Below, piece after piece: positions 1 to 64,000 of a stretch of DNA of 64,000 nucleotides. The position numbers and the translations under genes were made by a program. The stretch is from Clostridiales bacterium. GTDB lineage: Bacteria; Bacillota; Clostridia; Christensenellales; Aristaeellaceae. How positions within the stretch are numbered: position 1 is the stretch's first letter; every line of letters starts with the position of its first letter. The stretch is from NCBI GenBank assembly GCA_015056145.1, contig SVGY01000005.1, positions 1-64,000 of the forward strand, in the 5' to 3' direction. The notes beneath the pieces are model-generated. The model did no database searches. It worked only from the letters and a program-made list of their open reading frames with translations, and was not told the DNA's origin.

Positions 1-2
1 GG

Positions 3-479
3 CAGTACGGCGCTTCCTTCAGCGCTTCCCCCGAGCTGGAAGCCATGGCCAAGGGCTGGTACGAGAACGGCACCGAAGTGATCTTCGCTTGCGGCGGCTC
101 CATGTTCTCCTCCATCGTTTCTGCTGCCTCCGCCAACGATGCCTACGTTGTGGGTGTTGACGTAGACCAGAGCTTCGAGTCCGAGACCGTTGTTACCTCC
201 GCCCTCAAGGGCCTCGTTTCCGCTACCGAGTGGGCTATCGGCAAGTTCTACGCTGGCGAATGGGATTCCATCGGCGACGTAGCCAACAACCTGGGCGCCA
301 ATGACAACGCCGTGGGTCTGCCCGTGGCCACCTGGTCCCTGGAGAACTGGGCTGTTGCCGATTACGAAGCCCTGCTGGCTTCCATCGTTTCCGGCACCCT
401 GGTTGTGGATAACACCGTGCTGGAAGCCGACGGCATCGTGAACGCCGGTTTCACCAACGTTACCATCATTTACGAATAA
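3..479 (+). CDS. BMP-family ABC transporter substrate-binding lipoprotein, C-terminal part (truncated by window edge)
   Basis: Open from the first full codon at position 3, so the gene starts before the window; about 158 residues are seen. The fragment holds the second lobe of a Med/PnrA-like (BMP family, PF02608) binding protein: a stretch reading IFACGGSM, then VVGVDVDQ, then TSALKGLVSA, the usual order in this family where the ligand's ribose is bound. Proteins of this type bind nucleosides or related ligands outside the membrane and are lipid-anchored. The ATPase and two permeases that follow in the same direction complete the transporter. A strong terminator stands right after the stop and a new promoter before the ATPase gene, so the binding protein can be made in excess over the membrane parts, as is common for such systems. 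Confidence 0.9.
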   Translation, partial: QYGASFSASPELEAMAKGWYENGTEVIFACGGSMFSSIVSAASANDAYVVGVDVDQSFESETVVTSALKGLVSATEWAIGKFYAGEWDSIGDVANNLGANDNAVGLPVATWSLENWAVADYEALLASIVSGTLVVDNTVLEADGIVNAGFTNVTIIYE

Positions 480-494
480 TTGCTCCGGCAGTTT

Positions 495-524
495 CCGGGG
501 GAGCATACGCTCCCCCGGTTTTTT
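495..524 (+). terminator. Rho-independent terminator after the BMP gene
   Basis: A perfect 10-bp stem, CCGGGGGAGC (495-504) with GCTCCCCCGG (509-518), loop ATAC, followed by six T (519-524). It separates the binding-protein gene from the downstream transporter genes. Confidence 0.93.
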
Positions 525-559
525 GTTGCGCTTTTCATTGCGCCTCGTCTCCGAAAACC

Positions 560-588
560 TTGCATTTTCCACCAATTCCCGATATAAT
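560..588 (+). promoter_or_regulatory. Sigma-A type promoter of the ABC transporter genes
   Basis: TTGCAT (560-565), 17-bp spacer, TATAAT (583-588). It lies between the terminator of the BMP gene and the ATPase gene start at 652, giving that gene its own transcription start. Confidence 0.7.
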
Positions 589-651
589 AACCTTACACTG
601 TATAAAACGGCGTGTTCCGTTAAATAACCATAGAAAGGGAGGTGGGCGCAG

Positions 652-2199
652 ATGAATGACGTACCTCAGTATGTAATAGAAATGCTGCACATCACCAAAG
701 AATTCCCTGGAATCAAGGCCAACGACGATATCACCCTTCAGCTGAAAAAGGGCGAAATCCACGCCCTGCTGGGTGAAAACGGCGCAGGCAAGTCCACCCT
801 GATGAGCGTGCTCTTCGGCCTCTACCAGCCGGAAGAAGGCATCATCAAAAAGGACGGCCAGGAAGTAAAAATCAATAATCCCAACGACGCCACCGCCCTG
901 CACATCGGCATGGTTCACCAGCACTTTAAACTGATCGACGTGTTTACCGTGCTGGATAACATCATCCTGGGCGCAGAGGACGTGGCTCCCCTGGGCTTCC
1001 TCAAAAGAAAAGAAGCCCGCAGAAAGGTGCTGGAGCTCAGCCAGCGCTACGGCCTGAAGGTGGATATCGACGCAAAGGTGGAGGATATCACCGTAGGCAT
1101 GCAGCAGCGTGTGGAGATCCTCAAGATGCTCTACCGTGAAAACGAGGTGCTGATCTTCGACGAGCCCACCGCCGTGCTGACTCCCCAGGAAATCGACGAG
1201 CTGATGCAAATCATGCGGGGACTGGCCGCCGAGGGCAAGAGCATCCTGTTCATCACCCACAAGCTCAACGAGATCATGGCCGTATCCGACCGCGTTACCG
1301 TACTGCGCAAGGGCCGGTATGTTGGCACCGTGAATACAGCCGACACCACCAAGGCAGAGCTCAGCAGCATGATGGTGGGCCGCCCCGTGCAGCTGGTTGT
1401 GGAAAAGGAACCCGCCACCCCCGGCAAGGATGTGCTGAAGGTGGAAAACCTGTGCGTGCCCTCCAAGCTCTACAAGCGTGACGCCGTGCACAATGTAAGC
1501 TTTACCGCCAGAGCCGGCGAGATCCTCTGCATCGCAGGTATCGACGGCAACGGCCAGACCGACCTGGTTTATGCCATCACCGGCCTGGAGCACCCCACTT
1601 CCGGCAAGATCACCCTGATGGACAAGGAAATCAGCCGTGCCAGCGTAAAGCAGCGCAGCAATGCCGGCATGAGCCATATTCCTGAAGACCGCCACAAGCA
1701 TGGCCTCATTCTGGATTTCAGCCTGGAACAGAACATGGTGCTTCAGCGTTTCCAGGAAAAGCAGTTCCAGAATTCCGGTTTCATCCGTTTCGGCAAAGTT
1801 CGGGCCTATGCGGAAGACCTCATCGAACAGTTTGACGTCCGCTCCGGTCAGGGCGCCGAGACCATTGCCCGCAGCATGTCCGGCGGTAACCAGCAGAAGG
1901 CCATCGTCGCCCGTGAGCTGGACCGGGACAAGCCGCTGGTAGTGGCTGTGCAGCCCACCCGTGGCCTGGACGTGGGCGCCATCGAGTACATCCACGGTCA
2001 GCTGGTAAGTCAGCGTGATGCAGGTAAGGCAGTTCTTCTGGTTTCCCTTGAGCTGGACGAGGTCATGAACCTTTCCGACCGCATCCTGGTGATGTACGAA
2101 GGCGAGATCGTCGGCGAATTTGACCCCAAAAACATTACCGTAGAAGAACTGGGCCTGTATATGGCAGGCGCAAAACGGCAGGAGGTGGCTGAGCAATGA
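652..2199 (+). CDS. BMP-type nucleoside ABC transporter, duplicated ATP-binding protein (YufO/NupO-like)
   Basis: 515 residues with two ABC ATPase domains in one chain, as in sugar/nucleoside importers of the RbsA/YufO group. The first domain has an intact Walker A (GENGAGKST) and Walker B (LIFDEPTA) but a weak signature (TVGMQQR). The second has the canonical signature SGGNQQK but a Walker A without lysine (GIDGNGQT), the normal asymmetry of this family. The start is set by GGGAGGTG at 637-644. The stop overlaps the next gene by ATGA, so the permease is translationally coupled. It should power uptake of nucleosides or similar solutes with the binding protein upstream; the exact substrate cannot be read from sequence. 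Confidence 0.93.
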
Positions 2200-3584
2200 A
2201 AAAGACTTCCTTTTTCCAAAAGGCAGGTACCCGCTCTGTTCTGGCCTCTGTGATTTCCATCCTCTTCGGCCTTGCCGCAGGCAGCCTGCTGGTTTTCATC
2301 GTGGGCATATTCAACCCCCGCATGACCCCCAAAAACATCTGGGAAGGTATCCAGCTGATCTTTGGCGGCCTGTTCTCCACCGGCCGTTCTGAAACCGGCC
2401 TCCTTACCTTCGGCTTCAATCCCACCAATATCGGCAACATGCTCTTCCGTGCCACTCCCCTGGTGCTGACGGGCCTTTCCGTTGCAGTTGCCTTTAAAAC
2501 CGGTCTGTTCAACATCGGCGCCCCCGGCCAGTATCTGGCAGGTACCGCTGCAACTCTGTTCATCGCTCTGGGCATCCCTTCCAGCGAGATGATCATTCCC
2601 GGCATCGCCCCCACCGGTATCCCGCCCATGGTGGTATGGGTGCTGGCATTTCTTGGCGGCATGCTGGCCGGCGCTCTCTGGGGAGCCATTCCCGGTTTGC
2701 TGAAATCCCTGCTGAATATCAACGAGGTTCTGGCGTGCATCATGACCAACTGGATCGCTGCCAACCTTGTCACCTGGGCTTTTGATGTTTCCAACCTGAA
2801 AAACATCATGGAGGGAACCAAAACCGGTTACATCTACAAGACCACCGTTAACGGTGTGGCCACCCCCAAGCTGGGTCTGGACAAGCTCTTCCCGGGCTCG
2901 CAGGTGAATGGCGGCATCATCATCGCAGCCATCCTTGCGGTGATCGTATACATCATCCTCACCCGCACCACCTTCGGCTATCAGCTGAAGGCCTGCGGCT
3001 CCAACCGTTTCGCAGCCCGCTATGCCGGTATCAAGGACAAGCGCAACATCGTGCTGAGCATGGCCATTGCCGGCGCCCTTGCAGGCGCTGCCGGTTCCCT
3101 GTACTACCTCAGCGGCAACACCGAATTCTTCTGGTCCACCTATCAGCAGTTGCCTGCCGCCGGCTTCAACGGCATTCCTGTGGCTTTGCTGGCCTCCAAC
3201 CATCCCATCGGCGTGGTATTCACCGGCATGTTCATGTCCATGCTTGACATCTGCGGCCTGCAGCTGACCAACCTGACCACCTACAACGAATACATCACCG
3301 ACGTTATTATCGCCGTGATCGTGTACCTCAGCGCCTTCTCCCTGCTAATCAAGACCTGGCTGTCCGGACGCAAGAAAAAGAAGGATACTGTCCCTGAAGC
3401 TGCACCCGTGGCGCAGACCGGCGAAGAAACCCTTTCCGGCGATTCCGCTCCGGAGGGATCCCCTGCAGACATTCCCGAAACCCCCACCACGGAAGAGGCC
3501 ATCCCGGACGCAGCAGTCCAGGATGAACCTGCACAAGACCCCGTCCAGGAAGCACTTATCGAAGAGGAGGCGAAGACCGAATGA
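2196..3584 (+). CDS. BMP-type nucleoside ABC transporter permease 1 (YufP/NupP-like)
   Basis: 462 residues, a polytopic membrane protein of the BPD_transp_2 family (PF02653). Hydrophobic segments run through about residue 390; the family hallmark region reads [20 protein letters not shown], with a following [11 protein letters not shown]. The start overlaps the ATPase stop (ATGA at 2196-2199) and the stop overlaps the next permease in the same way. Odd feature: after the last membrane segment comes a cytoplasmic tail of about 70 residues, rich in Glu, Pro, Ala and Thr, that is not part of the family's usual core. It pairs with permease 2 to form the channel. Confidence 0.93.
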
Positions 3585-4657
3585 CGACCCTGTTTGAAAA
3601 CCTCACCTCGGGAAGCATGGTCTTCCTCATCCGTCAAACGCTGATCTATGCCGTTCCGCTGATGATCGTTGCCCTGGCTGGTATCTACGCCGAGCGCAGC
3701 GGTATCATCAACCTGGCCCTGGAAGGTATTATGATCTTCGGCGCATTCATCGGCGTGCTGTTTGTGCGCCTTGTGCAGCAGTGGGGCTGGTTTGAGGCAG
3801 TATATCAGGCCAAAAACTGGGTTGCCCTTCAGGGTTTCGTCCTGCTGACGATGCTGGTGGCTGCCATTCTGGGCGCAGTGTTTTCCATGCTGCTGGGCTT
3901 TGCCGCCATCAACCTCAAGGCCGACCAGACCATCGGCGGCACCGCCCTGAACCTGATGGCCCCTGCGCTGGTACTGTTCCTTGTGCGCATCATCGCCAAC
4001 CAGAACACCCTGCAGATGTTCAGCGGCGACAGCGCCAGCTGGTTCATGCTCAAAAAGAGCACCTTCGGCATCGGGCGTACCCAGGATGTGGGCTTCTTCT
4101 TTGATACCTTTGTAAACAAGGTGTATCCCGCAACCTATGTGTGCATCATCATTTTCGTGGTGATGTCCATCATCCTCTACAAGACCCGGTTCGGTCTGCG
4201 GCTGCGCAGCTGCGGCGAAAATCCCCAGGCGGCAGACAGCCTTGGCATTAACGTATTTGCCATGCGGTACGCAGGCGTCGGTATCTCCGGCGCTCTCGCA
4301 GGTGTTGGCGGCTTCGTCTATGCCCTGACCACCACCAACTGCACTGCCAACGGCGACGTAGCCGGTTTCGGTTTCCTTGCACTGGCCGTTATGATCTTCG
4401 GTAACTGGAAGCCCCTGAGCGTTGCAGGCGCTGCGCTGCTGTTCGGTATGTTCAAATGCATCGCCGCCAGCTACGGCAGCCTCTACCTCATCAACGGTGC
4501 CGGCCAGCAGATCTACTTCCTCAAGGAGCTGAACATCAACACCAACTTCTACCGGCTCCTGCCCTACCTCATCACCCTGATCGTCCTTGCCTTCACCTCC
4601 AAGAACTCCCGGGCTCCCAAAGCGGAAGGCATTCCTTACGACAAGGGAAGCAGGTAA
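3581..4657 (+). CDS. BMP-type nucleoside ABC transporter permease 2 (YufQ/NupQ-like)
   Basis: 358 residues, BPD_transp_2 permease. Recognisable family stretches are YAERSGIINLALEGIM near the N-terminus (residues about 30-45), GENPQAADSLGINVFAMRYAG in the conserved cytoplasmic loop (quoted here only as its position, near residues 210-230) and the GALAGVGGF segment after it. It starts four bases before permease 1 ends (ATGA), the last gene of this transporter operon. Transcription probably ends at the perfect hairpin at 4748-4789. Confidence 0.93.
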   Translation: MTTLFENLTSGSMVFLIRQTLIYAVPLMIVALAGIYAERSGIINLALEGIMIFGAFIGVLFVRLVQQWGWFEAVYQAKNWVALQGFVLLTMLVAAILGAVFSMLLGFAAINLKADQTIGGTALNLMAPALVLFLVRIIANQNTLQMFSGDSASWFMLKKSTFGIGRTQDVGFFFDTFVNKVYPATYVCIIIFVVMSIILYKTRFGLRLRSCGENPQAADSLGINVFAMRYAGVGISGALAGVGGFVYALTTTNCTANGDVAGFGFLALAVMIFGNWKPLSVAGAALLFGMFKCIAASYGSLYLINGAGQQIYFLKELNINTNFYRLLPYLITLIVLAFTSKNSRAPKAEGIPYDKGSR

Positions 4658-4674
4658 AGCTGGGAACGGGGCGA

Positions 4675-4860
4675 GATTGGGAGGCGGCTTTTCAGAGAAA
4701 AGCCCCTCCCAAACCCTCCCGAAAAGCACATTTGGTTTCAGATATAGAACTACCGCATACACCGGGTTGGATGTATGCGGTAGTTTTTTATACTGGTGTA
4801 AACGCTATGTTTTTTGCGGTCTTCTTTTGGTTCTTTTCTTCTGGCTCAGAAGAAAAGAAC
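4675..4860. repeat. Composite intergenic repeat, locus 1 (modules A-B-C, diverged single copy)
   Basis: Between two convergent genes. Module A is a hairpin: TTGGGAG (4677-4683) with CTCCCAA (4706-4712) outside, GGCTTTTC (4686-4693) with GAAAAGCC (4697-4704) inside. Module B is a 14-bp terminator hairpin (4748-4789). Module C is a pyrimidine/purine palindrome (4821-4859) beginning GCGGTCTTC and centred on CTGGCTCAG. The same order occurs at 8963-9371 and 40195-41000, with base changes that keep pairing. Confidence 0.75.
4748..4789 (+). terminator. Strong hairpin terminator (module B of the repeat at locus 1)
   Basis: Perfect 14-bp stem AACTACCGCATACA (4748-4761) with its complement (4772-4785), 10-base loop, then T run. 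It would end the nucleoside transporter operon; the A-rich left side could also act on minus-strand transcripts of the convergent gene. Confidence 0.88.
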
Positions 4861-4868
4861 ACACACCC

Positions 4869-5948
4869 CTACTCAAGCCTCGCAGTAAAGCTGATGATCG
4901 TCACCGTGGGCGGGTTGAAAAGGCGTCCCTTCATGGGATAGGCCTGGCTGGAGCTGATACCCGGAGAAATGTATTCATTCAGGCTGTTAATGCGCTGCAT
5001 GCCCACGATGCGGTCGTCAGTGGGCAGCCAGCCGATATCCGGCACATACAGGGCCTTGCCGCCGGGCAGCCGCCACTGACCGCCGCAGTAATGGCCGCTG
5101 AGCAGCAGGGAAATATTGCGGAAGTTGTATACCTTGGCAGTATCTGCCCACTCAATAAGCTCCCGGATGTAGCTGTCATCCAGGGGAATGTGGTTCACAG
5201 CGATCTGCAGGTCGCCTTCCTTCATGTTTTTCAGGGCCATGCTGGTGCGCTGGTACACCTCAATGCGGTAGTTCAGGGCACGGTAAGCGGCGCCGCCCTC
5301 CGCATCGTACTGGCTGCCCTGCTCCTCCATGGCCTGCCGCTGTTTTTCCAGGCTGCCGAGCATGCCGTCCACATCCACCTCGTAAAGGTACTGGGGCGAA
5401 AACCAAACCGTCTTTTTGCCAAAGGGCATGCTCATGGGCGCATCCAGATAGATGCCGCCGGCTGCCTCTGCCGCCTCCACCCAGCTGGCCCTTACCTTGG
5501 GCGTGCCCCGGGCGGTGGACAGGATGGGCTCGGGATCGTCATCCCCGGCGATGAAGAAAATGGGCACGTCTTCCCGCAGGGTGCTCAGGGTGTGAATCAG
5601 TGAAAGCAGGGGCTCGTAATTGCCGCCGGGGCCGACCATATCGCCGCCCAAAACCACGGCATGGAAGGTTTTTCCCTGGAGCATTCTCTTCCACTGGGCC
5701 GTATCGCTGCCCAGCTCCGAGGCTTCCATATCGCTGATAAACAGCACAGAAAACCCTTCGTATTCCTTGGCAAGCCCCATAACATGCACTTTTTCCGATG
5801 AAAGTACAATGCGCTTGTTGGACGCATGGTTTATGATGAGGGCACCGGCAACCGTCACAGCAAGCAAAAGCAACACCAGCAGAAAGATCCCCGTATGGGA
5901 TCGCCTCCGTTGAGGAATAAACAGATAGTCGTTCTTGCGTCTTGCCAT
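4869..5948 (-). CDS. Membrane-anchored metallophosphoesterase-like protein with substituted active site
   Basis: 359 residues. After a basic N-terminus (ARRKNDY...) there is one membrane segment (about residues 22-42), then an outward-facing calcineurin-like phosphoesterase fold related to YkuE. The five motifs are recognisable but altered: ISDMEA in place of D-x-H, GGDMVG kept, AGDDDP in place of GNH(D/E), a lone histidine in VNHIP, and SGHYCGGQWRLP in place of GHTHGGQ. So the first His, the Asn-His pair and the last metal His are missing, and normal di-metal catalysis is doubtful. Start: the ATG at 5946-5948 has AGGGGGTG upstream; an in-frame ATG ten codons earlier lies inside the likely -10 box and is rejected. 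It may bind a ligand or metal without hydrolysis. Confidence 0.8.
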   Translation of the reverse strand: MARRKNDYLFIPQRRRSHTGIFLLVLLLLAVTVAGALIINHASNKRIVLSSEKVHVMGLAKEYEGFSVLFISDMEASELGSDTAQWKRMLQGKTFHAVVLGGDMVGPGGNYEPLLSLIHTLSTLREDVPIFFIAGDDDPEPILSTARGTPKVRASWVEAAEAAGGIYLDAPMSMPFGKKTVWFSPQYLYEVDVDGMLGSLEKQRQAMEEQGSQYDAEGGAAYRALNYRIEVYQRTSMALKNMKEGDLQIAVNHIPLDDSYIRELIEWADTAKVYNFRNISLLLSGHYCGGQWRLPGGKALYVPDIGWLPTDDRIVGMQRINSLNEYISPGISSSQAYPMKGRLFNPPTVTIISFTARLE

Positions 5949-5976
5949 GCCCCCACCCCCTATATATTGTATCTTC

Positions 5977-6006
5977 ATATTACGGGTTTTACTTGCATCC
6001 AGTCAA
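5977..6006 (-). promoter_or_regulatory. Promoter of the metallophosphoesterase-like gene
   Basis: On the minus strand TTGACT (6001-6006), 18-bp spacer, TAATAT (5977-5982). Its -10 box overlaps the upstream in-frame ATG at 5978, which is the main reason for choosing the later start at 5948. Confidence 0.55.
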
Positions 6007-6162
6007 TGAAGGATTTCTAAGCAATGTATGACAGTTTTTCGTGAATTGAGACGATTTCGCCATGAATTTGCGATAGTTGTCACACTTGCTTTATAGATGT
6101 AACGCAATCATGAACGGTGTGTAAAAATGCTCCCCATCCCCATAGGAAAAAAAACGGGTTTG

Positions 6163-6171
6163 TGATATACT
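6163..6171 (+). promoter_or_regulatory. Extended -10 promoter upstream of radA
   Basis: TG-A-TATACT at 6163-6171, with no clear -35 hexamer. It gives radA a leader of about 165 bases. The 395-base gap between 5948 and 6344 otherwise holds the divergent promoter and the hairpin before the radA ribosome site; no gene was seen in it. Confidence 0.5.
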
Positions 6172-6297
6172 GACACCGTACGCAGGATTGTGTGCCGCAG
6201 CCTTGTGCCATATGCAGCGTCTTTTCATGCCGCATTCGCTTTTTTCCGGCAAAGGTTGTCATGGCATATTCCTGTACTTTTTGATATCATCAACACA

Positions 6298-6329
6298 TGC
6301 CGCAACCCTGGCAGACGTGCCATGCGGCA
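6298..6329 (+). promoter_or_regulatory. Two-part hairpin abutting the radA ribosome binding site
   Basis: Outer stem TGCCGCA (6298-6304) with TGCGGCA (6323-6329); inner stem TGGCA (6309-6313) with TGCCA (6318-6322) closing a GACG loop. The last paired bases touch AAAGGAG (6329-6334), so folding could modulate ribosome access. No regulator is known; this is structure seen in the sequence only. Confidence 0.45.
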
Positions 6330-6343
6330 AAGGAGCGACCATC

Positions 6344-7723
6344 TTGGCCAAGGAAAAAACGATCTACGTTTGTGCTTCCTGCGGTTACGAAGCCGCACGC
6401 TGGCTGGGCTGCTGCCCGGATTGCGGCGAATGGAACACCTTTGAGGAGCGCCGAAGCCTGCCCGCAGTCCCCTCGGCAAAAACTGCGGCAAAAGCTGCCA
6501 AATACCAAACGAATCAGAAAAGCGAAATCGTGCCGCTATCCCAGGTGGAAGAAAAACAGGAACCCCGCTCCACCACCGGCAACGAGGAACTGGATCGGGT
6601 ACTGGGCGGCGGCCTTGTACCGGGCAGCGCCATCCTCATCGGCGGCGATCCCGGCATCGGCAAAAGCACGCTGCTGTTGCAGGTAGCCGCATCCCTGAGC
6701 CAGCGGTGCAGGGTTTTGTACGTCAGCGGTGAAGAAAGCGCCCGCCAGATCAAAATGCGGGCTGTACGCATCAAGGTTCCACAGGATAAGCTGTACATTC
6801 TTGCAGAAAATGATGTGGAAAGCATTCTGGAAAAATGTGAAGGCATGCAGCCGGACGTTCTGATCATCGACAGTATCCAGACCATGGTTTCAGAGGACAG
6901 CGGAAGTGCCCCGGGCAGCGTAAGCCAGGTGCGCCAAAGCGCAGGAGCCATTGTGCGCTACGCCAAGGAGACGGGTACTGCCGTATTCATCGTGGGCCAC
7001 GTTACCAAAGAGGGCAGCCTTGCGGGCCCCCGTGTGCTGGAACACATGGTGGACGCCGTTCTCTACTTTGAAGGAGACCGTCAGCACGAATACCGTCTTT
7101 TGCGTGCGGTAAAGAACCGCTTCGGCTCCGTCAACGAACTGGGCGTATTTGAAATGCGTCAGGAAGGCATGATCCCCGTCGCCAATCCCAGCGAAACCCT
7201 GCTGAGCCAGCGTGCCAGAGGCACCGGCGGCAGTGTGGTGTTCTGCACCTTGCAGGGCAGCCGGCCCATTCTGTGCGATTTGCAGGCGCTGGCGGCAAAA
7301 TCCTTTTACTCCGTACCCAAACGAACCGTGGGCGGCATGGACTCCAGCCGTGTGGCGCTGCTGCTGGCGGTAATGGAAAAGCGGGCCGGCAAAAAGCTGT
7401 TTGATCAGGATGTATACATCAACGTAGCCGGTGGACTTGCCCTCAGCGACCCCGCTGCAGACCTTGCCGTTTGCGTGGCTGTGGCCTCCAGCCTGATGGG
7501 CTTCACCCTGCCCCCCAATCTAAGCGTAATGGGCGAAGTGGGCCTGTGTGGCGAAGTGCGCCCGGTAAGCCAGGTGGAGCGCCGTGTGGCGGAATGCGTA
7601 CGCCTCGGCTTTACAGAGATCCTTCTGCCCAAGCAGAACATGAAAAGCGTCAAATCCATGGAGGGAGTCAAGCTGATTGGCGTGGATACGCTGATGCAGG
7701 CCCTGGCCATGGTATCAGACTAA
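6344..7723 (+). CDS. radA: DNA repair protein RadA (branch migration ATPase)
   Basis: 459 residues, normal for RadA. Order: zinc finger with Cys10, Cys13, Cys24 and Cys27 (CASC...CPDC); RecA-like ATPase with Walker A GGDPGIGKST (residues 100-109); the RadA-specific KNRFG motif; and a Lon-protease-like C-terminal domain. RadA helps RecA process recombination intermediates by branch migration. The start is a TTG at 6344 preceded by AAAGGAG; it yields the family's usual MAKEKT-like N-terminus, whereas the in-frame ATGs upstream have no ribosome site and would add unrelated residues. In Bacillus the next gene is disA, then yacL; here yacL follows directly. Confidence 0.96.
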   Translation: MAKEKTIYVCASCGYEAARWLGCCPDCGEWNTFEERRSLPAVPSAKTAAKAAKYQTNQKSEIVPLSQVEEKQEPRSTTGNEELDRVLGGGLVPGSAILIGGDPGIGKSTLLLQVAASLSQRCRVLYVSGEESARQIKMRAVRIKVPQDKLYILAENDVESILEKCEGMQPDVLIIDSIQTMVSEDSGSAPGSVSQVRQSAGAIVRYAKETGTAVFIVGHVTKEGSLAGPRVLEHMVDAVLYFEGDRQHEYRLLRAVKNRFGSVNELGVFEMRQEGMIPVANPSETLLSQRARGTGGSVVFCTLQGSRPILCDLQALAAKSFYSVPKRTVGGMDSSRVALLLAVMEKRAGKKLFDQDVYINVAGGLALSDPAADLAVCVAVASSLMGFTLPPNLSVMGEVGLCGEVRPVSQVERRVAECVRLGFTEILLPKQNMKSVKSMEGVKLIGVDTLMQALAMVSD

Positions 7724-7764
7724 AAAACAATTCATTCAGTATCAGATAAGGATGGTTATTCAGC

Positions 7765-8937
7765 ATGAACAAAAACAAAGGATTCCGCAAAATGATGAAG
7801 GTGCTCATCGTGTTGCTGGGCGCAGGCATCGGCGCAGCAATCGCCGCCTTTTTGGTGCCGCTGGGCAGAAGATTCCTGCCAGATTTTTTCAATAAAACCG
7901 GTTACATCGCCCTTACTTATTTTGCCCTCTGTCTGATCGGCGCATTCATTTTCTTCGCCCTCAGCAACCACATCGTTGATCAGATTATGAAAATCATGGC
8001 CCGGCTGGAACGTTTCTGGGAAATGCTCTCCACCCGTCAGCTGATCCTGGGCATCCTTGGCATTCTGGCTGGCCTCATCATCGCCTGGCTCATTTCCCAG
8101 CCCATTCTTTCCATGGGCATCAGCCTCGTGAGCATCAGCCTCAGCGCACTTTTGTATCTGCTGTGCGGTTATGTGGGCATGCGCATCGGTTTCAGGCGTA
8201 CCCGCAAAAAGCGCAAGGCGTCCGCTATGGATCCCATTTTCCAGGAAGCCTCTTCCCTTCTCAGCGACGAGGACGAAGAGACCGAATCTCCCTTTGTTGC
8301 CAAGGGTATGAATGTGCCCTGCAAACTGCTGGACACTTCCGTGATCATCGACGGGCGTGTTCTGGATGTGGCGAAAGCCGGATTCCTTGAAGGCGAAATC
8401 GTGGTTCCCGAATTTGTTCTTGCAGAACTGCGCCACATTGCGGACAGCGGCGATAACCTGCGCCGTGCCCGTGGCCGTCGTGGCCTTGACGTGTTGCAGA
8501 AACTCCAGAAAGAACTGAAAAACCCCATCACCATCGAGCAGAGGGATTATCCTGACGTGGAAGAAGTGGACGTTAAGCTGCTGCGGCTCTGCCGTGAAAA
8601 GGACGGCACCGTGGTGACCAACGACTACAACCTCAACAAAGTGGCCAGCGTGGCCGGCCTCAGAGTGATGAATATCAACGACCTGGCCAATGCCGTTAAG
8701 CCCATGCTGATGGCCGGCGAGGAACTGACCGTGCAGATCGTCCGGGAAGGCAAGGAACCCGGCCAGGGTGTGGCCTATCTGGATGACGGTACCATGATCG
8801 TCGTGGACAACGGTCGCCGCCATGTGGGCGAAGAAGTGACCGTGGTTGTGACCACCGTACTACAGACCAGCGCAGGCCGCATGATTTTCACCAAGCTACT
8901 GACCGCAGAGGACAAGGGCGTTTCTGCTGGAGCTTGA
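7765..8937 (+). CDS. yacL: PIN/TRAM-domain membrane protein (YacL family)
   Basis: 390 residues. Four hydrophobic segments fill roughly residues 10-140, followed by a PIN nuclease-like domain starting at LLDTSVIIDGR, with further acidic residues in FVLAELRH and TNDYNLN, and a C-terminal TRAM domain (VREGKEPGQGVAYLDDGTMIVV). The arrangement is that of Bacillus YacL, a conserved Gram-positive protein next to radA whose role is not settled; the PIN acidic residues suggest an RNase. A ribosome site AAGGATGG lies nine bases before the ATG. It shares the radA direction with a 41-base gap. Confidence 0.92.
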   Translation: MNKNKGFRKMMKVLIVLLGAGIGAAIAAFLVPLGRRFLPDFFNKTGYIALTYFALCLIGAFIFFALSNHIVDQIMKIMARLERFWEMLSTRQLILGILGILAGLIIAWLISQPILSMGISLVSISLSALLYLLCGYVGMRIGFRRTRKKRKASAMDPIFQEASSLLSDEDEETESPFVAKGMNVPCKLLDTSVIIDGRVLDVAKAGFLEGEIVVPEFVLAELRHIADSGDNLRRARGRRGLDVLQKLQKELKNPITIEQRDYPDVEEVDVKLLRLCREKDGTVVTNDYNLNKVASVAGLRVMNINDLANAVKPMLMAGEELTVQIVREGKEPGQGVAYLDDGTMIVVDNGRRHVGEEVTVVVTTVLQTSAGRMIFTKLLTAEDKGVSAGA

Positions 8938-8962
8938 CGGTATAGCGCTGATGGTGGTATTG

Positions 8963-9371
8963 GCGGGAGAAGGCTTTTCCCCGGGAAAAGCCCCCTCCCG
9001 CACCCTCCCGAAAAGCGTATATGGGAAAGGGTATTTTGTGTGAAGAAGAGACTACCGGTTTGCGGTGGTCTCTTTTTGTTTGCCGACTTGGTTGCTAATG
9101 CGGTCTTCTTTTGCTTCTTTTCTTCTGACACAGAAGAAAAGAAGGCCCCCGGCAGGGACAGCAGCGGGGACGTGTAGTGACGGTGCTGGCGGGAGAAGGC
9201 TTTTCCCCGGGAAAAGCCCCCTCCCGCACCCTCCCGAAAAGCGTATATGGAAAAGGGTGTTTTGTGTGAAGATGGGACTGCCGGTTTGCGGTGGTCTCTT
9301 TTTTGTACGCCAACTTGGATAAAAATGCGGTCTTCTTTTGCTTCTTTTCTTCTGACACAGAAGAAAAGAAG
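8963..9371. repeat. Composite intergenic repeat, locus 2 (two tandem A-B-C units, period about 226 bp)
   Basis: Fills most of the 622-base gap before gdhA. Unit 1: hairpin A 8963-9001 (GCGGGAG/CTCCCGC outside, GGCTTTTCCC/GGGAAAAGCC inside), terminator-like B 9048-9077 (GAGACTACCG with CGGTGGTCTC, then five T), palindrome C 9114-9144 (14-bp perfect arms, spacer ACA). Unit 2: A 9189-9227, B about 9275-9304, C 9341-9371. The B hairpin of unit 1 would serve as terminator for yacL. Reading through C on the minus strand gives peptides such as SEEKKQKK, which are not genes. Confidence 0.85.
9048..9077 (+). terminator. Terminator for radA-yacL inside repeat module B
   Basis: Ten-bp stem with one T-G wobble, GAGACTACCG and CGGTGGTCTC, followed by TTTTT at 9073-9077. 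Confidence 0.75.
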
Positions 9372-9488
9372 GCCCCCAGCAGGGTAAAAACCCTCCGCCG
9401 CTTTCTGCTTTGCAATCGTCTTCCCCGTTTGCCAAAATGAAAAGAACACAGTAAATGCATCTGAAAACTTCTGCGGCGGGGTGGATTG

Positions 9489-9497
9489 TGCTATAAT
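9489..9497 (+). promoter_or_regulatory. Extended -10 promoter of gdhA
   Basis: TG-C-TATAAT at 9489-9497, 63 bases before the gdhA start. The -35 region (TTCTGC) is poor, as is usual with extended -10 promoters. Confidence 0.65.
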
Positions 9498-9556
9498 ACG
9501 TCTGCAAAACCTTGAAGGATATGTATTTGCAGGTTTGATGCAGAAAGGGGTCTTAG

Positions 9557-10900
<1,344 letters not shown>

Positions 10901-10932
10901 TCTGCGGCTGAAATATCAAGATGATATTTGCT

Positions 10933-10962
10933 CCCGCCTCTGTTTTCAGGGGCGGGTTTTTT
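10933..10962 (+). terminator. Terminator of gdhA
   Basis: Stem CCCGCCTCTG (10933-10942) with CAGGGGCGGG (10947-10956), one wobble, loop TTTT, then six T. Confidence 0.92.
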
Positions 10963-11018
10963 CTTCCCGACAAAAGCGTTCTGATTTCCTGCTTTCCCTC
11001 CTTTTTGCTGCAGATTCC

Positions 11019-11047
11019 TTGACAGTAAATCGCAGCTATGCTACACT
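11019..11047 (+). promoter_or_regulatory. Promoter of the MFS exporter gene
   Basis: Consensus TTGACA (11019-11024), 17-bp spacer, TACACT (11042-11047). Transcription would start near 11054, leaving a leader of about 110 bases. Confidence 0.78.
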
Positions 11048-11081
11048 GACGTCATCATAACACCTCAAAGGAGTCCTTATC

Positions 11082-11102
11082 GTGCGCATCAGTCCTCCGT
11101 AA
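11082..11102 (+). CDS. Possible six-codon leader peptide MRISPP
   Basis: A GTG start at 11082 has a strong ribosome site AAAGGAG (11067-11073) at ideal spacing and opens a six-codon frame ending Pro-Pro-stop at 11102. It is about 28 bases from the predicted transcription start. Two prolines before a stop codon are a poor substrate for termination and can stall ribosomes. The downstream hairpin that hides the exporter's ribosome site begins 11 bases after the leader stop. Too short for homology, so this rests on layout only. Confidence 0.45.
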   Translation: MRISPP

Positions 11103-11112
11103 TTTCAGCAAG

Positions 11113-11158
11113 AAGATCCTCTGTTGAATTACTCGTGCCGTAAATTATGCGAGGTCTT
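11113..11158 (+). promoter_or_regulatory. Candidate hairpin masking the MFS ribosome binding site
   Basis: AAGA-T-CCTC (11113-11121, one bulged T) can pair with GAGGTCTT (11151-11158); GAGG is the ribosome site of the exporter. A ribosome halted at the end of the leader frame would cover the left arm and free the site. Confidence 0.4.
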
Positions 11159-11163
11159 TTGTT

Positions 11164-12339
11164 ATGCAAAAAAAGAATAATATCCGTGTGATTCAGATCA
11201 TTTCCCTTTTGCAGGGAATGGTTTTCTATGCATCTGTTTCTACGCTCTACCGCCAGCAGGCAGGCGTATCCATCTTTCAGATTTCCGTCATCGAAAGCGT
11301 TTCCCTTGCGGTTTCCATGGCTTTGGAAGTACCATGGGGAATCCTGGCCGACAGAATCGGCCACCGCAAAACCATGGTGTGGTGTTCCTTTCTCTTCTTT
11401 CTTTCCAAAATTGTTTTCTGGAAGGCAGAGGGATTCGGCGGTTTCCTGCTGGAAAGGATTCTACTGGCGGTAACACTTGCAGGCCTGTCCGGTGTGGACG
11501 AGAGCATCCTCTATGCCTCCTGCGGAGAGGATCAGTATCAGAAGGTATATGGACACACCCAGGCACTGGGCACCCTCGGCATGATATTTGCCTCCATGGT
11601 ATGCTCACTGTTCATTGGCAATAACTACCGTCTGGCTGGCCTGTTTACTGCGATCGCCTATGGCATCGCCGCTGTTTTCTCCCTGTTTTTGAGCGAAACC
11701 AAGCTGCCGCAGAAAAACAAATGCTCCCCTTTCAATAGCTTCCGGGACAGTCTTCGGCAGGTGTTTCGCACCAAGGGACTGCTGGGTGTCATCCTGTGCG
11801 GCGCTTTCTTTGGGGAGGTGACGCATACTGTCACTGTATTTCTCAACCAGCTGCAATACATCCGCTGCGGCTGGGGCAATTCCATAATCAGCCTGGCCTA
11901 TATTCTGGGCACACTGGCAGAACTGAGCAGCGCCTGCTCCGAACGCCTCACCCGGCGCATAGGCGAAAAGCATAGCGGCATCCTGCTTCTTATGGTCAGT
12001 GCATCAGCCTGTGTGATCATGATCTTTTCCCTGAACGGATGGATCAGTCTTGGTTGTATACTGGCAATGGGTTTCTCCTCTGCCCTCTTCACTCCGCTGC
12101 TGAGTGCCCTTGAAAACCGGCTGATCACCATTGACGACCGTGCCACTGCGCTGAGCGTCTCTTCCCTGCTGACAGACAGCATTGCAATGCTGATCAGTCT
12201 GCTGATGGGCCGTGCGGCAGAGCATTCGCTTCCCTTTGCCATGGCCGTTGGCGCAGGAACCACTTTGATCGCTTTGGTTCTGTATGCCTGTGCACAGCCC
12301 GGCGGGGCAAAGACTTACCGGAGAGCAAGCGAAACCTGA
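11164..12339 (+). CDS. MFS transporter, probable efflux pump
   Basis: 391 residues, about 12 hydrophobic segments. The loop between segments 2 and 3 carries LADRIGHRKTM, the major facilitator signature. The N-terminal half is most like drug-efflux members; ligand cannot be told. GAGG at 11151 lies nine bases before the ATG and may be masked by the leader hairpin. Flanked by its own promoter and by the terminator at 12371, it is a single-gene unit. Codon use is less biased than in gdhA next door (more AT-rich third positions), which would fit an accessory, possibly acquired, gene. Confidence 0.85.
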   Translation: MQKKNNIRVIQIISLLQGMVFYASVSTLYRQQAGVSIFQISVIESVSLAVSMALEVPWGILADRIGHRKTMVWCSFLFFLSKIVFWKAEGFGGFLLERILLAVTLAGLSGVDESILYASCGEDQYQKVYGHTQALGTLGMIFASMVCSLFIGNNYRLAGLFTAIAYGIAAVFSLFLSETKLPQKNKCSPFNSFRDSLRQVFRTKGLLGVILCGAFFGEVTHTVTVFLNQLQYIRCGWGNSIISLAYILGTLAELSSACSERLTRRIGEKHSGILLLMVSASACVIMIFSLNGWISLGCILAMGFSSALFTPLLSALENRLITIDDRATALSVSSLLTDSIAMLISLLMGRAAEHSLPFAMAVGAGTTLIALVLYACAQPGGAKTYRRASET

Positions 12340-12370
12340 TAATGCATGCGATTTCTCATGTACAAAAAAA

Positions 12371-12392
12371 GAGCCCCTCTCGGGGCTCTTTT
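12371..12392 (+). terminator. Terminator after the MFS gene
   Basis: GAGCCCC (12371-12377), loop TCTC, GGGGCTC (12382-12388), T run after and A run before, so it can work in both directions. Its core is identical to the terminator at 12560. Confidence 0.9.
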
Positions 12393-12399
12393 CTGGCTG

Positions 12400-12468
12400 T
12401 CAAAAAATGCGCAGGGTGCAGGGGGATCATCCCCCTGCCGGGTGTGGACAGAGCCCACATTCCTTGTG
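12400..12468 (+). repeat. Second intergenic repeat family, copy 1
   Basis: Begins TCAAAAA, contains the hairpin GCAGGGGGA (12418-12426) with TCCCCCTGC (12430-12438), then GTGGACAGAGCCCAC and ends CCTTGTG. A similar stretch in the opposite orientation is at 23180-23242. It sits between two identical terminators; the rest of the gap up to 12556 shows nothing else except a small GCACC/GGTGC hairpin. Confidence 0.6.
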
Positions 12469-12559
12469 CCGCAGCACTTTCAAGAAAGCACAGCGAGCAC
12501 CGAAGGTGCAAGATTTGCGGCTTTGACTGACAAGAATGAGGTTTTTCCACAAGCTGAAA

Positions 12560-12582
12560 GAGCCCCTCTCGGGGCTCTTTTT
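12560..12582 (-). terminator. Terminator of hsp20
   Basis: GAGCCCC (12560-12566) with GGGGCTC (12571-12577). On the minus strand the stem is followed by TTT; on the plus strand by TTTTT. Confidence 0.85.
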
Positions 12583-12584
12583 GC

Positions 12585-13007
12585 TTACTGGATGGCAATC
12601 ATCCGGGTACCGGGTTTGTCCTCGTCCTTGATGCGGGGCAGGGTTACGGTGAGCACGCCGTCGGTATACTCGGCGGTGATGCCTTCCTCGTTGATGCTGT
12701 CCAGCTGGAAGCTGCGCTCCATGCTGCCGAAGCGGCGTTCGTTGTAGATATAGCCGTCCTTTTCTTCCTTCTTGGAGGCATTCACCTCTGCGGCGATGGT
12801 CAGAACGCCATCCTTCACCTCGATGCGGATGTCATCCTTGTTTGCGCCGGGCAGATCGGCCTTGAGCTGGTAGCTGTCCTCCTGCCGGATCACGTCCACA
12901 CGCATGGGCATCCTGCCGGGTTCTGCAAAAAATTCCCGGAAGAAGGGAGCGTCAAAGGCGGTCATAACAGGGTTACGGCGGCTGTGAAAGGGAATCATGT
13001 TATACAT
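12585..13007 (-). CDS. hsp20: Small heat shock protein, Hsp20/alpha-crystallin family
   Basis: 140 residues. The alpha-crystallin domain runs from about residue 35 (MRVDVIRQEDSYQLKADLPG) to the conserved end GVLTVTLPRI, with the A-x-x-x-n-G-V-L motif typical of the family. It is an ATP-independent holdase that keeps unfolding proteins soluble. The ATG at 13005-13007 follows AGGAGG; an upstream ATG at 13130 is rejected because it has no ribosome site and lies between the operators and the promoter. Two CtsR boxes upstream indicate repression by CtsR. Confidence 0.95.
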   Translation of the reverse strand: MYNMIPFHSRRNPVMTAFDAPFFREFFAEPGRMPMRVDVIRQEDSYQLKADLPGANKDDIRIEVKDGVLTIAAEVNASKKEEKDGYIYNERRFGSMERSFQLDSINEEGITAEYTDGVLTVTLPRIKDEDKPGTRMIAIQ

Positions 13008-13102
13008 AGCATATCCTCCTGAAAAATAGGTCGTAAGAGTGTATTTCGGGCTGTTTTGACTGATTCTTTGGGAGACTTTGTTCTCTCCCTTGGAACGATT
13101 AC

Positions 13103-13130
13103 AGTATAGCACAAGGTCAAAGAAAGTCAA
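13103..13130 (-). promoter_or_regulatory. Promoter of hsp20
   Basis: On the minus strand TTGACT (13125-13130), 16-bp spacer, TATACT (13103-13108) with TG one base before it. The -35 box is inside the proximal CtsR box, so repressor and polymerase would compete. Confidence 0.7.
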
Positions 13131-13131
13131 A
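13115..13131. promoter_or_regulatory. CtsR operator 1 (hsp20)
   Basis: Perfect match to the CtsR heptamer direct repeat: GGTCAAA-GAA-AGTCAAA. CtsR represses clp and related chaperone genes in Bacillota. Confidence 0.88.
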
Positions 13132-13161
13132 GTCCCGTTTACGTTCGTTTGGTTCCGTAAT

Positions 13162-13178
13162 GGTCAAAGAAAGTCAAA
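13162..13178. promoter_or_regulatory. CtsR operator 2 (hsp20)
   Basis: A second perfect GGTCAAA-GAA-AGTCAAA, 47 bp from the first in the same orientation, just upstream of the -35 region. Confidence 0.85.
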
Positions 13179-13267
13179 TGCGTATGGTGCAATCCTCTCT
13201 TTCCTTTCTCTTACGTCTGTTTTCTCTCATTTGCTTTCATTTTCTCTGTTTTTCAGGAACAACAAAA

Positions 13268-13300
13268 ACCGCCGGTACGATCATCCTGTCCTCCGGCGGT
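13268..13300 (-). terminator. Terminator of the uvrC-acetyltransferase transcript
   Basis: ACCGCCGG (13268-13275) with CCGGCGGT (13293-13300); on the minus strand followed by TTTTGTTG. Between this and 13180 lies a pyrimidine-rich stretch with nothing recognisable. Confidence 0.88.
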
Positions 13301-13321
13301 CTATGAATCTGCAAGGGCTCC

Positions 13322-13777
13322 TTACAGACTATATTGCATAAAATTTCCGTTCCTTCTGAAGCCAAAATCAGCATATAGAAACGTACCTGCATCCGAAGCC
13401 GTGATCTGCACGGCTCCGCAGCCATATTGTTTCGCTTCCTCCACCACTCTTCCAAGGAGCGCCCTTGCAATGCCCTGTCTGCGGTATTCCTTGGCAGTAT
13501 ACATGCTGGAAAGCAGGCCGATTCTGCCATTGGGGCAACCAAAGTAGGGCGGTTTTTCCACAAAGGACATGCCGCTGGTGGCAATGATCCTGCCCTCATC
13601 CAGCGCGATCCAGGAAACGAAGGTACCGTCCGCCATGTGGCGGGTGTAGTACTCCCTCAGTTGAGGCCTCAGATCAATATCTTCCGTTGCGCCTTCTTCT
13701 CTCAGCTGTTTGATCCTGATGTCAATAAACGATTCCAGCTCTTTTGCTGTCAGCCTCTGATAGGTCAGCATGCTCAT
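13322..13777 (-). CDS. GNAT-family N-acetyltransferase
   Basis: 151 residues. The acetyl-CoA loop is YRRQGIARALL (near residue 100), followed by the usual ITASDAG-x-FLYADFGF end of the GNAT fold. The substrate is unknown. The start overlaps the uvrC stop (ATGA, 13774-13777) with GGAGG before it; a second ATG two codons later is also possible. Translational coupling to uvrC suggests shared transcription rather than shared function. Confidence 0.87.
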   Translation of the reverse strand: MSMLTYQRLTAKELESFIDIRIKQLREEGATEDIDLRPQLREYYTRHMADGTFVSWIALDEGRIIATSGMSFVEKPPYFGCPNGRIGLLSSMYTAKEYRRQGIARALLGRVVEEAKQYGCGAVQITASDAGTFLYADFGFRRNGNFMQYSL

Positions 13778-15618
13778 TTTTCCTCCAATATCCTCCGGGC
13801 CATTTCACGGCTGATTCCTTCCACCTGGCACAATTCTTCCTCGGTGGCTTCAAAAATCGCCTTCACGCTCTTAAAGTGGCGGATCAACGCCGTTTGCCGT
13901 TTGGGACCGATGCCGGGAATGGAACTGAGCCGGCTTTGGATGCTTGCCTTGCCACGCAGCGCCCGGTGATGAGTAATGCCGAAACGGTGAGCCTCGTCAC
14001 GAACATGCTGCACAAGATGCAGTGCATTGGAGCGCCGATCCAGCACAATGGGTTCCTCCTGATGGGGCAGGTAGATCTCCTCAAAGCGTTCTGCCAGGCC
14101 AAACATGGGTATATTCACTCCGGTTTCCAGCATTGCTTCCCGGGCAAAACGAAGCTGCTGAGGGCCGCCGTCGATCAAAATCACGTCGGGAAAGGTGGAA
14201 AAACGTCCTCCAGCCGCAGGCAAGCCCTGCTCCTCCCGTTGCTTGCGCTCCTCAAGGCCGTGCCGGAAACGCCGGCCGATGACCTCCGCATGGGAGGCAA
14301 AGTCGTTGGCGCCCTCCACCGTCTTGATACGGAAATGACGGTACTCCTTTTTGGCAGGCTCGCCGCCTTCAAACACCACCATGGCCGCCACGCTGAGCAC
14401 ACCCTGGGTGTTGGATATATCATATCCTTCAATGCGCCGGGGCAGATTGGGCAGGTTCAGCGCCTGCATCAGTTCCCGCATGGCAAGGGTCGTACGCATG
14501 TACTTGGCTTGTTCGCTTTGGTAGTGATGATCCAGTGCGTTTTTGGCGTTCTTTGCCGCCAGCCGCACCAGTTCCAGCTTTTCGCCCCGCTGGGGCACTG
14601 TAAGGGTCACAGCGCCTCCCTTCTGCTGACGGAGCCACTGTTCCAGCTCCTCAACAGGCTCCGGCAGGGTTTGTACCAGCACGTTCCGGGGAATCAAATG
14701 TCCGTCGTCGTAGTACTGGGTCAGCACCTGGGAAAGGATCTGCGCTGGTTCCTCGCCGCCGCAGCCCTCCATGAGGATGGCTCTGCCGCCCTCCATGCGC
14801 CCTGCCCGGATGTGGGTCAGCTGCACCATGGCGTCCTGCTCATTCTGGGCGATGGCAAGCACATCTTGCTCCACATCCTTGGTCTGAATGGCATGCTGCT
14901 GTTCCATCAGCCCCTGAATATCGTAGAGCTTGTCCCGGTAGCTGGCTGCCAGTTCATACTCCATGCGCTCGCTGGCGGCGATCATTTCCTTTTGCAGTTC
15001 GTAAACCAGTTCCCTGCTGTCCCCCCCAAGGAAGGCAATGACTCTCTTCAGAATAGCCCCGTATTCCTCCGGGGAGATCAGCCCGGCGCAGGGGGCCTTG
15101 CACTGCCCAACCTGATGGTGCATGCAGGGCCGCTGCGGCCTTTTCAGAGGCAGGCTCAGGTTGCAGGTGCGCAGGGGGAAAAATTTTCGCACTTCCTCCA
15201 TTACCTGCCGTACTGCCGTTGCGCCGATGTAAGGGCCAAAATATTTGCATCCGTCCTTCTGATCCATGCGTCGGGCAAGGGTCAGCCGGGGAAAATTCTC
15301 CCTCATGTCGATACGCAGATAGGGATAGTGCCTGTCATCCTTCAGAAGGATATTGTAAAAGGGCCGGTGCTTCTTAATCAAGTTGCATTCAAGGGTCAAC
15401 GCCTCAAAGTTGGTCTGGCAGAGCATCAGGTCAAAATCGTCCACCCGGCTGACCATGGCCGCCACCTTGGGCGTATGGCTGCCATGGAAATACTGCCGCA
15501 CCCGGTTTTTCAGGTTCACGGCCTTGCCAACGTAAATAATTTCCCCTTCGCTTTTCATCAGATAGCAGCCGGGGCTGTCCGGAAGCATGCGTATTTTTTC
15601 TGCAAGGTTCTCGTTCAT
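13774..15618 (-). CDS. uvrC: Excinuclease ABC subunit C
   Basis: 614 residues, normal for UvrC. GIY-YIG nuclease domain at the N-terminus (GCYLMKSEGEIIYVGKA), a Cys cluster reading CMHHQVGQCKAPC, UVR motif, the RNase H-like nuclease half with DVILIDGGPQQL, and helix-hairpin-helix end SIPGIGPKRQTALIRHF. It makes both cuts around a lesion in nucleotide excision repair with UvrA and UvrB (not in this window). Start: ATG at 15616-15618 after AAAGGAG; an in-frame ATG 29 codons upstream has no ribosome site. Confidence 0.97.
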   Translation of the reverse strand: MNENLAEKIRMLPDSPGCYLMKSEGEIIYVGKAVNLKNRVRQYFHGSHTPKVAAMVSRVDDFDLMLCQTNFEALTLECNLIKKHRPFYNILLKDDRHYPYLRIDMRENFPRLTLARRMDQKDGCKYFGPYIGATAVRQVMEEVRKFFPLRTCNLSLPLKRPQRPCMHHQVGQCKAPCAGLISPEEYGAILKRVIAFLGGDSRELVYELQKEMIAASERMEYELAASYRDKLYDIQGLMEQQHAIQTKDVEQDVLAIAQNEQDAMVQLTHIRAGRMEGGRAILMEGCGGEEPAQILSQVLTQYYDDGHLIPRNVLVQTLPEPVEELEQWLRQQKGGAVTLTVPQRGEKLELVRLAAKNAKNALDHHYQSEQAKYMRTTLAMRELMQALNLPNLPRRIEGYDISNTQGVLSVAAMVVFEGGEPAKKEYRHFRIKTVEGANDFASHAEVIGRRFRHGLEERKQREEQGLPAAGGRFSTFPDVILIDGGPQQLRFAREAMLETGVNIPMFGLAERFEEIYLPHQEEPIVLDRRSNALHLVQHVRDEAHRFGITHHRALRGKASIQSRLSSIPGIGPKRQTALIRHFKSVKAIFEATEEELCQVEGISREMARRILEEK

Positions 15619-15660
15619 AGGGTTCTCCTTTTCACGGCTTTTTGCCGTAAATACGGCGCA

Positions 15661-15686
15661 CCGGCGGAAGGTATTCCTCCCGCCGG
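15661..15686. other. Hairpin between gtrA and uvrC
   Basis: CCGGCGGAAGG (15661-15671) with CCTCCCGCCGG (15676-15686), one mismatch, loop TATT. No T run on either strand, so not a classical terminator; possibly an RNA-stability or processing element. A perfect GCCGTA/TACGGC hairpin follows at 15644-15657. Confidence 0.5.
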
Positions 15687-15701
15687 CGGCATGTATGCAG
15701 A

Positions 15702-16172
15702 TCACTCTTCGCTTTGGGCTGCTTCCTCTGCTCTTTCTTTTTCCTGCTCCTTGCGGGCCAGGTCGTTGGTATCAGTGGTGTTGCGGTATACCACCAGCTT
15801 CTGGTAGAGGAATTCTGTCACGAAGTTGATCAGCATGGTGCCGATCATGACCAGATCCTTGTTCCAGCCGATACCGGTCAGGGCATCACCCCACCAGGTG
15901 GACAGGGGCGTGAACACCAGGTAGAACAGCGCCACCAGCAGCATGGCACGGGGCACGTTGCCATCGCTGCGGAAGGTGTAACGGCGGTTGAAGGTAAAAT
16001 TCCACAAAACGCTCAGCACCAGGGAGGTGAGGTAGCTGACCCAGTAAGGCCAGCCGAACGTCCTGGAAAACAGCTCAAAGCTGACGATCTGGATAATCCC
16101 TGCACTGATGGAAAACAGCGTGAATTTCAGGGCACGCCAGAATTCTTTCCGGGATTTGGTCTCTTCGTTCAT
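15702..16172 (-). CDS. GtrA-family membrane protein
   Basis: 156 residues with four hydrophobic segments. The conserved stretch WNFTFNRRYTF after segment 2 marks the GtrA/DPMS family (PF04138), small membrane proteins thought to help move lipid-linked sugars across the membrane. The C-terminal 25 residues are charged (Lys, Glu-rich). A GGAAGG ribosome site precedes the ATG. It lies 33 bases after metH and 83 before uvrC, in the same direction, with no partner glycosyltransferase nearby, so its context gives no substrate. Confidence 0.85.
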   Translation of the reverse strand: MNEETKSRKEFWRALKFTLFSISAGIIQIVSFELFSRTFGWPYWVSYLTSLVLSVLWNFTFNRRYTFRSDGNVPRAMLLVALFYLVFTPLSTWWGDALTGIGWNKDLVMIGTMLINFVTEFLYQKLVVYRNTTDTNDLARKEQEKERAEEAAQSEE

Positions 16173-16205
16173 AATATACCCTTCCTTCCTGCGGTTAGAA
16201 ACAAG

Positions 16206-18662
16206 TTATTCCTCCACCCACTTCTGGCAGATGCGCACGGCTTCCATGGCATCCTTTCCATAGCCATCGGCCTGGATGGAGGCGGCGTATTCCGGATTCA
16301 GCACTGCGCCTCCCACGATCACTTTCACGCCCGGGGCCTTTTCATGTACAAGGGCGATGGTATCCTTCATTGCGCCCACGGTGGTGGTCATCAGGGCACT
16401 GAGGCCCACCATGGCGGCCCTGTGCTGTTCCACGGCCTGCAGCACCGTTTCCGGGCTTACGTCCTTGCCCAGGTCAATCACGGTGAACCCGTAATTCTGC
16501 AAAAGTACCTTGACGATATTCTTGCCAATATCGTGCACGTCTCCCTTGACAGTGGCCAGCACGATGCGCCTTGCGGGATCGGGCTCTGTAGGTGGCAGCG
16601 CCATCCGGATCACCTCAAAGGCAGCCTGGGCGGCTCCTGCGCTCTGCAAAAGCTGCGGCAGGAAGGTTTTGCCCTTTTCGTAGCTATCGCCCACCTCGCT
16701 GAGGGCCGGCATCAGGCTTGAATCGATCACGGCAAGGGGATCCTCGCCCTTTTCCAGCCTGGCCTTTACATAGGTCACCGCATCGCCGCTGACGCCCCGT
16801 TTGATGGCCAGGAAAAGTCCGTCGCCGGTTTCCTTAGCGGCATCTGTTTTGGCCGATACGGCCTGAGCCGCAGCGCCTGTACCAGTATTGAGGGTTAATG
16901 CAGGCTGGTTTCCATAGGCCTGAAGATAATCTCCAAAGCCTTCATCCTTGCCTGAGAGGGCGACGGCGCTTTTGAACATGGTAAGGATGAGTGTATCCAG
17001 CGGATTGAGAATGGCGGCGCTGAGCCCTTCCCTTACAGCCATGGCTACAAAGGCGGAGTTCAGCAGGCTGCGCTGGGGCAGGCCAAAGCTGACGTTGCTC
17101 ACACCCAGCATGGTCTTTACATGCAGTTCCCGGTTCAGGGCGGCAATGGTGCCAAGGGTCACATTGGCTGCCTGAGGATCCGTTGCCACGGTCATGGTAA
17201 GGGCGTCAAAAATCAGCTGGCTGCGGGGAATGCCGTACTCTGCGGCCCTGGCAATGATGCGCCTTGCCACCTCCATACGGCCCTCCACCGTAGCGGGAAT
17301 ACCGTTTTCATCAAGGCACAGGCACACGATCACGCCACCGTACTTTGCTGCAATGGGGAACACCGTATCCATCACGGTTTCCTTGCCGCAAACGCTGTTA
17401 ATGACAGGCTTGCCTGCATAGCAGCGGATGGCTGCTTCCAGGGCTTCGCCGTCACCGGTATCCAGCTGCAGGGGGCAGTCGCACACGGTCTGCACTGCTG
17501 TGCTGATATTTTTCAGCATGGTCTTTTCGTCGATATCCGGCAGGCCCACGTTCACATCCAGCACATCTGCGCCTGCATCGGTCTGGGCGATGGCTTCCCG
17601 GAGCATGTAGTCCGTATCGTTTTCAATGAGGGCCTGCTTCATGCGCTTTTTGCCCGTGGGGTTCAGCCGCTCGCCAATAATCACCGGACGCTTGTCCAGG
17701 TTCAGGCTGCCGCTTCTGCCGCTGATAATACAGGGACCATAGGTGCGGCCCGTCAGCCCATCCACAGGGAAGGTGCGCACCGTGCGTTCCATGCCTTTAA
17801 TGGCCTCGTTCACCAGCCGGATGTGCTCCGGCGTGGTACCGCAGCATCCCCCTACGCCATGAACGCCCATAGCGGCGATCTTCTGCATATCCTCCGCAAA
17901 CTCCTCCGGCCTTGTGGGGAAGGTAGTCACGCCGTCCACCACCACAGGCAGGCTGGCATTGGGCTGCATAAATACGGGCAGACAGGTTGCAGCAAGCAGG
18001 GTTTGGACATTGTTCATCAATGCCTTGGGCTCCCGGCCGCAGTTAAGGCCGATACCGGTCACGCCCAGGCCTTCCAGCATGGCGGCAGTGCCCTGGATAT
18101 CTGCGCCGGAGAGCAGCCTTCCCTGCTCGTCAAAGGTAAGGCTCACAAGGATGGGCAGATCTTTCCCGGCACCTTCCAGGGCTTCCTTTGCAGCGATGAC
18201 CGCTGCACGGGTTTCCAAAAGATCCGTCATGGTTTCGATGAGGATCAGGTCTCCACCGGCCTGGATACCTGCATCAAAGGCCTGGCGGAACTGGCTTACC
18301 GCCTCCTCGAAGGGCAGATCCCCATAGGGTTGCGGCAAGCGTCCCAGGCTGCCCATATCGATGGCCACCTTTGCGCCGTAATTTGCAGCGGCTTCTTTGG
18401 CAATAGCAACGCCAGCCTTCATCAAAGCAGGCGCATCGTCCCCCAGATGGGTTCTTGCTGCGCCGAAAGTATTGGTGGTAACAACCCGGGCGCCTGCTTC
18501 CAGGTAAGCCTCGTGTACCTGACGGATGCGCTCCGGATACAGCCTGTTCCATGTTTCCGGACGTTCTCCGCCCTTGAGGCCTTCCCTTTGCAAAAGGGTG
18601 CCCATGCCGCCGTCAAACAGCACAAGACCGGAACCGAAAAAATTCTCCCAACGGGTATTCAT
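16206..18662 (-). CDS. metH: Cobalamin-dependent methionine synthase lacking the reactivation domain
   Basis: 818 residues against about 1,200 for E. coli MetH. Order: homocysteine-binding barrel with zinc cysteines in GLNCGRE and GGCCGTT; pterin-binding domain (RPVIIGERLNPTGKK, DVNVGLPDIDE); the helical cap (about 640-720); and the B12 domain with DVHDIGKNI, whose His ligates cobalt. The C-terminal S-adenosylmethionine reactivation domain is absent; the gene just upstream encodes such a domain. The ATG at 18660-18662 follows GGAGG. It transfers the methyl group from methyl-THF (made by MetF) to homocysteine. Confidence 0.96.
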   Translation of the reverse strand: MNTRWENFFGSGLVLFDGGMGTLLQREGLKGGERPETWNRLYPERIRQVHEAYLEAGARVVTTNTFGAARTHLGDDAPALMKAGVAIAKEAAANYGAKVAIDMGSLGRLPQPYGDLPFEEAVSQFRQAFDAGIQAGGDLILIETMTDLLETRAAVIAAKEALEGAGKDLPILVSLTFDEQGRLLSGADIQGTAAMLEGLGVTGIGLNCGREPKALMNNVQTLLAATCLPVFMQPNASLPVVVDGVTTFPTRPEEFAEDMQKIAAMGVHGVGGCCGTTPEHIRLVNEAIKGMERTVRTFPVDGLTGRTYGPCIISGRSGSLNLDKRPVIIGERLNPTGKKRMKQALIENDTDYMLREAIAQTDAGADVLDVNVGLPDIDEKTMLKNISTAVQTVCDCPLQLDTGDGEALEAAIRCYAGKPVINSVCGKETVMDTVFPIAAKYGGVIVCLCLDENGIPATVEGRMEVARRIIARAAEYGIPRSQLIFDALTMTVATDPQAANVTLGTIAALNRELHVKTMLGVSNVSFGLPQRSLLNSAFVAMAVREGLSAAILNPLDTLILTMFKSAVALSGKDEGFGDYLQAYGNQPALTLNTGTGAAAQAVSAKTDAAKETGDGLFLAIKRGVSGDAVTYVKARLEKGEDPLAVIDSSLMPALSEVGDSYEKGKTFLPQLLQSAGAAQAAFEVIRMALPPTEPDPARRIVLATVKGDVHDIGKNIVKVLLQNYGFTVIDLGKDVSPETVLQAVEQHRAAMVGLSALMTTTVGAMKDTIALVHEKAPGVKVIVGGAVLNPEYAASIQADGYGKDAMEAVRICQKWVEE

Positions 18663-18694
18663 GGTTATTTTCCTCCAAGGATGGACTGAGTTTC

Positions 18695-19273
18695 TTACCT
18701 TTTCCGTACTGCGGTAAGTGCGGTGATGCTTTTTTCCGGGATCATCAGGCATTGCTGGGTCAGCCGGATACCGATCCGTTCCGTATGCAGCAGTGCCGTA
18801 AACGGTTTCTGCCAGGAAAGGGGCACATCCCCATAACCGGGGCTGAACCTGGGCGACAGGCTGAGGCCTTCCTCCTGCCAACGTTTTTCTTCCTCTGCCA
18901 TCAGCTGATCCAGCAGGTCGTCCACATAGGCGGATGCCAAAGCGCCAATGGCTGCGCCAAGGCCCGGATTTACCAGCAGCTGGCGACGGATGCAGCTGTC
19001 CATATCTGCTCCCAGGGTGATGGCAACCGCCACGGCCTGGTCTGCGCCCTCAAACAAACGGCAAAGGTCGCAGGAGGGCAGCGGATCAAGCTCAGCAAGA
19101 AAAAACTGTCCTTCCTCCACCCTTACAGGCGCTTTAAGGAGAATATGCCGCGGGTTTGCCGCCCGAAGCACATGCGGCTCCGCCTCAAGAATGACCGGCA
19201 TCAGTTTTTCCCGGTCTTCCGCAGTTTTTGCGCCCAGAAAACGGGCCGCATCCCTATAGCAGGCTTCTCTCAT
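18695..19273 (-). CDS. Stand-alone methionine synthase activation domain protein
   Basis: 192 residues. The end of the chain carries RFSPGYGDVPL and MIPEKSITALTA, the two signatures of the MetH reactivation domain that binds S-adenosylmethionine and remethylates oxidised B12; a homologous free-standing domain is known from Thermotoga (TM0269). It starts within the metF stop (ATGA, 19270-19273) and sits 32 bases before metH, which lacks this domain. The natural reading is a two-piece MetH. Reductive partner not visible here. Confidence 0.88.
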   Translation of the reverse strand: MREACYRDAARFLGAKTAEDREKLMPVILEAEPHVLRAANPRHILLKAPVRVEEGQFFLAELDPLPSCDLCRLFEGADQAVAVAITLGADMDSCIRRQLLVNPGLGAAIGALASAYVDDLLDQLMAEEEKRWQEEGLSLSPRFSPGYGDVPLSWQKPFTALLHTERIGIRLTQQCLMIPEKSITALTAVRKR

Positions 19274-20133
19274 TTGATGATTCCTTCCAGATTCCGGTAA
19301 ATGGCTCTGGCTACCTCGGGACGGTTCATGGTATAGAGATGAATGTGGTTTACGCCATTGGCGATCAGGTCGATGATCTGCTCTGTGGCGTAGGCGATGC
19401 CAGCCTTTTCCATAGAAGCATCATCGTTGCCGAAGCGATCGATAATGGAAGCAAACCGGGGCGGCAGGCTGGTGCCGCACATGCTGATGGTCCTCTTGAT
19501 CTGCTTTGCCCTGACCACGGGCATGATGCCTGCGGAAATGGGCAGGGTAATACCCTTGCACATAGCCCTGTACAGGAACTGATAGAGAATGTTGTTATCA
19601 AAGAACATCTGGGTGGTGAAGAAATCCGCACCTGCATCCTGCTTGCGGCGCAGGTTGTCCAGATCCGTATCCCGGTTGGGGGCTTCCGGATGGCCTTCCG
19701 GGTAGCAGGCAGCGCCCACGCAGAAGCCGCCCCGCTTTTTAATGGCGGCAATAAGCTCGTTGGCGTACTGGAAATGATCCTCCTCGGGGAAGGTGCATCC
19801 CTCGGGAATATCGCCCCGAAGCGCCAGCACGTTCTTCACCCCGGCAGCCTCCAGATCGTCCAGCACCTGATCCACATGGGAGATGCTGGAATTGATGCAG
19901 GTAAGGTGGCTCAGGGCAGGAATGCCCCGGCTTTGCACATGCTGGCTCAGTTCCCTGGTAAACTGGGGCGTTTTGCCTGCTGCGCCATAGGTCACGCTGA
20001 TATAGGCCGGCTTTATTTCCGCCAGGTCATCCACAACGGTCTTGGCATCCTCCAGCTTATCAAAAGCCTTTGGAGGAAACACTTCGCAGCTCATGCGGGG
20101 GATATTCTGGCTGTAATATTCGGAAATCAACAT
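19270..20133 (-). CDS. metF: Methylenetetrahydrofolate reductase
   Basis: 287 residues, a single TIM-barrel flavoprotein of the bacterial MetF type. The N-terminus has [16 protein letters not shown], with the catalytic Glu in CEVFPP; further on come [22 protein letters not shown] and the substrate-loop TQMFFDN. It reduces methylene-THF to methyl-THF for MetH. GGGAGG lies nine bases before the ATG; the start overlaps the metA stop by seven bases and the stop overlaps the activation-domain gene by four, so the three are translationally chained. Confidence 0.96.
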
Positions 20134-21074
20134 TCTGTTTTGTCCTCCCTCTTTGGTTCCGCCAAATCCGTAAGCTCAAAGGGCGTCTCCTGATAGACGA
20201 AATAGTTGAGCCAGTTGGCAAAGAGCAGATTGGCGTGGCTGTGCCAGCGCAGATGGGGGCTCTGCTCCGGGTCATCACCGGGGAAATAATTCACCGGTTT
20301 TTTGATGGGCAGGTTCTTTGCCACGTCCCGGAAATACTCCCTTGCAAGAGTATCCCGGTCATACTCGCTGTGGCCGGTGGCAAAAACCCTTCGTCCGTCA
20401 GCGCTGCGGGCCAGGGCCATACCCGTTTCCGGGCTGGTGGCAAGGATCACCAATTCCGGGCAATTCCGGAGGGCTTCCTCGTCCACTTGGGTGTGGCGGC
20501 TCATGGGCACGGTGAACACATCATCAAAGCCCCTCAGCAGCTTATCCCGGCGGTCCGTCAGCTGGCAGTCGAACACGCCGAAGAGCTTTTCTTCCAGAGG
20601 GTGCTTGTCAATACCATAATGATAGTACAGTCCGGCCTGGGCCGCCCAGCAGATATACAACGTGGAAAAGGCGTGACCGTCTGCCCAGTCCATCACTCTC
20701 TTCAACTCGTCCCAGTAAAGTACGTCGGTAAAGTCCAGCTTTTCCACCGGGGCGCCGGTAATGATCAGACCGTCGAAATATTCATCTTTCACATCCTCCA
20801 GCGTGCGGTAGAACAGTTTAAGGTAACCCTCATCGGTGTTCTGGCTGGAGTAGGTACCGGTACGCAGCAAGGTGATTTCCACTTGCAGGGGGGTGTTGCC
20901 AATGAGGCGGAGCAGTTGCGTCTCGGTTTTTTCCTTGGTGGGCATCAGATTCAGTATTGCGATTTTCAGCGCACGGATATCCTGACTGGCGGAGCGTTTC
21001 TCCGTCATGACGAAGATGTTTTCCTCCGTCAAAATCCGTGTGGCCGGAAGGGCATCGGGAATCTTTACGGGCAT
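20127..21074 (-). CDS. metA: Homoserine O-acetyltransferase (MetA-type)
   Basis: 315 residues. The catalytic Cys142 is in [11 protein letters not shown] and the acyl-donor specificity position 111 is Glu (GAPVEKLDF). Work on Bacillus cereus and E. coli MetA showed Glu111 goes with acetyl-CoA and Gly with succinyl-CoA, so this enzyme should make O-acetylhomoserine, although databases often call the family succinyltransferase. That fits the O-acetylhomoserine sulfhydrylase gene upstream. AAAGGGG is the ribosome site. Catalytic His and Glu follow in the C-terminal third ([15 protein letters not shown]). Confidence 0.95.
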
Positions 21075-21094
21075 ATAAATGTCTTTCCCCTTTC

Positions 21095-22354
21095 TCAGGC
21101 TTCCAGCGCCGTTTTCAAATCGGCGATAAGGTCCTCCGCATCCTCAAGGCCAATGCTGAGGCGGATCAGTTCCGGCGGCACACCGGCCTTATCCAGTTCC
21201 TCGGGGGTCATCTGGCCGTGGGTGGTGCTGGCAGGATGGATCACCAGGGATTTAGCGTCTGCCACATTTGCCAGCAGGCTGAACAGTTTCAGGTTATCGA
21301 TAAACCTGCGACCGGCCTCCAGGCCGCCCTTCACGCCAAAGCTCATCACTGCGCCTGCGCCGGCTTTCAGGTACTTCTCAGCCCGGTCGTGATAGGGATC
21401 CTTTTCCAGCATGGGATAATGCACATAGGCCACATTGGGATGGCTTTCCAGGAAACGTGCCACCTTCAGGGCATTATCGCAGTGGCGCTGTACCCTCAGG
21501 CTGAGGGATTCCAGTCCCTGCAAGGTAAGGAAGGCATTGAAGGGACTCATGCATGCGCCAAACTCACGGATGAGCTGATTGCGCAGCCTGGTTGCCACCG
21601 GAGCCTTCTGATCCGCATAGATCACGTTGCCGTTCTGGGCGTCGGGGGTGGTCATTACCGCAAAGCGGGGGTTATGGAAATCGAAGGTGCCCATATCCAC
21701 CACGCAGCCGCCGATGGAGGTACCATGACCACCGGCATACTTACTCAGGCTGTGGATGACAATATCCGCATAACCCTTTGCCCGGAAGATGGGCGGCATA
21801 CCGAAGGTATTATCCAGTACCACCGGCAGGCCGTACTTATCCGCCAGTGCACGGATCGCATCGAAATCCGGGATGTTGATATTGGGATTGCAGATGGTTT
21901 CCAGGTAGAGCATCCGGGTTTCGGGGCGGATGGCCTTCTCCATGGCGTCCAGGTCATCGGGGCCCACAAAGGTGGTGGTGATATTGCTCAGCTGGGGCAG
22001 CCGTGCGGAAAGCAGCGTATGGGTGCCGCCGTACAGCGTGGAAATGGCCACAATATGGTCGCCGCAGCTGCACAGGGAATACAGCGCCGCCGTAACCGCC
22101 GCCATGCCACTGGCAAAGGCCACCGTGGCTGCACCGTCCTCAATGGCGGTAATGCGCTCTTCCAGCGTATTCACAGTGGGGTTCTCAATGCGGGAATAGG
22201 TATAGCCCGGCATGCTGCCGTCAAAAACGCCTGCAGCCATGGCGGCATCGTCGTAGCAATACGATGTGGTCATATAGATCGGCACAGCCCGGGAGTGTGT
22301 CTCTCTGTCAGGGCGCTGCCCTGCATGCAGCTGAATGGTATCCAGATTCGCCAT
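21095..22354 (-). CDS. metY: O-acetylhomoserine aminocarboxypropyltransferase (sulfhydrylase)
   Basis: 419 residues of the Cys/Met PLP-dependent transsulfuration family. The cofactor lysine is in [11 protein letters not shown]; upstream come [23 protein letters not shown] and [10 protein letters not shown]. It makes homocysteine from O-acetylhomoserine and sulfide, skipping cystathionine. AAGGAGG lies before the ATG. It is the first gene of the methionine block; the leader is only about 30 bases, with no room for a SAM riboswitch or T-box. Confidence 0.93.
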
Positions 22355-22389
22355 AATACGGCCTCCTTACAAAGGGATGCTGATTTCTC

Positions 22390-22398
22390 AGTATAGCA
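22390..22398 (-). promoter_or_regulatory. Extended -10 promoter of the methionine operon
   Basis: Minus strand TG-C-TATACT. Start of transcription would fall near 22383, giving a leader of about 30 bases. Confidence 0.6.
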
Positions 22399-22439
22399 CA
22401 TTCTCCGCCGATTCCGGTAGCCTTGGAGGGGCTTGGAAT

Positions 22440-23098
22440 TGTTCTTTTTGTGTTGTTCTTTTCTTTTCTGAGAAAAGAAAAGAACCAAAAGAAAAGCGCA
22501 TTTTGATAGGGTTGGATAGGCATTGTCTGCTTTTACACGCCGGCGGTTTTGCCAACTACTCTTCTTTTCTGAGAAAAGAAAAGAACCAAAAGAAAAGCGC
22601 ATTTTGGCCGGGCGGGATTGGCATTGTCTGCTTTTTCACGCCGGCGGTTTTGCCAACTACTCTCTTTTCTGAGAAAAAAAAGAACCAAAAGAAAAGCGCA
22701 TTTTGGCCGGGCGGGATAGGCATTGTTTGCTTTTTCACCCTGGCGGTTTTGCCAACTACTCTTCTTTTCTGAGAAAAGAAAAAAACCAAAAGAAAAGCGC
22801 ATTTTGATAGGGTTGGATAGGCATTGTCTGCTTTTTCACGCTGGCGGTTTTGCGAACTACTCTTCTTTTCTGAGAAAAAAAACCAAAAGAAAAGCGCATT
22901 TTGATAGGGCGGGATAGGCATTGTCTGCTTTTTCACGCTAGCGATTTTGCGAACTACTCTTCTTTTCTGAGAAAAGAAAAGAACCAAAAGAAAAGCGCAT
23001 TTTGGCCGGGCGGGATTGGCATTGTCTGCTTTTTCACCCTGGCGGTTTTGCGAACTACTCTTCTTTTCTGAGAAAAGAAAAAGAAAAGCGCATTTTAT
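22440..23098. repeat. Seven-unit tandem array, period about 101 bp, related to repeat module C
   Basis: The marker GCGC next to AAAAGAAAA recurs at 22496, 22597, 22696, 22797, 22894, 22995 and 23088 (spacings 101, 99, 101, 97, 101, 93). Each unit has the palindrome TTCTTTTCT-G-AGAAAAGAA, an adjoining ACCAAAAGAAAAGCGC and a GC-rich spacer containing GGCGGTTTTG. On the minus strand each core matches module C of the other repeats over about 40 bases. Units differ mainly in the spacer (GATAGGGTTGG versus GGCCGGGCGGG). Open frames run through it on both strands but are low-complexity. Confidence 0.9.
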
Positions 23099-23109
23099 GT
23101 AACGCAACT

Positions 23110-23142
23110 AAAAAGGAGGGATGCTGCAAAGCAACATCCCTC
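23110..23142 (-). terminator. Terminator of the M6 protease gene
   Basis: Plus-strand arms GAGGGATGCTGC (23116-23127) and GCAACATCCCTC (23131-23142), 12 bp with one wobble, three-base loop; a T run follows on the minus strand. Confidence 0.9.
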
Positions 23143-23179
23143 AGGTTATCAATCAGATTGTGTTACTAAATCAACGTCT

Positions 23180-23242
23180 CACAAGGCTTGTGGGTTCTGC
23201 CCACGTCCAGCAGGGAGGAGCCCCCTGCACTCGTCTTTTTGA
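23180..23242 (-). repeat. Second intergenic repeat family, copy 2
   Basis: On the minus strand it begins TCAAAAAGACGAG one base after the protease stop codon, contains the hairpin GCAGGG...CCCTGC (23210-23228), then GTGGGCAGAACCCAC and CCTTGTG. Same order and spacing as 12400-12468 but opposite orientation; the loop bases differ and pairing is kept. Confidence 0.6.
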
Positions 23243-23243
23243 A

Positions 23244-26200
23244 TTACTCCTGACGGGTCACACTGATGACAGCCGTGGTTTCCCCTGCTTCGTTGGTTTC
23301 GATGGATACCACCTTCACGGTATAGCCGAATTCCATACCATCATCCATCTTACCATCATAGAAGAACTCGTCGTACTTCTCTGCGGAGAACTGGTCTCCT
23401 GCCTTGAAGAGATCCTTCCCGGTCAGATTCGTGCGCAGGTTCTCAAGATCGGTAAAGGTATTGTTGCCGCCCTGCTGAATCAACTCGATGAGGTACTGGC
23501 CCCGGTCGGGTTCCTTGTAATCGTTGGCAACGTGGATGGTACCGATGGGGAACACCGTATCTCCCGCCAGGTCATAGGTCAACTCACGGCGTTCCATGTT
23601 AGAGTTCACATGGTAGATGCGCACGCCCTTTGCACCTTCCAGCTCGCACCGTGCCGCATCGTACTGATGCAGGCCTTCGTCGGTGAACAGGTCAATGAGG
23701 ATGTACTCGTTGAAGGGAGTACCGTCCTGCTGTGCCCCAGCGGCAGGGATGACGATGGCATCGCCGGTAAGGGACATGGAACCGATGGTATATTCACGGG
23801 TTTCGCCAGGCTCAAGGCCAGTAACAACGGTGGGTTCAATCCAGCCCACGGCATACTTGGAGTAGGCGTTCCAGTCGCCGTAGCTGGAGGACTGCATATC
23901 GTAGTTGCCCACAGCGTTAATACCGGAGTAGGTTACATCGTAGTAATCCACAAGGCCAAGGCTGTGGCCGAATTCGTGGATGACTACGTTGGTATCGAAC
24001 AGGCTGCTGTGGCAAACCAGATAATCATTCGCCGTGGGGCGATACTGAGTACCAGCTTTTTCCGGGGTGTAATAATTCATAAACCTTACGCCGCCGGCGA
24101 AAGAGGCGGGGAGGAAGTAGTCCCGACCGGTATTGTCGCCTGCGTTCAGCAGCATCAGGGAGTCGATATAGCCGTTGCCGTCCTGGTCAAAGAGGCTCCA
24201 GTCCAGATCGGGATAAGTCTCCACCACCCAGCTCTGCACATCAGCCAGGAAAGCATCGTCCGGCGCCCGATCCGCCATGTCGGCGAAGGTATGGGGAGCA
24301 GGATACCACTGGGTCATGTAGGAGGTAACGTTCAGCTTGCCGTAGGAAGCCATGTCGTAGTAGCTGCTCAGGGAGAACCGCTGTTTTTCCTCCATGAGAG
24401 CATCGGAGTGATCCGTCACGTTGCCCTCCATATCAGAGACACGGCCCAGCTCCTTCTTGAAGGTGAGCATGGTTTCATCGTCCCATGTATGGGTTTCGCC
24501 CTGCCATGCAACGGGAACCACCAGCGTGTTCACATTGCCCACGGAGGGCAGCGTGGCATGGGGGAGCAGGTCGTGAAGGGTTTCTGCATTTCTGTAATAG
24601 GGGATCACCGGCAGAGCTACATCGTAGGTATACTTGCCGATGGTTACTTCCAGCGTTGTACCCTCTTCCACGGTGGCGGTGGTCTTATCCAGCACCACAC
24701 CGTTCTTGTCCTTCAGGTCGCCCACGGTGAAGAAGGGCTTATCCACATCGCCCACGCAGTAACGCAGGTCTTCGGTCATCTTTGCAGTGCGGCTGTCGGG
24801 CACAAAGACCAGCCGGAAAGTGTACGCTTTATCTTCGATGCTGTAAAGGCCTTCTTTGTCAGGATTATACTTCTCGCCCTCCATGTATGTTCCGTAGAAG
24901 TTGGGATCCAGTGCAATTTCACGGATGGGGGTATGGTAGGAATCGGTGCTGTAATACACATCCAGTCTGGAAAGGGTGAAGTTGCCCATATTGAATGCGC
25001 TGGCCTCAGCGCCGATAAAGTTGGGAGAATACGCTTCCACATCCACAGGTTCCAATCCTGCATGCTCGACATGATGTCCAAATCCTGTCATAGGCTGGAT
25101 ATGGGCGGTGCTTTCCACGGCAGTTGCGCCGAAGAGCTCATAGCCGCCACGGAAAGAAAAGAAGTTGTCCTGGTCTTCGTTCACGCTCATAAACGGGTTG
25201 AACGCCACGATGGTACCAATGGCATCCAGTGCCATAAACGTTCCTCCGGGAGCGAAGGAGATGCCGTCCTCCACAAGAGAAATGCCCTTGCCCTCAAAAC
25301 GCATGGGTTTTCCGTCGGGGCCGGTGGCGGTGAAGGTGACGGTGCCGTCTTCTGCGGTCACAAAGGAATCGGGATCAATGGCCGGAATCAGGTCATATAC
25401 CTGATAGGCGGATAGATCCAGGGGTTCCGGCGTAGACGGATCCAAGCCTGCGTATATTGCGGAACGCATACTTTCGCCCCGGGTACCATCCTTATAGATG
25501 GGGGTAACGTACACTGCGTAGTGTTTCGGAAGCTGGCAGGAGGTATCCTGCGTCAGAACGGTCTTGATCGCTTGTGATCCGTTCTTGGAATAGAGCAGTT
25601 CCCAGGCTTCTGCATCGGCTATCGCCGTCCAGCTTACCAGACCCTTGTCGTCCATCCGGAGCAGAGGATGCGTAAATTCCAATTCTTCAACAGGTGCGGG
25701 TTCGCCAAAACACTCGCTCTTTACCGAGAGGATTGCCCTGCCCTGCGAAACGGGGGTCACTTCCATATAACAGCCGGGGACAAGCTGCGCTTCGCAACCT
25801 TTCACTATACCTGCATACAAAGAAACGCCTCGTCCATCCACCACATTGACCTGATACCCCTCCACGCCTTCCAACGCTTCCCAAGTGACCAGACCGTTTT
25901 CATCCATGGCCAGCTCCACGCTCAAGGGCGGTTCCGGTATGGGGGTGTCTTCTGCCTGCACGGTTTCCTCGTTTCCCCCCAGCATAGCAGGCTGGCCGAA
26001 AAACTCTGTACGGTTTTCCGGGCCGATGCTGCCGTTGATGTAATGGCCCGTCACCACGGCGCAATAGCCTTCCCGCAGCTGAAAGGTGGTCTCGCTGGTA
26101 TAGTCTTCAGAAAGAATCTGGCCGTTTCCGTCCTCCATGCGTACCGCATAGGACTGAATGTACTCCGGGGCCTCCCAGCTGAGCAGGCCGTTTTCATCCA

Positions 26201-26564
26201 TGGTCACGGCGATGGGCTTTTCTGCCACGGCGTTGATGATTTCGCCGGTAAGGGGCTCGCCATAGTAGCCGGACATGATGGTATTGCCCGTTTCACCATT
26301 TTCAAACACGGGCCACATATGCACGCTGAAGCCTTCCGGCAGCTGAAGAGAGCACTCCGTGGTGTATTTTGGCTCTTCATAGGTGGAATAATCACCATCC
26401 ACAATGTTGTAGCCGTAGCTCACGGCGCCCTCTACCGAGCTCCAGGTGGCGACACCGTTTTCATCGATAGCAATGCTCTGCTGAGTGCTTTTCTGGCAGG
26501 AAGAAAGTACTGCCATGCACATAATCAGCACAGCCAAAAGTAATGCGGGAAACCTTTTTTTCAT
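23244..26564 (-). CDS. Large lipoprotein with four N-terminal repeats and an M6-type metalloprotease domain
   Basis: 1,106 residues. A lipoprotein signal (lipobox LSSC, Cys23) anchors it outside the cell. Then four copies of a roughly 76-residue beta-rich module (about 30-105, 117-192, 215-291, 299-374), each starting M/I-D-E/D-N/K-G-L/V-x-x-W and ending F/Y-x-G-E/Q-P, resembling fibronectin III or carbohydrate-binding modules. After an uncharacterised middle part comes an immune-inhibitor-A-like (M6) protease: the zinc motif HEFGH is at 863-867, followed by GLVDYYDVTY and YDMQSSSYGDWNAYSKYAVGW (position only; Met-turn region). An EF-hand-like DQDGNGYID lies before the zinc site. The ATG at 26562-26564 follows GGAGGTG. 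Likely degrades or processes extracellular protein. Confidence 0.9.
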   Translation of the reverse strand: MKKRFPALLLAVLIMCMAVLSSCQKSTQQSIAIDENGVATWSSVEGAVSYGYNIVDGDYSTYEEPKYTTECSLQLPEGFSVHMWPVFENGETGNTIMSGYYGEPLTGEIINAVAEKPIAVTMDENGLLSWEAPEYIQSYAVRMEDGNGQILSEDYTSETTFQLREGYCAVVTGHYINGSIGPENRTEFFGQPAMLGGNEETVQAEDTPIPEPPLSVELAMDENGLVTWEALEGVEGYQVNVVDGRGVSLYAGIVKGCEAQLVPGCYMEVTPVSQGRAILSVKSECFGEPAPVEELEFTHPLLRMDDKGLVSWTAIADAEAWELLYSKNGSQAIKTVLTQDTSCQLPKHYAVYVTPIYKDGTRGESMRSAIYAGLDPSTPEPLDLSAYQVYDLIPAIDPDSFVTAEDGTVTFTATGPDGKPMRFEGKGISLVEDGISFAPGGTFMALDAIGTIVAFNPFMSVNEDQDNFFSFRGGYELFGATAVESTAHIQPMTGFGHHVEHAGLEPVDVEAYSPNFIGAEASAFNMGNFTLSRLDVYYSTDSYHTPIREIALDPNFYGTYMEGEKYNPDKEGLYSIEDKAYTFRLVFVPDSRTAKMTEDLRYCVGDVDKPFFTVGDLKDKNGVVLDKTTATVEEGTTLEVTIGKYTYDVALPVIPYYRNAETLHDLLPHATLPSVGNVNTLVVPVAWQGETHTWDDETMLTFKKELGRVSDMEGNVTDHSDALMEEKQRFSLSSYYDMASYGKLNVTSYMTQWYPAPHTFADMADRAPDDAFLADVQSWVVETYPDLDWSLFDQDGNGYIDSLMLLNAGDNTGRDYFLPASFAGGVRFMNYYTPEKAGTQYRPTANDYLVCHSSLFDTNVVIHEFGHSLGLVDYYDVTYSGINAVGNYDMQSSSYGDWNAYSKYAVGWIEPTVVTGLEPGETREYTIGSMSLTGDAIVIPAAGAQQDGTPFNEYILIDLFTDEGLHQYDAARCELEGAKGVRIYHVNSNMERRELTYDLAGDTVFPIGTIHVANDYKEPDRGQYLIELIQQGGNNTFTDLENLRTNLTGKDLFKAGDQFSAEKYDEFFYDGKMDDGMEFGYTVKVVSIETNEAGETTAVISVTRQE

Positions 26565-26672
26565 AAATACACCTCCGTTTTTATAAGGCGATATCGTCCT
26601 GTAAAAGAGGTCTCTTCCCTCAAAACACATACACAAATGCAGTTTTGAGAAAAAATCACACTCTGTGGTTAC

Positions 26673-26681
26673 AGTATACCA
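26673..26681 (-). promoter_or_regulatory. Extended -10 promoter of the M6 protease gene
   Basis: Minus strand TG-G-TATACT; about 100 bases of leader follow. Upstream to 26762 the sequence is AT-rich and holds nothing else recognisable. Confidence 0.55.
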
Positions 26682-26762
26682 AAAACAGGGCGAGAATGAA
26701 ACTTTTTTATTTTCATTTTTGTTAATTTTTTGCCAATGTTTTGTATACATTTTCCGAATGGC

Positions 26763-26807
26763 AAAGAACGGGCCTGCCGCAAGGCTTTTGCAGCAGACCC
26801 GTTCTTT
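26763..26807 (-). terminator. Hairpin after era
   Basis: Arms AAAGAACGGGCCTGC (26763-26777) and GCAGACCCGTTCTTT (26793-26807), 15 bp with one mismatch. The T-rich end is within the stem, so its strength as a terminator is uncertain, but its place three bases after the era stop fits. Confidence 0.65.
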
Positions 26808-26809
26808 CG

Positions 26810-27694
26810 TTATTCTTTATCCTCGTAGCCCAGCGTGCGCAGGTCGTCCATGCGGTTACGCCAGTCCTCCCGCACCTTGACCCACAATTGCAGGTGCACA
26901 TGGGTACCCAGCAGGGTTTCGATATCCGCCCGGGCTTCCTGGCCAATCTGCTTGAGCATGGCGCCGTGCTTGCCGATGATGATGCCCTTATGGGCAGCAC
27001 GCTCACAATAAATGGTAGCATGGATTTCCGTCAGCGTATCGCTCTGGCGCTGGATGCGCATCATCTCCACACCGATGCCGTGGGGCACTTCGTCCTTCAG
27101 GTGCCGCAGGGCCTTTTCCCGGATCAGTTCGCCGCAGATAAGCCTTTCCGGCTGATCGGTGATGGTATCGCCGGGGAAATATTGAGGACCCTCGGGCATG
27201 TAAGAGATCAGCACCTCACGCAGGTGCTCCACTCCATCACCGCTGCGGGCGCTGACAGGCACGATATCATCATAGCCGGCCTCCTGATAGCGCTGGATCA
27301 GTTCCAGCAACGCCTCTTTGGGCAGCAGGTCGATCTTGTTGAGCACAATGGCCTTCTTCACGTCATAGCGGGCCATATCCTCCACGATCTTGCCATCCTG
27401 CTTGCCGGCGGCAGTGGCATCCACCATCACCACCAGGGCGTCGATGCCCTGCAATGCGTCCTTAGCGGCCTTCATCATGTATTCCCCAAGGCGGGTACGG
27501 GGCGTATGCAGACCGGGAGTATCCAGGAAAACCAGCTGGGAATCCTCACCCGTCCATACGCCCATGATGCGGTTACGGGTGGTTTGGGGCCGATTGGATA
27601 CAATGGCCACCTTTTCGCCCACCATGGCGTTCATCAAAGTGCTTTTGCCCACATTGGGCCGGCCAACAATGGCCACAAATCCGGAATGTTTCAT
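26810..27694 (-). CDS. era: GTPase Era
   Basis: 294 residues. GTPase motifs G1 GRPNVGKST, G3 DTPG, G4 NKID, followed by a C-terminal KH domain (IIGKHGAMLKQIG) that binds 16S rRNA. Era acts in small-subunit assembly. The ATG at 27692-27694 is preferred; a TTG one codon earlier is possible. It is the last gene of the yqfC-to-era run, 24 bases after the ybeY::cdd gene, the order kept in Bacillota. Confidence 0.97.
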   Translation of the reverse strand: MKHSGFVAIVGRPNVGKSTLMNAMVGEKVAIVSNRPQTTRNRIMGVWTGEDSQLVFLDTPGLHTPRTRLGEYMMKAAKDALQGIDALVVMVDATAAGKQDGKIVEDMARYDVKKAIVLNKIDLLPKEALLELIQRYQEAGYDDIVPVSARSGDGVEHLREVLISYMPEGPQYFPGDTITDQPERLICGELIREKALRHLKDEVPHGIGVEMMRIQRQSDTLTEIHATIYCERAAHKGIIIGKHGAMLKQIGQEARADIETLLGTHVHLQLWVKVREDWRNRMDDLRTLGYEDKE

Positions 27695-27718
27695 CAAACA
27701 AAACTCTCTTTCTGCAGA

Positions 27719-28612
27719 TCAGGCGTTTACATCTTCAGGGCCGAAGCTGTGCGGCAAAAGCTCCGGCAGAGTGGTCTTTTCCACCAGCCCGTCCCCCCAG
27801 GTGACCAGCACCCGAAGCCTCGGAGCGAATTCGTTCAGGGCCTGGCGGCAGGCGCCGCAGGGATAGGGCGCAGATGCCTTCGAGGCAATGGCGATGGCAA
27901 CAAATTCCCTTGCTCCCTCGCTGACAGCCTTGAACAGGGCGGTTCTCTCGCCGCAGTTGGTCAGGCCAAAGGAGGCGTTTTCAATATTGCAGCCGGTAAA
28001 GACCCGTCCGTCTACGCAGAGCAGCGCTGCGCCCACGGGATAGTGGCTGTAGGGGCTATAGCTGTATTCCATGGCCCGCCTTGCAAGGGCCAGCAATTCC
28101 TCGTCACTAATGGCGGGGGCATCCTCTTCCCGGGTGATTCCGGCCATGGACAGGGCCTTTTCTTCCATAAGGCGCATCTCCTTTTTTTCTTCCTCTTCCA
28201 TGTGGTCGTAGCCCATCAGGTGGAACATGGCATGGGCGAAGAGGTAGCAAAGTTCCCGCTCCTCGCTGTGACCGTATTCCTCCGCCTGCGCCCTGGCCCT
28301 TTCCCGGGAGATAATCACATCGCCCAGGTGGCAGGCCCGCAGTTCCGGATCCCATTCCCTGCGCAGACGTTTTTCGCTGTTGCGGGCGGTTTCTCCGCTG
28401 CGGTAGTTCACGCTGGGAAAACTGAGTACGTCCGTGGGCCTGTCCACGCCACGCTGTTCCCGGTTGATCTGGTGGATCTCATCATCATCGGTCATAACCA
28501 CATGCACAGCGCAGGGCATAGCGACACCCTCTGCCTGAAGGCAGCAGTCTCCCACCAGCAGAAAGGGCGCATCCACCGCAGAGGCGGTCTTCCACTCCCA
28601 TTCAATAATCAT
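27719..28612 (-). CDS. ybeY-cdd: Fusion of rRNA maturation endonuclease YbeY with cytidine deaminase
   Basis: 297 residues in a single uninterrupted frame. Residues about 1-158 are YbeY, with zinc motif HAMFHLMGYDH (normally HG-x-LHL-x-GYDH). Residues about 168-297 are a tetrameric-type cytidine deaminase with PYSHYPVGAAL, the catalytic stretch NCGERTALF (usually NCAERTA, so Ala is Gly) and PCGACRQ. YbeY processes rRNA ends; Cdd salvages cytidine. In Bacillus ybeY and cdd are separate genes with dgkA between; dgkA is missing here. The start overlaps the pgpH stop by four bases. Metal ligands of both halves are intact, so both activities are plausible. Confidence 0.92.
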   Translation of the reverse strand: MIIEWEWKTASAVDAPFLLVGDCCLQAEGVAMPCAVHVVMTDDDEIHQINREQRGVDRPTDVLSFPSVNYRSGETARNSEKRLRREWDPELRACHLGDVIISRERARAQAEEYGHSEERELCYLFAHAMFHLMGYDHMEEEEKKEMRLMEEKALSMAGITREEDAPAISDEELLALARRAMEYSYSPYSHYPVGAALLCVDGRVFTGCNIENASFGLTNCGERTALFKAVSEGAREFVAIAIASKASAPYPCGACRQALNEFAPRLRVLVTWGDGLVEKTTLPELLPHSFGPEDVNA

Positions 28613-30981
28613 TGCTTGTCCTCCTGATTTTCAGGGACATCCTCCTGCTGCAAAACAGTGTCGTCGGTTTCGGCTTCTTTTTCCTCAGCTTCGCCGCCGG
28701 GCTGGTCAGCATCCGCCTCCGTGGCAGCAGTTTCTTCTTCCGGCTCAATGGGCCTGAGCTCCCGCTCCTCCACATGGCTGATCTCCGGCTTGGGCAAAGC
28801 GGCCGCCACATGGGCCGCAGCCGTCGGGGAGATGGACGGATATTCGATGCGTTCATGGAATACGCCATGGAGCACTGTGGAGAAGGCGCTGCAGATGGTA
28901 TCGATATCCTGCAGGGTAAGGGGTGCATCCCTCAGCTGACCGTCATCAATCTTGGAATTGACCAGCTTGCGGATAAACTCATCAATGGCCTGGGGGGTGG
29001 GGTCGGGCATGGAACGCACGGCAGCCTCCACCGTATCCGCCAGCATAATTATGGCGCTTTCCTTGGTTTTGGGCCGTTTGCCGTCGTAGCGGAAATCAGC
29101 AATATCCACCGGCTGGTCTCCGGCCTGTTGGGTTGCCTTGTGATAGAAGTACATCACAGGGGTATCGCCGTGATGCTCGATAATGATATCCTGAATTTCC
29201 TTGGGCAGGCGATCCTGCATGGCCATGCCCAGGCCGTCCCGGGTATGGGCGGTGACGATGGCGGCAGAGATATAGGGATTGGTCTTGTCGTGGGGATTTT
29301 CGCCCAGCTGGTTTTCCTTGAAATAGATGGGCCGCTTCAGCTTGCCGATATCGTGGAAATATGCACCTACACGGGCCAGCAGGGGGTTGGCTCCCACCGC
29401 CTCTGCCGCAGCCTCGCTGAGGTTTGCCACGATGATGGAATGGTGATAGGTACCGCTGGCCTCGATCAGCAGCCGCCTGAGCAAGGGCTGATTGGGATTG
29501 CTCAGCTCCAGCAGCTTGGTGGGTGTCGCCAGGCGGAAGATGGTCTCAAAGAGGGGATCCAGCGCAATGCACAGTATGGCGGAAATCAGTGCGCCCGCTG
29601 CGCTCCACAGGGAATGCTTCAGCACGATACCGATGGAGGTGCTGGTCATAAAGCCGATGGTAAGGATGATGAGCAGATTGGCCAGGGCAGTCATCAGGCC
29701 TGTAAAAAGCAGCTGCTGCCTGCCGGGGCTGCGCCTGAGCAGAATGATGGCCAGGAATCCGCTGATGAAGGAAGTGAACAGCAGATTCACAATCTCGGTG
29801 GTGTATCCTGCATCGCCGCCGGTAAACAGGGCGCTGAGCAGCACCGTTAGGGCAAGCCCGCCTGCGGCTCCCGCACCGGGGCCGATGAGGCCGGTAAGCA
29901 TCATCACTCCAAGAAGAATGGAGATCAGATACGGATTAACCATTTTTTCAAGGATACACACCCCGGCGGTGATGCACAGGATCAGCGTCAGGATGAGCAT
30001 TTTCTTGGGCGAAGCAAACATTTCCGGCGCAAACAGCACCAGAGCGATGATCAGCACCATCATGGACAGCAGTACCAGCAGCACGCAGCCTGCGTAAATG
30101 CTCAGGTCGATGGTCTCGTCATCCAGAAGGCCCAGGCTCTTGAGCATGGTCAGCTGGTTGGGGGTAACGCGTTCGCCGGAAAGGATGATGTTCTGGCCCT
30201 GCTTGTACACCACCGGCTCCACAGCGTCCCGGGCTTCCTGGCGGAGCTTCTCCGTGGCTTCCTGGTCGATGACCATATTGGGCTGCACCACTTTGCGCAG
30301 GATGGGCGTGACCACGTTCTGCAAAAGGTCGATATCCGTCTTGTAGCCGATGATCTGCTGCAGGTACTGAATGCTCTCCAGCACATTGGCCTCACGGATG
30401 GTGGTGTTCATGGAGTTTTCCACAGCGGCCTGCATGTTTTCGGACATTTCCAGCACATCTTCCGCAGAGGCCCTGAGGATGGTCTCCACCTGGTAATCCG
30501 CCAGGGTGATGTAGGTGAGCTTTTCCTTGGCAGTGGCAATCTGCTCCGGGGTGAACTTGTACTGTTTCCGGGCCAGAGCGTCATCGCCGCAGTTGTCGTC
30601 CAGGATCGCCTGGCCGTACTGCTGCACGCCGCTCACCTGTTTCAGGATGGCGTTGAGGTCATCCATCACAAGCCCGGATACGTCTTCTTTGTAGATATAG
30701 GTGGGGTCCACTGCTGCGGCTGCGGCGTCCTGCTGCTGCCGGGTAGCGATCTCGTCGATTACCTCCTTGGAGGCGGTAATGGTGGCAGGGGAAATAGAAC
30801 CCACCTTCAGGTCGTATCTTTTGGGCGTGATGGCTACCATCAGAAGCAGGCACAGCACAGCCGTCCCTGCAATAAGCGAATAGACGCACCGTGCCGTGGT
30901 GGAATGGAGGGCCTGCGAGACCTCTTCCCAGTCGATTTTTCTTTTTTTGCTTCTGGTTCCGGGGCGTTTGCCGGACAACAT
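28609..30981 (-). CDS. pgpH: 7TM-HD family phosphohydrolase, probable cyclic-di-AMP phosphodiesterase
   Basis: 790 residues. An N-terminal cytoplasmic end and one membrane helix are followed by a long extracellular 7TMR-HDED domain (about residues 60-290), seven hydrophobic segments, and a cytoplasmic HD domain with HSIIVANLSEAAA and FHDIGKLKRP metal ligands, then IIEHHGDT. This is the YqfF/PgpH layout; Listeria PgpH hydrolyses c-di-AMP. The last 50 residues are a low-complexity acidic tail (Glu, Asp, Ala, Gln). The start overlaps phoH by one base and the stop overlaps ybeY by four. No diadenylate cyclase gene is in the window. Confidence 0.92.
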   Translation of the reverse strand: MLSGKRPGTRSKKRKIDWEEVSQALHSTTARCVYSLIAGTAVLCLLLMVAITPKRYDLKVGSISPATITASKEVIDEIATRQQQDAAAAAVDPTYIYKEDVSGLVMDDLNAILKQVSGVQQYGQAILDDNCGDDALARKQYKFTPEQIATAKEKLTYITLADYQVETILRASAEDVLEMSENMQAAVENSMNTTIREANVLESIQYLQQIIGYKTDIDLLQNVVTPILRKVVQPNMVIDQEATEKLRQEARDAVEPVVYKQGQNIILSGERVTPNQLTMLKSLGLLDDETIDLSIYAGCVLLVLLSMMVLIIALVLFAPEMFASPKKMLILTLILCITAGVCILEKMVNPYLISILLGVMMLTGLIGPGAGAAGGLALTVLLSALFTGGDAGYTTEIVNLLFTSFISGFLAIILLRRSPGRQQLLFTGLMTALANLLIILTIGFMTSTSIGIVLKHSLWSAAGALISAILCIALDPLFETIFRLATPTKLLELSNPNQPLLRRLLIEASGTYHHSIIVANLSEAAAEAVGANPLLARVGAYFHDIGKLKRPIYFKENQLGENPHDKTNPYISAAIVTAHTRDGLGMAMQDRLPKEIQDIIIEHHGDTPVMYFYHKATQQAGDQPVDIADFRYDGKRPKTKESAIIMLADTVEAAVRSMPDPTPQAIDEFIRKLVNSKIDDGQLRDAPLTLQDIDTICSAFSTVLHGVFHERIEYPSISPTAAAHVAAALPKPEISHVEERELRPIEPEEETAATEADADQPGGEAEEKEAETDDTVLQQEDVPENQEDKQ

Positions 30982-31958
30982 CAGTGAGCACCCCCTGATT
31001 TTCTCTCGTATGCTTCGTATGCCTTTACCACGGTCTGCACCAGGTCATGGCGCACCACGTCGGACTGGCTCAGCCGCACGATGGCGATTTCCGGAATATC
31101 CTTCAATACATCAAGGGCCTGCAAAAGGCCGCTCTGTTTGCCAGCGGGAAGGTCGGTCTGGGTTGCGTCGCCGGTGACTACCACCCGGCTGCCTGCACCA
31201 AAACGGGTCAGGAACATTTTCATCTGCTCGGGCGTGGTATTCTGGGCTTCGTCCAGTATGATGAAGCTGTCGGACAGCGTGCGGCCACGCATGTATGCCA
31301 GCGGTGCCACTTCCAGCACGCCCCGTTCCTGCAGCCGCTGATAGCTCTCTGCGCCCATCATCTCGTACAGGGCGTCAAAGAGGGGGCGCAGGTAGGGATC
31401 CACCTTCTGGCTCAGATCGCCGGGCAGGAAACCCAGTTTTTCGCCGGCTTCCACCGCAGGGCGTGTCAGCACGATGCGCTCGATTTCCTTGTTGCGCAGC
31501 GCCACCACTGCCAGGGCCATGGCAAGGTAGGTTTTGCCCGTACCCGCAGGGCCCACCGCAAAGGTGAGCTCATGCTCCCGGATGGCCTTTACATATTCGT
31601 ACTGGCCAAGGGTTTTGCAGCGCACAGGACGGCCCCGGTAGGTGATGGCCACCACCTGATCCGCCAGTTCATCCAGGCCGTCCAGCCTGTCCTCCTTTAC
31701 CAGGGAGCAGGCGTAGCGCAGGGTGGTACGGTCCACCACCGCCTTGCGTTCAAACAGCTCCAGCAGTTTTTCCATTACCTGCCGGGCCCACTCCACGTTC
31801 TGCTCCTGGCCTTCTATCTGCATTTCGCCGCCCCGCAGGGACAGCTTTACGTTCAGTTCGTTTTCCACAAGGGAACGGTTGCGCTCATTGGCGCCAAGCA
31901 GCGCAAGCGTTGCTTCCATGCCGCTCATCTGCAGCTGTACCTTGGAAGATTGTGTCAA
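30981..31958 (-). CDS. phoH: PhoH-family ATPase
   Basis: 325 residues from a TTG at 31956-31958 that has GGAGG nine bases upstream; an ATG nine codons earlier (31985) lacks a good site and would overlap yqfD. N-terminal KH-like segment, then the ATPase with Walker A GPAGTGKTYLA and Walker B FIILDEAQNTTPEQMK. PhoH proteins are RNA-linked ATPases, usually next to ybeY; a role in RNA processing is inferred from that link. Sixteen bases separate it from yqfD, one base overlaps pgpH. Confidence 0.94.
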   Translation of the reverse strand: MTQSSKVQLQMSGMEATLALLGANERNRSLVENELNVKLSLRGGEMQIEGQEQNVEWARQVMEKLLELFERKAVVDRTTLRYACSLVKEDRLDGLDELADQVVAITYRGRPVRCKTLGQYEYVKAIREHELTFAVGPAGTGKTYLAMALAVVALRNKEIERIVLTRPAVEAGEKLGFLPGDLSQKVDPYLRPLFDALYEMMGAESYQRLQERGVLEVAPLAYMRGRTLSDSFIILDEAQNTTPEQMKMFLTRFGAGSRVVVTGDATQTDLPAGKQSGLLQALDVLKDIPEIAIVRLSQSDVVRHDLVQTVVKAYEAYERKSGGAH

Positions 31959-31974
31959 GAAGCCATGCCTCCGT

Positions 31975-33129
31975 TCAAGTTGCATCCTGCCCGATATCCA
32001 TGATCCATTCCCCGGTCATGGAAACAGACAGTTTTTCATCTTCTATCATACAATAATCTTCCCATTTGTCAATGATTTCATAGCTCCCGACGGCCTTCCT
32101 GAGCTTTTTTTCCGCCGCAAGACGGGTTTCCCGGAGCAGCTGCTGCTGATCGGGCAGGGCGTATTCCAGCGAAACCTCCCGGTATGTAACGGTTTTTCTT
32201 TGCAGAGGGAAATACACCCCGCCCACCGGCGCAAGGCTGATGTAGGTATTCCAGTTTAAGTACTCCGGTTTTTCCAGTGTTTGCGGCAAAGCCAGCCAGG
32301 GCGTAACCAGCTGCATTACCGTCATCTCCCTGCCGGTTTCCATATCAGCGGTCGTCAGCAAGGGGGTTTCCACCACCGCTGTATGCCAGCAGCGTGCCAG
32401 CACTTCTCCCCTGGCACGAACCGGAACAGTGGCTTCATCCCTGCCCCGCTCCTGGCCCCGGATGAGCACCTGTCCCCGGCGCACCACGTCGCCTGGCTTT
32501 ACGGCGGCGGTGCCTGCATATACCCGGATTTCCGTTACGATACCGTCGCTGCTGGCGATGAGGTCGCCGGGAATGTCCGGCATCTCCTCCGGTGCAGGGC
32601 GGCCCTGGGTACAATCCACCACCAGCGTCATCCCCGATACATACACATGGAACCACGCCATCCTTGGATAGCGAAGCGTCAGCCGGTTTTCCCACTCCTT
32701 TGCGTCAATGCGGGCGATGGGCGTTCCGGGACCCACTCCGTTTTCCTTCAGGTAGGCAGCCACATCCGCCTGATAGGGCCCCGCTCCCTGAATGCGCACC
32801 ACCCACACAAATCTCAGCGCCACCAGCAGCATCGCCATTGCCAGCGCTGCCCCGATGAGGATTCCGGGCCGGGCCCTGATCCCCTCCAGCACCCTGCCCA
32901 GGCCCATGCGCCTGCCCATGGAAAAACGCCAGCCTTTTTCCTCCGCCAGCTGCATTACCTTCGCCATGTCCCTCTCGCAGCAGGCTGCCTGCAGGGTGCG
33001 GTTATCCTTCCTCTGCACCTTGTACAGCGGCACATTTTCCTTTTGCATCAGGTTGATGAACCGCTCCAGATTGAGTCCCTTGAGCATAAAGGCCCTTTTG
33101 AAGAGCGGCATGCGGGGCATTTTCACCAT
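31975..33129 (-). CDS. yqfD: Sporulation protein YqfD
   Basis: 384 residues. One strong membrane segment (about 91-111: ILIGAALAMAMLLVALRFVW) with an N-terminal cytoplasmic part and a long outside part. Family stretches include VVRIQGAGPY and the biotin-carrier-like GDLIASSDGIVTEIRVYAGTAAVKPGD (given by position, about 190-215). In Bacillus yqfD is needed in the mother cell during engulfment; the molecular role is not known. One base separates it from yqfC. Its presence supports a spore-forming lineage. Confidence 0.92.
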   Translation of the reverse strand: MVKMPRMPLFKRAFMLKGLNLERFINLMQKENVPLYKVQRKDNRTLQAACCERDMAKVMQLAEEKGWRFSMGRRMGLGRVLEGIRARPGILIGAALAMAMLLVALRFVWVVRIQGAGPYQADVAAYLKENGVGPGTPIARIDAKEWENRLTLRYPRMAWFHVYVSGMTLVVDCTQGRPAPEEMPDIPGDLIASSDGIVTEIRVYAGTAAVKPGDVVRRGQVLIRGQERGRDEATVPVRARGEVLARCWHTAVVETPLLTTADMETGREMTVMQLVTPWLALPQTLEKPEYLNWNTYISLAPVGGVYFPLQRKTVTYREVSLEYALPDQQQLLRETRLAAEKKLRKAVGSYEIIDKWEDYCMIEDEKLSVSMTGEWIMDIGQDAT

Positions 33130-33130
33130 A

Positions 33131-33391
33131 TCACCCCTTCGGCCGGTAGGACAGCTTTTCTATTTTCCCCAGCACCACCATGCCGTCCCGGTCATAGCGG
33201 CTCAGGGACAGGTTTTCGCCGGCGATCACCAGAAGGCCGCAGCTGGTTCTGAGGATGATCTCCCTGTCGGAGCAGGTATAGATACCCTGATGCTGTTCCA
33301 CGATCAGCTTTTCATCCCCCACGAGCACCGACCTTGGCCAGCCGAAGATCAGTTCCTGCGGCACATCGCCCTGTTTGAGTCCTTTGAGCAT
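33131..33391 (-). CDS. yqfC: Sporulation protein YqfC
   Basis: 86 residues, a small YabP/YqfC-family protein: EQHQGIYTCSDREIILRT followed by GLLVIAGENLSL. The family works beside YqfD in sporulation. The ATG at 33389-33391 has GGAGGGA before it; an ORF extending upstream to 33499 lacks a ribosome site and crosses a terminator. First gene of the yqfC-yqfD-phoH-pgpH-ybeY::cdd-era run; no convincing sigma-E promoter could be fixed by eye. Confidence 0.9.
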   Translation of the reverse strand: MLKGLKQGDVPQELIFGWPRSVLVGDEKLIVEQHQGIYTCSDREIILRTSCGLLVIAGENLSLSRYDRDGMVVLGKIEKLSYRPKG

Positions 33392-33444
33392 GGATATCCC
33401 TCCATGGATGGTTTTGCTGCTGGAGGATATGCGGCGGACTATGG

Positions 33445-33497
33445 AAAAAGAAGGCGGATCGCCTGCAACATGCAAAGCGCACCTGCCCGCCGCCTTC
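33445..33497 (-). terminator. Terminator of the ThuA-epimerase operon
   Basis: GAAGGCGG (33450-33457) with CCGCCTTC (33490-33497), about 32-base loop; on the minus strand TTTTT follows (33445-33449). A second hairpin (33541-33565, AACCGTCCG/CGGGCGGTT) lies at the ThuA stop codon without a T run. Confidence 0.65.
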
Positions 33498-33564
33498 AAA
33501 GCGATGAGCTGATGCGCTTTTCTGTATATCCGTTTTTTACAACCGTCCGTTTCATGCGGGCGGT

Positions 33565-34278
33565 TCAGGGTTCCAATTTTTCTCCCATGATCACAGGCAT
33601 GGGGCAGCGAGCCTCCCGGCCCTGATGCACCCAGCGGACGGCGTTCCTGATGATTTTCCGGACGTTTTCGTCCTTGTAGACAGGATATTCCTCATGGCCG
33701 GGCTGGAAGTAGAAGATCTTGCCGGCGCCCCTTGTGAAGGTCAGCCCGGAGCGGAAAGCCTCGCCTCCCGCAAACCAGCCAAGAAACACCACGTCGTCAG
33801 GGCGGGGGATGTCAAAGGCTTCGCCGTACATCTCTTCCCGGGGCAACTCGAACTGCTCCGGCAAACCCTTGGCAATGGGGTGCCAGGGGCTTGCGCACCA
33901 GATGCGCTCCCGGTCGCCGTGCCTCCAGCGCAGGTTGCAGCTGGTGCCCATCAGCCAGCGGAAGGGCTTGCTGTGGTGGGCGGAGTGCAGCGCAACAAAG
34001 CCCATACCCTCCTGTACATGACGAACAACCATGGCGGCGTTTTCGTCGGTTACTTCATCGTGATGCATATGTCCCCACCAGATCAGCACATCGGTGTTCT
34101 GCAATATTTCTTCGCTGAGGCCCTGTCCGGGCATATCCAGCGTGGCATAGCGCAGGGCGATGTCATCAGCCGCAAGAAATTCGCCGATGCATTTGTGGAT
34201 CCCCCCGGGGTAAATGGCCTTCACATGTTCCTGGGTACGCTCATGAACGTTTTCATTCCAGATGGTAACACGGATCAT
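33565..34278 (-). CDS. ThuA-like domain protein
   Basis: 237 residues. The glutamine-amidotransferase-like ThuA fold (PF06283) is seen from MIRVTIWNE at the start through LIWWGHMHHDEV, GMGFVALHSAHHSKPF and the final GKIFYFQPGHEEYP. ThuA proteins act in sugar (trehalose or keto-sugar) utilisation clusters; the enzymatic step is unsettled. It follows the sugar isomerase/epimerase-like gene by 12 bases in the same transcript, which points to a carbohydrate job. No transporter or regulator adjoins. Confidence 0.88.
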   Translation of the reverse strand: MIRVTIWNENVHERTQEHVKAIYPGGIHKCIGEFLAADDIALRYATLDMPGQGLSEEILQNTDVLIWWGHMHHDEVTDENAAMVVRHVQEGMGFVALHSAHHSKPFRWLMGTSCNLRWRHGDRERIWCASPWHPIAKGLPEQFELPREEMYGEAFDIPRPDDVVFLGWFAGGEAFRSGLTFTRGAGKIFYFQPGHEEYPVYKDENVRKIIRNAVRWVHQGREARCPMPVIMGEKLEP

Positions 34279-34290
34279 GAAAAGGCCTCC

Positions 34291-35124
34291 TTACAGCGCT
34301 GCGAGGGCCGCCCGTACATTGGCCGCAGAGCGGGTCATGAACTCCAGCTGATCCGCCGCCCCGAAATGCTCCAGGGAAAATGCGCCTTCGTAGCCGATGG
34401 TCTTCAGTTCCTTCAGAAGGCCTGCGATGCCGATGTAGCCATCGCACACCGGCACAGGGTACATCCGCTGGCCGGTCACATCGTTCACCCAGTTGCTGTC
34501 GTCGGCGTTGGCATATGCGCTGTCCCGGGTGCGGTCCTTCAGGTGGACGTGAACAATGCGGTCCTTCAGCAAATGGAAGGCTTCCTGTGCCGATTCGTTG
34601 GAGTAGGCAAAGTTGCCCGTATCATAGGAGAAACCAAGCCCCGGCACGCTGTCGAAAAACTGCCTGAGCCCGCCCATGGTGGAGCAGGGAGAATCCACAT
34701 GATCGTAGTCTTCCAGGGTAACGGTGATGCCGTACTCCCGGGCAGCCTCGCACATATGGCAAAGCTGCTCATTCATGCGGCTGCGCATGGCTGCCGCATC
34801 ATCCCCCGGGTGGATAAAACCGGGGATGCACAGCACCTTCTTTGTGCCGTACACCGAGACCAGGTCAAAGAATTCGAGGTATTCCTTCTCTGTTTCCCTC
34901 AGTTCTCTGCGGCCCATATCAAAGGTGCGGTAGACGGAATCCGCCTTCAGGCCGCATCCGTCAAAGAGGGCGGCTTTTTTCTTTGCGTTTGTCAGACGGA
35001 GCCAGTCGCATTCCAGGCCGTCGTATCCGGCCTTTTTTGCGTGAAGCAGTACCGCTTCTTCCGTCATGCCCTTCTGGGCGCAGGCTTCCATAACATGTTC
35101 GTGAAAAATATTCAGTTGATGCAT
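34291..35124 (-). CDS. Sugar phosphate isomerase/epimerase-like TIM barrel protein
   Basis: 277 residues, AP-endonuclease-2/xylose-isomerase-like TIM barrel (PF01261). Metal-binding pattern is visible: Glu in VTLEDYDH, Asp/His in FSYDTGNF and VHVHLKDR, and the final Glu in GAFSLEHFG. Members isomerise or epimerise sugars or act on inositols; substrate unknown. AGGAGG precedes the ATG. First gene of a two-gene operon with the ThuA-like gene. Confidence 0.87.
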   Translation of the reverse strand: MHQLNIFHEHVMEACAQKGMTEEAVLLHAKKAGYDGLECDWLRLTNAKKKAALFDGCGLKADSVYRTFDMGRRELRETEKEYLEFFDLVSVYGTKKVLCIPGFIHPGDDAAAMRSRMNEQLCHMCEAAREYGITVTLEDYDHVDSPCSTMGGLRQFFDSVPGLGFSYDTGNFAYSNESAQEAFHLLKDRIVHVHLKDRTRDSAYANADDSNWVNDVTGQRMYPVPVCDGYIGIAGLLKELKTIGYEGAFSLEHFGAADQLEFMTRSAANVRAALAAL

Positions 35125-35146
35125 TTATATCCCTCCTGTTATCCCC

Positions 35147-35175
35147 ACTATACCATATTTTCTGCCGGGAGAAAA
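35147..35175 (-). promoter_or_regulatory. Promoter of the isomerase-ThuA operon
   Basis: Minus strand TATAGT (35147-35152) with a weak TTTTCT 17 bp upstream (35170-35175). Confidence 0.45.
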
Positions 35176-35189
35176 GCCTCTTTGCGCCC

Positions 35190-35219
35190 TTGCCAGAATG
35201 CCTCCAAATGGGGTATACT
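35190..35219 (+). promoter_or_regulatory. Promoter of recJ
   Basis: TTGCCA (35190-35195), 18-bp spacer, TATACT (35214-35219). Leader of about 90 bases to the recJ start. Confidence 0.6.
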
Positions 35220-35316
35220 GATTCGGAATCCTTTTTCTGTTCACGAGGCCTGCCTCCGAAAAAGTTCCACAACCCGCCTTTACCCCTTTCCAGCATGATC
35301 AAGGGAGGTTTTTTTC

Positions 35317-37692
35317 TTGCTGCGATTTCTCCCAAGGGATACATCCACCATGCCGCCGGAGGCTGCCGCCCGGCTATCGCCCTACGGGGGCGTAGTGGCG
35401 CAGCTGCTTTATTCCCGGGGCATTACCACAAAAGAGGAAGCGGATCGATTTCTTCACCCTTCTCCAGAGGGCTTCCATGATCCGCTTATGATGCAGGGCA
35501 TGGACAAGGCTATCGAAATGATCCGCCATGCCCGGGAGGAAAACTGGCCCGTGGTGGTGTACGGCGATTACGATGTGGACGGCATCTGCGCCGCCTCCCT
35601 GATGACGCTGGCCCTTCGTCAGTATGGCATTCCCGCCGACCATCACACCCCCCTCCGGGAGGAGGGATACGGCCTGAACTGCGCCGCAGTGAGGAAGCTT
35701 TCCGAAAAATACAGGCTGCTGATCACCGTTGACCTGGGCATTACCAACCACGAAGAAGTGCTTCTGGCTCAAAGCCTTGGCATGCAGGTGCTGGTGACGG
35801 ATCACCACGGCCTGGCCCTCACAGACAGCCCTGCCGACGTGGCCCTGAACCCCCTGCTGGGGGATTATCCCTTCCGGCGACTCTGCGGCGCAGGGGTTGC
35901 GCTGAAGGTGGCCCAGGCCCTGCTTGGCATGGAAGAAAGCATGCAATATCTCGACCTTGCGGCCCTTGCCACCGTGGCTGACATCGTACCCCTTACCGAT
36001 GAAAACCGCATCATCGTTTCTCTGGGCTTGCCCCTCATCGAAAAGGCGGAGCGTCCCGGCATCAAGGCTTTGCTGGAGGCTGCCGGCTGCCCCTCGCCCA
36101 TCACCTCTGATACGCTGGGCTTCCAGCTGGGCCCGAGGCTCAATGCCGCTGGCCGTCTGGATGATGCCGGCAAGGGTGTCCGGCTGATGATGACCGCATC
36201 CGCTTCCGAGGCCGAAGCCCTGGCATCGGAGCTGGACCGCCTCAACGACGAGCGCAAGACCGCCGAAGCACGCCTTGTGCAGGCCGCACAGGAAGCGGCC
36301 CTTGAGCACGATTTTCTGAAGGAACCCGCCCTGATCGTTGCCGGGGACAACTGGCATGTGGGTGTCATCGGCCTGGCGGCAGGGCGGCTATGTAATCAGT
36401 ACCACTGCCCGGTGTGCGTTCTGAGCCGTTCCGAAGGCAAGCTTCACGGCAGCCTGCGCAGTGTACCCGGCATCCACATACAGAAATGCCTGCAAAAGCT
36501 GGACGATATCCTACTGCGCTACGGTGGCCATGAGCAGGCCGCCGGCGTGACCCTCAGCGCAGAAAATGAGGCGGAATTCAACCGCCGCCTGCAAGCGGAA
36601 GTACGCAAGGCAGATCCCGCCGCCTTCATCCCCTCCCAGGTGTACGATGCGGAGGTTTCCCTCCGGGACATGAATACAGAGCTGTATCACCAGCTGAATC
36701 AGCTGGCGCCCTTCGGCTGTGATAACCCCACCCCCCTGTTCTTCCTGCGCAATGCTGCCGTGGATGAGCGGCGTGCTGTGGGTACAAACGGCGCTCACCT
36801 GAAGCTGACCCTTCGCCAGGAGGACAGGATCATGGGCGGCATCGGTTTTTCCCTTGGCCAGCATGCTTCCACCATGCCAGATCGTATCGATGCCGTGTTC
36901 ACCCTCGGGCAGAACACCTTCCGGGGCGTTACCAGCCTGCAGGCGGAAGTGAAGGCCCTCAAGCCGGTACAGGATGCCCTGATTCAAAGCTTTCACCAGC
37001 CCGACGGGGAAAAGCAGCTGTCTTCTCTTTGTACCTCTCTGGAAATCCAGCTGGATATGGCAGGAAAAACGGAACGGGAGGGCGAATTATCAATAAGTTG
37101 CGTACAGCATTTCGATGATTTCCGCAGAGCTCTGACGGAGCTGGACCGGGGCGTGCTGGCTGTGAGCCGCACCAATGCCTCCGCAAAACATGCGCTGGCG
37201 GCGGCTCACCTGGACATTGCCAAAGCCGCACCCTCCGACCCCCGCAGCTTCCACACTTTGCTCACCGAACCACAGCTTCCGCTGATCGCCGGTCACTGGA
37301 CACAGGTCTGGCTGCTGGATGGCGAGCTGTTCCCCGGCGAAAAAGCCCAGTGGCAAAAGCAGCTGCCGGAAGCAGAAATCCACATTCTGCCCGCAAGCAA
37401 TGCCCTGCGCAATCTGGCATCGGCCCTTGATCCGGGCGACGAGGCCTGCCGCAGGCTTTACCGGGCGCTGCGCCACCAACGCTGCTTTACCATAGAGGAA
37501 GCCGCAAATCATGCAGAATTGCCCCTTTCCGCCACCCGGGCCGCACTGGTGGCGCTCCGGCAGCTGGAACTGCTTTCCTTTACGGAAAACCCCTTCCTGT
37601 ATACCCTGCCGGAAGCACGGCCCTGCAATCTTTCTGACAGCCCCATGCTTCATGCCCTGCGCAGCCTTGCCTGCCCCAAGGGCCAACCCTGA
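35317..37692 (+). CDS. recJ: Single-stranded-DNA exonuclease RecJ
   Basis: 791 residues. DHH phosphoesterase motifs: YGDYDVDGICAASL, ITVDLGITNHEE, TDHHGLAL; DHHA1 domain with YGGHEQAAGVTL; and an OB-fold (QLAPFGCDNPTPLF). The last 220 residues extend beyond the core, as in many Bacillota RecJ proteins. It degrades single strands 5' to 3' in recombination and mismatch repair. The start is TTG at 35317 with AGGGAGG upstream. trpS follows 41 bases later. Confidence 0.95.
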   Translation: MLRFLPRDTSTMPPEAAARLSPYGGVVAQLLYSRGITTKEEADRFLHPSPEGFHDPLMMQGMDKAIEMIRHAREENWPVVVYGDYDVDGICAASLMTLALRQYGIPADHHTPLREEGYGLNCAAVRKLSEKYRLLITVDLGITNHEEVLLAQSLGMQVLVTDHHGLALTDSPADVALNPLLGDYPFRRLCGAGVALKVAQALLGMEESMQYLDLAALATVADIVPLTDENRIIVSLGLPLIEKAERPGIKALLEAAGCPSPITSDTLGFQLGPRLNAAGRLDDAGKGVRLMMTASASEAEALASELDRLNDERKTAEARLVQAAQEAALEHDFLKEPALIVAGDNWHVGVIGLAAGRLCNQYHCPVCVLSRSEGKLHGSLRSVPGIHIQKCLQKLDDILLRYGGHEQAAGVTLSAENEAEFNRRLQAEVRKADPAAFIPSQVYDAEVSLRDMNTELYHQLNQLAPFGCDNPTPLFFLRNAAVDERRAVGTNGAHLKLTLRQEDRIMGGIGFSLGQHASTMPDRIDAVFTLGQNTFRGVTSLQAEVKALKPVQDALIQSFHQPDGEKQLSSLCTSLEIQLDMAGKTEREGELSISCVQHFDDFRRALTELDRGVLAVSRTNASAKHALAAAHLDIAKAAPSDPRSFHTLLTEPQLPLIAGHWTQVWLLDGELFPGEKAQWQKQLPEAEIHILPASNALRNLASALDPGDEACRRLYRALRHQRCFTIEEAANHAELPLSATRAALVALRQLELLSFTENPFLYTLPEARPCNLSDSPMLHALRSLACPKGQP

Positions 37693-37733
37693 CACCGAAT
37701 CAATAAGCGCACGCTTTTTAGGAGGAATTACCC

Positions 37734-38750
37734 ATGGAGAACCAAGTTCAGCAGAAAAAGACCATTTTTTCCGGCATTCAGCCCTCCGGCACCCTGACCA
37801 TCGGCAACTACATCGGTGCCCTGCGCAACTTTGCCCTTTTGCAGGATGACTACAACTGCATCTACTGCGTGGTGGACATGCACGCCATCACCGTCCGTCA
37901 GGATGCAGCCCAGCTGCGCAAGCGTTGCCTGGAAGTGGCTGCCACCTACATGGCCTGCGGCCTGGATCCCAAGAAGAACATCATCTACTGCCAGAGCCAC
38001 GTCAGCGGCCATGCGGAGCTGAGCTGGATCCTCAACTGCTTCACCTACATGGGCGAATTGCAGCGCATGACCCAGTACAAGGACAAGGCCGCCAAGCACG
38101 CAGACAACATCAACGCCGGCCTGTTCACCTATCCGGTGCTGATGGCTGCGGATATCCTGCTCTACCAGGCAGATCTCGTGCCCATCGGCGCTGACCAGAA
38201 ACAGCATCTGGAGCTGACCCGTGATATCGCCCAGCGGTTCAACGGCGTATACGGCGATGTATTCACCGTGCCGGAAGGCTACTTCGGCAAGATCGGCAGC
38301 CGCATCATGAGCCTGCAGGAGCCCACCCGCAAGATGAGCAAATCTGACCCCGACGACTGCTACATCGCCATTCTGGATCCCGAAGACGCCATCCGCCGCA
38401 AGATCAAACGTGCCGTTACCGACAGCGACGGCGAGATCCGCTTCGACCCGGAAAACAAGCCCGGCGTCAGCAACCTGCTTTCCATCATCGCAGCCATGAG
38501 CAATTCCTCTATTGAGGAAACCGTATCCAAGCTGCAGGGCCAGGGCTACGGCAGCCTGAAGAACTACTGCACCGAAGTGGTGCTGGATACCCTGCGCCCC
38601 ATCCAGGCTGAACACGCCAAGCTGATGGCAGACAAGGCCTACCTCCAGTCCGTGCTGATGGAGAACGCCGAGCGTGCCAACGCCATCGCCACCCGCACCC
38701 TGCGCAAGGTTCAGAAGAAGATCGGCTTTGCAGAACGTATCAAGAAGTGA
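37734..38750 (+). CDS. trpS: Tryptophanyl-tRNA synthetase
   Basis: 338 residues, class Ic synthetase. The ATP motif is PSGTLTIGNYIGAL and the KMSKS loop is RKMSKSDPDD near residue 200. It charges tRNA-Trp. AGGAGG precedes the ATG. The gap to recJ is too short for a T-box, so it is probably co-transcribed with recJ; this is worth noting since trpS in many Bacillota is T-box controlled. Confidence 0.96.
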   Translation: MENQVQQKKTIFSGIQPSGTLTIGNYIGALRNFALLQDDYNCIYCVVDMHAITVRQDAAQLRKRCLEVAATYMACGLDPKKNIIYCQSHVSGHAELSWILNCFTYMGELQRMTQYKDKAAKHADNINAGLFTYPVLMAADILLYQADLVPIGADQKQHLELTRDIAQRFNGVYGDVFTVPEGYFGKIGSRIMSLQEPTRKMSKSDPDDCYIAILDPEDAIRRKIKRAVTDSDGEIRFDPENKPGVSNLLSIIAAMSNSSIEETVSKLQGQGYGSLKNYCTEVVLDTLRPIQAEHAKLMADKAYLQSVLMENAERANAIATRTLRKVQKKIGFAERIKK

Positions 38751-38759
38751 GGAATTACC

Positions 38760-40166
38760 ATGGATAACCGTTATGACATTATCATTATTGGCGCAGGCCC
38801 GGCAGGTATTTTCACTGCCCTGGAATACGCCGAAAAGAAGCCCGGCGGCAAGGCCCTCATCATCGATACCGGTCGTGCCATTTCCCACCGCACCTGCCCT
38901 GCCCGCATCAACGGCCAGTGCGTGCACTGCGATCCCTGCGCCATCGTCCACGGCTGGGCCGGTGCAGGCGCATTCTCCGACGGAAAGCTGAGCCTCAGTG
39001 ACGAGGTAGGCGGACACGTCAGCGATTATATCGGCCACAAGAGGGCCATGGAGTACATCAAAAAGGCGGACGACATGTACCTGCAGTTCGGCGCCAGCAA
39101 AACCGTTCACGGCCTTAACAACAGCCGTGTGGACGAGATCGCCTACCAGTGCAGCCGTCACAACATCCACCTTGTGCCCTGCCCCGTGCGCCATCTGGGC
39201 ACGGAAAACGCAGGCCCCGTACTGGGTGCCATGCATGATTATCTGGTCACCAAAACCAACACTACCTTCCTTGAGCTGACCAGCGCAGAGGACATTCTTT
39301 GCGAGGATGGCCATGTGGTGGGCGTGCGCATCCGCCAGCGTGGCCAGGAGCCGCAGGTGGTCTATGCGGACAATGTGGTGGCAGCCCCCGGACGTGGCGG
39401 CGCCCACTGGCTCACCGAATGCGTAGGCAAGCTGGGACTGCGCACCCAGAACAACGAAGTGGATATCGGTGTGCGTGTGGAGGTTCCCAACTCCATCATG
39501 GATCACCTGACCCGCGACCTTTACGAGGCAAAACTGGTTTACTACAGCGACACCTACGAAAACAAGGTTCGCACCTTCTGCATGAATCCCGGCGGCGAAG
39601 TAAGCCAGGAGCACTACGAGGGCGGCATTGCCGTGGTAAACGGCCACAGCTATGAGGATCCGGCCAAGCGCACCGGCAACACCAACTTTGCCATGCTGGT
39701 ATCCACCCACTTTACCGAGCCTTTCAACCAGCCCATCGAATACGGCCGCTACATTGCCAAGCTGGGTAACATGCTCACCGGCGGGCCCATCATGGTGCAG
39801 CGTCTGGGCGACCTGCTCAAGGGCCGCCGCACCGACGCATCCCGCCTTGCAAAGAGCACCACCATTCCCACCCTTTCCACTGCCGTGCCCGGCGACCTCA
39901 GCTTCGTGCTGCCTGCCCGGCACCTGACCAGTATCGTGGAAGCCCTGAAGGCCTTCGACAACGTCGCTCCCGGCCTCTACAGCCAGAATACCCTCCTCTA
40001 CGGTGTGGAAGTCAAGTTCTACTCCAGCAAGGTGCTGGTAAACAGCAATTTTGAAACCGCTATCAAGGGCCTGTTCTGCATCGGCGACGGCGCAGGCATT
40101 ACCCGTGGCCTCATGCAGGCCGGCGTCACCGGCATGGTGGTGGCCGACGAGGTGGCAAGCAGATAA
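38760..40166 (+). CDS. FAD-dependent dehydrogenase of unknown substrate
   Basis: 468 residues. The N-terminal Rossmann motif IIIIGAGPAGIFTALEYAE binds FAD; a cysteine-rich stretch follows (CPARINGQCVHCDPCAIVHG, residues about 45-64) with GWAGAGAFSDGKL; the C-terminal FAD motif GLFCIGDGAGITRGLMQAG closes the fold. This matches a widespread uncharacterised COG2509 group. Nine bases after trpS, same direction. The CxxC-type cysteines could be redox-active or bind a cluster; no function can be claimed. Confidence 0.85.
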   Translation: MDNRYDIIIIGAGPAGIFTALEYAEKKPGGKALIIDTGRAISHRTCPARINGQCVHCDPCAIVHGWAGAGAFSDGKLSLSDEVGGHVSDYIGHKRAMEYIKKADDMYLQFGASKTVHGLNNSRVDEIAYQCSRHNIHLVPCPVRHLGTENAGPVLGAMHDYLVTKTNTTFLELTSAEDILCEDGHVVGVRIRQRGQEPQVVYADNVVAAPGRGGAHWLTECVGKLGLRTQNNEVDIGVRVEVPNSIMDHLTRDLYEAKLVYYSDTYENKVRTFCMNPGGEVSQEHYEGGIAVVNGHSYEDPAKRTGNTNFAMLVSTHFTEPFNQPIEYGRYIAKLGNMLTGGPIMVQRLGDLLKGRRTDASRLAKSTTIPTLSTAVPGDLSFVLPARHLTSIVEALKAFDNVAPGLYSQNTLLYGVEVKFYSSKVLVNSNFETAIKGLFCIGDGAGITRGLMQAGVTGMVVADEVASR

Positions 40167-40194
40167 TTGGGTTTTGAGGGTGTTGGCGGTGTTG

Positions 40195-41000
40195 GCGGGA
40201 GAAGGCTTTTCCCCGGGAAAAGCCCCCTCCCGCACCCTCCCGAAAAGCGTATATTTGGGAAGAATGTTTTGTTTGGACATGGGGCTGCCGCTTTGCGGCG
40301 GTCTCTTTTTTCGGGCTGATACAACGCCAATGCGGTCTTCTTTTGCTTCTTTTCTTCTGACACAGAAGAAAAGAAGGCCCCCGGCAGGAAAAACGGCGGA
40401 TTGGCGGTGTTGGCGGGAGAAGGCTTTTCCCCGGGAAAAGCCCCCTCCCGCACCCTCCCGAAAAGCGTATATTGGGAAGAATGTTTTGTTTGGACATGGG
40501 ACTGCCGCTTTGCGGCGGTCTCTTTTTGCAGGCTGATACAATGTCAATGCGGTCTTCTTTTGCTTCTTTTCTTCTGACACAGAAGAAAAGAAGGCCCCCG
40601 GCAGGAAAAACGGCGGATTGGCAGTGTTAGCGGGAGAAGGCTTTTCCCCGGGAAAAGCCCCCTCCCGCACCCTCCCGAAAAGCGTATATTTGGGAAGAAT
40701 GTTTTGTTTGGACATGGGACTGCCGCTTTGCGGCGGTCTCTTTTTTCGGGCTGACACAACGCCAATGCGGTCTTCTTTTGCTTCTTTTCTTCTGACACAG
40801 AAGAAAAGAAGGCCCCCGGCAGGGAAAACGGCAGATTGGCGGTGTTGGCGGGAAAAGCCCCCTCCCGAAAAGCGTATATTGGGAAGAATATTTTGTTTGG
40901 ACATGGGACTGCTGCTTTGCGGCGGTCTCTTTTTTCGGGCTGATACAATGCCAATGCGGTCTTCTTTTGCTTCTTTTCTTCTGACACAGAAGAAAAGAAG
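40195..41000. repeat. Composite intergenic repeat, locus 4 (four tandem A-B-C units)
   Basis: Fills the gap 40167-41045. Hairpin A copies start at 40195, 40413 and 40630 (39 bases each); the fourth is collapsed by deletion of its inner stem (about 40849-40867). Terminator-like module B follows each (unit 1 at 40283-40311). Palindrome C copies are 40346-40376, 40563-40593, 40781-40811 and 40970-41000, perfect 14-bp arms with spacer ACA. Spacings 217, 218 and 189. Near-identity between units suggests recent tandem duplication. Confidence 0.88.
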
Positions 41001-41051
41001 GCCCAGGAAGAAAAAGAATAGATAAATATTACAATTTGTTAACAGTTATGC

Positions 41052-41080
41052 TTGACATCCTTAATATGTTCTTTTACAAT
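41052..41080 (+). promoter_or_regulatory. Promoter of the peptidoglycan-binding protein gene
   Basis: Consensus TTGACA (41052-41057), 17-bp spacer, TACAAT (41075-41080). Confidence 0.8.
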
Positions 41081-41130
41081 ATTTGATGGAAAGCTTTGTA
41101 AGCTTGATATTTCCTTTGGAGGGTTTGGAA

Positions 41131-43728
41131 ATGACTCAGAATAAATTCAAGCTGCGGGGGATCGCCCTGATTTTGGCTGCATGCTTGCTGGCAAGCACCT
41201 TCAGCATTGCATTTGCCGCCTTCAAGAGCTATGAAACCGTATGCATGAGCAATGTAAACATGCGCAAACGGCCCAGCAGTTCCTCCACCATCATTGCCCG
41301 CATCAAGATGGGCGATACTCTGGTGGTTACCGGCAAGTCCGGTTCGTATTACGAAGTGGAATACGCCGGGCTGACGGGCTACGCCATGATCAAGTATGTG
41401 GACGGTACCGACTCCTCCAAGGATCCGGAACCCGATGGAACGCAGATTCGACCCGCCCCCATTTCCGTAACCTCCTATCCCTACGACACCATCACTCTGG
41501 GCTATGTGAAGCTGCGCAAGAAGGCAGGCCGTACTGCCGAAGCCATCCGCACGCTGCCCGAAGGTGCGCTGATCACCGTATACAAGCTGGAGGGCGACTT
41601 TGCCTATGTGGAGCATGAAGGCAAAAAGGGCTATGTATATGCCCCCTATGTGAACCTTGCCAACATCCCCACCACCTCTCCCACCCCAGCCCCCACTGTA
41701 AAACCCGGCGCCGAGATCTACACGCCCGTCAAGAAGGGCGACAGCGGCGACACCGTCAGAGCCCTCCAGGAAGTACTCATCGAGCTTGGTTACCTTGAAA
41801 AGGGCCAGGCGGACGGCAAGTTCGGCGCCCAGACCGAAACCGCCCTGAAGCTTCTGCAGAAGCGCAACGGGCTCAAGCAGACCGGAGAGGCAGATCAGGA
41901 GCTGCAATTGCTGCTTTACGAGGGCACCCCCAAGGACGTGAAAGGCTACCGCCAGTACGTCCGTACGCTGCCCCCCATCGCAGGCACCCCCATCAAGCTG
42001 AACAACAAGGGCGATGCAGTGCTCAAGGCACAGAACCGGCTCAAGGAACTGGGTTACTTTACCGAAGTTCCCGACGGTATCTGCAGCAAGGATACGGTTT
42101 CCGCCATCACTGCCTTTGAAAGAAACAATCAGCTGGTGGAAGACGGCGTGCTGTCTGCCACCGATCAGAACCTGCTTTACAGCGCATGGGCGCTGGATGC
42201 CTCCGTTGTAACCACGCCCACCCCCACCCCCGTGCCGGAAATGCCCAAGGACACCGTCCGGGCAGGCGACAAAACCAACGATGCCAAGCTGGTACAGCAG
42301 CGCCTCAAGGAGCTGGGCTATTACACCGGCAAAGTGAGCGGCACCTTTAACACCGCCAGCGTGGATGCCCTGAAAAAATTCCAGCAGATGAACGGCCTGG
42401 AAGTTGACGGCGTATGCGGTATTCAGACCCGTGCCGTGCTCTTTGCTCCCCATCCTGTATATGCCGTGCCCACCGCTGCCCCGGTACAGCCCGCTGTGAC
42501 TCCCTTGCCCAGCTACGCACCCATCACCCAGGAGAACTGCGTTACCATCAAGGCCGGCAGCCAGGGCCCCGACGTAATCCGCCTGCAGGTACGCCTGCAG
42601 CAGCTGGGCTACTACACTTCCCGTCAGGATGGCATTTACCTTTCCGATGACATCACCGCTGTGCGTGCCTTCCAGAAGGCCAACGGCCTGGTTGTGGACG
42701 GCAAGGCCGGCTTCAAGACCCAGACCGCCCTTTACAGCGACAGCGCCATCTCCGCTACCAGCGCTGAATCCTCCACCGCATCCTCCTCCACCACCCCTGT
42801 GCTGCGTGTGGGAAGCACCGGTACCGCCGTAGTGGATCTGCAAAACCAGCTGATCAAGCTGGGCTACCTCAGCGATGTGGCCGACGGCAAGTTCGGCACC
42901 AAGACCCGGGCCGCCGTGATCGCCTTCCAGAAGGCCAACAATCTCAGCCCTGACGGCGTTGCCGGTGCAAAGACCATGGCCAAGCTGAACAGCTCTGACG
43001 CAGAGGATAACAAGGTTCCCTATGTGACCCTGCGCATGGGCTCCACCCACGAGGCAGTAAAGGATCTGCAAAACCGGCTGATCGCCCTGGGCTACCTCAA
43101 GGGCAAGGCTGACGGCATCTTCGGCACCAAGACCAGCCTTGCGCTGATCGCTTTCCAGAAGGCCAACAACCTCAGCCCCGACGGTGTCATGGGCCGGCTC
43201 ACCACCAAGGCCCTCAACAAAACCGATGCTGTATCCGCTGGCGGAACCGCCGGCCAGACTACCACGCCTGCCGCCCCCAGCGTAACCACCGTAAGCGCCG
43301 CCAACGTGCGCTACGCCAACTGGTACAGCGAGGTGCGTGCCAAGGCCCGCAAGTATCCCAACGTAACGGTGTACGATTTCACTACCGGTATTTCCTACCG
43401 GCTGAACATCTTCTCCAACGGTGCCCATGCGGATGCCGAGCCCATCACCGCCGAGGATACCGCCAAGATGAACCAGGCCTTCGGCAAGACCACCTGGAAC
43501 CCCAAGGCGGTCTGGATCATCTTCAGCGATGGAACCATCTACATGGCTTCCACCCACAACACGCCCCACGATACCTACCACATCCGGGATAACAATTTCA
43601 ACGGCCACGTCTGCATCCACTTCCCCCGCACGGAATCGCAGGTCACGGCCATCGGCCCCTACGCCACCTCCCACCAGAAGGCCATCGACCTTGGCTGGGA
43701 AGCCACTCAGAAGCGGGCCGGCAAATAA
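41131..43728 (+). CDS. Secreted SH3 and peptidoglycan-binding-repeat protein
   Basis: 865 residues. Signal peptide (about 1-30, ...STFSIAFAA), two bacterial SH3 domains (about 32-90 and 118-182), then six peptidoglycan_binding_1 repeats, each with L-x-x-LGY and FQ-x-x-N-x-L-x-x-DG-x-x-G; linkers are Pro/Thr-rich. Repeats 5 and 6 are nearly alike in DNA too. The last 130 residues form a separate domain containing NGHVCIHF, reminiscent of a YkuD-type L,D-transpeptidase catalytic turn (HGC) but not matching it fully, so a transpeptidase or hydrolase role is a guess. GGAGGG sets the ATG at 41131 over an in-frame ATG at 41083. Likely works in cell-wall turnover. Confidence 0.9.
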   Translation: MTQNKFKLRGIALILAACLLASTFSIAFAAFKSYETVCMSNVNMRKRPSSSSTIIARIKMGDTLVVTGKSGSYYEVEYAGLTGYAMIKYVDGTDSSKDPEPDGTQIRPAPISVTSYPYDTITLGYVKLRKKAGRTAEAIRTLPEGALITVYKLEGDFAYVEHEGKKGYVYAPYVNLANIPTTSPTPAPTVKPGAEIYTPVKKGDSGDTVRALQEVLIELGYLEKGQADGKFGAQTETALKLLQKRNGLKQTGEADQELQLLLYEGTPKDVKGYRQYVRTLPPIAGTPIKLNNKGDAVLKAQNRLKELGYFTEVPDGICSKDTVSAITAFERNNQLVEDGVLSATDQNLLYSAWALDASVVTTPTPTPVPEMPKDTVRAGDKTNDAKLVQQRLKELGYYTGKVSGTFNTASVDALKKFQQMNGLEVDGVCGIQTRAVLFAPHPVYAVPTAAPVQPAVTPLPSYAPITQENCVTIKAGSQGPDVIRLQVRLQQLGYYTSRQDGIYLSDDITAVRAFQKANGLVVDGKAGFKTQTALYSDSAISATSAESSTASSSTTPVLRVGSTGTAVVDLQNQLIKLGYLSDVADGKFGTKTRAAVIAFQKANNLSPDGVAGAKTMAKLNSSDAEDNKVPYVTLRMGSTHEAVKDLQNRLIALGYLKGKADGIFGTKTSLALIAFQKANNLSPDGVMGRLTTKALNKTDAVSAGGTAGQTTTPAAPSVTTVSAANVRYANWYSEVRAKARKYPNVTVYDFTTGISYRLNIFSNGAHADAEPITAEDTAKMNQAFGKTTWNPKAVWIIFSDGTIYMASTHNTPHDTYHIRDNNFNGHVCIHFPRTESQVTAIGPYATSHQKAIDLGWEATQKRAGK

Positions 43729-43743
43729 TCAGAGCAACCAAAA

Positions 43744-43783
43744 AGCCACGAGGCGATGAAAACCGCCCCGTGGCTGCTTTTTT
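43744..43783. terminator. Bidirectional terminator between convergent genes
   Basis: AGCCACGAGGCG (43744-43755) with CGCCCCGTGGCT (43764-43775), one mismatch; T run on the plus strand (43778-43783) and T run on the minus strand opposite 43739-43743. Confidence 0.9.
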
Positions 43784-43789
43784 GTTATG

Positions 43790-44659
43790 TCAACGTACGG
43801 CGAGCCCCGCATCGGAAAGAATGATCTCCGGCAGGGCGCAGGGTTCCAGCTCGGTCAGTGGCACGTTGATCCTTTCCGTGCCCCGGGTATCCAGATAGTT
43901 TTCCCGGGAGACAAACAGAATCTCATCGCTGAGGGGTTCCCATTTCAGGAATGCCGAATAATCGGGACGGAATGAATAATCCCGGGCTACGGCATGAATC
44001 AAATCTCCCTCGGGGCCTATGCACAGTTCAACGGCCTTGTAAATACCCTTGGACTTGGACAGCGCCGTGCCATACAGCATGCAGCCGCCGCCCTCCCCAG
44101 GCCGAAGCACATAGGGTTTCAATATGAGACCTTCGGCCCGAAGCAGTTTTTTCCAAAGAATTTCGCCGTCTGAGGAAAACCGCCGGATGACAATTTCCTT
44201 GTAATTATCCCAGCTGGCATGGGCCAGAATCACGCCGCCAAGCCCGTCCCGGGACAGATGCATCCATCCCCAGACGGTTGTCTGCTGAAACAGGGCAGAC
44301 CAAAGGATCTCCCCTTCATTGGAAAAATGGAACAGATGTATTAAGGGATCGGGAGTATTCTCGTCTCTGGAAAAAACAGCATACAGCCCACCTTCGCCAT
44401 CGCCGCAGCAGGCAGACAGTCCGCCATTGATATCATCCCCAAGAAGCGCATCCAGGGGGATGGAAAGAACCGTTTCGCCTTCGTAGCTAATCAGCATCAG
44501 CCTTTCCCCGTCGCCGATACCGGCATAGCCGTTTTCCAGCGGGGTAAGGTAGCGTAGGTTGGGAAGCGCATCGGTTGCGGTCATTTCCGATGCCTGTGCG
44601 GCAGGGCAGAACATTGCCAGCAGGATCGCCGTCAGGCAGATGCACATACTTCTTCTCAT
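43790..44659 (-). CDS. Secreted protein, probable beta-propeller-like fold, unknown function
   Basis: 289 residues with a signal peptide (MRRSMCICLTAILLAMFCPAAQA). Repeating blade-like stretches such as GGLYAVFSRDE, FSNEGEILWSALFQ, RFSSDGEILWKKLL and GPEGDLIH recall propeller repeats (each S/P-x-G-E/D-I/L-x-W/H). No catalytic motif. AAAGGAG precedes the ATG but can be hidden by a hairpin (44669-44694). Convergent with the peptidoglycan-binding protein gene; the function is unknown. Confidence 0.7.
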   Translation of the reverse strand: MRRSMCICLTAILLAMFCPAAQASEMTATDALPNLRYLTPLENGYAGIGDGERLMLISYEGETVLSIPLDALLGDDINGGLSACCGDGEGGLYAVFSRDENTPDPLIHLFHFSNEGEILWSALFQQTTVWGWMHLSRDGLGGVILAHASWDNYKEIVIRRFSSDGEILWKKLLRAEGLILKPYVLRPGEGGGCMLYGTALSKSKGIYKAVELCIGPEGDLIHAVARDYSFRPDYSAFLKWEPLSDEILFVSRENYLDTRGTERINVPLTELEPCALPEIILSDAGLAVR

Positions 44660-44668
44660 GTGGTTTCA

Positions 44669-44694
44669 CTCCTTTCGTATACATAACGAAGGAG
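44669..44694 (-). promoter_or_regulatory. Hairpin covering the ribosome site of the secreted protein gene
   Basis: Plus-strand CTCCTTTCGT (44669-44678) pairs with ACGAAGGAG (44686-44694) with one bulge. On the minus strand the right arm holds AAAGGAG, the ribosome site of the gene starting at 44659. Confidence 0.45.
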
Positions 44695-44714
44695 GGAGGG
44701 AAAATTATCCAACT

Positions 44715-45173
44715 TTATTTATTCAAATGACAAATCAGGTTGATGCAATGAGGAAGTTCATCGTCGATATACCCGCTGTCAACAAAGCCGGCTTTTTCGT
44801 ACACCCTGAGGGCGGGCGCATCTGCACGGTTTACGCAAACCTCCACATGGGGATAACGGCCTTCTGTGCGAAGCAATTCAAGGATGAGGCCCAGTGCTTC
44901 GGAACCGTAACCCTTCCCCTGATGCTCCCGGTCAATCATGAATTGCTGCAGATCATAGCCCAGGGGTTCTTCGGTAAAATCCCTCACCAGAGCAAGACCG
45001 ATCAAACGTTCATCCTTTGCAATGCCGATAACACGACCGTTGCAGCTGCGGTAAACATAGCCCCGGGCAAGGATGCCCAGAGAATGGTCCAGAAAAGCCT
45101 GCTGCTGTTCCGTCACCCGTAGCTTTGCAGCCTCAAGCCAGTTTTCTTCGGTGATATCCACCAAATGTATCAC
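44715..45173 (-). CDS. GNAT-family N-acetyltransferase
   Basis: 152 residues. Acetyl-CoA motif DREHQGKGYGSEALGLI, then VCVNRADAPALRVYEKAGF. The layout resembles polyamine (BltD/SpeG-like) acetyltransferases, but the substrate is unsettled. The start overlaps the stop of the upstream zinc-ribbon gene (ATGA, 45170-45173). Confidence 0.85.
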   Translation of the reverse strand: MIHLVDITEENWLEAAKLRVTEQQQAFLDHSLGILARGYVYRSCNGRVIGIAKDERLIGLALVRDFTEEPLGYDLQQFMIDREHQGKGYGSEALGLILELLRTEGRYPHVEVCVNRADAPALRVYEKAGFVDSGYIDDELPHCINLICHLNK

Positions 45174-45886
45174 GATGCTTTCTTCCTCCTCTTCTTTTTC
45201 CTCTCCTCCGGCAGCACCTTCGCCTTCTGCCGTTTAAGCTTGCTGCGCACAAAGGCTTCCGCCTCTTCCCATTCTTCCATGGGTACGTTCACGCTCAGCG
45301 CCTGCCACCAGCCCGGGCGATAAAAGAGCATCACGCCGCCCTCCCGCCACAGGCGCACACGGCTCAGGCTGTTCCAGGGAAGCTCGGCCTGCCGGATGAG
45401 CCTGTAGCCCGGCAGCACGTCATCCGTGGTTTCCAGGGCCTGGGCCTGCTGGGTGGTAACGAAGCGGGCATACATTGGCAAAACTGCCTCCGGCTCCAGA
45501 TAGGTCAGCGCCCGGACGCAGTCCTTGGTAAGGATGTAGTGCACCTTCTCCGGGCCCTGCAGGAACAAAAGCAGGAATATCAGCAGGAGAAGCCCCGCAA
45601 CCATCATGAGGATGCTGAGGGTGAATCCGCCCGCAAAAAGGCGGCTCAGGGCCGGAATGCCGCCGGAGATCAGCTCCGTGATCACCGAAATCAGAAAGAT
45701 GGTTACGATCACCGGCAAGCCCAGCCTCAGGTATTCATTCCAGCAAAACCAGTCCGTAAGGGGCGTACGGGTAACGCCGAAGGATAGCCGCTGGCCGGTC
45801 TTGGTCAGCTTGCCGCCGCAGTAAGGGCAGCTTTCCCCAGGCGGGGTCTCCGTTTTGCATTTGCGGCAGTAATTGGCGTAGGGCAT
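45170..45886 (-). CDS. Zinc-ribbon membrane protein of unknown function
   Basis: 238 residues. N-terminal zinc ribbon with CRKC and CPYC (residues 7-10 and 20-23), two or three hydrophobic segments (about 60-120), then a cytoplasmic domain of about 110 residues ending in a very basic tail (Lys/Arg). The middle of the chain has LPWNSLSRVRLWREGG, similar in feel to PH-like membrane proteins. AAAGGAGG before the ATG at 45884-45886 overrules an upstream in-frame ATG at 46162. Not recognised further. Confidence 0.75.
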   Translation of the reverse strand: MPYANYCRKCKTETPPGESCPYCGGKLTKTGQRLSFGVTRTPLTDWFCWNEYLRLGLPVIVTIFLISVITELISGGIPALSRLFAGGFTLSILMMVAGLLLLIFLLLFLQGPEKVHYILTKDCVRALTYLEPEAVLPMYARFVTTQQAQALETTDDVLPGYRLIRQAELPWNSLSRVRLWREGGVMLFYRPGWWQALSVNVPMEEWEEAEAFVRSKLKRQKAKVLPEERKKKRRKKAS

Positions 45887-45958
45887 GTGGAGCCCTCCTT
45901 TCGTAAAGGAATAGACCACCCGTTTCGGTGGGATGATATATGCGGAGGTGAAGTGCAA

Positions 45959-46135
45959 ATGGAATACTATCCCACGCTTCAGGAACTGCTCCGGCACAGC
46001 GAGCGGAGCAAAAAAATGTTTGATGCCCTGCACACCGACGAGCAGGTGGCCCTGCAGGAACAAAGGCAGAACATCCACACCTTTGCGGATTTGCAGAAGG
46101 CGGCGCAAAGTTTTGTGAAAAGGGAACATCCCTGA
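45959..46135 (+). CDS. Small conserved-type protein, 58 residues
   Basis: ATG at 45959 with GGAGGTG (45944-45950) eight bases upstream. The sequence begins MEYYPTLQELLRHSERSKKMFDAL, a pattern (Y-P-T-L-x-E-x-L then S-x-x-S-K-x-x-F) seen in small proteins of Clostridia. Mostly helical and charged, no membrane segment. Divergent from the zinc-ribbon gene. Role unknown. An earlier ATG at 45887 lies on the other gene's ribosome site and is not used. Confidence 0.65.
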   Translation: MEYYPTLQELLRHSERSKKMFDALHTDEQVALQEQRQNIHTFADLQKAAQSFVKREHP

Positions 46136-46197
46136 GAGGCAAAAAAACGGCGCTGGGTTCATAGGGTATAGGGAAACAAACGGAAAGGAGTTTCTCT

Positions 46198-46890
46198 ATG
46201 AACCAGAATGGCCAGAACGGAAGAATATGCGCAGAGGAATATGTGGTAAAACGGGGCGACAGTTTCTACCTTATCGCCCACAAGCTGGGAGTGCCGCTGC
46301 GGGATCTGCTGGCGGCAAACCGTGATATCCATCCTGCCAGGCTCATGGTGGGCGACGTGCTGTGCATTCCCCGGGAAGAGGATGATTCCCCGGAAAGCGG
46401 CGGGCTTGGAGGCGGTGATTCTGCGGGCAATGGCAACACAGGCGGCTCCGCAGGCAATAATGGCAGCGGAACACCCGAAAATGGCCCTGATGGAAATACC
46501 GGCACAGGCAACGAAAACAATCAGCCCGGCATGGACAATACCGGCTCGGTAAATCCTGCGCCCAATTGCCCCATTGAACAGCAGTACAGCGTGGAAAACG
46601 GCCAGACCGTGGAAGATATCCAGCTGAGGAACCTGCTCAGCCGACACACCCTGGAAACCGCCAACCCCGGCGTAAATCTGGATGTGCTCAAGGCAGGACA
46701 AGTGCTGTGCGTTCCCACAGAAAATGTACCCTGCACCATTCCCAACAGCTACACCCTTGGCCGGGGCGAAACGCTGGAAGCCGTGGCGGTCAAATTCAAT
46801 CTGCCCGTGGGCAGCCTGCTGAGGGCGAATCCCTGCCTGGCCCCTCAGGATTTTGAGGAAGGCGCATGCGTGGTACTGCCCTCACGGTAA
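46198..46890 (+). CDS. LysM-domain protein with Gly/Asn-rich linker
   Basis: 230 residues. N-terminal LysM (about 14-58: YVVKRGDSFYLIAHKLGVPL... up to VLCIP), a linker of about 60 residues rich in Gly, Asn, Ser and Pro, then two more LysM-like segments (about 128-175 and 180-230). LysM binds N-acetylglucosamine of peptidoglycan or spore coats. No signal peptide is seen. GGAG before the ATG. Spore or wall attachment is inferred. Confidence 0.85.
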   Translation: MNQNGQNGRICAEEYVVKRGDSFYLIAHKLGVPLRDLLAANRDIHPARLMVGDVLCIPREEDDSPESGGLGGGDSAGNGNTGGSAGNNGSGTPENGPDGNTGTGNENNQPGMDNTGSVNPAPNCPIEQQYSVENGQTVEDIQLRNLLSRHTLETANPGVNLDVLKAGQVLCVPTENVPCTIPNSYTLGRGETLEAVAVKFNLPVGSLLRANPCLAPQDFEEGACVVLPSR

Positions 46891-46927
46891 GCCGGAACCT
46901 TTGCCCGCAAGAACAACAGGAACATTG

Positions 46928-46962
46928 CCTGACTGCATGGAAAACATGCGGTCAGGTTTTTT
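46928..46962 (+). terminator. Terminator of the LysM gene
   Basis: CCTGACTGCATG (46928-46939) with CATGCGGTCAGG (46945-46956), one wobble, loop GAAAA, then six T. Confidence 0.93.
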
Positions 46963-47000
46963 CCATACCGGAAAGAAACGTCATTCGGAAAAAGGCTCCT

Positions 47001-48767
47001 TTACTCCGCCTGGCTTACCAGCCGCTGCACCAGCCGTTCCGCATGCTTTCGGGCTTCCTGCGCAGACAGGAAGGCATCCTGGCCGCTTTCGGGCTTATCT
47101 CCCATGAGGCCCACAAACTGGCTCACCTTCAGGCCCAGCGCATCCTGCATTTCCTGATCGCTTCCCCCTTCGGTAACAAGGTAGTAACACAGGATAGAGT
47201 CAGTCTGTCCCATGCGGTGAGCCCGATCCTCGGCCTGGGAATGTACCGCAGGGGACCAGTCCAGCTCGCCGAAAACCACACAGCTGGCCCGCTGCAGGTT
47301 CAGGCCGCTGGCCGCCCGCAGACTGATAACGCAGAGGTTGGTTTTTCCCGTCATGAACCGTTCCAGGGCACGCTCCTTCTGGGTGGAGGTTTCCCGTCCG
47401 GTGATAAAGCCGGGGGAATAGTTTTTCAGCTCCCGCTTATAAATGTCCATCACCTCATGATGGTGGGCAAAGAGAAGCACTTTTTCTCCACCGTCCAGCA
47501 AAGCCCTCACAAACTGGCTCACATAGGGCGCCTTGGCGATGCCTGTGGCCTGCCGCTCGCCCCGTTCGATCTCCATCTCCCACAGGGCTCGCTGGGAGGC
47601 GGTAGCATCAGCGGAGGTTTTCAGCATCAGCAGCGTCTTTTTCAGGGGCTGCATCAGCTTTCTGTAAACGCCCTCGTCGCTGTCGATGGTCATAACCAGG
47701 CGGCGCTTGGGGGGCAGCTCGTTCAGCACTTGCTGCTTGGTGCGGCGCAGCATCAGCCCTTCGTTTCTGAGGTGCTCGCCCAGCAGATCCGGCTTTGCCA
47801 CGATGCGGTTGCCGTATCCGTAGCACCACTCCCGGGTGAAGCTTTCATAATCGCCCAGCACATGGAAATCCAGTATATTGACTACATTCCAGATCTCCGC
47901 CCCCTGATTGTAGATAGGCGTGCCGCTGAGGCCCGCCACCCGCTCGGCAGATTCTGCCAGGAGGCTTGCTGCGGAGTACTTTTCGGTGCCTGCGTGGCGC
48001 AGTTCCTGCACCTCGTCAAAGATCACTGTGGGGAAAGCGTAATCCGGCAATACTTCCTTCCATCCCCGGAGCAGAAGGTAGTGCATCAAGTAAATATCAG
48101 CCGGCGGCAAAGGGTAGGGCTTCAGGCCCTTGACCACATGCACCGTAAGGGGGCTGCCGTCCGGTCTGACCACAAACCGGTGGATTTCCCTCTGCCAGTT
48201 GCTCATCAGGTGAGGCGGCGCTACGATCATGCAGGGATAGGCCCCAGTTTCCGCAAGCCATGCCAGGGCCTGCACCGTTTTGCCAAGGCCCATTTCGTCA
48301 GCCAGAAGGCAGCGGTCCGAGCGCAGCAGAAAGCCAAGGCCCTCCTGCTGGAAATCCGTCAGCTGTCCCCGGAAAACCACCGGGCTGGGCTGCACCTTAT
48401 CCGGCATGCGGCGGGCCATTTCCCTCTTCACCGCATGCTCCCTTGCATCGGAGAGGGCCTTCTGCCACCGCTCCCGATCCTGCGGCTTTATCAGGAGGGG
48501 ATAGCGGAGCATGAGCCAGTTCAGGTCGCCAATCACCCGTTTATGGGCAGTGAAGCGGGCCTCGCCCCTGCGGGCAGTGGCGCTGCCGGGAAACAGCCGC
48601 TTGCACAGCTCCGTCACCATGGGGTCGCCCTTCACCATCCAGCACTTGCGCCGGGCATTGTAGCTGAGGGTGCCGTAAGTGCGCTGGGTCTGGCAGGCAG
48701 CATCCTGCGCTCCGTCTGCGTTGAGCAGATAGGGCGGCAGCAGGGAAAGTTCCTGATCGTCCTGCAT
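47001..48767 (-). CDS. SNF2-family helicase (SMARCAL1-like core)
   Basis: 588 residues. Both RecA-like halves are present: Walker A ADEMGLGKTVQ, DEVQ box in IFDEVQELRH, SGTPIYN, then LLFAHHHEV and QAEDRAHRMGQTDS (motif VI). The last motif resembles eukaryotic SMARCAL1/ZRANB3 fork-remodelling enzymes and many phage SNF2 proteins. About 130 N-terminal residues of unknown fold precede the core. AAAGGAG sets the ATG at 48765-48767. It follows the PD-(D/E)XK nuclease-like gene by 38 bases, and they probably work on DNA together; whether in repair or defence cannot be told. Confidence 0.9.
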   Translation of the reverse strand: MQDDQELSLLPPYLLNADGAQDAACQTQRTYGTLSYNARRKCWMVKGDPMVTELCKRLFPGSATARRGEARFTAHKRVIGDLNWLMLRYPLLIKPQDRERWQKALSDAREHAVKREMARRMPDKVQPSPVVFRGQLTDFQQEGLGFLLRSDRCLLADEMGLGKTVQALAWLAETGAYPCMIVAPPHLMSNWQREIHRFVVRPDGSPLTVHVVKGLKPYPLPPADIYLMHYLLLRGWKEVLPDYAFPTVIFDEVQELRHAGTEKYSAASLLAESAERVAGLSGTPIYNQGAEIWNVVNILDFHVLGDYESFTREWCYGYGNRIVAKPDLLGEHLRNEGLMLRRTKQQVLNELPPKRRLVMTIDSDEGVYRKLMQPLKKTLLMLKTSADATASQRALWEMEIERGERQATGIAKAPYVSQFVRALLDGGEKVLLFAHHHEVMDIYKRELKNYSPGFITGRETSTQKERALERFMTGKTNLCVISLRAASGLNLQRASCVVFGELDWSPAVHSQAEDRAHRMGQTDSILCYYLVTEGGSDQEMQDALGLKVSQFVGLMGDKPESGQDAFLSAQEARKHAERLVQRLVSQAE

Positions 48768-48805
48768 GGCTCGTTCTCCTTTCCTATGGAATGTTCCGGG
48801 GCGGC

Positions 48806-49207
48806 TCAGGGCAGCGCAATGCCCCAAAGCTGGCTCAGGGGAATCACCTTTACGGGCTTGCCCAACAGGTGGTCGGGCAAACGCAGGCTTCGCTGGGTCA
48901 GCACCACAAGGCCGGATATTTCCGGGCTTGCGGCATAGCGCATCAGCTGTGCTTTGACCGTATTGGGGTTTGGTTTGCCCTTTTTGATCTCGATGCCTAC
49001 GGTGTCCACCAGAAAATCGATGCGGCATCCCTTGCCGATGACGGCCTCGTGGCGGAAATCAAGGCCGGACTGGTTCAGCTGCTGTGCCACCCACTGATGG
49101 ATATCGCTTTCATAAAGCGCAAAGGGAGACCGCAGCTCCCGGAGGGCGGCGCAAACCGCCCCGAGAACCGTACCGTCTCCCTCTGTATGATGATTATGGA
49201 TGCTCAC
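48806..49207 (-). CDS. PD-(D/E)XK nuclease-like protein
   Basis: 133 residues. A GTG at 49205-49207 overlaps the yhbY stop. The core reads HEAVIGKGCRIDFLVDTVGIEIKKG: conserved Asp in RIDFLVD and E-x-K in GIEIKKG, the catalytic pattern of the PD-(D/E)XK nuclease fold; then NPNTVKAQLMRYAASPEISGLVVLT, as in small VRR-NUC/Holliday-type nucleases. Position after the Obg-YhbY pair and before SNF2 suggests it is the nuclease partner of the helicase. No close named family was recognised. Confidence 0.7.
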   Translation of the reverse strand: MSIHNHHTEGDGTVLGAVCAALRELRSPFALYESDIHQWVAQQLNQSGLDFRHEAVIGKGCRIDFLVDTVGIEIKKGKPNPNTVKAQLMRYAASPEISGLVVLTQRSLRLPDHLLGKPVKVIPLSQLWGIALP

Positions 49208-49488
49208 AGCTCAATTTTGGGATGATTGCTGCGGCGGTACATCACAAACCTGCGGCCGATGCACTGCACAGGCTCCGCATGCACACGGCTGCACAGCTCA
49301 TCCAGGGCTTCCCGGGCGGTGAGATCGCAGTTCTGCTGCACGGCGCACTTGATCAGTTCCCGGGCCTCCAAGGCGTCGTAGGCTTCCTTCACGGTAGCGT
49401 CGGTCACGCCGTCCTTGCCCACATAGAGAATGGTATCCATGGTGTTGGCCATGCTGCGGAGCATGGCTCGCTGTTTGCTGGTAAGCAT
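49204..49488 (-). CDS. yhbY: Ribosome assembly RNA-binding protein YhbY
   Basis: 94 residues, a single CRS1/YhbY domain: LTSKQRAMLRSMAN at the start, LYVGKDGVTDATVKEAYDAL and the C-terminal GRRFVMYRR. YhbY binds large-subunit precursors. GGGAG precedes the ATG. It is 12 bases after obg, the usual order, and overlaps the downstream nuclease gene. Confidence 0.95.
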   Translation of the reverse strand: MLTSKQRAMLRSMANTMDTILYVGKDGVTDATVKEAYDALEARELIKCAVQQNCDLTAREALDELCSRVHAEPVQCIGRRFVMYRRSNHPKIEL

Positions 49489-49500
49489 TGCATATCTCCC

Positions 49501-50772
49501 TTATTCTACAAAGTCGAATTCCATATCGCCCAGAAGCACGGGTGCGCCTTCCTTTGCGCCCTTCCTGCGCAGCTCGTCGATAATGCCCCGGTCACGGAGC
49601 TGGCGATGGAACCAGTTCATGCTCTCTTCGTCGTCGAAGTTCACGCTGTCGATAAGGCGCTGGATGCCGGGGCCTTCCACCACGAACACGCCGCCCTTCT
49701 GCTGGGTTACGGTGAAGCTCATATCCCGAACGGGGGAAGCGGCTTCCACTTCTTCCTCCAGGAACACCTTGGGCGGAGGAAGCTCCGGCAGAAGCTGAAT
49801 GACCCGGTCCAGCAGCTTGTCAAAGCCCTGGCGGGTGGCTGCACTGACGATGAAGGCTTCATAGCCCAGCAGCTCAAAGCGGTGCACCAGCTGCTTCTTT
49901 TCCTCTTCGTCGGCCATGAGGTCACATTTATTCAGAACCACCAGCTGGGGCCGGTCCGCAGGCTCGCCGTAGGTTTCCAGCTCGTTGAGGATGATATCAA
50001 AATCGTTGACGGGGTCACGGCCTTCGCTGCCGGCAGCATCCACCACATGCAGCAAAAGACGGGTGCGCTCCACATGGCGCAAGAAATCGTGACCCAGGCC
50101 CACGCCTTCGCTGGCGCCTTCCACCAGACCGGGGATATCCGCCAGCACAAAGTCGCTTTCACGCCATTTCACAATGCCCAGGTTGGGGGTGAGGGTGGTG
50201 AAATGATAGTTGGCAATCTTCGGCTTGGCAGCGGTGAGGGTGGCCAGAATGGTGCTCTTGCCCACGTTGGGGAAGCCCACCAGGCCCACGTCGGCGATGG
50301 TCTTCAATTCCAGCTTGAAAGTGTGGATTTCCGTCTTGATGCCAGGCTTGGCAAAGTTGGGGGCCTGACGAGTGGGGGTGGCAAAGTGCTGATTGCCGAA
50401 ACCGCCGATGCCGCCCTTGAGCAAGGTTTTGCTCTGGCCGGGCTCGTTCATATCGGCGGCTACGGTGCCATCTTCACGGAGGAACACAGTACCCACAGGC
50501 ACCTTGATGACAAGATCCTGACCCCGTTTGCCGTGGCAGCGGTTTGCACTGCCGTCACCGCCGTTTTCAGCGGTGTACTTGGTGTGGAAGCGGAAGTCCA
50601 GCAAAGTATGCATGTTGGGGTCGGCGTAAAGCACGATATTGCCGCCATTGCCGCCGTCGCCGCCATCGGGGCCGCCGTTCTGGACGAACTTTTCCCGGTG
50701 GAAGGATACGCAGCCGTTGCCGCCGTTGCCGGCTTTGGCGGTAATGGTTACTCTGTCTACAAAGGATGCCAT
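49501..50772 (-). CDS. obgE: GTPase Obg/CgtA
   Basis: 423 residues. Glycine-rich Obg fold at the N-terminus (GGDGGNGGNI), GTPase motifs GFPNVGKST, DIPGLVEGA and NKCDL, and a C-terminal OCT domain. It acts in 50S assembly and stress signalling, and in sporulation in Bacillus. AGGAGG precedes the ATG. It follows nth by 18 bases and leads yhbY. Confidence 0.97.
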   Translation of the reverse strand: MASFVDRVTITAKAGNGGNGCVSFHREKFVQNGGPDGGDGGNGGNIVLYADPNMHTLLDFRFHTKYTAENGGDGSANRCHGKRGQDLVIKVPVGTVFLREDGTVAADMNEPGQSKTLLKGGIGGFGNQHFATPTRQAPNFAKPGIKTEIHTFKLELKTIADVGLVGFPNVGKSTILATLTAAKPKIANYHFTTLTPNLGIVKWRESDFVLADIPGLVEGASEGVGLGHDFLRHVERTRLLLHVVDAAGSEGRDPVNDFDIILNELETYGEPADRPQLVVLNKCDLMADEEEKKQLVHRFELLGYEAFIVSAATRQGFDKLLDRVIQLLPELPPPKVFLEEEVEAASPVRDMSFTVTQQKGGVFVVEGPGIQRLIDSVNFDDEESMNWFHRQLRDRGIIDELRRKGAKEGAPVLLGDMEFDFVE

Positions 50773-50790
50773 GTTTTACCTCCTAATACG

Positions 50791-51471
50791 TTACAGGGAA
50801 AGGGAATGATCTGTCTTGGACGGTTTCTGGCCCGGCTTCATCTCCGGGTTGCCCTCCTGATATGCCCTGCACAGTTCCCGGCAGGGACATGCGGCACAAT
50901 CGGGTTTACGGGAGTGGCACACACGCCGCCCATGGAAGATGAGCCAATGATGAGCGGCTACCCAGTCCTTTTTGGGGATGGCCTTCATCAGCTGTTCCTC
51001 CGTCAGCTTGACGTTGTCTGCCTTGGCCAGGCCCAGCCGGTTGCTGACCCGGAACACATGGGTATCCACCGCAATGGTGGGCACGCCGAAGGCATTGGCC
51101 AGAACCACGTTGGCGGTTTTCTGCCCCACACCGGGCAGAGCCCGGAGCGCCTCCATGGTGGAGGGTACCTGGCCGCCGTGGTTTTCCACAATGGCCCGGC
51201 AGGCTTCCACGATGTTGGTGGCCTTGCTTTTAAAGCCGCAGCTTTTCACCATGGGGTACACATCCTCCACCGGGGCGGCGGCAAGGGCCTCCGGGGTGGG
51301 GTAACGCTCAAACAAAGCGGGAGTCACTTTGTTTACCTGCTTATCGGTGCACTGGGCGGAAAGCATGACCGCCACAAGGGTTTCGTAGGGATTGGAAAAG
51401 TTCAGCTCCGGCCCTGCGTCGGGGTAAGCAGAGCGGAGGGCTTCAAGAATCAGCTTTTTCTGCACTTTCAT
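50791..51471 (-). CDS. nth: Endonuclease III
   Basis: 226 residues. Helix-hairpin-helix region LPGVGQKTANVVLANAFG with catalytic Lys/Asp (Lys in GQKTAN, Asp in IAVDTHV), and a [4Fe-4S] cluster Cx6Cx2Cx5C (CHSRKPDCAACPCRELC). It removes oxidised pyrimidines. The ATG at 51469-51471 (GAGGAAG upstream) lies inside the end of folT; a longer frame from 51516 is rejected. The overlap with folT is 29 bases. Confidence 0.95.
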   Translation of the reverse strand: MKVQKKLILEALRSAYPDAGPELNFSNPYETLVAVMLSAQCTDKQVNKVTPALFERYPTPEALAAAPVEDVYPMVKSCGFKSKATNIVEACRAIVENHGGQVPSTMEALRALPGVGQKTANVVLANAFGVPTIAVDTHVFRVSNRLGLAKADNVKLTEEQLMKAIPKKDWVAAHHWLIFHGRRVCHSRKPDCAACPCRELCRAYQEGNPEMKPGQKPSKTDHSLSL

Positions 51472-52150
51472 TTTGGACTTCCTCGGAGTTTTCTTCGGGG
51501 ACGGGTTCGGAAGCAAGCTCTCCGGCTGCTTCTTCGGGGGTGGGTTCGCCTGCTGCAGCGTCGTCCTGAGCAGTCACAGCATCAGTGGCAGGTTTTGCGG
51601 AGAACAGATCAAAAAAATTTCGATCCAGCCGCATTTCCGCAGGCAGCTTAATGCGGGAGAGGGCCAACAGCGTGGCAAAGATAATTACCATCTGCACGGG
51701 CAGTTCCACAGGCAAGGGAGCGGCACGGCTTACCAACAAAACAGGATAAGCTTTTTTAATGATGAACACGCTCAGCCAGAGGGTATTCAGGAACAGATTC
51801 ACAACGCCGGCAGCCAGCACGGAAAGGATCACCGCCAGCACATTGGGCCGGTTCCGGTGGAGAATAAAACCGTAAATGATGCCCACCAGAATATTGGTCA
51901 GGGTGAAACCGGGAAAATATGCTCCCTGGGGGAACAGAACAGCGCCGATGATATCACCCAGCGCACCAACGATGGCGGCAGGAATAGGTCCCATCAGTGC
52001 GCCCGCCACGGCAATGGGAAGAAAACCGAGGTTGAACTGCTTTGAGATGGAAGGAATCTGGACAATGTTCCCCAGTACCACCTGCAATGCCACCAGCAGA
52101 GCGGTAAAGGTGATGACCTCTACACGGAACAGACTTTTGCTTTTTTGCAT
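51443..52150 (-). CDS. folT: ECF transporter S component, folate specific
   Basis: 235 residues. Six hydrophobic segments from about residue 10 to 165, with the FolT-like start ALLVALQVVLGNIVQIP and the conserved LGDIIGAVLFPQGAYFPGF. A folate S component works with the shared EcfA/A'/T module (not in this window). Folate specificity rests on the THF riboswitch in front. The C-terminal 45 residues are an unusual acidic tail (Glu/Ala/Pro-rich) overlapping nth. AGGAGG before the ATG is part of a regulatory hairpin. Confidence 0.9.
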   Translation of the reverse strand: MQKSKSLFRVEVITFTALLVALQVVLGNIVQIPSISKQFNLGFLPIAVAGALMGPIPAAIVGALGDIIGAVLFPQGAYFPGFTLTNILVGIIYGFILHRNRPNVLAVILSVLAAGVVNLFLNTLWLSVFIIKKAYPVLLVSRAAPLPVELPVQMVIIFATLLALSRIKLPAEMRLDRNFFDLFSAKPATDAVTAQDDAAAGEPTPEEAAGELASEPVPEENSEEVQNESAEKADS

Positions 52151-52158
52151 AGAAAAAC

Positions 52159-52194
52159 GCCTCCTGTTTTTAATAATGCTGATTCGCAGGAGGC
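52159..52194 (-). promoter_or_regulatory. Hairpin sequestering the folT ribosome site
   Basis: Minus strand GCCTCCTG (52187-52194) pairs perfectly with CAGGAGGC (52159-52166), which contains the ribosome site AGGAGG; TTTTT follows, so the same hairpin may also act as a terminator. It begins right at the 3' edge of the riboswitch. Confidence 0.75.
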
Positions 52195-52198
52195 AGCA

Positions 52199-52306
52199 CC
52201 AAGACAGCGGGATGCGCCGCATACACCGCACCGGCGGGACCGGTTTCGTTTCATGACAACTCCCCGTTCATGAACACTTAACGCGCGTGCAGCTACTCTG
52301 CCTGAC
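52199..52306 (-). ncRNA. Tetrahydrofolate riboswitch (class I, folE/THF type)
   Basis: On the minus strand the leader carries the conserved THF-riboswitch elements in order: AGAGTAG, GCGTTAAGTG, GGGAGTTGTC, ACGAAA, and GCGGTG...GCGCATCCCGCTG. Closing helix P1: GGCAG with CTGTC (one wobble). P3: TTCATG with CATGAA. The class is known upstream of folT and folate synthesis genes in Clostridia and lowers expression when THF is high. Here it sits between the promoter and the ribosome-site hairpin of folT. Confidence 0.9.
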
Positions 52307-52327
52307 ACGAATCGCAGGAACCAGGCT

Positions 52328-52356
52328 ATTATACCCCGTAAACGGGCAAAATGCAA
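52328..52356 (-). promoter_or_regulatory. Promoter of the folT operon
   Basis: Minus strand TTGCAT (52351-52356), 17-bp spacer, TATAAT (52328-52333); transcription would begin about 15 bases before the riboswitch. Confidence 0.8.
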
Positions 52357-52438
52357 GGGTTTTGCAGGGTTTGACGGTTTGTGTGCAGGGGAAAAACAGG
52401 GAGGGCGCCGAGAATCCTCTGCTGGAATTTACCCGGCA

Positions 52439-52945
52439 TTACAGCTTTATGGAATAATACTGACTGATCCTGTCCTCGTTGTAACGGTTGTTTTCCTCAA
52501 TAAGGATACCTCCGTTCTTCCTGATAACCCTTGCGGAGGGAAGGTTATCCTTATAGCAGCTGAGCACGACTTCCCTCTTTCCCTTTTCTTTGCAGACGGA
52601 CAATGCATAGCGGAGCATCGAGGTTGCATAACCCTTGTTTCTTTCAGAGGGCCTTACCCCGTAGCCGATATCGCCGAATTTTTCAGTAAGAGACTCCGGC
52701 AGCTGATACCGTATGCTCAGCAGGCCGATCAACCTGCCGTCGTCAAGGCAAAGATACAGCAGGGATTTACCCCAGAGATCATCTCCGGCAGAAGCATTCT
52801 TTTGTATTTTTTCCACCCACTGGGAATAATCGGAGGATGTCAGCCCATGGCTTGCGCTGATGCTGGTTTCCTGGTTGGCGCTGTGTTCCTGAACATACTC
52901 CAGAAGCATGTCCCTGTCGCCTGTTTCGGGAAGTCTGTATATCAT
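52439..52945 (-). CDS. GNAT-family N-acetyltransferase
   Basis: 168 residues. Acetyl-CoA loop RPSERNKGYATSMLRYAL, followed by VLSCYKDNLPSARVIRKNGG. Looks like the RimJ/YjjP-type group with its ISASHGLTSSDYSQWV N-terminal part. GAGAGGTG precedes the ATG. No terminator clearly seen before the folT promoter; substrate unknown. Confidence 0.85.
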   Translation of the reverse strand: MIYRLPETGDRDMLLEYVQEHSANQETSISASHGLTSSDYSQWVEKIQKNASAGDDLWGKSLLYLCLDDGRLIGLLSIRYQLPESLTEKFGDIGYGVRPSERNKGYATSMLRYALSVCKEKGKREVVLSCYKDNLPSARVIRKNGGILIEENNRYNEDRISQYYSIKL

Positions 52946-52996
52946 GTTACACCTCTCAAAATTCGTATTTGTCCCGTTGATTTTATCACATGCAGC

Positions 52997-53036
52997 AAAA
53001 AAGCAGCAAGCCCTGCTGCATGTACGGCTTGCTGCT
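52997..53036 (-). terminator. Terminator of clpB
   Basis: Perfect 11-bp stem AGCAGCAAGCC (53002-53012) and GGCTTGCTGCT (53026-53036); on the minus strand the stem is followed by TTTTTT. Confidence 0.93.
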
Positions 53037-53069
53037 GCGTGCTTATGTCGTTTTCAGCGGCGGAGGGTT

Positions 53070-55673
53070 TCAGCAGGATGCCAGAAACAGCTCTCCTTCA
53101 ATATCCGCATCCACCAATGCTTCGCTGCCGGGGTTCAGCTGCCCTGCCACGATGGCACGGGCCAGCATGGTTTCCAGATGGCTCTGCATGTAGCGCTTCA
53201 GGGGACGTGCGCCATAAACCGGATCGAAGCCTGCGTCGGCGATGGCATCCATAGCGGCATCGGTCAGCCGGAGGGCAATGTCCTTGTCCTGGAGGCGACG
53301 GCGCAGGGTTTCCGTCAGCAGGCCCACAATGGAGCGCAGTTCCTCTTTTTCCAGCGGCTTGTAGAAAACAATCTCGTCGATGCGGTTGAGGAATTCGGGC
53401 CGGAACTGGCTGCGCAGGAGGCCCATTACGCCTTCCCGTGCGGCCTGGGTGATCTGCCCGTCCTCAATGCCTTCCAGAAGATACTGGCTGCCCAGATTGC
53501 TGGTCATGATGATGATGGTGTTTTTGAAATCCACCGTGCGGCCCTGGCTGTCGGTGATGCGGCCGTCATCCAGTACTTGCAGAAGGATATTGAACACGTC
53601 GGGGTGAGCCTTCTCCACCTCGTCCAGCAGGATGACGCAGTAGGGCTTGCGGCGCACTGCCTCCGTCAGCTGTCCGCCCTCGTCGTAGCCCACATAGCCG
53701 GGAGGCGCTCCGATGAGGCGGCTGACGGAAAACTTCTCCATGTACTCGCTCATGTCGATGCGTACCATGTTCTTCTCATCGTCAAAGAGGGCCTGAGCCA
53801 GCGCCTTGGCCAGCTCCGTCTTGCCCACGCCGGTGGGGCCCAGGAACAGGAAGGAACCAATGGGCCGGTTTTCGTCGGCGATGCCCGCACGGCTGCGCAG
53901 GATGGCCTCGGAAACCTTGGTGACAGCTTCGTCCTGGCCGATGACCCGCTGATGAAGCAGTTCCGGAAGCCGAAGCAGCTTATCCCGCTCGCTTTCCTTG
54001 AGGCGGGTGACAGGCACGCCCGTCCACCGGCTGATGATCTGGGCGATCTCTTCGTCGGTTACTTTGTTGCGCAACAGCCCCTGATTGGTCCGGGTCTGCT
54101 CTGCGCCGTCCTCCTCCTTGAGAAGCCGTCCCTGCAAATCCGGCAGTTTGCCGTACTTCAGCTCCGCTGCCTTGCCAAGATCGTAGTTGCGTTCGGCGGT
54201 TTGGATGTCTGCCTTTACCTGCTCGATTTCTTCCCGGAGCTGCTGAATTTTGGAAATGGCCTCCTTCTCGTTGGTGAGGCGGGCGGTCATCTCGTCCATC
54301 TGCTCTTTCAGGCGGGCCAGTTCTTCCTCGAGGGCCTCAAGCCGGGGCTCGTTGCGTTCGTCCTCTTCACGCTGCAGGGCATTGCGCTCTATTTCCAGCT
54401 GCATGATGCGGCGGCTGACTTCGTCCATCTCAGCGGGCATGGAGTCCATCTCCGTGCGGATCATGGCGCAGGCTTCGTCCACCAGGTCGATGGCCTTGTC
54501 CGGCAGGAAACGGTCGGTAATGTAACGGTTGGAAAGGGTGGCGGCGGAGATCAGCGCATTGTCGGTGATCTTTACGCCATGGAAAACTTCGTAGCGCTCC
54601 TTGAGGCCACGGAGAATGGAGATGGTGTCCTCCACAGTAGGCTCGGCGATGACCACAGGCTGGAAACGGCGTTCCAGGGCGGCATCCTTTTCGATGTACT
54701 TGCGGTACTCATCAAGGGTGGTTGCGCCGATAAGATGGAGCTCGCCCCGTGCCAGCATGGGCTTGAGCAGATTGCCAGCGTCCATGGAGCCTTCCGTCTT
54801 GCCGGCCCCGACGATGGTATGCAGCTCGTCGATAAAGAGCAGGATTTTGCCTTCGCTCTTCTTGATTTCCTCCAGCACGGCCTTCAGCCGTTCCTCAAAC
54901 TCGCCCCGGTACTTTGCGCCGGCGATGAGGCTGCCCATATCCAGGCAGAAAACGGTGCGATCCTTCAGGCCGGCGGGCACGTCGCCCCGAACGATGCGCT
55001 GGGCCAGCCCTTCCGCAATGGCGGTTTTGCCCACGCCGGGCTCGCCGATGAGCACAGGGTTGTTCTTGGTTTTGCGGCTCAGGATGCGGATGATGCTGCG
55101 GATCTCGTTATCCCGGCCAATGACCGGATCCAGCTTGCGGCTCCGGGCGGCGGCAGTCAGATCCTGCCCATATTTGGTCAGCACATCGTAAGTATCCTCC
55201 GGGGTTTCGCTGGTAACCCGGGCGTTTCCCCTGACGGTGCGCAGGGATGCAAGGAACGCATCCGCTGTGACGGCATAGCTGCGCCAGATCTCCTGCAGGG
55301 GGCGTGTGGGTTTATCCAAAAGGCCGAGAAACAGATGCTCCACGCTGATGAATTCGTCCTTCATCTGCTGGGCCCGGTTGCGGGCAGCGGCAATGGCACG
55401 CTCCACATCGCTGTTGATGTAGATCTTGTCCGGCTCCCGACCGCTGCCCGTCACCTTGGGCATGCGGGCCACAAGGGTCTCCATGCGGGCCCGGATCTCT
55501 CTGGGATCCTTGCCCATTTTGGTCAGCAGCTGGGGAATGAGCCCCTTCTCATCGGAGAGCAGGGCGAAGATAAGATGCTCCTGCGCCATTTCCTGGTTCT
55601 GGTATTCCACGGTCATCTGCTGGGCCAGCCCGAGAGCCTCCCGGCTTTTTTCGGTAAACTGATTGTTCTGCAT
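53070..55673 (-). CDS. clpB: Disaggregase chaperone ClpB
   Basis: 867 residues, full ClpB length. N-terminal Clp_N repeats (residues about 1-145), AAA+ domain 1 with GEPGVGKTA and [11 protein letters not shown], the coiled-coil M-domain (about 400-520), AAA+ domain 2 with GPTGVGKTE and [12 protein letters not shown]. It rescues aggregated proteins with DnaK. AGGAGG before the ATG. Promoter and CtsR box upstream place it in the heat-shock regulon with hsp20. Confidence 0.97.
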
Positions 55674-55744
55674 AGCATAGCCTCCTTCAAAAAAACAAAA
55701 GGATGGAGAATAACAGCTGATTTCAGCAAAAACAGGCCAATGTT

Positions 55745-55761
55745 TCTGACTTTCTTTGACC
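55745..55761. promoter_or_regulatory. CtsR operator (clpB)
   Basis: Minus strand GGTCAAA-GAA-AGTCAGA, one mismatch from the perfect direct repeat seen at hsp20. It lies just downstream of the -10 box. Confidence 0.8.
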
Positions 55762-55770
55762 TTCGATATC

Positions 55771-55798
55771 AGTATATCAAATCGCTATGAAATGTCAA
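55771..55798 (-). promoter_or_regulatory. Promoter of clpB
   Basis: Minus strand TTGACA (55793-55798), 16-bp spacer, TATACT (55771-55776). Confidence 0.8.
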
Positions 55799-55906
55799 GG
55801 GTTTTCAAAAAAACAATGCAAAAAGGCTGGCAACATAGCTCCATCCCCATTTTTTGTGATAAGATAGAGAACGATCTTTCTGTATTCCTGACCCGGAGGC
55901 GAATCC

Positions 55907-57622
55907 ATGAAGCTTGTTTTCCGCTACCTGAAAAAACACCTGGGTATTTTCCTTCTCTCCACCCTGTTTTTGACCATGGAGGCCATGGCGGATCTTTTGC
56001 AGCCCGCCTTTATGAGCGCTGTGGTGGATGAGGGCGTTGCCCACATGAACACTTCTTACATACTGCGCTACGGCCTGATCATGCTGCTGATTGCCGGGGT
56101 GGGTGCAGTTTCTGCCATTATGCGCAATCATTTTTCCTGCCGGGTTTCCCGCACCATTGGCAAGGAAATACGCCGGGATATGTACCACAAGGTGCAGAGC
56201 CTCTCCCTGGAAAACATCGACCGGCTTCAGCCTGCATCCATCATCACAAGGCTCACCAACGACGTTACCCAGATTCAGGAATTTATCAACAGCATCATGC
56301 GCATGATGGTCAAGGCGCCCATTACCTGCGTCGGCGCCATTGCCCTGCTGGTTCTCCAGACCCCCGGCCAGGCCCCTGTGATGATCGGCATTCTGGCGGT
56401 GGCCTTCCTGCTTATCTTCTGCAATATGAAGATCGCCTATCCCCGCTTTGGCAAGGTTCAGCGGAAGCTGGACAAGCTCAACGGTGTCAGCCGTGAGTTT
56501 CTTTCCTCTGTACGGGTGGTAAAGGCTTTCAATGCCGAGGACGAAGAAGAAGAGCGTTTCGGCGAAGCCTCCACAGAGCTGGCCCTGGCCAACACCTCCG
56601 CCCTCCGGGCCATGGCGCTTTTTACGCCCCTTATCAGCCTGACGGTGAATTTCGGCGTAGTGCTGCTGCTCTTCATCAGCCGCCATCAGGAGGCTGCGCA
56701 AATCGGGCGGCTGATGGCCAGCGTTAACTACATGACCCAGGTTATGTTCGCCCTGAACATGATGACCCATGTACTCAATACCACCGTAAGGGCGGTGGCT
56801 TCTGCGGAGCGCATAGAGGAAGTGCTCCACGAAAAGCCCGCCCAGCTCATGCCCGAAAACCCGGAAAAGCCAGCCATCAGCGGCAGCATTTCGGTGGAAG
56901 ATCTTTCCTTCCGTTACCGTGGCGCAGGACGGGAAGCCCTGATGGATGTGAATTTTTCGGTTAAGCCCGGAGAGACCCTCGGCATCATCGGCCCCACCGG
57001 CAGCGGCAAATCCACCCTTGTACACCTGATCCCCCGGCTGTATGACGCTACCCGGGGCCGGGTGCTGGTGGACGGCTGCGACGTAACCAAAATGGACGTA
57101 TCCCACCTGCGCAGCCATGTGGCGGTAGTGATGCAGAAGGCCCTGCTTTTCAGCGGCACCATTGAGGAAAACCTGCGCTGGGGCAAACCCGATGCCACTC
57201 AGGAAGAAATGGAGGAAGCCGCCCGGCTGGCCTGTGCGGAAGAATTCATACTGGAAACGGAAAAGGGCTACCAAAGCCTGCTGGGCCAGGGCGGCGTGAA
57301 CCTGTCCGGCGGCCAGAAACAGCGGCTGAGCCTTGCCCGGGCGCTGATCCGTAAACCGGCCATCCTGATCCTGGACGACTGCACCAGCGCCCTTGACGCA
57401 CAGACGGAGGCCAGAGTGCTCTCCGGCCTGCGCCGGCAAGGGGGGCAGCGTACTGTACTGCTGATCTCCCAGCGCATTTCCACCGTGATGAAAGCAGACC
57501 GCATCCTTTGCCTGGATGGCGGCAGGGTAATGGGGCTCGGCTCCCATCAGCAGCTGATGGAAAGCTGCGAAACCTACCGGGCCATTTACAAATCCCAGAT
57601 CGGAGGCGAAGAAAATGTCTGA
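55907..57622 (+). CDS. ABC exporter half-transporter with degenerate ATP site
   Basis: 571 residues. Six-helix exporter membrane domain, then ATPase with Walker A GPTGSGKST and signature LSGGQKQR. The Walker B is LILDDCTSALD with Asp where catalytic Glu is expected, and the switch is ISQRIST with Gln in place of His. This is the degenerate-site pattern of heterodimeric exporters (TM287/288, BmrC/D). GGAGG before the ATG. It overlaps the next half-transporter by eight bases. Substrate unknown; multidrug or lipid export possible. Confidence 0.93.
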   Translation: MKLVFRYLKKHLGIFLLSTLFLTMEAMADLLQPAFMSAVVDEGVAHMNTSYILRYGLIMLLIAGVGAVSAIMRNHFSCRVSRTIGKEIRRDMYHKVQSLSLENIDRLQPASIITRLTNDVTQIQEFINSIMRMMVKAPITCVGAIALLVLQTPGQAPVMIGILAVAFLLIFCNMKIAYPRFGKVQRKLDKLNGVSREFLSSVRVVKAFNAEDEEEERFGEASTELALANTSALRAMALFTPLISLTVNFGVVLLLFISRHQEAAQIGRLMASVNYMTQVMFALNMMTHVLNTTVRAVASAERIEEVLHEKPAQLMPENPEKPAISGSISVEDLSFRYRGAGREALMDVNFSVKPGETLGIIGPTGSGKSTLVHLIPRLYDATRGRVLVDGCDVTKMDVSHLRSHVAVVMQKALLFSGTIEENLRWGKPDATQEEMEEAARLACAEEFILETEKGYQSLLGQGGVNLSGGQKQRLSLARALIRKPAILILDDCTSALDAQTEARVLSGLRRQGGQRTVLLISQRISTVMKADRILCLDGGRVMGLGSHQQLMESCETYRAIYKSQIGGEENV

Positions 57623-59429
57623 TAGCCGCAGAAGTCTTCCCCCTCCCGGCATGGGTGGCATGGGCCGGGCCATGGCCCGGGGCCGTGTGGTGGAAAAACC
57701 CAAAAACATGAAAGGCACCCTGCGCCGCCTGTGGGATATCACCCGGGGCAGCCGCAAGGGCCTTGGCTGGATACTGCTTCTTTCTGCGCTGGCATCCGGC
57801 GCCAGCGTGCTGTCTCCCTATGTAACGGGCCGGGCCATTACCGCCATCAGCAACGGCGACGCCCTCACTTTTGTTCTGCTTGCGCTGGCAGGTCTTTACC
57901 TGTGCGACTGGCTGATCAAGTTTCTGCAAAGCTTCTTCATGGCCTCTATCGGCCAGAGGATCATCAGCCACATCCGCAGCGTGCTTTTCGGTCATGTGCG
58001 CAATCTGCCTCTTTCCTTCTTTGACAGCCGCCGCCACGGCGAGCTTATGAGCCGCCTCACCAACGATGTGGATAACATCAGCACTACCATTTCTTCCTCG
58101 CTGACCATGCTGATGACTTATTTCTTCACCATCAGCGGCGTGCTTGCCTCCATGCTGATGCTCAGCCCACTGCTCACGCTGGTTTCCTTTGTGGGCGTCA
58201 TACTGATCTTTATCCTCACAAAGATTGTCACCACCCGTACCCGCAAGCTTTTTAAGGCGCAGCAGCAATCCCTGGGCAGCCTCAATGGGCAGATCGAAGA
58301 GAGCATTTCCGGCCTGCAGGTGGTAAAGGCCTTCTGCCGTGAGGAAGAAATGGAAGCCGACTTCGACGAGAAAAACGTCCGGCTGTGCAAGGTTTCCATC
58401 AAAGCCCTGATCTGGTCCGGCTACCTGATGCCCCTGATGAACGTTATCAACAACCTGTGCTATGTCATGATGGCGGTCATCAGTGCGCTCCTCTATGTAC
58501 ATGGCGATATTCGGGATATCGGCGTCATTACCAGCTTTTTGCTCTATGTGCGCCAGTTTACCCGGCCCTTTGTGGAAATTGCCAACGTATACAACAATTT
58601 CCAGACTGCCGTAGCTGGTTGTGAGCGGGTATTTGAGATCATGGACGAATCCCCCGAACCCCCGGACAAGGAAAACGCACTGCCTTTGGTATCACCCCGG
58701 GGCGATATTGTCATGGAGCATGTGGATTTCGGCTATACGCCGGACAGGCTGGTGCTCCGTGATATCAACCTGACCATCCCTGCTGGCACCCAGGTGGCCA
58801 TTGTGGGCCCCACCGGCAGCGGCAAAACCACCATCATCAACCTGCTGACCCGCTTCTACGACGTTACCGGCGGACGCATCCTGCTGGACGGGCATGATCT
58901 CCGGGATTACCGCATGGAAGACCTTCGGGATGCCTTCGGCGTGGTGCTCCAGGATACCTCTCTCTTTGCCCAGACCGTCCGGGAAAACATCGCCTACGGA
59001 CAGGCCGAGGCCACCATGGAACAGATACGCACCGCCGCAGAAATGGCCGATGCGGACAGCTTCATCCAGCGTCTTCCCAAAGGCTACGACACGGTGCTGG
59101 AACAGGGCGGCGCAGAGCTTTCCCAGGGCGAAAGGCAGCTGATCACCATCGCCCGGGCCATTCTGACCAATGCGCCCATCATGATACTGGATGAGGCCAC
59201 CAGCTCCGTGGACACCGTAACGGAGCAAAAGATCCGCCGGGCCATGGTCAACATCTGCGAAAACCGCACCTCCTTCCTGATCGCCCACCGGCTTTCCACC
59301 ATCCGGGATTCGGATCTGATCCTGGTCATCGAGGATGGGCAGATTGCCGAAAAGGGCAGCCATGACCAGCTGATGCAATTGAACGGAAAATATGCCCGGA
59401 TGTTTAAAACCCAGTCCGGGCAACTGTGA
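57615..59429 (+). CDS. ABC exporter half-transporter, canonical ATP site
   Basis: 604 residues, partner of the preceding gene. N-terminal extension of about 40 residues, six helices, then Walker A GPTGSGKTT, signature LSQGERQL, Walker B MILDEATSSVD with the catalytic Glu, and IAHRLST with the switch His. The altered signature together with the partner's Asp/Gln is the usual pairing in asymmetrical exporters, where one of two ATP sites is inactive. GGAGG lies before the ATG at 57615. gatC follows within 12 bases. Confidence 0.93.
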   Translation: MSDSRRSLPPPGMGGMGRAMARGRVVEKPKNMKGTLRRLWDITRGSRKGLGWILLLSALASGASVLSPYVTGRAITAISNGDALTFVLLALAGLYLCDWLIKFLQSFFMASIGQRIISHIRSVLFGHVRNLPLSFFDSRRHGELMSRLTNDVDNISTTISSSLTMLMTYFFTISGVLASMLMLSPLLTLVSFVGVILIFILTKIVTTRTRKLFKAQQQSLGSLNGQIEESISGLQVVKAFCREEEMEADFDEKNVRLCKVSIKALIWSGYLMPLMNVINNLCYVMMAVISALLYVHGDIRDIGVITSFLLYVRQFTRPFVEIANVYNNFQTAVAGCERVFEIMDESPEPPDKENALPLVSPRGDIVMEHVDFGYTPDRLVLRDINLTIPAGTQVAIVGPTGSGKTTIINLLTRFYDVTGGRILLDGHDLRDYRMEDLRDAFGVVLQDTSLFAQTVRENIAYGQAEATMEQIRTAAEMADADSFIQRLPKGYDTVLEQGGAELSQGERQLITIARAILTNAPIMILDEATSSVDTVTEQKIRRAMVNICENRTSFLIAHRLSTIRDSDLILVIEDGQIAEKGSHDQLMQLNGKYARMFKTQSGQL

Positions 59430-59440
59430 GGGAAACCGCC

Positions 59441-59707
59441 ATGGATATGCACACACTGAAACGAACCGCCTCCCTTGCCAAAGTGAATATTGACGGGCAG
59501 GAGGAAGCCATGCTCCGGGATTTTTCCGCCATGGCAGCTTACGGTGCAAGGCTTGGAACCGTAAACGCCGCCGTAGGCACCACCCCCGGAAAAGCCGCCC
59601 CTCTCCGGGAAGATGTGCCCGGCCAAAGCCTTGCAAGGGAAAAGGCGCTCATGAACGCCCCGGAAGCTCAGGGCGAATTTATTGCTGCGCCCCGGGCATT
59701 TGATTGA
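59441..59707 (+). CDS. gatC: Glutamyl-tRNA(Gln)/aspartyl-tRNA(Asn) amidotransferase subunit C
   Basis: 88 residues. The GatC end LREDVPGQSLAREKALMNAPEAQGEF (by position, about 58-83) carries the typical R-E-D-V and N-A-P. The ATG at 59441 follows GAGGG; a GTG at 59426 overlapping the previous stop is also possible. GatC stabilises GatA on GatB. The N-terminal helical part is diverged from most GatC proteins. Confidence 0.85.
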   Translation: MDMHTLKRTASLAKVNIDGQEEAMLRDFSAMAAYGARLGTVNAAVGTTPGKAAPLREDVPGQSLAREKALMNAPEAQGEFIAAPRAFD

Positions 59708-59765
59708 CCCTGCGGGGCAGACTGTGTCTGTGGGGGCACAATGGAAAGCAAAAGGAGAGAGAACG

Positions 59766-61211
59766 ATGAACCTTTCCTTCCTTACGGCAGAAGAAATGAT
59801 ACGGCTGATGGAATCGGGCGAAATGACCTCCCTCAGCCTTGTGGAACGCTGCCTTGATGTGATACGGGAAAAGAACCCGCTGCTCAACGCTTTTGTGGAA
59901 ATCTTTTCGGAAGAAGCCTGCAAACAGGCCCGCGAATCCGACCAGCGGCGAAGGGAACAGCGGCTTTTGTCGCCGCTTGATGGCGTACCCTGCGCCATCA
60001 AGGACAATCTTCTCTACGAGGGACATATCACATCCTGCGCCAGCCGCATGCTGGAAAACTTTACTGCGCCCTATACCGCAACCGCAGTGCAGCGGCTGCG
60101 GCAGGCAGGCATGCCCATCCTGGGGCGGCTCAACATGGATGAATTTGCCATGGGCAGCGCCAGCGAAAGCAGCTTTTACGGCCCGGTCCGTAATCCCCTC
60201 GACCCGGAGCGGGTAGCCGGAGGCTCTTCCGGCGGCAGCGCCTGCGCCGTGGCGGCGGGCATGGTTCCCCTGGCCCTTGGCAGTGATACCGGCGGCAGTG
60301 TGCGCCAGCCTGCCGCCCTCTGCGGTGTGGTGGGCGTGAAACCTGCCTACGGCACCATCAGCCGCTACGGTCTGGTGGCCCATGCCAGCTCCATGGATCA
60401 GGTAGGCGTTTTTGCCCATACCGCCCAGGATGCGGCCCTGCTGATGCAGCTTATCAGCGGCGGCGATCCTCTGGACATGACCAGCGATGAAGGTCTGCGC
60501 TTCACATCATTGCCAAAGGCGGAGCCGTCCGCCATTACGCTGGCCCTGCCGGCGGAGTGGTTCGGCGCAGACGGCTGCACGCCCTGCCCCGGCGGCGAGG
60601 CTGCCCTTGCCTTTGCCCGTTTGCTGGAAAAGCAGGGCGCAAGGCTGAAGACCGTCAGCATTCCCTCCCTTTCGGAAGCGCTGCCCGCCTACATGGTGCT
60701 CTCCTGTGCAGAAGCCAGCAGCAATCTGAGCCGTTTCGACGGCCTGCGCTACGGTCATCGCAGCGGGGAAAGCCGGGATTTGGAAAGCCTTTACAGCAAA
60801 AGCAGGCAGGAGGGTTTCGGCGACGAGGTGAAGCGGCGCATTCTGCTGGGCACCTTTGCCCTGTCCAGCGGCTATCAGGACAGATATTATCTTCAGGCGG
60901 ATGCACTGCGCCGTCAGCTGATCCAGCAAACCGCAGAGGCGCTGGAAGGCTCCGATGCCATCCTGTGCCCCGTCTCTCCCAGGGCTGCATGGAAGCTTGG
61001 CCAAAAGCCGGATTCCGTCACCCTGTACCAGAGCGACCTGTACACCGTACCTGCCAACCTGACGGGGTTGCCTGCCATCAGTTTTCCCTGGGGCCTGGCA
61101 GGAGATATGCCCGGCAGCGCAGGGCTGATGGGCCACCCCGAGGGTCTGGGAACGATCCTTGCCCTTGCACAGCTGGCCCAATCTGCGAAGGGAGGCACGG
61201 AAAATGGCTGA
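59766..61211 (+). CDS. gatA: Glutamyl-tRNA(Gln)/aspartyl-tRNA(Asn) amidotransferase subunit A
   Basis: 481 residues, amidase-signature family. Ser-cisSer-Lys triad: Lys in CAIKDN, Ser in GSDTGGSVRQPA with the preceding VAGGSSGGSA. It hydrolyses glutamine and passes ammonia to GatB. The ATG at 59766 follows AAAGGAG; an ORF start upstream lacks a site. Overlaps gatB by eight bases. Confidence 0.96.
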   Translation: MNLSFLTAEEMIRLMESGEMTSLSLVERCLDVIREKNPLLNAFVEIFSEEACKQARESDQRRREQRLLSPLDGVPCAIKDNLLYEGHITSCASRMLENFTAPYTATAVQRLRQAGMPILGRLNMDEFAMGSASESSFYGPVRNPLDPERVAGGSSGGSACAVAAGMVPLALGSDTGGSVRQPAALCGVVGVKPAYGTISRYGLVAHASSMDQVGVFAHTAQDAALLMQLISGGDPLDMTSDEGLRFTSLPKAEPSAITLALPAEWFGADGCTPCPGGEAALAFARLLEKQGARLKTVSIPSLSEALPAYMVLSCAEASSNLSRFDGLRYGHRSGESRDLESLYSKSRQEGFGDEVKRRILLGTFALSSGYQDRYYLQADALRRQLIQQTAEALEGSDAILCPVSPRAAWKLGQKPDSVTLYQSDLYTVPANLTGLPAISFPWGLAGDMPGSAGLMGHPEGLGTILALAQLAQSAKGGTENG

Positions 61212-62652
61212 ACAATGGCAAATGGTCATCGGCATCGAAACCCATGTGGAGCTTGATACCCGTACCAAGGCCTTCTGTGCCTGCGAAAACAGCTACGGCG
61301 CACCGCCCAATACCCATGTGTGCCCCCTTTGCATGGGGCTGCCCGGTGCCCTGCCGGTGCTCAACAGGCAGATGGTTCATCTGGCGGTGAAGGCAGGCCT
61401 TGCGCTGGATTGCAGTATCAACCTGGAAAGCCGCTTTGACCGCAAGAATTACTTCTACCCTGACCTGCCCAAGGCATACCAGATCACGCAGTTTTACCAT
61501 CCCCTTTGCGAAGGCGGGCAGGTAACCATACAAACCCCCGGCGGAGAAAAGACCATCGGTATTACCCGCATACACATGGAGGAGGACGCAGGCAAGCTGA
61601 GCCACGGGGAAAACGCCTCCCTGCTGGATATGAACCGCTGCGGTGTGCCTCTTATCGAGATCGTGTCCGAGCCGGACATATCAAGCCCCGAGGAAGCCTC
61701 CGCCTATCTCAGAAAGCTGCGTGCCATCCTCATGTTTGCCGGCATCAGCCCCTGCCGCATGAACCAGGGCAATTTCCGGGCCGATGTGAACCTCAGCGTA
61801 CACAAGCCCGGCAACCCTTTTGGCGTACGCACGGAGATGAAGAACCTGAACTCTTTCCAGAGTGTGGAAAGGGCCATAAAGGCAGAGTTTGAACGGCAGA
61901 CCGCCCTGCTGGAAGCCGGCGGCGAAGTGGTGCAGGAAACACGCCGTTTTGACCAGAAGACCGGTCAGACCTTCTCCATGCGCAAAAAGGAGGACAGCGC
62001 CGACTACCGCTACTTCCCGGAACCGGACATCCCCTGGCTTGTACTGTCCGGAAAGGAGGTGGAGGATATCCGCCGTTCCCTGCCTGTACTGCCAGACCAG
62101 CTGCGCCGCCGCTTCACGGAAACCTGCGGCCTCACCGACTACGCCGCCGGGCTGATGGTAGAGGAAAAATGGCTGGCAGACTACTTCACCGCTGCGGCCT
62201 CCTGTGCCCATGAGCCTGCGGCCCTCGCCAACCTGCTGCTGGGGGAATGCTTTGCCCTGATGAACCAGCAGGGGCTGGATCAGCTGCCCGTATCGCCCGG
62301 CCATTTGGCATCCCTCAGCAACCTGATGACCTCCGGGCGCATCAACAGCTCCACCGGCAAAAAGATCCTCGCCGCCCTCTTTGAGGAAGACCAGGATCCT
62401 GTGTCCTATGCAGAAAAACACGATCTCTTCCTTTTGACGGATGAAGCAGCATTATCCGCCCTGGTGGAAAAAACCCTGCTCCAGTGCCCCGATCTTGTGG
62501 AAAGCTACCTCGGCGGCAAACTCACTGTGGAAAAAGCCCTGATGGGCCGTGCCATGGGTCTCAGCCGGGGCAAAGCGGAGCCGGAAGCCCTGCGCCGCCT
62601 GATGATTGACCAGCTGGAAAAAAGGAAACAGCAAAAAAACAGCCCGATGTGA
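61204..62652 (+). CDS. gatB: Glutamyl-tRNA(Gln)/aspartyl-tRNA(Asn) amidotransferase subunit B
   Basis: 482 residues. Begins MVIGIETHVEL, with zinc cysteines CAC and CPLC (about residues 25-45), then the ATP/phosphate stretch YPDLPKAYQIT, and ends in a YqeY-like tail domain. It activates Glu-tRNA(Gln) for amidation, replacing a glutaminyl-tRNA synthetase. GGGAGG precedes the ATG. Order C-A-B as usual. Confidence 0.97.
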   Translation: MAEQWQMVIGIETHVELDTRTKAFCACENSYGAPPNTHVCPLCMGLPGALPVLNRQMVHLAVKAGLALDCSINLESRFDRKNYFYPDLPKAYQITQFYHPLCEGGQVTIQTPGGEKTIGITRIHMEEDAGKLSHGENASLLDMNRCGVPLIEIVSEPDISSPEEASAYLRKLRAILMFAGISPCRMNQGNFRADVNLSVHKPGNPFGVRTEMKNLNSFQSVERAIKAEFERQTALLEAGGEVVQETRRFDQKTGQTFSMRKKEDSADYRYFPEPDIPWLVLSGKEVEDIRRSLPVLPDQLRRRFTETCGLTDYAAGLMVEEKWLADYFTAAASCAHEPAALANLLLGECFALMNQQGLDQLPVSPGHLASLSNLMTSGRINSSTGKKILAALFEEDQDPVSYAEKHDLFLLTDEAALSALVEKTLLQCPDLVESYLGGKLTVEKALMGRAMGLSRGKAEPEALRRLMIDQLEKRKQQKNSPM

Positions 62653-62703
62653 TATGATAATCGGGTTCCAAACTATACCCCCGAGGAAGGAGGCGAATCC
62701 GGA

Positions 62704-63495
62704 ATGGAGATCATCGATACCCATGTACATATCTATCCGGATGCCATCGCCCAGAAGGCCGCAGATGCCATCGGCCAGTTTTACGACATTGCCATCCACA
62801 AAAACGGCACCCTTGCCAGCCTGCTTCAATCCGGCATGGAAGGTGGCATCCGCCGTTTTTTGATCCACAGCGTTGCCACCACTCCCAAACAGGTGGAAAG
62901 CATCAACCGCTACCTGCAGGGCGTGGGTCAGGCTCACCCGGAGGAGTGCATCCCTTTTGGCACCATGCATCCGGGCTACGAAAACATACCCGAAGAATTG
63001 CAGCGCATGAAGCAGGGCGGTCTCAGAGGCGTGAAGGTGCACCCGGACTTCCAGAAATTCCTGCTGGATTCTGACGAAGCCATGCACATGTTCCGCTGCA
63101 TTGCGGATGCCGGGCTGCCGGTGCTCATCCACATGGGCGATTACCGCTACCCCTACAGCGAACCGCAACGCATGGCAAAGGTGCTGGAAGCCTTCCCGGA
63201 TCTCCGGGTGATCGGTGCCCACCTGGGCGGATGGACCATCTGGAAGGAAGCCTGGAAAACCCTCAGCAAGTACAACAATTTCTGGGTGGATACCTCCTCC
63301 AGCCTGATGTTCCTCACCCCGGAGGAAAGCGCAGAGATCATCCGCAAGTATGCGCCTGACCATGTCTTCTTCGGCTCCGACTACCCCATGTGGGATCCTG
63401 CGGAAGAGGTGCAGCGCTTTATGGCCCTGCCCCTTACGGACGAGGAAAAGGAAAACATTCTGGGAAAGAACTTTACCCGGTTTATCGGGCGCTGA
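62704..63495 (+). CDS. Amidohydrolase-family metal-dependent hydrolase
   Basis: 263 residues, amidohydrolase 2 (PF04909) TIM barrel. Metal motif IDTHVHIYPDA at the start, KVHPDFQ, LIHMGDYR, IGAHLGGW and the final FGSDYPM with catalytic Asp. Members decarboxylate or hydrolyse small aromatic or cyclic substrates; none can be named. AAGGAGG before the ATG; 51 bases after gatB. Confidence 0.88.
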   Translation: MEIIDTHVHIYPDAIAQKAADAIGQFYDIAIHKNGTLASLLQSGMEGGIRRFLIHSVATTPKQVESINRYLQGVGQAHPEECIPFGTMHPGYENIPEELQRMKQGGLRGVKVHPDFQKFLLDSDEAMHMFRCIADAGLPVLIHMGDYRYPYSEPQRMAKVLEAFPDLRVIGAHLGGWTIWKEAWKTLSKYNNFWVDTSSSLMFLTPEESAEIIRKYAPDHVFFGSDYPMWDPAEEVQRFMALPLTDEEKENILGKNFTRFIGR

Positions 63496-63501
63496 AAAAC
63501 A

Positions 63502-63960
63502 ATGAATATAGAAAAGCTGGCGGTACACGATCTGCATATACTGAAGGAGTTATTCCATTACAACGATGTTGAACAGATGGTTTCCCAATGCACGCAGGAT
63601 ATACAGAATGGAATCATCGACATCTTTGTTCTGTTTGATAAAGGCGTGCTGGTGGGCGAGCTTCATGCCATGTACGAAAGCCACGATGAAAACTTTGCCG
63701 CAAGGGGCAAAAGGGCATATCTGTTTGCGTTCAGAGTCCGGGAAGATTTGCAGAACCGGGGATACGGAACCTGCCTCTTACAATCGGTTCTTGCTCTGCT
63801 CAGAGAGAGCGGCTATAGCGAATTCACTGTAGGTGTGGAGGATGACAATCCACGGGCATTCCACATGTATCAGTCTGCGGGCTTTACCCAGCTCCTTATC
63901 AGAAAACGGGAGGAATACCAGGGCGATACATACGAATACAATCTGTATCTGAAAAAATAA
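63502..63960 (+). CDS. GNAT-family N-acetyltransferase
   Basis: 152 residues. Acetyl-CoA motif REDLQNRGYGTCLLQSVL, then VEDDNPRAFHMYQSAGF. Six bases after the amidohydrolase gene and without a clear ribosome site of its own, so probably translated by re-initiation. Substrate unknown. This is the fourth GNAT gene in the window. Confidence 0.85.
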   Translation: MNIEKLAVHDLHILKELFHYNDVEQMVSQCTQDIQNGIIDIFVLFDKGVLVGELHAMYESHDENFAARGKRAYLFAFRVREDLQNRGYGTCLLQSVLALLRESGYSEFTVGVEDDNPRAFHMYQSAGFTQLLIRKREEYQGDTYEYNLYLKK

Positions 63961-63965
63961 GAAAA

Positions 63966-63996
63966 CCCTCTGCATCCGGTCATGCAGAGGGCAGTT
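63966..63996 (+). terminator. Terminator at the window end
   Basis: CCCTCTGCAT (63966-63975) with ATGCAGAGGG (63982-63991), loop CCGGTC; T-rich bases follow up to the end of the window. Confidence 0.75.
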
Positions 63997-64000
63997 TGTC

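Follow-up and report, generated by a model that had tools for sequence, protein, structure and literature searches.

Mirror-repeat hairpins facing each other across a terminator in an amplified intergenic repeat of Clostridia, and their possible reading as intrastrand triplex elements

The window (the whole 64,000-nt stretch analysed here, from the start of a contig of a Clostridiales bacterium whose genome is referred to as G000) contains seven A-B-C units in total, two of them in tandem behind a gene encoding a PIN-TRAM protein. The three pieces described in the earlier note, a 39-base hairpin (A), a terminator-like stem with a T run (B) and a 14-bp palindrome (C), were all present, as were the tandem pair at 8963-9371 and the copies announced for 4675 and 40195, the former as a diverged unit and the latter as an array of four (Table 1). 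The lone module C expected at 22440 proved to comprise six to seven C-like hairpins in tandem, with an orientation opposite to that of the other copies. This array has a different spacer; an O-acetylhomoserine sulfhydrylase-like gene lies on one side of it and an M6-protease-like gene on the other. Modules A and C had been seen as a plain hairpin and a plain palindrome; the hairpins were confirmed, and what had been missed is that A and C face inward from either side of B, each with an adjacent third segment in mirror relation to its arm. The scan of the window with Rfam 15 revealed only a THF riboswitch elsewhere (minus strand, 52203-52302, RF01831, 77.5 bits) and nothing above the gathering score in the A-B-C unit. 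A second scan at a permissive E value, covering the unit and ten loci, gave no match above the gathering score either, and the unit was not taken for a known RNA family.

Table 1. Positions of repeat modules and arrays in the window.
Feature	Position	Strand	Basis or remark
Unit 1, module A hairpin, arms with 2x2 internal loop	8963..9001	+	39-nt interrupted hairpin
Unit 1, module A third segment, mirroring the 3′ arm except for two skipped internal-loop bases	9002..9016	+	sequence; chain score 12, locus L288
Unit 1, module B, terminator stem preceded by a purine/A tract and followed by a T tract	9043..9077	+	fold
Unit 1, module C third segment, mirroring its arm; hairpin-to-third on minus strand	9104..9112	-	
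Unit 1, module C hairpin, perfect 14-bp arms, 3-base loop	9114..9144	-	
Unit 2, module A hairpin, 39 nt, 2x2 internal loop	9189..9227	+	
Unit 2, module A third segment	9228..9242	+	sequence
Unit 2, module B, terminator stem, then T run	9268..9303	+	fold
Unit 2, module C third segment	9331..9339	-	
Unit 2, module C hairpin, perfect 14-bp arms, 3-base loop	9341..9371	-	
Diverged unit, module A hairpin and third segment	4677..4726	+	
Diverged unit, terminator stem of other sequence in the place of B	4749..4789	+	sequence
Diverged unit, module C third segment and hairpin	4820..4860	-	
Four A-B-C units in tandem, the last with a degenerate A	40195..41000	+	
Tandem array of C-like hairpins, period of about 100 bp, hairpin-to-third on plus strand, several degenerate	22440..23100	+	

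Read on the minus strand, module C has a 14-bp hairpin followed by a single C and then by a stretch of purines; this stretch is the arm written backwards, and neither its complement nor its repeat (for example, arm AGAAGAAAAG and third segment AAAAGAAGA). The geometry is nearly constant, with a foot of 4-5 paired bases, the single C and the third segment. The 4-bp foot varies freely between copies, and the third segment is unchanged by changes in the foot pairs. The base at the tip of the arm is mirrored in some subfamilies, and not where the loop is AGT. Variants in the genome of a sister species (G016) obey the same mirror rule (arm AAAAAGAAAG with third AAAGAAAAA and arm AAAAAGAAAAG with third AAAAGAAAAA, among others), and distant copies have arms and thirds of their own that are still mirrored (e.g., arm AAAGAAAAAAG with third AAAAAAGAAA), so the rule persists across genomes despite the change of letters.

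Among 45 perfect hairpins of at least 9 bp in the window, both strands counted, ten distinct places were of the C-type mirror kind. In 253 kb of G000 sequence there were 88 perfect hairpins of at least 9 bp with a mirror third of at least 8 bases, and in 246 kb of G016 sequence there were 108; most of this sequence, and in both sisters the loci other than the window, had been selected for the presence of elements. No C-type mirror hairpin appeared in five dinucleotide shuffles of 504 kb (the window plus the fetched loci), and none of 252 hairpins in 824 kb from 80 named Firmicutes loci had a C-type mirror third. We then pooled 220 purine-armed C hairpins; with the side chosen by purine content alone and the foot offset (3, 4 or 5) picked to favor the mirror, all 8 of 8 positions were mirrored in 204 of them, which represent nine distinct arm/third combinations and 14 genomes. 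When both runs were maximized, the mirror was longer than the direct repeat in 135 hairpins, tied with it in 83 and shorter in 2, and a direct repeat in place of the mirror was rejected on these counts; the two relations are indistinguishable in the 83 ties, which are mostly uninformative self-mirror arms such as AAAAGAAAA. A further short hairpin with a 7-base mirror third was observed 3′ of the PIN-TRAM gene of G016 (L230, position 2772), adjoining an ordinary terminator. In loci L266, L267, L271, L275 and L281 (family f72), a mirror hairpin is followed directly by a second hairpin, GCGGAC...GTCCGC, in what seems to be a larger repeated element.

Module A is conserved within G000, where no covariation is apparent. 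Across relatives its sequences diverge widely, with the third segment tracking the arm, as in G014 (arm AAAAGAAAGG-CCCCTCTCGC, third GCTCTCCCC-AAAGAAAA) and likewise in G762, G721, G152, G761 and G758. The mirror match usually skips one or two arm bases at the switch from pyrimidines to purines. From 48 hits we removed seven without a hairpin by rule and two duplicates, which left 39 unique hits from 19 genomes. In this set, which was found by models whose consensus includes one third segment and in which the choice of strand favored the mirror for 11 of the 48 hits, the mean mirror score was 8.6, in comparison with 5.1 (sd 0.46) after swapping of the thirds and 4.6 for direct repeats; none of 1000 permutations was as high (best 6.6). 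Taking one hit per genome, the mirror values were 9.6 and 5.3 after swapping, with none of 2000 permutations as high (best 7.9). By the exact-block rule 18 of the 39 hits score below 9, some of them owing to one mismatch that breaks the block, and many A thirds read CCCACCC where the mirror demands CCCTCCC. Strong hairpins with a score of 9 or above were absent from the named loci (0 of 226), as against 115 of 300 in G000 and 100 of 283 in the sister genome.

RNA folding of 52 distinct A-C intervals gave, in 45 of them, a strong G+C stem as module B, preceded by an A-rich side and followed by a T run, and in these it has the make-up of an intrinsic terminator (G+C-rich stem, then T run). The seven exceptions are a single weak stem and the A-C arrays that lack B. 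The terminator between A and C is of other sequence in the diverged unit at 4677 and also in units of G016, and therefore it is the position of the terminator that is conserved and not its sequence. The proposal that the units supply terminators to the genes in front agrees with these data, since most units have a terminator able to serve the preceding gene.

When the draft genome (2.77 Mb in 31 contigs) was searched by BLAST with one of its units, 45 near-full A-B-C copies were returned, or 165 matches with partial ones included. The units of G000 are mostly in tandem, with a period of about 225 bp, and arrays of full units were found on seven contigs (C6, C8, C10, C14, C22, C27 and C31); shorter arrays have lost either A (B-C only) or B (A-C only), and the other large contigs sampled carry diverged copies. 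Only diverged copies were seen among those sampled on the 568-kb contig C16, full units being confined to the seven contigs, as opposed to C16 and C25; regional amplification or a mixed assembly are possible reasons for this confinement. A G+C hairpin segment, GCCCCCGGCAGGGCCGCCGGAGGC, was observed after the last C of several arrays (L226, L227, L228 and L060-L063), and is possibly a fourth module common to both sister genomes. The A-B-C order is also kept in G016, with other letters. The earlier note had suggested an amplified unit with conserved module order, and had named copies limited to the window, or no kept order, as results that would speak against it; the 45 units across the genome and the same order in a second species bear the suggestion out, the amplification being lineage-specific.

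The distribution of the modules among genomes was analysed with covariance models. In 17 genomes of the genus, with up to 150 candidates scored in each, the C model gave at least 149 and at least 144 matches in two, one weak match in a third and none in 14, so that abundant C elements within the genus are found in G000 and G016 only. In larger sets it had matches in 14 of 297 genomes of the order and in 7 of 398 of the phylum, this genome being counted each time. The C model thus finds few genomes beyond the two sisters, and the function therefore cannot be general. The A model had matches in 6 of the 17 genus genomes and, at the level of the family, in 24 of 80 genomes and 19 of 50 genera. 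G000 and G016 are probably close relatives, judging from the PIN-TRAM protein encoded before the 8963-9371 array, which is 76% identical between them and 59-67% identical with that of the 14 other genomes that have it.

Elements are located preferentially at gene 3′ ends and rarely between divergent genes. Of the convergent, tandem and divergent gaps, respectively, 26 of 35, 16 of 45 and 2 of 28 had elements in G016, and 15 of 25, 18 of 54 and 2 of 23 in G000; gaps were defined from ORFs by heuristic gene calls, with a minimum of 40 bp, after removal of ORFs shorter than 900 nt that held an element. Unfiltered ORFs placed 43 of 85 and 18 of 107 elements inside ORFs, with spurious ORFs crossing the arrays, and these numbers fell to 10 and 4 after the filter. 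The orientation in tandem gaps (hairpin-to-third with regard to the gene) was mixed, with 20 elements in the same and 12 in the opposite direction in G016 and 12 and 24 in G000. The mixed orientation spoke against a strand-specific role in mRNA and, along with the gap bias, favors a strand-independent role at gene ends. The family-wide contexts, too small to conclude from, were 9 convergent, 16 tandem, 3 divergent, 4 inside and 4 edge for A (n = 36) and 5, 25, 1, 0 and 5 for C (n = 36).

Several known systems share features with this family. REP sequences and BIMEs are short extragenic palindromes that form inverted pairs and tandem arrays at gene 3′ ends, and the window family is like REP/BIME/RAYT systems in all of these traits; A and C, facing inward and repeated in arrays of up to four or more units, are palindromes of alternating orientation in extragenic arrays, as in BIMEs. 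No RAYT was found in the draft genome (94% complete), and the family differs in its third segment, since a mirror relation of this kind is, to our knowledge, no part of the REP definition. REP hairpins have a conserved tetranucleotide at the foot. The BOX elements of pneumococcus are also named as A-B-C modules and vary in module number. As in H-DNA, C contains a perfect purine/pyrimidine mirror repeat; unlike H-DNA, it adds an inverted repeat, so that a single strand can build the triplex, and A is not homopurine.

The PIT or ITxF classes I-IV (Holder et al. 2015, PMC4666352), as presented in the portions of that paper drawn on here, likewise have three consecutive segments on one strand, a hairpin plus a third that binds in its groove, and are repeated, intergenic and patchy between relatives. 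C would belong to class II when read on one strand and to class IV when read on the opposite one, and satisfies the rule for the third segment (purine- or pyrimidine-motif pairing with correct polarity). The criteria given in those portions call for 6-15 triplets in the stem, no more than one mismatch, and loops of 1-6 nt; C lies within them (8-11 triplets, a first loop usually of 3 nt and a second of 5-6 nt including the foot), and A lies outside unless a strand switch and skipped bases are allowed, a switch that the four classes as described there do not include. The window family also differs from the ITxF set, as described there, in that arm and third covary across genomes, in being A/T-rich (C) or mixed with a strand switch (A), and in having two elements that face each other across a terminator and form tandem arrays. 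The E. coli BoxC/TMECO motif of the same paper embodies the same structural idea, and the foot of A, GGGAG...CTCCC, is similar to it in composition; its published pattern had no match in the window and 340 loci.

Duplication gives direct repeats and inversion gives reverse complements, whereas a third strand bound in the groove needs a mirror copy, and for this reason the mirror copies point to a triplex. Purine thirds run antiparallel to the purine strand and pyrimidine thirds parallel to it, according to the portions of PMC4666352 cited above. Because the third segment comes after the 3′ arm, it lies antiparallel to this arm and runs in the direction of the 5′ one; its purines therefore fit the purine motif and its pyrimidines the pyrimidine motif. 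One DNA strand of A or C would thus fold into a hairpin, with the adjacent third lying back in the major groove, its purines binding 3′-arm purines and its pyrimidines binding 5′-arm purines. C is almost pure in purines or pyrimidines. A changes strand half-way, usually with one or two bases skipped, and would use both motifs in turn, as an alternate-strand triplex; chemical work indicates that the junctions of such triplexes favor skipped bases. We consider with fair confidence that the family is structurally one of covarying potential triplexes. The single linker base over a 4-bp foot is tight, and counts against the triplex fit. The E. coli motif, the most closely studied relative, formed a triplex in vitro as a single strand and not as a duplex, and the portions of PMC4666352 used here report no footprint protection in vivo and, from earlier work, no promoter or terminator activity. 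The triplex described in PMC3660596 has, in the part of that article considered, an unusual polarity, and we draw no support from it.

The unit may therefore be described as a terminator placed between two inward-facing mirror hairpins, each of them a potential single-strand intrastrand triplex, a reading for and against which we see the case as evenly balanced. The triplex would form, probably transiently, as the strands part in transcription or replication. A strand-independent structural barrier of this kind might conceivably back up the terminator and insulate converging transcription units; BIMEs have a comparable role at enterobacterial gene ends. The tandem arrays would grow and shrink via slippage or recombination.

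The triplex reading has to be weighed against other explanations of the same repeats. High copy number, inward-facing pairs, tandem arrays, strong lineage specificity and absence from orthologous sites would also be expected of a REP/BIME- or MITE-like element, non-autonomous and either mobile or amplified, which a transposase recognizing single-strand hairpins would move in trans and whose third would be its guide sequence. The empty sites (fetched flanks free of C-type elements at 10 orthologues of the gene preceding the 40195 array, 83-90% identical) are compatible with spread and with in-place gain alike. Y1 transposases were found in 8 of the 17 genus genomes; however, the other nine had no match, and seven of those with a match have no abundant C elements, G016 being the exception. 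A REP-associated tyrosine transposase, the earlier note's candidate mover, was not found in G000 (a draft, 94% complete), whose sole Y1 match (PF01797) is IS200-like in context. We take this gene (G000:C14:27523-27879, L159) to encode an IS200-like TnpA, with ends that we read as other, unrelated-looking hairpins, and a REP transposase as the mover found no support in this draft genome; a C-type mirror hairpin lies about 350 bp downstream. A guide of 9-13 nt that tracks the whole arm would exceed the guide length we know for IS200/IS605, and neighboring elements in a single gap (L066) have different arms, each obeying the mirror rule, which argues against copying from a single mobile master. 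Viral contigs searched with exact element patterns and phages and plasmids searched by BLAST with the two-unit stretch gave no match. Spread by phage or plasmid was set aside on the results of these queries, apart from two partial plasmid matches of L269, one of them a lone self-mirror hairpin of Pusillibacter faecalis, which are uninformative. Amplification, one half of what the earlier note proposed, is clear; mobility can only be conjectured, the REP-type transposase found no support, and we regard the mobile-element explanation as unlikely.

The bias to gene 3′ ends would also suit an RNA element at mRNA ends, in which a pyrimidine-pyrimidine-purine transcript folds beside the terminator into a U.A-U type triplex that shields the 3′ end or helps termination. 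RNA is able to adopt pyrimidine-motif triplexes, as stated in the consulted portions of PMC4666352. In G016, moreover, 39 of 98 elements have on the pyrimidine strand a stem of at least 7 bp whose end lies no more than 4 nt from the third, in comparison with 95 of 600 random positions, and the third can thus act as a terminator U tract. On the other hand, such abutting stems are rare in G000 (3 of 78 elements), a third used as U tract would put the hairpin beyond the end of the transcript, the pyrimidine-first strand is transcribed in only 12 of 32 tandem-gap elements of G016 (24 of 36 in G000), and part of A needs a purine third strand, which according to the same portions does not form in RNA; an RNA role of this kind seems to us quite improbable. 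Much of C is low-complexity purine/pyrimidine sequence, with the many self-mirror arms noted above, and triplex structures of this sort have never been demonstrated in cells, as far as the portions of PMC4666352 used here go. Both points suit a sequence-specific protein site or a plain selfish satellite, whose mirror likeness would come from purine/pyrimidine composition and a conserved flank and involve no triplex pairing. Against this, arms that are not self-mirror carry a mirrored and not a direct third, A has mixed purine and pyrimidine stretches and fails with swapped thirds, hairpins of the named loci never show a mirror third, and a protein on an inverted repeat would not be expected to read a mirror copy alike. 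We give little credence to this explanation.

Returning to the triplex reading in its broadest form, evolution may have maintained, at gene ends in Clostridia of the order and in scattered genomes of the phylum, a class of elements that form DNA triple helices. Some would be natural alternate-strand triplexes whose third strand crosses between the purines of the two arms, and in some lineages the elements would be paired around terminators and amplified into insulator arrays; we consider this a serious possibility, albeit somewhat less probable than its converse. Elements of this kind are known from computation and from one E. coli motif, and the covariation, the strand-switching form and the paired terminator layout are new as far as the searched literature shows, in which no description of the A-B-C unit was found. 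The family bears on whether intrastrand triplexes act in living bacteria, the one motif studied in depth, that of E. coli, being stable in vitro and having neither in vivo footprint nor activity in the portions of PMC4666352 cited above. Covariation among three strands is the type of evidence that established RNA structures, and marks where selection may act on a triplex. Furthermore, function could be tested on the numerous natural variants of the family, with hairpin-only controls to match them, and in a genomic setting where a terminator stands between two elements. The alternate-strand triplex is a design known mainly from chemistry, and A-type elements would be natural examples of it.
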